A stretch of 19,270 bases of DNA. It comes from Discostella pseudostelligera. Its lineage: Eukaryota; Bacillariophyta; Thalassiosirophyceae; Thalassiosirales; Thalassiosiraceae. The notes below the pieces were generated by a model, which was not told where the DNA came from, made no database searches, and worked only from the letters and a program-made list of their open reading frames with translations. The DNA lies in contig JALLBK010000334.1 in NCBI GenBank assembly GCA_036940085.1, forward strand, positions 1 through 19,270. The letters run 5' to 3'. Within the stretch, counting starts at the first letter, position 1; every line of letters begins with the position of its first letter. Positions 1-19,270 of this stretch are shown piece after piece. The position numbers and the translations under genes were made by a program.

Positions 1-1
1 C

Positions 2-1148
2 CAATATGATGGTGCATGGTATGGAGTACAAAAGGGAACTATTGTCGGTATGGTGAGGAAGACAAGGCAGAAGTTAGGCTTTGGTGATGAAATTGGCACC
101 GTTGAGAAGACCTATGCAGGCATGAAAGATTCTAATTGTTGCTTTTTGCAGTGCAGTTCATGGTTTCCTCATCCGATGGATCCAACCAATGCTATGCGGA
201 TGATGGCATTCGGTAATCCTAGCCTATTTGGTTTGCTGAAGGTTCCACATTTTCTCCTGCTGTCTGGCTCCCTTCAAGCAGTGCCTCATTATCATGGTGT
301 TAGACCATTCAACTAGTGCATATGTGCCCATTTTGTACATTCTGATGACGCATAAGGTGAGTAGCAATCATCATAATATTGCATTGTCGTTCTTCCAACC
401 TCAATCAGTATCTAAGTACCTTCTTTTGATTCTTTCTCAAGTGGTTGTCACTTCCAATTGGAGGATGAAAGTGCGCACGTACACCAGCGATTTTGAGAAG
501 GGCATGATGAACCAGCTGGCTATTCAATTCGGTGGTGGAGATGATGGTGGGACACATGTTGGATGCTTGTTCCACTTGAAGCAGGTGTTGAGGAGATTCC
601 TCGTTAAGAAGCTTCAGATGGACTAGGGAAGTGTGACAATTGCAATGAAGATCGGATCTTTGGATCTTCTTAGTGTCATACCGCAGGACGAGGTTGTTAA
701 GTATGGTATTCCATATCTCCGGTCGGTACTTGAGGCAGGTAAAGAGCAGCTGACCCTTGCATTATGGGATAAATTTTTGGTGTACTTCGACAAGACATGG
801 ATGTTGATAATCGAAAGCTGGAACATCTGCATTGGCAATGATAAATACATTGAGATGGTAAATCATACAAATAACAGTCTTGAGCGGTACAATCGGAAGT
901 TCAATGGTCTCTTCCCGAAGAGACCCAGTCTCATTGAGTTTGTGCAGATTCTTGAAGTGGAAAGCTGTGCTCAAGCGGACCATCGGGCTCAAATCAACAG
1001 TGGAAAGGAAGTGGAAGTTGAGCGCCCAGAACCTACCATCCCGAAGATCCCAGCGGCGTACCGACAGTACAAATCAAAGGTGGACAAGGACAAGGCGGCG
1101 CAGGAGAAGCAGAAGAAGCAGTGGAAGTCGCAGCGGAAGCAGAAGTGA
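2..1148 (+). pseudogene. Decayed MULE-type transposase, 5' end outside window
   Basis: This is a broken Mutator-like (MULE) transposase, an RNase H-fold DDE enzyme that cuts and moves DNA transposons. Frame 2 is open from the window edge to 316 and holds the stretch WFPHPMDPTNAMRMM. Frame 3 takes over at about 291 and runs to 1148, interrupted only by TAG at 624-626. Recognisable parts in order are DHSTSAYVPILYILMTHK (about 303-356), SDFEKGMMNQL (with the second acidic residue, about 487), GCLFHLKQVLRR and, near the C-terminus, the NNSLERYN motif (about 870) and a Lys/Arg/Gln-rich end. The usual catalytic DGTF is FLLLSGSLQAVP here, so the first Asp appears lost. The frame change at about 290 and the stop make it inactive as written. 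The segment 357-440 does not resemble the family and starts with GTGAGT, but an intron 357-441 does not keep the frame. Family assignment rests on recalled consensus. Confidence 0.72.
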
Positions 1149-1601
1149 GCACATCATAGTATGCATACTATTTGTGGGTTGAAGACACTCTATTTCGTAC
1201 ATGTGAGAGCTTATGGTTGGACTATGAGCTCCCTTGGGTTCTCCTTAAATCTATTGTCGATTTCTATTTTACATTGTCTAGTATATGCAAATATAGAGTA
1301 AGCACATCTTGTGTACTCGATTTCGGTTGTTGTTCTGATTATCATTCTAAAATTTGAGATCGTTGCTCTGGATATCGCTTGTTGTTCTGGATATTGCTCT
1401 GGATATTGTTCTAGAACATCATAATGTTGTCCTGAATTTCAAATCTGACGTGTCTCTTTCTTTTATTTTCAATTTTGATATCGATATGGTCTCGTTCTGT
1501 TCTAGAACGAAAAGGAAACAGAACATTAATTCTGTATATCGCTTGATCAACAGATGCCTTCCAGATGGAATGCCATACTTCAAGAGCTACCTGCTGAATG
1601 G
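1149..1601. other. Gene-free AT-rich spacer with short repeats
   Basis: No gene is supported here. The stretch 1361-1413 is a degenerate short tandem repeat built on GCTCTGGATATT. The 10-bp palindrome GTTCTAGAAC occurs twice, at 1408-1417 and 1499-1508; its core TTCnnGAA resembles one heat-shock-element unit, but single units are common by chance. The segment probably includes the 3' remains of the transposon. Confidence 0.5.
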
Positions 1602-1992
1602 ATTTCACCTTGTTTTGCTCCTTTCATACTACAGCACTGGTTGTGCTGGGTGCTGGTCTGGAGCTCGTCCTTTCTGGCCAGGTCCAAAGCAGTTGCATCC
1701 AGCTGCTGTCCACCAGCCACCCCCTTTCCCATACATTAGGGCCAATGAGACAGGACATTGGAGTTATGATGAGAAGGACTCAACGAATGTATTTCACCTT
1801 GTTTTGCTCCTTTCATACTACAGCACTGGTGGTGCTGGGTGCTGGTCTGGTGCTCGTCCTTTCTGGCCAGGTCCAAAGCAGTTGTATCCAGCTGCTGCCA
1901 CCCATGTTTGGTGTTGATCCACCAGCCACCCCCTTTCCCATAAATTAGGGCCAATGAGACAGGACACTGGAGTTATGATGAGAAGGACTCAA
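1602..1992. repeat. Two-copy tandem repeat (189 bp and about 202 bp)
   Basis: Copy 1 is 1602-1790 and copy 2 starts at 1791. Both begin ATTTCACCTTGTTTTGCTCC and end GAGAAGGACTCAA. The offset between copies is 189 bp in the first half and 209 bp in the second, because copy 2 carries a 20-bp insertion at about 1898-1917. Otherwise the copies differ at only a handful of bases. Both contain an open frame, but it has no recognisable protein motif and is better explained by the repeat itself. Confidence 0.9.
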
Positions 1993-1999
1993 TGTAAAG

Positions 2000-2830
2000 G
2001 AGCAGCAGCAACAACTGCTACTGCAGTGGAGGAGGAGGAGCTGGATGCAGGGGTTTGTGCTGAGGAGGAGGAGCAGCAACTGAAGCAGGAGTGATGGTGT
2101 GATGGGTGCAGTGTGATGGGGGCTAACAGGTGAGAGGTGGGGGAGTGGGGAGTGAGATGTGAGAGGATGCTGATGAGGAGAATGATAATACTGAGGAAGT
2201 TGGAAATGTGAGGAGTCAATGAGCACCAACAGCAGTGGAACAGGAGGAGCAGGATACTAGGGATGGTGGTGTGGTCTTCCTCTTTGATAGTAGGGGGCAG
2301 GGTGAGGAGAATAAGCAGCAGAACACCTTGATAGGAATAGGAAGTAAGATGCATGTGTAAGTGTAAGGCGGAGGAAGCGTGGTGTGAAAAGGATGTGGAT
2401 GCCAACTGAAGATGAGGATGATGGATGATGATGTGGCAAGGATGAGGGCCAGCCAGAGGATGATACTGAGGAAGTAAGAAAATGCTGGAGTAGGAGGAGC
2501 AGGAGCATGATGCAATGATGGTATCATGATGAGGAATCAATGACATGGTGGAATGGGTGGATGATGCTTGATGGGTACTGAGGAGAAGGGGGGGGAGGAG
2601 GAGCTGGTGGAGGAGGAGGAGGAGGAGGAGCTGGAGGAGCTGGTGGAGCTGGAGGAGCTGGAGGAGGATCAGGATCAGGACCAGCAGGATCAGGATCAGG
2701 ATCAGGATGCGCAGGATGATGAGCAGGATGATGAGCAGGATGAGGAGCAGGGGGGTGAGCATGGTGAGCAGTGAACAGGATCAGGATGAGCTGGAGCTGG
2801 AGATGATTATTCTGTGATGTTATACTACTA
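2000..2830. repeat. Purine-biased simple-sequence tract (GGA/GAG/GAT-rich on + strand)
   Basis: About 800 bases are dominated by G and A on the + strand, with few C. The densest part is 2590-2760, made of (GGA)n, GGAGCT and GGATCA/GATGAGCA units. Degenerate longer repeats are also visible: GATACTGAGGAAGT-like blocks at about 2185 and 2460, and GGAGCAGGA-like blocks at about 2248 and 2496. Translations are low-complexity in every frame (Glu/Asp-rich on +, Leu-rich or Pro-rich on -). I see no start context, domain or splice structure that would make it a gene. Confidence 0.75.
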
Positions 2831-4248
2831 GTTGAACTGTACCAGTACCACTGCCAAGGATGAAAAGTTGATGAGGACGACATCACACCATCTGACATCT
2901 GACATGACTGTCATGAAAATGATGTCCATGCTGGGATACAAGGATCTAGTTCTACCACTAGCTTGGAGTCAGGAGCAGGAGCCAGGCCCAGACCAGGGGG
3001 AGATGTTAAAAGCCAACCACAAAATGGGGGAAGCCATCAATAATCCATCCATGGTCCCTTCATGTAACAAATTCTTAGGCAAGAAGAAGATGGTCATAGT
3101 CATACAATATCAAATTTGTCTTGCTGACTCCATGCTTTTTGTATTGTTCTTACTTTCTTATTGTTAGAGAACTTCTTAACAGAGGACATGGTGCCTCTCT
3201 CTGCATCGTACTCCTTGTAAGAAGTAGTGCAGGAGAAGATGGAGGGCAGGGTGCAGTGTGAAAACATTTTGAAGTTGAAGTGATGCAAAATCACTGCACC
3301 AGCAGCTAACACTGCTCCTACTACTGGGGCTGGGGCAGCCATCTTCCTCTTGATCATGGGAGGAGAAGATGTCCACTATCTTTTTGAAATACTCCATATG
3401 CAGCAGGGTGCTGGGGGCTGATCATTGATCTTTGATTACCATGACAGTCAGAGTGGGACAGGACTGGAGGGCAACGGTGTGAAGGTGAAGGAGAGGAGGT
3501 AGCATCATGACAGTTGGTGATAAGAAAGTACAACAATGAGCTCCGAGTAACTCTACTAGCAGTCTAATACGCTAGTACCCATACCAGCACAACTACAAAA
3601 TTGCTGCCAAGACACTGACAAATCATTATCTGGTGGCAGCACCAACCAACAATGCTCTTGTTCTTGACACTTGGTACCACTAACACTGCTTTGTGATCAC
3701 TTGTCATGATCATTGTTCATTCATTGTTGTTCTTGTTCCTGAACTTGTTGTTGTGCATTGTGCTTAGTACTAGTAGTAGTACTCTTTAATAGTAGAGTAG
3801 CAGTATTATGTGCCCTGGTGGGGTAGTACTAGCAGAGGATGGTGATTGGTAGATAGCAGCAGTACTAGTAGTAGTACTCCTACTCCTAATCATAATCATT
3901 CATGCTGGGCAGAGGAATGATGCTGTTATTCTTGGACCACCGCCTCCTCCTGCTGCTTACTACATGGAAGTGGCAGAAGAAGAAGAGAAGCACCAAATAC
4001 CTTTGGATTTGGAGTTGGAGTTCTTGGAGGATGGAGGAGGATGATGACAATATATGGAGGCATTCATTTACTACTACTTTAGAATTATTGGAATCCATCA
4101 CTTGATTGGAGAGAGAGCAGGCTTCCTCGAGGTGATTCTGTACACATGTTGTTCCATTCTTAGCTGCTCCTACCATACAACAAGACTTTCTAGTGCTGAA
4201 GAAAATGTTGTAGGTTATGTAATTATTTTGACAATTTATATGTGAGTT
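2831..4248. other. Intergenic spacer, no supported gene
   Basis: About 1.4 kb without any open frame that resembles a protein family. The composition is simple (CAG, GTA and TTG runs). The clearest structure is a 19-bp hairpin-forming repeat present twice at 3766-3784 and 3861-3879. Possible promoter elements for the tRNA at the right edge would be internal to the tRNA. Confidence 0.5.
3766..3879. repeat. Two identical 19-bp hairpin repeats
   Basis: The 19-mer agtactagtagtagtactc occurs at 3766-3784 and 3861-3879. Its ends, AGTACT and AGTACT, are self-complementary, so each copy can form a 6-bp stem with the 6-nt loop AGTAGT. The surrounding sequence is rich in GTA/TAG trinucleotides, so slippage is a simple origin. 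Confidence 0.7.
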
Positions 4249-4320
4249 GGGGATGTAGTTCAGTGGTAGAACGTCTGCTTCGCATGCTGAAAGTCAGGGG
4301 TTCGATTCCCCTCATCTCCA
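4249..4320 (+). tRNA. tRNA-Ala (anticodon CGC)
   Basis: The 72-nt cloverleaf is complete. The acceptor stem GGGGATG (4249-4255) pairs with CATCTCC (4313-4319, one G-U), with discriminator A at 4320. The D stem GTTC/GAAC encloses the loop AGTGGTA. The anticodon loop TTCGCAT places CGC at 4281-4283, which reads the Ala codon GCG. The T arm AGGGG-TTCGATT-CCCCT carries the B box. No CCA is encoded and there is no intron. TTTT at 4323-4326 is a suitable Pol III terminator. The anticodon stem TCTGC/GCTGA has one T-T mismatch in the middle, which is unusual. Confidence 0.93.
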
Positions 4321-4453
4321 CGTTTTATTGTTTTGTTATGTATCCTTCTTTTCCCCTTAAGTATCTTTCAAAATCACACCTGGGTTGTTAAGTATCCTTC
4401 TTAAGTACTTCAAATCTAATTTCCCCAATGCTGCGTCAGCACCCGCGGCCACC

Positions 4454-4531
4454 ATGGCGGACCGACGCCGACGCCTACGCCTACACCTACGCCCACCATC
4501 AATATGTAGCTGGAGGAGTATCGTACTCTAG
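4454..4531 (+). promoter_or_regulatory. Possible uORF with strong start context upstream of Fpg
   Basis: An ATG in the context GCCACCATGG opens a 25-codon frame ending TAG at 4529-4531, about 60 bp before the Fpg start. The peptide begins MADRRRRLRLHLRPP and is Arg-rich. If it is in the Fpg transcript it would act as an upstream ORF and reduce initiation at Fpg. It could instead be a fragment of an organelle-targeting leader, but Fpg enzymes need a free N-terminal Pro, and this frame stops before Fpg. Confidence 0.3.
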
Positions 4532-4593
4532 AGATAGGAGTAGCCGATAGGAGATAGGAGCCGGCATCGCGTCCCACTCCTTCAACTCTAACA

Positions 4594-5840
4594 ATGCCCG
4601 AGCTTCCCGAGGTCGAACATTTTCGTCAGATTCTCCTACCATTACTTGTTGCGTCGGTGACTGAAACATCTGCATCGGCATCGGCATCACATCGGCATCT
4701 GCATCAACATCCGCATCGACAACCAACGTTTCTTCACCTGTCATCGGATTAGAATGCCCTCCTCCGCTACCCACCAAACGATTTCCGTCGCAGGAAGTCA
4801 TCGACCTGATTAATGATGGTTGCTACATAATGAAAGATGTTTTGAGAAAGGGCAAAGTGTTGTGCATAATTTTACAGAAGCAATTAGATGACGCATCATC
4901 ATCCTCGAAGAAGAACGGGAGAGAAAGGAAGAGGAAGCGGCAACAACTTGCAGCTGTTTCAGGTCAAGAAAATATGGGAATAACAGGGACGGAGTCGACG
5001 CTTTATTTATCATTACACATGGGCATGACAGGACGGATTTCTTCCCCAAACAATGTTCCCGGTTTGGAGTCACTCAGTGGAAATGATTCCTACCCACCGC
5101 CGCATACTCACCTCATTATCCGATGCAATGGGAAAGAAGCTGCCTTTTCAGACCCAAGACGATTTGGTAGTGTGTTGGTGGATGTGGGAGATAATGATGC
5201 AACAACATGGTCCTATGATTCAATACCTACCTTTCAAGACATTGCTCCGGATGCACTGCAAATGTCGGAAGCGTACTGCAACATGTTGAAGTCAACAAAC
5301 ATAACTCTTAATCCAGATTCTGAGCAGCCAACAATTATAGAACAACTAGCGAATAAGAAGAAGGGAATCAAGGGACTGCTCCTTGATCAGCGTGCTGTGG
5401 TTAGTGGAATCGGGAATTGGGTGGCAGATGAATTGTTGTATAGAAGTTGCATTCATCCCGACCAATCGTACTTGACCACAGATGAAGCTCATGCATTGTT
5501 GAAAGAAATACAGTATGTGCTTACTACTGCAATATCATGTTCGAAAAATGGCGTCGACTATCCACAGGAGTGGCTGTTTCATCGTCGTTGGAGAAATGGT
5601 GGTGGAAAGGGACATGATAATGCGAAGGATTTCGATGGAAAAAGTATCTCCTTCGTTCAATCGGGAGGCCGATCCACCGCTGTTGTTCCATCAAGGCAAA
5701 AGCCCAAGGCTAGGAAGAGAGTTTGCCAGACGAAGACAAAGAAATCGATCAATAATAATGAATGCGCAGGAGCAACATTGTCCAATGGTGAAGTGCATCG
5801 CAATGAAAAGCTAGGACCACAAAGGAACCACGAGAGGTAA
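4594..5840 (+). CDS. FPG: Formamidopyrimidine-DNA glycosylase (Fpg/MutM family, zinc-less plant/fungal type)
   Basis: This base-excision-repair enzyme removes oxidised purines and cuts the abasic site by beta/delta-elimination. ATG 4594 gives MPELPEVEHFRQILLPLL, the family N-terminus with the Schiff-base Pro2 and Glu3. The body lies in another frame (about 4734-5840): RKGK with the conserved Lys, LHMGMTGRI, SDPRRFG, the helix-two-turn-helix region around LLLDQRAVVSGIGNWVADE (about 5378-5440), and the zinc-less finger GKSISFVQSGGRSTAVVP (about 5640-5690), where bacterial enzymes have four Cys. A Lys/Arg-rich tail follows. The frames must be joined between 4656 and 4793. GT-AG intron 4657-4793 (137 nt) keeps the frame, but it drops the family-like residues LECPPPLPTKRF encoded at 4749-4784. 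Intron 4657-4752 keeps them but breaks the frame. A small indel in the GCATCG-rich stretch is possible. The gene converges on the GH81 gene, with 197 bp between ends. Confidence 0.88.
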
Positions 5841-6037
5841 TTATGAGCGGTTCAGACAGCCGAAAGCGGTTATCGTCAGACGAAGCGGGCATGGGGATAG
5901 AACCAAAGACATCAAGGAGGAGGAGTATGAGACTGAAAATCTATCTCGCAACAAAGCATCATAAGAGTTGTCGTTATAGCAAGACAATTTGATTACAAGA
6001 CAATGCTACAATTACGCTCTAACACAGTACATCGCAT
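5841..6037. other. 3'-3' spacer between Fpg and GH81 genes, with a short ORF
   Basis: This segment separates two convergent genes. It holds a 49-codon frame on + (5843-5992) that starts three bases after the Fpg stop and reads Ser/Arg-rich (RKRLSSDEAG, SRRRSMRLK). It has no family of its own; see the finding on a possible Fpg tail. Confidence 0.4.
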
Positions 6038-9000
6038 CTATCCCTCACAACCTTTGAACAATTCGCAACAAGCAGTACAGTGATACGCATCTAATTCCCA
6101 AGGTGTTGGTGCACAACCACCCATCGCATGCCCTTCGTAACACAAATATGGGGCAGTTCCTATCTGACATTTGTTGATTTTGGATGTACACACTTCAACA
6201 TTGCACGGAGGACATTCAGATGCAGATGTTGATTGATGATCTCTATCCAATTCGTCGGTAATTTCAGATCCAGCACAAACCTTCGGATTGCATGGACCAC
6301 ATTCACGCTCAAATTCGATTCCTGCCACCTGACGACATGCTCCAAGCTCACTAACGCCTAAATTCGTCATGAGCCACTGAATGCGCTCCTTACAAGTAAA
6401 GCCATTTGCATTTGAGCTCAAAGCTTTGCCTACGCATATCTCCGGGCATCCACAATCTATGGCCTGCTTCTGTTCAGACTTTGGCACCGGTAAACTATTT
6501 ATTGAGGTGGACGGGTTCTCCAAATCATACGGAACGCTCGGAGAAGGCCGAGAATAAATATACCACAACGTGTTGGAAAGAGAATGCCCCGAACCTCCTG
6601 CCGATTCAAACACACTCTCTGGCAATGCAAGTGCCTTCTCCATTGCAAGCTTAGGGTGTCCTAGACTGGCTAGAATGGCGTACAGTTGCACTGCCCAACC
6701 CTCATTTATACATAATGGATCAGAATCGCAGCTTTCTACGAAAGACGGATAAAGCTGACGGAGCCATTGGTCGGTGTCACGCCGTTCAGAGACGGGTGTA
6801 ATCGGCAAAAGCTGGATTCCATAGGCAAGAAATGGTGCCGAGCTAGAAGGAAAAGCCACATCAAAGTTAGCCAAATCAAGTATTGATGTAAACAGTTCTC
6901 CAAGGCAGCTTCGCACGAAGTTACGTACCCAAACCACGTTTGCAGTTGGCACATTGTATCCCACATCATGCTCACGACAGCTGGGGTGTAAGTGTCAGCT
7001 GTTCATGTGGTAGTAAATGAATGATAAATGAATGATAGTGTAAGCAGATGGCCAACGTTAAGAACACTGGAAGCATAATCAGCATGAACTCACGATATAT
7101 TTGATGTCGTTTTGGACTGTACACATGCCTGCACAAGTCAAGAATAAAAGGCGCATGCAGTTTAGTGCATAGACTGCAACCGAGATGAGTAGATTTACAT
7201 TCAGTTACACTCACCAATATCGATCTGCAGAACGGATTTCCGTCGCTGCTAGAAAGCGCCCAATATTGAAGATTTGACAAGCAGTATTTGCATTATCGTT
7301 GTCCGATTGACTAGACGAAACACCATTCCCAAAGGCCTTCATCATCACCGAACCAAACATGGCAACGCCCTCATAAGCTGCGATTGCTTCGCTTGATGAT
7401 TCTTGATTTCGTCCATTGAGATAAGGCCGGCCACCAAAAAGAGCGATTCCAGACGCCCAAGAATTTCCAAGGAACCTAAAAGTATCCATCGAATGCGCAT
7501 CATGAAGAATGAGAATTACGACTGTTAACAATTGAATAATTGATACTGAGTATCTTACCAATCTTTTTGTCGGAATACAGGAAAGTAGACATCATTGATG
7601 GAAGGGTTGGCAATATCGCGTATGAAGAGCAGAACATGTTCGAAGTATCTCCGTCCCCAATCGTTGTCGAATTGAGCAACAATTGCTGCTGCATAAATAT
7701 GATACCCATAATGAAAGTGATGGTCGTTGTAGAAGCCATTTCCAAAGTTTAGACCTGGGTCTTGGTAGGAGGGGCAGTTCGGGAAGATATTGTCACATCC
7801 TTCGCCATTAAACAAGCAGCCACAATTGACTAATCCACCCCAAGTATTGTCATATGTGAATGGGGCTACCGCCGTTCCGTTCAGCCATATTTCCACTGCA
7901 CTTCTCAATCTAGCAACTGCATTTTGCATCTCTTCATCAGTTGGAAGCTTTACCTCTTTGCATTTTCGAATGATTTTTGCAAGATTATCTCCTCCGGAGG
8001 TTGATTTATCTGGTATATCTGATTCAGGTGTCTTTGCCAAGTCTCGAAGTTCTTGAGCGATGACTATGATGCGTCCGAGCTTCGCAAGCATTTTTCCGGG
8101 GAAGTAGGTATCACCAGCACCTCGCATATAATTGTCTGGCAACTCGTAAGTTATATCGTTCGAAAGCGCCCTGGCCAATGCAGGAATAACAAGGTGACTC
8201 GGTGGACGTTTGGCGGTGAAACTTGGTAGGCCACCAAGTTCTTTGGCGGGCATGAGTCGGCGACATACAAGAGTCAGTTAGAAAGCACTTTAAACGACAA
8301 TGCAGGAAATGCTCGATCAACATGAATAGTTACCTTCTTCCATGGCCCATAGTCCTCCCTTCACAAGACAAGTATTACCATGCAATGAGTGAACACAATG
8401 CCCCACCACTTCATTACTTGATCGTCCATGCAAGCGTAATATATCAATGTGATGCGGAAGCGCGAACATAAGTAACTCTTTTGTTGCATTTCCCCTGTAA
8501 CTCCTAGCCTCCCAATCGAAGAATAGATATGCACTTCTCCCATCGGGCGACTCTGGTCTCAAACCACCAACCGGATCAGAGAATACATATTTCACCGATG
8601 GAGAGGTTGGGTAGACCTCGGCATGGTCACGCAACAACGAACGAAATGCCGATTGATCACGGGCATTATTCTGGTTGCAAAAGTTGACATTGGTACCAGT
8701 TGTACAGTTGTTGGCCAAGGCAATTCGAACAATCAGTGGTTCGCCGTCTGCTTCCATGTCGGTGAAGGCCTCAATGGGGTTCGCACGGAGCTGGAAGGCA
8801 CTTGGGTTGTTGTCGTGTGACGACGTATCAACAGCACCTGGAGGCAATGATACAGCACCGATGAGTTTGTTTGGATTAATGTAGCATTGAACAAGGACGG
8901 GTCTCGAAAAGAATACCAGCCACGTAAAATCAGATTCGGGGAAGTATAATTCAACGTCCTCATTCACCAGGAAACTCTTGGTTGAATTGGTAGAATGGAT

Positions 9001-10152
9001 TTGCTTTTCAGTGGGTTCCAGAGTACCACATTCCATCCGAGTGACTCCATCAATGAGAGGCGACTTGGCTACAATCTCCGACGCTAAAGTTGGCATGACG
9101 CCTCGTCCATATTCCATCGTGCCATATGACATGCCCCGCAATATACTTGATCGCATGTACCGCTGTTTCTTCTTCATACTACCGTGAACTGCATCATTCT
9201 GTCCACCATTCCAACGCAAACCAATGCCTAACGTACTTGCTAAGGTTTTCTCATCCACTCGATATCTCCTTGTGAAGCCACCATCAGCCGTCCCCAATGT
9301 CAACCCATGCGTATTCACGAGCACACTCTGGACGACAGTGCCATAACTCAAGACGTTGGGATAATGCAATCGTATTCCCACAATGGGACCGACAGTATCT
9401 AAGATGTACGGAATAGTATGCACTCGATTCTCCTCGCCTGCAAAATTCTCATATGCATTATTGGAACCTGGTGTCTCATCGAGACCCACCAATAGATTGA
9501 GGTACCATTCGTTAGTGGGTAGTGGTATGCCAATCTGTGACCCCCGGCGTGCCGATCCAAAGACCGATCCTGGACGAGAAGATTCTGGACGATCATTGTA
9601 CACTGGAATGCCAAGATCACTGGGTGTCTTGTAGGAGAGTGGATCATTTGTGATGAGAGAATATGCTAGATCGAAGTATGGTAGATTAGCAACTTCGGAT
9701 GGTTCCGCTTCATGATGATGTTGATTCGGTGATGATGGGACGTAATGATGGTAGATCGCGATGAACGCTACAAGTGCTGCGATGGAATAAGCCAGCACGA
9801 GATGAATATTCTTGTGTAACAAAGAGAATAGTGAATGCGTGTCATAACTTCTTCTTTCAGTGTGTCCGTTATGAATATGTGGATGTTGTTGGTAGTTACG
9901 ATTGACATCTCCGTCATCCTCTGATGACGACAACGATGCATAAATTTGCAGACCAGATTGATGATGCGTGCCAGCTACGCTTTCATCAACAACGTTGAGA
10001 TCAACGAGTTCCCCACCTAGCAAATGCGCCGCTTCATCGGAAGTAGGCAAACCCATTGTCGTCGTGAGATGTGACAAGGAGGCGGTGATCGATTGACGGC
10101 TGTTATGGCATGGTCTATCGTAGGCCATGGTCCGTGGAGGTCCATGGTCCAT
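6038..10152 (-). CDS. GH81 endo-1,3-beta-glucanase, membrane-anchored, with Cys-rich C-terminal tail
   Basis: Glycoside hydrolase family 81 cleaves beta-1,3-glucans such as callose, laminarin or chrysolaminarin. Four exons join in frame: 10152-8334, 8240-7559, 7475-7215 and 6980-6038, giving 1234 aa. Introns are 93, 83 and 234 nt; the donors are GTAACT, GTAAGA and GTGAGT, and the first acceptor (CAAAG) is weak but is the only one that fits the phase. An N-terminal cytosolic part of about 115 aa precedes one hydrophobic segment (about 117-137), as in a type II membrane protein. GH81 marks are PLPTNEWY (210-217), YNDHHFHYGY with the likely acid Asp779, and NQESSSEA with Glu859 and Glu863 (likely base among them), then YGIQLLPITP. 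The last 160 or so residues are Cys-rich (CGCPEIC, TCKERIQWL, CGPCNPKVC, CPPCNVEVC), a pattern I associate with secreted diatom proteins. Several in-frame ATGs leave the exact start open. Confidence 0.92.
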
Positions 10153-10790
10153 GGCGACTTGATGGGCTGATTGCTGTGATTGATTGGTGTTGGAGTACCT
10201 ACGTGAAAGATACTACCAGTTCACACGTAGAGTATCCACCATCTGTCGCTGCCGACGCCAGACAGACGAATGCCACTCCGACTCCACGTGGAGGTCATTT
10301 GTCACAATTCTCTCCCCTCCACGTGGAGATCATTGCCTCATACTCGCCTGACGCCAGACAGACGAATGCCTTGTTTGTCTCCAAATCCGATGGCGACGGC
10401 AATGGCTGGCCGCCAATGACCAATGGCTATGGCTATGGCAATGACAACGGCAGCCTCTCGTTTGAAGGATGCTACTACCAACCCGAGGACGGCAACAAGA
10501 TGAACGAACATGATGTGATGTAGTGACATAGACTTGCAGCGGCAGCGCCTGCCGAGCGGCAGCGAGTGCCGAAATGGCACTCCGCCTGAGATGAGATAGC
10601 GAAGCGAACTCCCAAGATGGAGGACGCGAACACAAGATGTGACGTCTCGAAATGCATGAGAGATCCGAAACCAAAAAGGAGAACTTCTCGCGCTTGACAC
10701 TTCGGATTAGATGCAACTTACACTTATTGCGCACCATAATAATTTGATGAATTGACCGACCAATTATTTTCAATAGAGTAAAAAGGAACC
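10153..10790. promoter_or_regulatory. Shared divergent promoter region of the GH81 and RLP-transketolase genes
   Basis: 638 bp separate the two divergent starts. No protein gene is supported; the open frames on both strands are compositional. It contains the perfect 12-bp palindrome CTCCACGTGGAG at 10282-10293 and again at 10317-10328, each followed by (G/A)TCATT, and flanked by two identical 21-bp direct repeats at 10254-10274 and 10350-10370. CACGTG cores are bound by bHLH or bZIP factors in many eukaryotes. A 7-bp hairpin, GAGTGCC-GAAAT-GGCACTC, lies at 10564-10582. A regulatory role is inferred from position and symmetry. Confidence 0.55.
10254..10370. repeat. Nested repeat: 21-bp direct repeats enclosing two CTCCACGTGGAG palindromes
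   Basis: The 21-bp sequence starting GACGCCAGACAGACG is identical at 10254-10274 and 10350-10370 (96 bp apart). Between the copies are two 12-bp palindromes with centres 35 bp apart. The arrangement could be paired operator-like sites or the product of a local duplication. Confidence 0.85.
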
Positions 10791-13700
10791 ATGATGGATC
10801 ATTGTCAACGCACTGAGCGATTTTGGGTAGACTACATCGTGGAGGCGTCGTCAAAAGAACATGTTATGGTGAGAGAGTGGAATATGCACACGAATTCATG
10901 ATAATTATGGATAGGCAACAGATTCTCACCAACCATTTGTTTCAATATTGCAATATGTGACAATGGAGAGTAGGCCCTAGCACGTGAGGTGTGTCTCGAA
11001 CAAACCGTAGAACTTCCAGGCATTCTAGATGCAGTGAAAGAGGTGGAGGCGTATACTGTCGGGAGCATCGAGCGCATTGAATTGATTAGCAGGTACGGCA
11101 ATTGCATCTCCAACCATAGCAATCTTAGCACGAGCAATACTACCAACTCTCTTTTCCGAGTTGTCATCGCCTATCCCAACGAAACCGCGGGAGAAGAACT
11201 ACCACAATTTCTGAATGTAGTCTTTGGCAATACATCTCTCAAGTTTGGTATTTCGGTAGAAAATGTGACATTATCTCGGCACTTGATGAACAATCGAAAC
11301 ATGTTCCCAGGACCAAGATTTGGTATTGAGGGACTACGGAAATTGGTAAAGGTACCTCTGGCACCATTGCTTTGTACCGCATTGAAGCCTATGGGACGTT
11401 CCTCGCAAGAATTTGCCGATATGGCCTATTCTCTTGCCAAAGGTGGCATTGATATTATCAAGGATGATCATGGTCTTGGCAATCAAGTATGGTCTCCATT
11501 CGAGGAGCGCATTCGATTATGTAGCCAGGCAGTCTTACGTGCCAACAAAGAAACTGGAAGGAATTCTTTGTACACGCCCTGTCTGAACTGTCCGTCGGAC
11601 AAGATATTTGAGCACGCATTTTATGCCAAAGAATGTGGTGCCGGTGGCGTGATGCTCTTACCTGGTCTATCGGGATGGGATGTAGTGAGACGATTGGCAT
11701 CGGACTGTACGTTTGGACTGCCAATTTTGATCCATCCTGCAATGCTGGGTGGTTGGCTGCAGACTCATTATGATGATACGGAGAAATGTCACAATAATGA
11801 AAGCCATCCGCGTGGTTTGTCGCACAAGTTTCTATTTGGCGTACTGCCTCGATTGTGTGGTGGAGATGGTAAGCGTTATTTTGCATCGCAAGCTCTCTCG
11901 GAGCAATCCATGGACTAACCGATGCTTGTGATCCCAGCTATTATATTTCCAAATTCTGGAGGAAGATTTCAGTTTTCCCAAGACGAATGTCAGCAGATTG
12001 CTGAGGGATGTCGGCGACCCCTGGGCAGATTTCAACCTGCGTTCCCTTCACCAGCAGGCGGTATGAAGCTCGATTGTGTACCAGAAATGAGGAAGACATT
12101 TGGTGATGATACACTGTTTCTAATTGGTGGGGCCCTTCTTGAACAGGGGCCTGATTTGGAAGAAGATGCCCGACTGTTTGCTCACTGTGCTGGACGAGAC
12201 CGTCCTTATTGTGCAGCTGAAGAGTTGCAAAAGTCGAAATCATTTAACGATACAATCCCCAGGAAGGCTCATACCACTGTAATGATAATGAAGAACAAAG
12301 CAAAAGTTGCACCACACACTTCTACGCCTTCCGTCGCCGAGATTGAACAAGTAGCTAATGCAGTGCGTCGTCGTGTACTTGAATACACGCTCAAAAACAA
12401 TGGAGGTTATCTCTCTCAAGCGTGTTCCTCTGCAGAGACATTGGCAACATTATATCTCAAGTCTCTTCGGCTTGGACCAAGTGTGTCGCCCCCGATACCT
12501 CCACCATTTCATGGATCGCCTGGGCCTGGTATTGCAACAATTACCGGAGAGGGCTACAATGGCGACAACACCTCCCCGCACCTGGACCGCCTTATCTTTT
12601 CACCTGTGCATTACGCACTACCGTTGTATTCCCTGCTTGTAGAGATCGGTCGCCTGGACGTCAAAGCGTTTGAAAGCTACAACAAAGATGGCAGTACTGT
12701 TGAGCTTATCGGGGCGGAACACTCTCCCGGACATGCTGTAACTGCTGGCAGTCTCGGGCAAGCACTGAGCCAAGCGGCTGGCATTGCATATGCACGGAAG
12801 TTAAAACACCATACCGGTCGAGTATTTGTTTACATGTCTGATGGCGAGATGCAAGAGGGACAGACATGGGAAGCTGTTCAGGCTATGGTGTTTCTTCATA
12901 TCGAACTGACTGCAGTTGTTGACGTTAATGGCCAGCAATGTGATGGGAAAATGGAGAGTGTCTGTGACGTTGGAAGCCTTGGGAACAAGCTTCGAGCGTT
13001 TGGTGCAGTTGTACGAGAGGTTGATGGGCACAATGTACATGCTATTGATGAGGCGTTAGATCGCGATAATCAATCGGGGCCTACATTTGTCTTGTGCTAC
13101 ACAGACCCTTGCCGCGGCTTTCCATTACTGATGGAGATGGCTCCAAAGTTACACTACATCCGCTTCAAGAATCCCGCCGAGAAGCTGAAATGGGAGAATG
13201 TCCTCGCACAGATGGAATCACCCCGCACATTCCACTGTATGAATAATGCCTCGAAAGCACCACACCAAAATGACAAGCCAATCGCGGCTCAGAGTAAATT
13301 GAATGCACCAACGTCGACTACTCGCCTTGAGCAGTGCTCTGTCCTAAGAGATCTTGAGACTGTAGTGAGACCTCACCAGAGGCGTCTGTTGGAATGGATG
13401 AAAACGAATCCTGATGCAGTANGATCTTGAGACTGTAGTGAGACCTCACCAGAGGCGTCTGTTGGAATGGATGAAAACGAATCCTGATGCAGTAGTACTT
13501 ACAGCCGATCTGACGTCTTCATGTGAAGCTGATCTTGTACGAGACAATCTTCCGAATCAGTATCTCTCGATGGGCATGGCAGAACAAAATATGATGAGCT
13601 TTGCCGGAGGACTCGCCCGGGAAGGATTGAGGTAAGTCATCTCCACCACATCAGATTATGTTTTCCCGAAACTGTGAATAATCTGCCCCCCTTCTGTTGA

Positions 13701-14551
13701 TCTCTAGGCCTTTCATTCACACATTTGGCGTATTTGTAACACGACGCCCCTTTGACCAAGTTGCAATGTCAATCGGTGTACCAAACCTGCCGGTTCGACT
13801 TCTAGGCTTCCTTCCAGGCCTCACAACCCCTGGAGGCGTGACGCACCAAGCCATCGATGATGTGGCCTTAATGAGATCTATCCCCAACATGCGAATACTG
13901 GAAGTTGGAGATGCCACGGAGGTAGAGTCGGTGTTAGATGTAGCTAATTCAATCGACGGCCCTGTCTACATTCGAATGCTACGAGGTGAAGTGCCACGCC
14001 TATTTCCACAGCATTCACAAATGAAACTTGGTGTAGCAAGGTTGCTGTCGGATAGTAGCAGCTGCTTGTCAAGAGACAGTGATGTTGCCATCGTTACATG
14101 CGGCATTTGCACTGAAGAAGCTCTGAAAGCTCGAGAAATGATACAATCATCAGACGTATCAATTCTTCACATCCACCTGAGTACTTTAATCCCATTCCCT
14201 GCAGACGTTATTATGAGAGTCTGCAACATGGTCAAGTTCGGCATCGTAACAATGGAGAACCACAGTATTGTAGGCGGTGTCGGATCTGCAGTAGCAGAAG
14301 TATTGGCGGAGCATGCTGTATCCAAGCCATTGATTCGGCTTGGAGTGTCTAGTGGCACTTATTGTCATGGAGCAAGCCGAGAATACCTTGTCAGAGAGAA
14401 TGAATTCGATGCATTTGCGTTGATACGTGCAATAGAAAATCTTGTTCATCGAACGTTAACTGACGATTGGGTCATAGGTGCAGGGAACGGAAGGCATTCA
14501 ATTCCAAGAGATGATCCAACAGACCGAACGGAACGACCAGAAGATCTTTAA
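10791..14551 (+). CDS. RuBisCO-like protein (form IV) fused to full-length transketolase
   Basis: One spliced reading frame of about 1145 aa holds two enzymes. Exons are 10791-10868, 10974-11868, 11938-13631 and 13708-14551; introns of 105, 69 and 76 nt all have GT(A/G)AG-type donors, and all phases agree once the 73-bp assembly scar at 13350-13422 is discounted. The RLP part (1 to about 415) shows ERFWVDYIVE, CLEQTVELP, FGNTS, GPRFGI, ALKPMG (Lys164, equivalent to RuBisCO Lys175), GGIDIIKDDHG (Lys189 at the carbamylated-Lys position, His192 where RuBisCO has Glu), IHPAM (His280), IFPNSGGRF and AGGM. A linker of about 40 aa leads to the transketolase: GSLGQALSQAAG, the TPP motif SDGEMQEGQ...DVNGQQ (Asp626, Asn655), catalytic Glu849 in GMAEQNMMS, PFIHTFGVF, GGVTHQAIDD and the C-terminal domain (TMENHSIVGGVGSAVAE). 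No targeting peptide is visible, so it is probably cytosolic. ATG 10791 or 10794 is the start; TAA lies upstream in frame. Carbon fixation is unlikely. Confidence 0.92.
13350..13494. repeat. 72-bp exact duplication around a single N (assembly join)
   Basis: Bases 13350-13421 are identical to 13423-13494, separated only by N at 13422. This is what two overlapping contigs look like when placed side by side with a one-base placeholder. The 73-bp excess shifts the frame by one inside the transketolase part, and discounting one copy plus the N makes the frame continuous. It is therefore almost certainly not a biological repeat. Confidence 0.95.
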
Positions 14552-14926
14552 GGAAGCTTGCGTGCCAATTATAGTTCCCATCAATTCACCTCTCGAGGAA
14601 AATACTAATTATGAAAATTTCGTTTCTCCTTTTGATGGGGTGTATTCTTGTGTATTCATTAGGATACAAAGCAAATTGCACTCGTTAACCCAAGTGGTGC
14701 CAACAAGTAATGTTTAGCTGTAATACACTGTAATATTACGTCAGATCTCCACTATCATCTCTGAACATCAAATGAATGTAATTTCGAATAATGCGCCGTT
14801 GCAATTAGCAAAAGAGCCACCATTTCGAAGCCAAGTTGAGAGCAAATTCACCGCATTTTCCCGACAAATAACGACAACCTAAGAGAGCTGAATCTAAGAT
14901 TTTGGACTCTCTTCCAAAACACCTTT
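14552..14926. other. 3'-3' spacer, nothing recognised
   Basis: 375 AT-rich bases separate the ends of the fusion gene (+) and the first cold-shock gene (-). They presumably hold both 3' UTRs. I see no RNA gene, repeat or supported open frame. Confidence 0.5.
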
Positions 14927-15358
14927 TCAATAACGATCTCCGCCACCTCCACCACCACGTCCTCCACCACCTTCGAAACGAGAACGAAATGTACACCACA
15001 TGTTAGCGGAATCGAACACAAATACTGTGTAGTTTCGAGAATTAAACTCAATAACACTGACGACACCTGACACCTGACACATCTTACCTCCATATCCTCC
15101 TCCGCCGCCGCGACCGCCGCCATCACGACGCTGCCTACGCACACCATCGCCATTGCCAGTTACATTGGTAGCACTCCACTTCTGCTTGGCGTCGTCGAAC
15201 TGCTTGTCGAAGGTGACCGTCTCGCCTTCGTTAAGAGACTTGAAGCCGTCGCTGTTGATGGCGGAGAAGTGGACGAAGACATCCTCGCTACCATCCTCGG
15301 GGGTGATGAAGCCGAAGCCCTTGTCGCTGAAGAATTTAACCGTGCCGTTGTTCGCCAT
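14927..15358 (-). CDS. Cold-shock-domain / glycine-rich nucleic-acid-binding protein, copy A
   Basis: A small protein with an N-terminal cold-shock domain (OB fold that binds single-stranded RNA/DNA) and a Gly-rich tail. Exons 15358-15088 and 14970-14927 give 104 aa; the intron 15087-14971 is 117 nt, a multiple of three, so the frame also reads through it. RNP1 is KGFGFI (13-18) and RNP2 is VFVHF (27-31); [18 protein letters not shown] precedes the splice and the C-terminus is GGDRY. There are no CCHC zinc knuckles, unlike many plant relatives. The frame stays open upstream to 15673, but ATG 15358 matches copy B exactly and starts the conserved part. It probably acts as an RNA chaperone in stress or translation control, which is inferred from the family. 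Confidence 0.93.
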
Positions 15359-15789
15359 CTTGGGATCCGAACAAAAAATGATATTACCAATAGGCTCTAT
15401 CGGTGCAGCAGAACAGAATGCGAGAATCGAGTGGTAGTTGGTATTGATGGAGCTTTGTCCGTCATGGTCTGCCCCCCAACCTTCGAGTTGCGACGTCTTG
15501 ACGCGGATCTTGAATTGCAAAATTTCAATTTCAGCGATCATTTCTACTAACAGGATGTTCAAGTACTCGCTGAAATACCCACTTCTCACAAGCGGATGAA
15601 GGGCAGACTGGTGCTCTTCCTGGCCATGCAAAACGTTCGCCATCTGCTTTGGATCTTTTGGGGCCGGCAGCATGCTGCATGCTCAGCAGGTGACACAACA
15701 ACATCAACATGCACCATAGATGCAACAAAACCTCAAGCTCATCAATATCAGTCATAGGCACACAAAGATTCAGGACACAACATTCCAAC
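15359..15789. promoter_or_regulatory. Shared 431-bp divergent promoter region of the cold-shock gene pair
   Basis: Both cold-shock genes start outward from this segment, so it must hold both promoters or one bidirectional promoter. A 12-bp palindrome, GCAGCATGCTGC, is at 15667-15678. The - strand has a 105-codon frame joined to copy A, without recognisable family and without a counterpart upstream of copy B. Confidence 0.5.
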
Positions 15790-16260
15790 ATGGCGAACAA
15801 CGGCACGGTTAAATTCTTCAGCGACAAGGGCTTCGGCTTCATCACCCCCGAGGATGGTAGCGAGGATGTCTTCGTCCACTTCTCCGCCATCAACAGCGAC
15901 GGCTTCAAGTCTCTTAACGAAGGCGAGACGGTCACCTTCGACAAGCAGTTCGACGACGCCAAGCAGAAGTGGAGTGCTACCAATGTAACCGGGAACGGGG
16001 ATGGTGTGCGTAGGCAGCGTCGTGATGGCGGCGGTCGCGGCGGCGGAGGCGGATATGGAGGTAAGATGTGTCAGGTGTCGTCAGTGGTATTGTGTATTGG
16101 TTCTCAAACCCATGCGTGGTGTTTCGATTCTTCTAACATCGTGTCATATGCACTTTGTTCTCATTTCATAGGCGGCGGAGGACGTGGCGGAGGAGGGTAT
16201 GGGGGTGGTGGAGGATATGGAGGCGGGGGATATGGTGGAGGTGGTGGAGACCGTTATTAA
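15790..16260 (+). CDS. Cold-shock-domain / glycine-rich nucleic-acid-binding protein, copy B
   Basis: Exons 15790-16060 and 16172-16260 encode 119 aa; the intron 16061-16171 (GTAAGA...CATAG) is 111 nt. The first 90 residues are identical to copy A, including RNP1 KGFGFI and RNP2 VFVHF. The second exon is longer than in copy A and adds GGGGYGG-type repeats before the same GGDRY end. A longer Gly/Tyr tail may change RNA binding or self-association, which is inference. The intron length is a multiple of three and free of in-frame stops, so retention would insert 37 residues rather than truncate the protein. Confidence 0.93.
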
Positions 16261-16996
16261 GGTCTCGCTTACGATTGGGGTCGTTATTCGTAGATTCAGC
16301 TCTCTCTCTTTGTCACAGGTGTGACCAGATCAACGGAAGATTGGCTCTGAACTTCTTGGCCTCGAAATGAAATGATTGTGTGATGAAAGTATATTTGCTC
16401 TATCCATTCATAAATCTTGCAATACCCACGCATTTTGACCTTCAAAGATGAATCCAGCAGTATGACATATCAAAACCATTCTAAAACTTAAAACTTAGTT
16501 GATCTGACGCCGCCAAATTGACTCATGCCTACCCATTGCATTTCCCGCATCAGAGTGACGAGAGTATATGACATCGATTCGGAACCGAGTTGGAGCTAAC
16601 AAGTGGTGTCTGCGAGGTCGGTAACTGCCCTTGATGTTTGTCGTCGAGGAGAAGCCTATGGTCGAGGGAATGCCGTCACTGTCTATTGATCCTTAGTGAT
16701 CAATGCCTGAAGGCCGATAATTCAAATTGCTGGGTTCGAGGAAAGGATTAAAAGTTCAGAATTAAATATAATCTATCACGGTATTTCAGCTCATCGAAAT
16801 CCATTTTATCCCAATATCAATGAATCATGATCCTTCCTACCATGATGCGGGAAATCAAGGTAGCATTCACCCCATCATTTATGCAAAATATTACTTTCCT
16901 ATTGTTGACCGTGAACATGACCAAGTTGTAATTGTCGATTGTTCTCATCGAAACCGAATCACCAATTCAACAACACCCCGTTTCTATTTCCTCTCA
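16261..16996. other. Spacer with a possibly structured segment, no supported gene
   Basis: This stretch lies between the 3' ends of cold-shock copy B (+) and RPA14 (-). No protein motif was found. The segment 16554-16704 has a 7-bp perfect inverted repeat AGTGACG/CGTCACT spanning 127 nt, and next to it a hairpin ATTGATC-CTTAGT-GATCAAT (16685-16704). It does not match a tRNA, 5S rRNA, U1-U6 snRNA or SRP RNA that I can recognise. Confidence 0.4.
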
Positions 16997-17508
16997 TTAC
17001 TGATATGCAAACATATCATTGTACTTTGGATTTGTTAACACTTTTGATATCAACTCATTATAATTTGGAAAGTCAAATCCGTCGCCCAAATCACGAGAAA
17101 CAAAGTACTGCACACGGGCAGCAGATAGCAAAAGGTGCATGAAAATGAAAGGAAAGAAATGAGTGTCAGATGTGTGATATATCAATGGTGTCGAAGACGG
17201 TACACTACACGAATACACAATGCTCTCAGTCGCCAACGCTCTGAGAAAAAGTAAATAAAACAACTTACTTGAATAGTTCTATCCTCTTGCACGGCACCCA
17301 TAATTTCCACCACCATGCCGGGGACGAAGCTAAAGTCAGGAGATGTCATAATCTGAACCCGACCGCCGTCGACACATTCCAACTCGACAGTTTGCTCACC
17401 GTCGAAACTAATGGCTTTCCCCACAACGCTTGCGATACTTCCGGTGTATGCGCCCGAGTGGACCATGGAGGCATTGAGACGGGGGAAAGCACCTTCGGGT
17501 AAGGACAT
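16997..17508 (-). CDS. RPA3: Replication protein A 14 kDa subunit (RPA3-like)
   Basis: The smallest subunit of the RPA heterotrimer, which coats single-stranded DNA in replication and repair. Exons 17508-17269 and 17107-16997 give 116 aa, close to the usual 110-125; the intron 17268-17108 (161 nt, GTAAGT...TGCAG) is in phase 0. The OB-fold pattern is present: PRLNASMVHSGAYTGSIASVVGKA, then FVPGMVVEIMGAVQEDRTIQ, and in exon 2 LGDGFDFPNYNELISKV, which fits the family ending with a conserved G-D-x-F-D. The frame stays open upstream of ATG 17508, but that part is Ser/Arg-rich and not family-like. It is divergent from RPF1. The assignment rests on recalled consensus, and RPA3 is a fast-evolving family. 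Confidence 0.85.
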
Positions 17509-17911
17509 GATGAGGGAGGTTCGGTAGTAGTAGGAGTTATCACGAGATGGAGGAGGGTGAGAAGTGAGAGTGGCACGAGATGGAGATTTTTGATTTTTTG
17601 GATTTGGCAATGACGATGACGAGGCGCGCCAAAATGAAGAGGGGAGAACCAGAGTCGGTCTGTCCGTGGTTAGTCTGCCCCTCACCCGGCGGCGCAGCCA
17701 CAAAAATCAAGCGAAGCCGCAGCCGCCACCAAATCCAACACATCAAAATTCACCATCAACCTCCATCTATCAATCACCATGACCGCCACCTCCATGTCGC
17801 ACCTAGTACTGCTTTTGACGACTATCTATACCATCTAAATACCTCGGTAGGAACGAGACGCAACACATACCATAGCACCCCACGAACAATAGCACCATAA
17901 TCATCATCGTC
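17509..17911. promoter_or_regulatory. Divergent promoter region between RPA14 and RPF1
   Basis: 403 bp separate two outward-facing housekeeping genes, so both promoters lie here. No TATA-like box at a convincing distance or strong repeat was seen. The segment next to RPF1 is rich in CCA/ATC runs. Confidence 0.45.
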
Positions 17912-18958
17912 ATGGCCCCATCAAAACGCAAAGGGGGACATGCCAGTCTCCAAGGCAAAAAGCCCTCCAACACCGCCAAGGTCAAGCGGCGCACGGTGAC
18001 TACCAATCCAGGCCACATTCAAAACAAACTCAAACGTTCTGAAATGTATGCCAAATACCTATTGGATAAGAAGGCCGCGAAACGTCAATCTCGTATCCAA
18101 CGTGAGAAGGAGGCCGAGGCCCTCGGCGAGGATGAGGCTGCACGCAAGCGTCTCACGCCACGAACATTGGACAATACCCGTGAGATGGAAGAAACGACTG
18201 TCCAGCCTGATGATGAAGAGATTCTCGCCGATGAGGCCGAGGATGAATTTGCACCGTATTTCTCCGATGAAATTCGTCCCAAGATACTATTAACGACACG
18301 TCCCTGTCCGTCGGCGGAGCTATTCCATTTTATTTCTGACCTGATGAGATTCATTCCACAACTGTACTACTATCCACGAAAATCCTACTCGGTAAAAGAA
18401 ATTTGCACCTTTGGGAGTAATCGAAAATTCACACATTTGATTGTACTCTCTGAAAAAAGCAAGGTGTGCAACGGTATGCTAATATCGCACCTACGTCCAT
18501 CCACGGCGGGGAATTGTTTGGGTGGACCGACCGCCTTCTTCAAGGTGTCCAATGTCATTCCATCGACGGATGTTCCCAACAATGGATCGGCGACGAGTCA
18601 TGTCCCCGAATTGAATTTGCATGGATTTACAACACGGCTCGGACATCGTGCCGGACGATTCCTCGGTAGTTTATTTCCACACAATGCCCAATTTCAGGGA
18701 CGGCAGGTGGCAACATTTCACAATCAGCGTGATTTTATTTTTGTGCGACATCATCGGTATGTCTTCGAGGAAGGACCACATGTGAATAAAGAGAATGGAA
18801 AGAAGAAGACGAAGGCGCGGTTGCAGGAACTTGGCCCACGATTCACGTTGAAGATGAGGTGGTTGCAGGAGGGTACATTTGATACACAGTTTGGAGAGTA
18901 CGAGTGGTTTCATAAGAGGAAGGAGATGGATACTACGAGGAGAAAGTTCCATTTGTAG
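17912..18958 (+). CDS. RPF1: Ribosome production factor 1 (Brix-domain 60S biogenesis protein)
   Basis: Rpf1 is a nucleolar Brix-family protein needed for large-subunit rRNA processing. It is a single exon of 348 aa (human about 349, yeast 295). The basic N-terminus (KRKGGH, KVKRR) and a Lys/Arg/Glu-rich, probably coiled segment (about 40-80) precede an acidic patch (about 100-118). The Brix domain runs from about 122 to 325: PKILLTTRPCPSAELFHF, RKFTHLIVLSE, GPTAFFKVSN, HGFTTRLGHRAGRFLGSLFP, VATFHNQRDFIFVRHHRYVFE and ELGPRFTLKMRWLQEGTF. It ends GEYEWFHKRKEMDTTRRKF, the usual family C-terminus. A short insertion (about STAGNCL, 197-203) splits the usual HLPxGPTA motif. ATG 17912 has an A at -3 on the minus side of TCATGG and is the first in frame. 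Confidence 0.96.
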   Translation: MAPSKRKGGHASLQGKKPSNTAKVKRRTVTTNPGHIQNKLKRSEMYAKYLLDKKAAKRQSRIQREKEAEALGEDEAARKRLTPRTLDNTREMEETTVQPDDEEILADEAEDEFAPYFSDEIRPKILLTTRPCPSAELFHFISDLMRFIPQLYYYPRKSYSVKEICTFGSNRKFTHLIVLSEKSKVCNGMLISHLRPSTAGNCLGGPTAFFKVSNVIPSTDVPNNGSATSHVPELNLHGFTTRLGHRAGRFLGSLFPHNAQFQGRQVATFHNQRDFIFVRHHRYVFEEGPHVNKENGKKKTKARLQELGPRFTLKMRWLQEGTFDTQFGEYEWFHKRKEMDTTRRKFHL

Positions 18959-19270
18959 ATGCGTGTGGTGTTGGCGTTCAGTGGCATTCACTGCAGAGAC
19001 GTGGTTTTGATGAGAGTTTCAATGCTCTAGACTTGATGATGCAGAACAAGTACGGTGCAGTTCAAGTTGCATCTTAACAGTGTTAATTTGCATGCAAAGA
19101 CGAGTCTAGATAACCACGAAGTCATTTATCATTTATCACGGGGAAGTGTTGCATTCTTCTCCTCTTCCTTTTTCAGTCTTCCGCCGCCTTCGCAGCTCTC
19201 TTGCAGTGCTACTGATTACTTGCCTTCGCTGTCTTTCCCTTTTTCCCATCGCCATAGATGGACTTTATGA
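18959..19270. other. Right-edge spacer, possible start of another gene at 19258
   Basis: 312 bases follow RPF1. The last 120 are pyrimidine-rich (runs of CTT, TCC and CCTTTTT), and an ATG at 19258 (ATGGACTTTATG) reaches the window edge. This could be a 5' UTR and first codons of a + strand gene, but too little is visible to claim it. Confidence 0.25.

Follow-up and report, generated by a model that had tools for sequence, protein, structure and literature searches.

The window, the whole stretch of 19,270 nucleotides from the diatom Discostella pseudostelligera that was analysed, holds on its + strand a gene of four exons whose predicted product of 1145 residues joins a RuBisCO-like protein (RLP) to a transketolase (TK), with the following features.

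10791-10868, + strand: exon 1, 26 codons, matching the N-terminus of homologues (HPERFWVDY...)
10869-10973, + strand: intron 1, 105 nt, GT-AG (sequence)
10974-11868, + strand: exon 2, bulk of the RLP domain with EQTVELP, ALKPMG, IKDDHG and HPA (domain match, alignment)
11869-11937, + strand: intron 2, 69 nt, holding the in-frame stop at 11916 (sequence)
11938-12222 (right limit approximate), + strand: start of exon 3, C-terminal part of the RLP with FPNSGGRF, PSPAGGM and LIGG
12223-12326 (limits approximate), + strand: poorly conserved linker of ~35 residues between RLP and TK
12327-13349, + strand: N-terminal ThDP-binding domain of the TK and beginning of the inter-domain stretch (domain match)
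13350-13422, no strand: assembly scar, an exact 72-nt duplicate of 13423-13494 plus one N, outside the gene
13423-13631, + strand: remainder of exon 3, start of the TK pyrimidine-binding domain with TADLTSS and MAEQNMM (catalytic Glu)
13632-13707, + strand: intron 3, 76 nt, GT-AG (sequence)
13708-14551, + strand: exon 4, TK pyrimidine-binding and C-terminal domains and stop codon (domain match)

Exon 3 is 11938-13631 minus one scar copy (13350-13422), and with that copy discounted the exons add up to 3438 nt, or 1146 codons counting the stop, and no stop interrupts the frame. All three introns (105, 69 and 76 nt), deduced for this copy from the sequence alone, are GT-AG. The single N at 13422 is flanked by identical copies of 72 nt, and as a database protein (P0078; sources ncbi and jgi) aligns to residues 325-865 at 99.6% identity with no gap over the scar, the duplication is an assembly artefact. 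An earlier note on this DNA had read an RLP and a TK in one frame with three GT-AG introns, which the exon sum, the open frame and the domains bear out; the stop at 11916 does lie in the 69-nt intron, as it had claimed, and P0078 justifies its discounting of the scar.

Pfam recognizes both parts of the window protein above cut-off (RuBisCO_large, E 1e-16; Transketolase_N, 1e-15; Transket_pyr, 4e-11; Transketolase_C, 2e-11). The first half carries the RuBisCO large catalytic domain (PF00016, 61.6 bits against a cut-off of 30.1) and departs from true RuBisCO at a site residue, which places it in the RuBisCO superfamily as an RLP (form IV). It had been described as almost complete; the RLP is there, and the "almost" falls away, as the alignment spans the full family length (residues ~9-410). 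Its best PDB match by far is 3qfw, which we take to be Rhodopseudomonas palustris RLP1. In a numbering that is presumably that of spinach RuBisCO, the equivalents of K175, K201, D203 and H294 are kept in 95/95 rows, the invariance of N123 and K175 being partly due to selection by the FGNTS- and TALKPMG-type peptides with which the loci were fetched. The equivalent of E204 is H in all 95 rows, 3qfw included, and E in three MtnW-type rows. This residue and the equivalog cut-offs, which the exon-2 piece misses (131.8 against 409 for NF007095, 103.1 against 513.6 for TIGR03332), led us to reject MtnW identity; the NCBIfam equivalog cut-off for OiaX is missed by the same piece (75.4 against 700 bits).

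The RLP tree was built from 76 of 80 loci, L039, L050, L057 and L065 being dropped for want of an RLP ORF in the cluster, and leaves aside the Photo and NonPhoto RLPs. In it the diatom RLPs are nested within the cupin-fusion clade (96-99), for which ten algal rows were labelled cupin, though the precomputed Pfam column lists no cupin for P0023 and P0041. 3qfw shares the site residues tested but sits on a very long branch and is weakly placed in the tree.

The second half has the three domains, the thiamine-diphosphate (ThDP) motif and the catalytic Glu of a transketolase, so that the full TK of the earlier note is indeed complete, but it is not of the canonical type. No NCBIfam transketolase cut-off is reached, whether the window protein is scored in separate pieces (141 and 118 bits at best) or a full-length member, P0086, is taken (337 against 488 bits), and the C-terminal piece stays below the DXS cut-off (96 against 466 bits). 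Three substrate-site positions, H30, H469 and D477 in what we take to be yeast transketolase numbering, are changed to Y, L and G in 55/55 aligned TK sequences (the first position was read from the human alignment and DXS). By alignment, D. pseudostelligera also encodes canonical TK separately, in one gene or more, with H and D at the second and third of these positions. The D and N of the ThDP motif and the catalytic E are each present in 55/55 and the equivalents of S386 and R528 are conserved; that of H69 is Q in 11/55, and that of R359 is K in 21/55 and Q in 3/55. In a TK tree of 11 listed database proteins and the 35 loci whose two TK parts were of sufficient length, the diatom TKs are nested among bacterial operon TKs. 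We know of no assayed enzyme of this group.

The architecture is not confined to the window. A homologue search, scored on the RLP part and limited to candidates of 0.55-1.75 times full length, gave 72 matches which by the precomputed Pfam column carry TK domains (25), Cupin_2 (29), neither (18) or both (0). Four of the 25 TK-bearing matches (P0069-P0072) match in the RLP part and have no RuBisCO_large listed. In line with the search of other diatoms and algae that the earlier note had suggested, the fusion to a TK occurs in four named Thalassiosirales: Thalassiosira profunda and Cyclotella atomus have the complete TK domain set, and two of the four gene models lack some TK domain, that of T. 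exigua having only the N-terminal domains as listed and that of Skeletonema marinoi having partial TK domains with Transketolase_C not listed. The transcript over the junction that the note had also called for exists, as a transcriptome ORF (P0014, MMETSP) matches residues 131-1145 in an unbroken alignment, indicating that a single mRNA spans RLP and TK. In other algae the same RLP is fused to a cupin, a domain absent from the diatom fusion in the Pfam scan. These algal cupins match the one beside a prokaryotic RLP (L072) at 37-38% identity (E 2e-21 to 7e-30). Viral contigs gave 39 pattern matches and no relatives.

For the prokaryotic neighbourhoods we scanned 80 of 142 confirmed loci, retrieved by two peptide patterns (FGNTS- and TALKPMG-type), with ORFs called mechanically and many contigs ending near the RLP. 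In 53/80 loci a same-subfamily TK is encoded no more than 4 kb from the RLP and on its strand; among loci with 2.5 kb or more ahead of the RLP the figure is 44/65. A stricter count (mechanical ORFs, same-strand run, gaps <250 nt) gives 39/76, one of which (L018) is MtnA and not TK. Of 48 loci with a TK-cluster ORF ahead of the RLP (a cluster that also contains MtnA), 28 have it within ±50 nt and 15 show an overlap of 4 nt. Some of the bacterial pairs are accompanied by MtnK, MtnA and a sugar transporter: within the stretch MtnA occurs in 16/53 TK loci against 1/27 other loci, and MtnK in 10/53 against 0/27. In 37 of the 53 TK loci no MtnA was seen in the available stretch. The order mtnK-mtnA-TK_N-TK_C-RLP was found in all four annotated plasmid regions inspected, of 27 matching records, with aldolase and dehydrogenase genes at their edge; such genes also lie near L014, L015 and L038. 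Both MtnK (432.6 against 275) and MtnA (427 against 279) of C. ljungdahlii exceed the curated cut-offs, an alphaproteobacterial MAG carries a fusion of MtnA with TK_N, and L073 has a methylthioinosine phosphorylase (244 against 223). The placement of the pair in methylthioadenosine (MTA)/5-deoxynucleoside salvage by this bacterial and plasmid context is well supported.

No cupin was found in the available stretch of any of the 53 TK loci. At L072 the RLP adjoins a cupin and an OAH sulfhydrylase (588 against a cut-off of 495), and a gene of the latter type occurs in two of three cupin loci against 1/53 TK loci, the last below cut-off; given this single case, methanethiol release has little genomic support. 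Acireductone dioxygenase above cut-off was absent from 21 of 22 TK-RLP genomes chosen by hand among the 53 TK loci, and since 12 of 14 controls lack it too, this absence says little and was dropped as proof of replacement.

In the diatom's own genome MtnA is found above cut-off, a methylthioribose-kinase homologue below it (186 against 275), and a nucleosidase-family gene is present. The MtnB and MtnC models matched nothing in this possibly incomplete draft assembly; a PF00596 match (L088), considered as MtnB, is adducin-like by eye, and the best match for MTA phosphorylase (57 bits), by eye a PNP-like protein, is not convincing. A cupin search of the genome, run without a positive control, returned none. 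As an acireductone dioxygenase (MtnD-type, 136 bits) is present and the assembly is a draft, the classic methionine salvage pathway may exist in the diatom too. In a metabolic model of T. pseudonana formate is a by-product of methionine salvage (PMC7990286, in part).

We propose, with a probability of about 0.58, that the fusion is a bifunctional MTA-salvage enzyme in which the RLP acts as an isomerase, the TK cleaves its product and the TK has replaced a cupin. From the methylthioribose/5-deoxyribose salvage context (MtnK, MtnA, cupin sisters) and from its relatives, the RLP half is predicted to perform a 1,3-isomerisation, which would turn 5-methylthioribulose-1-P into 1-methylthio-xylulose-5-phosphate (MTXu-5-P); with RLP1 of R. 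palustris MTXu-5-P is formed in vitro, and the locus number of the cupin directly follows that of RLP1 (PMC5893883, in part). The TK half would accept this product, ThDP adding at C2 and the C2-C3 bond being broken, whereby glyceraldehyde-3-phosphate would be freed and a methylthio-C2 fragment would stay on ThDP. The fragment might lose methanethiol to leave acetyl-ThDP, which would yield acetate by hydrolysis or pass to an acceptor, or it might be released as methylthioacetaldehyde. 5-Deoxyribose, from 5'-deoxyadenosine, is possibly a second substrate, over which the methylthio compound would probably be preferred, and physical channelling from RLP to TK would be plausible. In the trees the RLP part of the diatom protein groups with cupin fusions and the TK part with bacterial operon TKs, which suggests that diatoms exchanged the cupin methylsulfurylase, fused to this RLP in other algae, for a TK. 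The earlier note's suggestion that the two halves work in sequence agrees with the conserved diatom fusion and the adjacent, often overlapping bacterial genes, but its enolisation/decarboxylation followed by ordinary ketol transfer does not fit the MtnK, MtnA and cupin-sister context. We are more hesitant about a wider scheme, which would sooner fail than hold, whereby bacteria, an Asgard archaeon and diatoms would share an oxygen-independent methionine/5-deoxynucleoside salvage, the RLP would pass MTXu-5-P to the ThDP enzyme for cleavage to glyceraldehyde-3-P, methanethiol would be freed by ThDP beta-elimination in a phosphoketolase-like manner, and the one diatom polypeptide would stem from an older algal RLP-cupin fusion that took up a bacterial TK in exchange for its cupin.

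It is unlikely, though worth serious thought, that the system mainly disposes of 5-deoxyribose, the RLP converting 5-deoxyribulose-1-P to 1-deoxyxylulose-5-P and the TK splitting the latter into glyceraldehyde-3-P and a two-carbon fragment, as DXS in reverse. In the DHAP shunt MtnK and MtnA are held to serve both 5-methylthioribose and 5-deoxyribose (PMC10986504, in part), so that the operon context fits equally well and the presence of these genes does not tell a methylthio from a deoxy substrate. Many operon carriers are anaerobes, in which radical-SAM by-products are presumably abundant; the aldolase and dehydrogenase genes near the three loci and at the plasmid edges, the match of C. ljungdahlii TK_C to the DXS model (193 bits, cut-off 466) and the promiscuous transketolase proposed for late steps of 5'-deoxyadenosine salvage (PMC8102628, in part) point the same way. 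Yet the sister cupin fusion corresponds to the sulfur-releasing enzyme of the known shunt, and in diatoms the MTA that polyamine synthesis yields is expected to be the greater flow; both count against this reading.

The conserved ThDP motif, catalytic Glu and S386 and R528 equivalents, and the fact that human and split transketolases are the best PDB relatives of the TK half, would suit an ordinary pentose-phosphate transketolase whose fusion or linkage merely balances pentose-phosphate supply. Since 55/55 sequences have Y, L and G in place of three substrate-site residues, no NCBIfam transketolase cut-off is reached and a canonical TK is encoded separately, this is improbable. Apiose pathways also use a transketolase, and the RLP half might be an MtnW enolase or a 3-oxo-isoapionate-4-P decarboxylase, with an apulose-4-P-type transketolase as the TK. 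RLPs do occur in apiose catabolism (PMC6302742, in part) and the MtnW and OiaX models match the RLP half at 132 and 75 bits, but these scores are far below the cut-offs of 409 and 700, the residue at E204 is H where MtnW has E, and the matches listed for the scanned proteins include no apiose-pathway model besides weak OiaX matches to the RLPs themselves; with MtnK and MtnA in the operons we rejected the apiose/apionate reading, and the whole alternative is very improbable. That the fusion is an artefact of gene model or assembly, for which the genuine scar inside the gene and the deduced introns might speak, has next to no probability, as the same architecture is found in several named diatoms, on other contigs and in one transcript ORF.

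The RLP-TK pairing, with the bacterial gene pairs often beside methylthioribose-salvage genes, points to an undescribed recycling of the sulfur sugar left from S-adenosylmethionine use, and a function is proposed for a recurrent gene pair. Among open-licence full texts no title or abstract opening dealt with an RLP-transketolase fusion or operon; a Euglena longa paper was set aside as an earlier report, its single mention of 'RuBisCO-like' in the part available standing outside any passage on such a system. The algal RLP with its two alternative fused partners is a natural domain swap that marks probably consecutive enzymes. If our proposal is true, methionine salvage gains a branch without an oxygen or cupin step, and if the methanethiol reading is true, these diatoms are a direct biological source of a key sulfur-cycle compound (PMC5893883, in part). 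For their silica shells diatoms produce polyamines of very long chain length (PMC6302742, in part), and polyamine synthesis is a source of MTA; given this and the role of methanethiol, the pathway may be of importance for the flow of sulfur in the sea.

With the MTA-isoprenoid shunt of Rhodospirillum rubrum and R. palustris (RLP1 and a cupin methylsulfurylase) the system has in common the RLP site signature and MtnA upstream, and in algae this RLP is fused to a cupin similar to the one encoded next to a bacterial RLP. The diatom fusion, in contrast, has a ThDP transketolase-like enzyme for the cupin, and triose phosphate with a C2-sulfur fragment would be expected instead of 1-deoxyxylulose-5-P. 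The DHAP shunt (MtnP or nucleosidase with MtnK, MtnA and the aldolase Ald2), which handles both MTA and 5'-deoxyadenosine (PMC10986504, in part), has the same entry and likewise leads to triose phosphate and a two-carbon fragment, whereas here an isomerase and a ThDP enzyme would replace the aldolase and glyceraldehyde-3-P, not DHAP, would be expected. Universal methionine salvage (MtnB/MtnC or MtnW/MtnX, and MtnD) shares MtnA and, in bacteria, MtnK, and its MtnW is also an RLP; the diatom RLP, however, is not MtnW by model and site residues, and the draft genome has an MtnD-type gene with MtnB/MtnC unmatched. In Synechococcus elongatus a transketolase acts on a 5'-deoxyadenosine salvage product to form 7-deoxysedoheptulose, but in that case an ordinary transketolase uses the deoxy-sugar as acceptor, with an affinity 100-fold lower than that for ribose-5-phosphate (PMC8102628, in part); the word RuBisCO is absent from that paper. 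Within the transketolase/DXS family, including the split transketolase of Carboxydothermus (6yaj/6yak), the TK half is by sequence a three-domain ThDP enzyme that keeps the catalytic Glu, and the RLP-linked TK of many bacteria is divided between two genes as in Carboxydothermus; with its Y, L and G, and scores below the listed NCBIfam transketolase and DXS cut-offs, it forms a subfamily of its own.

The gene model proposed in an earlier note on this sequence, which joined a RuBisCO-like protein (RLP) in frame to a transketolase (TK), is right: four exons amounting to 3438 nt translate into 1146 codons including the stop, with no internal stop, and the stop that appeared to separate the two halves does lie outside the coding sequence, within a 69-nt GT-AG intron. 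Pfam finds RuBisCO_large and three transketolase domains in the protein, all above cut-off. The 72 nt before N13422 are exactly repeated in the 72 nt after it. As P0078, a database protein 99.6% identical to fusion residues 325-865, aligns ungapped across this point, the repeat is an assembly scar. The stretch 13350-13494, an exact 72-nt direct duplication around a single N, is an unmerged contig overlap within coding sequence. The window includes the following features:

4665-5840, plus strand: formamidopyrimidine-DNA glycosylase (Fpg/Nei-like) gene
8317-10212, minus strand: glycosyl hydrolase family 81 gene (beta-1,3-glucanase type)
10791-10868, 10974-11868, 11938-13631 (scar inside) and 13708-14551, plus strand: exons of the RLP-TK gene
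17182-17706, minus strand: replication factor A subunit 3 gene
17876-18958, plus strand: Brix-domain ribosome-biogenesis gene

Two divergent cold-shock-domain genes (14927-15682, minus; 15694-16260, plus) are near-identical across a 298-nt inverted repeat, 98% complementary and 415 nt apart, and at 2000-2900 there is strong GC skew (~0.6) with long low-complexity open frames and a purine-rich plus strand.

Homologues were sought among candidates of similar total length and scored on the RLP part alone. By the Pfam column, the 72 hits comprised 25 with TK domains (RuBisCO_large being unlisted in 4 of them), 29 with Cupin_2, 18 with neither and none with both. The same architecture, for which the earlier note had advised a search of other diatoms and algae, is present in four named Thalassiosirales: Thalassiosira exigua, T. 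profunda, Cyclotella atomus and Skeletonema marinoi. Some TK domains are missing from the gene models of T. exigua and S. marinoi. A further fusion is a predicted protein prefixed CCRYP, presumably from Cyclotella cryptica. T. pseudonana and pennate diatoms were not named among the matches listed. One MMETSP transcript ORF aligns as a single piece to residues 131-1145. The fusion is not an accident of the D. pseudostelligera assembly. By eye, a plastid-targeting extension is not obvious in the window protein or its relatives P0005 and P0008, so that a cytosolic location is likely; the N-terminal extension of another relative, P0001, is long.

In the algal cupin proteins the cupin lies at the C-terminal end, the position occupied by TK in diatoms. 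The RLP tree unites the algal sequences in a single clade (99) within which the diatom TK fusions (100) are nested; the successive sisters of these fusions are P0011 (96), P0017/P0019 (99) and P0065 (100), all with an annotated cupin. In the TK tree the diatom sequences form one clade (95) within bacterial operon TKs, where deeper branches are weak, and P0088, which is bacterial-looking, adjoins them (100). The two halves therefore have different nearest relatives, most simply explained if a TK like those of the bacterial operons took the place of the cupin in an old algal RLP-cupin fusion. Should the cupin act on what the RLP makes, its replacement would probably do so too, judging by position and by the mutual exclusion of the two partners. 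P0011, P0017, P0037 and P0205, the last with a Euglena-style transcript name, are algal RLP-cupin fusions and make a candidate single-polypeptide version of the MTA-isoprenoid shunt pair.

Eight algal RLPs, searched against the GTDB species genomes, led to 142 confirmed loci; 80 of these were retained. At 53 of the 80, and at 44 of the 65 in which at least 2.5 kb precedes the RLP, the RLP has a homologue of the diatom TK on its own strand no more than 4 kb away. Counting more strictly by mechanical ORFs lowered the figure to 39 of 76, one being MtnA instead of TK. The commonest order is TK_N, TK_C (the split TK subunits), RLP, and the ORF before the RLP is at most 50 nt away in 28 of 48 measurable cases, with a 4-nt overlap in 15. 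The 53 TK loci belong to Pseudomonadota (17), Chloroflexota (15), Bacillota (8), Spirochaetota (4), Acidobacteriota (2), and one each to Nitrospirota, Planctomycetota, Myxococcota and the archaeal Promethearchaeota, three having no phylum name. Within the fetched stretch, MtnA occurs at 16/53 TK loci versus 1/27 others, and MtnK at 10/53 versus 0/27; the single exception, L018, has MtnA directly before the RLP, with TK and cupin absent from its fetched stretch. MtnK and MtnA of C. ljungdahlii both exceed curated cut-offs, as does MtnK of Lokiarchaeota (469 against 275). In the alphaproteobacterial MAG locus L024 MtnA is fused to TK_N (L024:314-2260), and L033, also from an alphaproteobacterial MAG, has this layout judging by length and match. 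Twenty-seven plasmid records match the RLP, and all four regions examined (Pararhizobium, Mariluticola, Shinella, Rhizobium) carry, in this order, mtnK, mtnA, TK_N, TK_C and RLP, together with a sugar ABC transporter in divergent orientation. Single loci hold a methylthioinosine phosphorylase above cut-off (L073), a nucleoside-phosphorylase-type gene under cut-offs (L044), and a Cys/Met-metabolism PLP enzyme under the listed cut-offs (L076, an Alicyclobacillus operon). Cupin is found at 3/27 non-TK loci versus 0/53 TK loci; at L072 it stands alongside an OAH sulfhydrylase above cut-off, the gene set expected for the MTA-isoprenoid shunt. Three TK-RLP loci (L014, L015, L038) carry an LsrF-like aldolase, a short-chain dehydrogenase and a class II aldolase. 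At L027, L035, L053, L055 and L061 the same RLP family is near an FGGY-type sugar kinase, TK being absent from the fetched stretch, and the pentulose substrate is perhaps a different one.

The top PDB match of the diatom RLP, far ahead of others, is 3qfw, which we take to be R. palustris RLP1. Equivalents of N123, K175, K201, D203 and H294 are invariant in 95/95 family rows including 3qfw, partly by selection at N123 and K175, since loci were fetched with peptides around these two residues; the stretch from K201 to H204 lies outside the fetching peptides. There the E204 equivalent is H in all 95 rows, 3qfw included. In three MtnW-type sequences the N123 and E204 positions are K and E, respectively, and the MtnW and OiaX models score the diatom protein far under cut-off. 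MtnW-type sequences were the sole root of the tree, in which 3qfw is weakly placed on a long branch, so membership of the diatom RLP in this characterised group is likely, though unproven.

In the TK half (yeast numbering) the catalytic Glu, the D and N of the ThDP motif and the H481 and R528 equivalents are kept in 55/55 subfamily rows and that of S386 in 54. Throughout, Y occupies the position of H30 (placed via the human alignment and DXS), L that of H469 and G that of D477. Eleven rows have Q at the H69 equivalent, and at that of R359 there are 31 rows with R, 21 with K and 3 with Q. Such a site would fit a sugar phosphate with a normal phosphate end and an altered C1 end, such as 1-methylthio- or 1-deoxy-xylulose-5-P.

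R. palustris DeepYkr RLP1 converts 5-methylthioribulose-1-P into 1-methylthio-xylulose-5-P and 1-methylthioribulose-5-P at 3:1, and the cupin of the next locus number takes off methanethiol to give 1-deoxyxylulose-5-P (PMC5893883 and PMC6302742). The diatom RLP probably catalyses the corresponding isomerisation. In the fusion, ThDP would add to C2 of the substrate and cleavage between C2 and C3 would release glyceraldehyde-3-P, the remaining fragment either losing methanethiol by beta-elimination or leaving as methylthioacetaldehyde. Genomic support for methanethiol capture beside TK is thin, an OAH-sulfhydrylase-type gene occurring at 1/53 TK loci (under cut-off) versus 2/3 cupin loci. Only the link to the cupin-fused sister proteins favours a sulfur sugar, and we therefore keep a 5-deoxy sugar as the main rival for the natural substrate: MtnK and MtnA of the DHAP shunt handle 5-deoxyribose as well as methylthioribose (PMC10986504), and in Synechococcus a promiscuous transketolase converts 5-deoxyribose to 7-deoxysedoheptulose (PMC8102628). 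One enzyme serving both kinds of substrate is allowed by these data.

The diatom's 23-Mb draft genome, possibly incomplete, contains MtnA above cut-off, a near full-length methylthioribose kinase homologue (186 against a cut-off of 275), a nucleosidase-family gene in two pieces that by eye resembles plant MTA nucleosidase, and one acireductone dioxygenase (contig C86); MtnB, MtnC and the algal cupin had no match in it. By alignment, canonical TK and DXS are separate genes there. Replacement of classic salvage by the fusion is weakened by the presence of the dioxygenase, by the possible incompleteness of the draft and by the T. pseudonana model, in which methionine salvage yields formate on the side (PMC7990286). 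The dioxygenase is absent above cut-off from 21/22 chosen TK-RLP prokaryote genomes, Alicyclobacillus being the exception and one further genome having a sub-threshold match, which is weak evidence because 12/14 control genomes are without it too.

A full-text search of an open-licence library, judged by title or start of abstract, found no description of an RLP-TK fusion or operon. The word transketolase is absent from four salvage papers checked for it, PMC5893883, PMC6302742 and PMC10986504 among them; PMC8102628 does use it, for another reaction. A remainder like that of the diatom (MtnP, MtnA and a putative MtnD), with the same gaps, is reported for R. palustris (PMC5893883). Methionine salvage by an RLP is of a known kind and the component families are known; the RLP-TK combination and the reaction it implies are new to us, and there is a real chance that they represent a new pathway.
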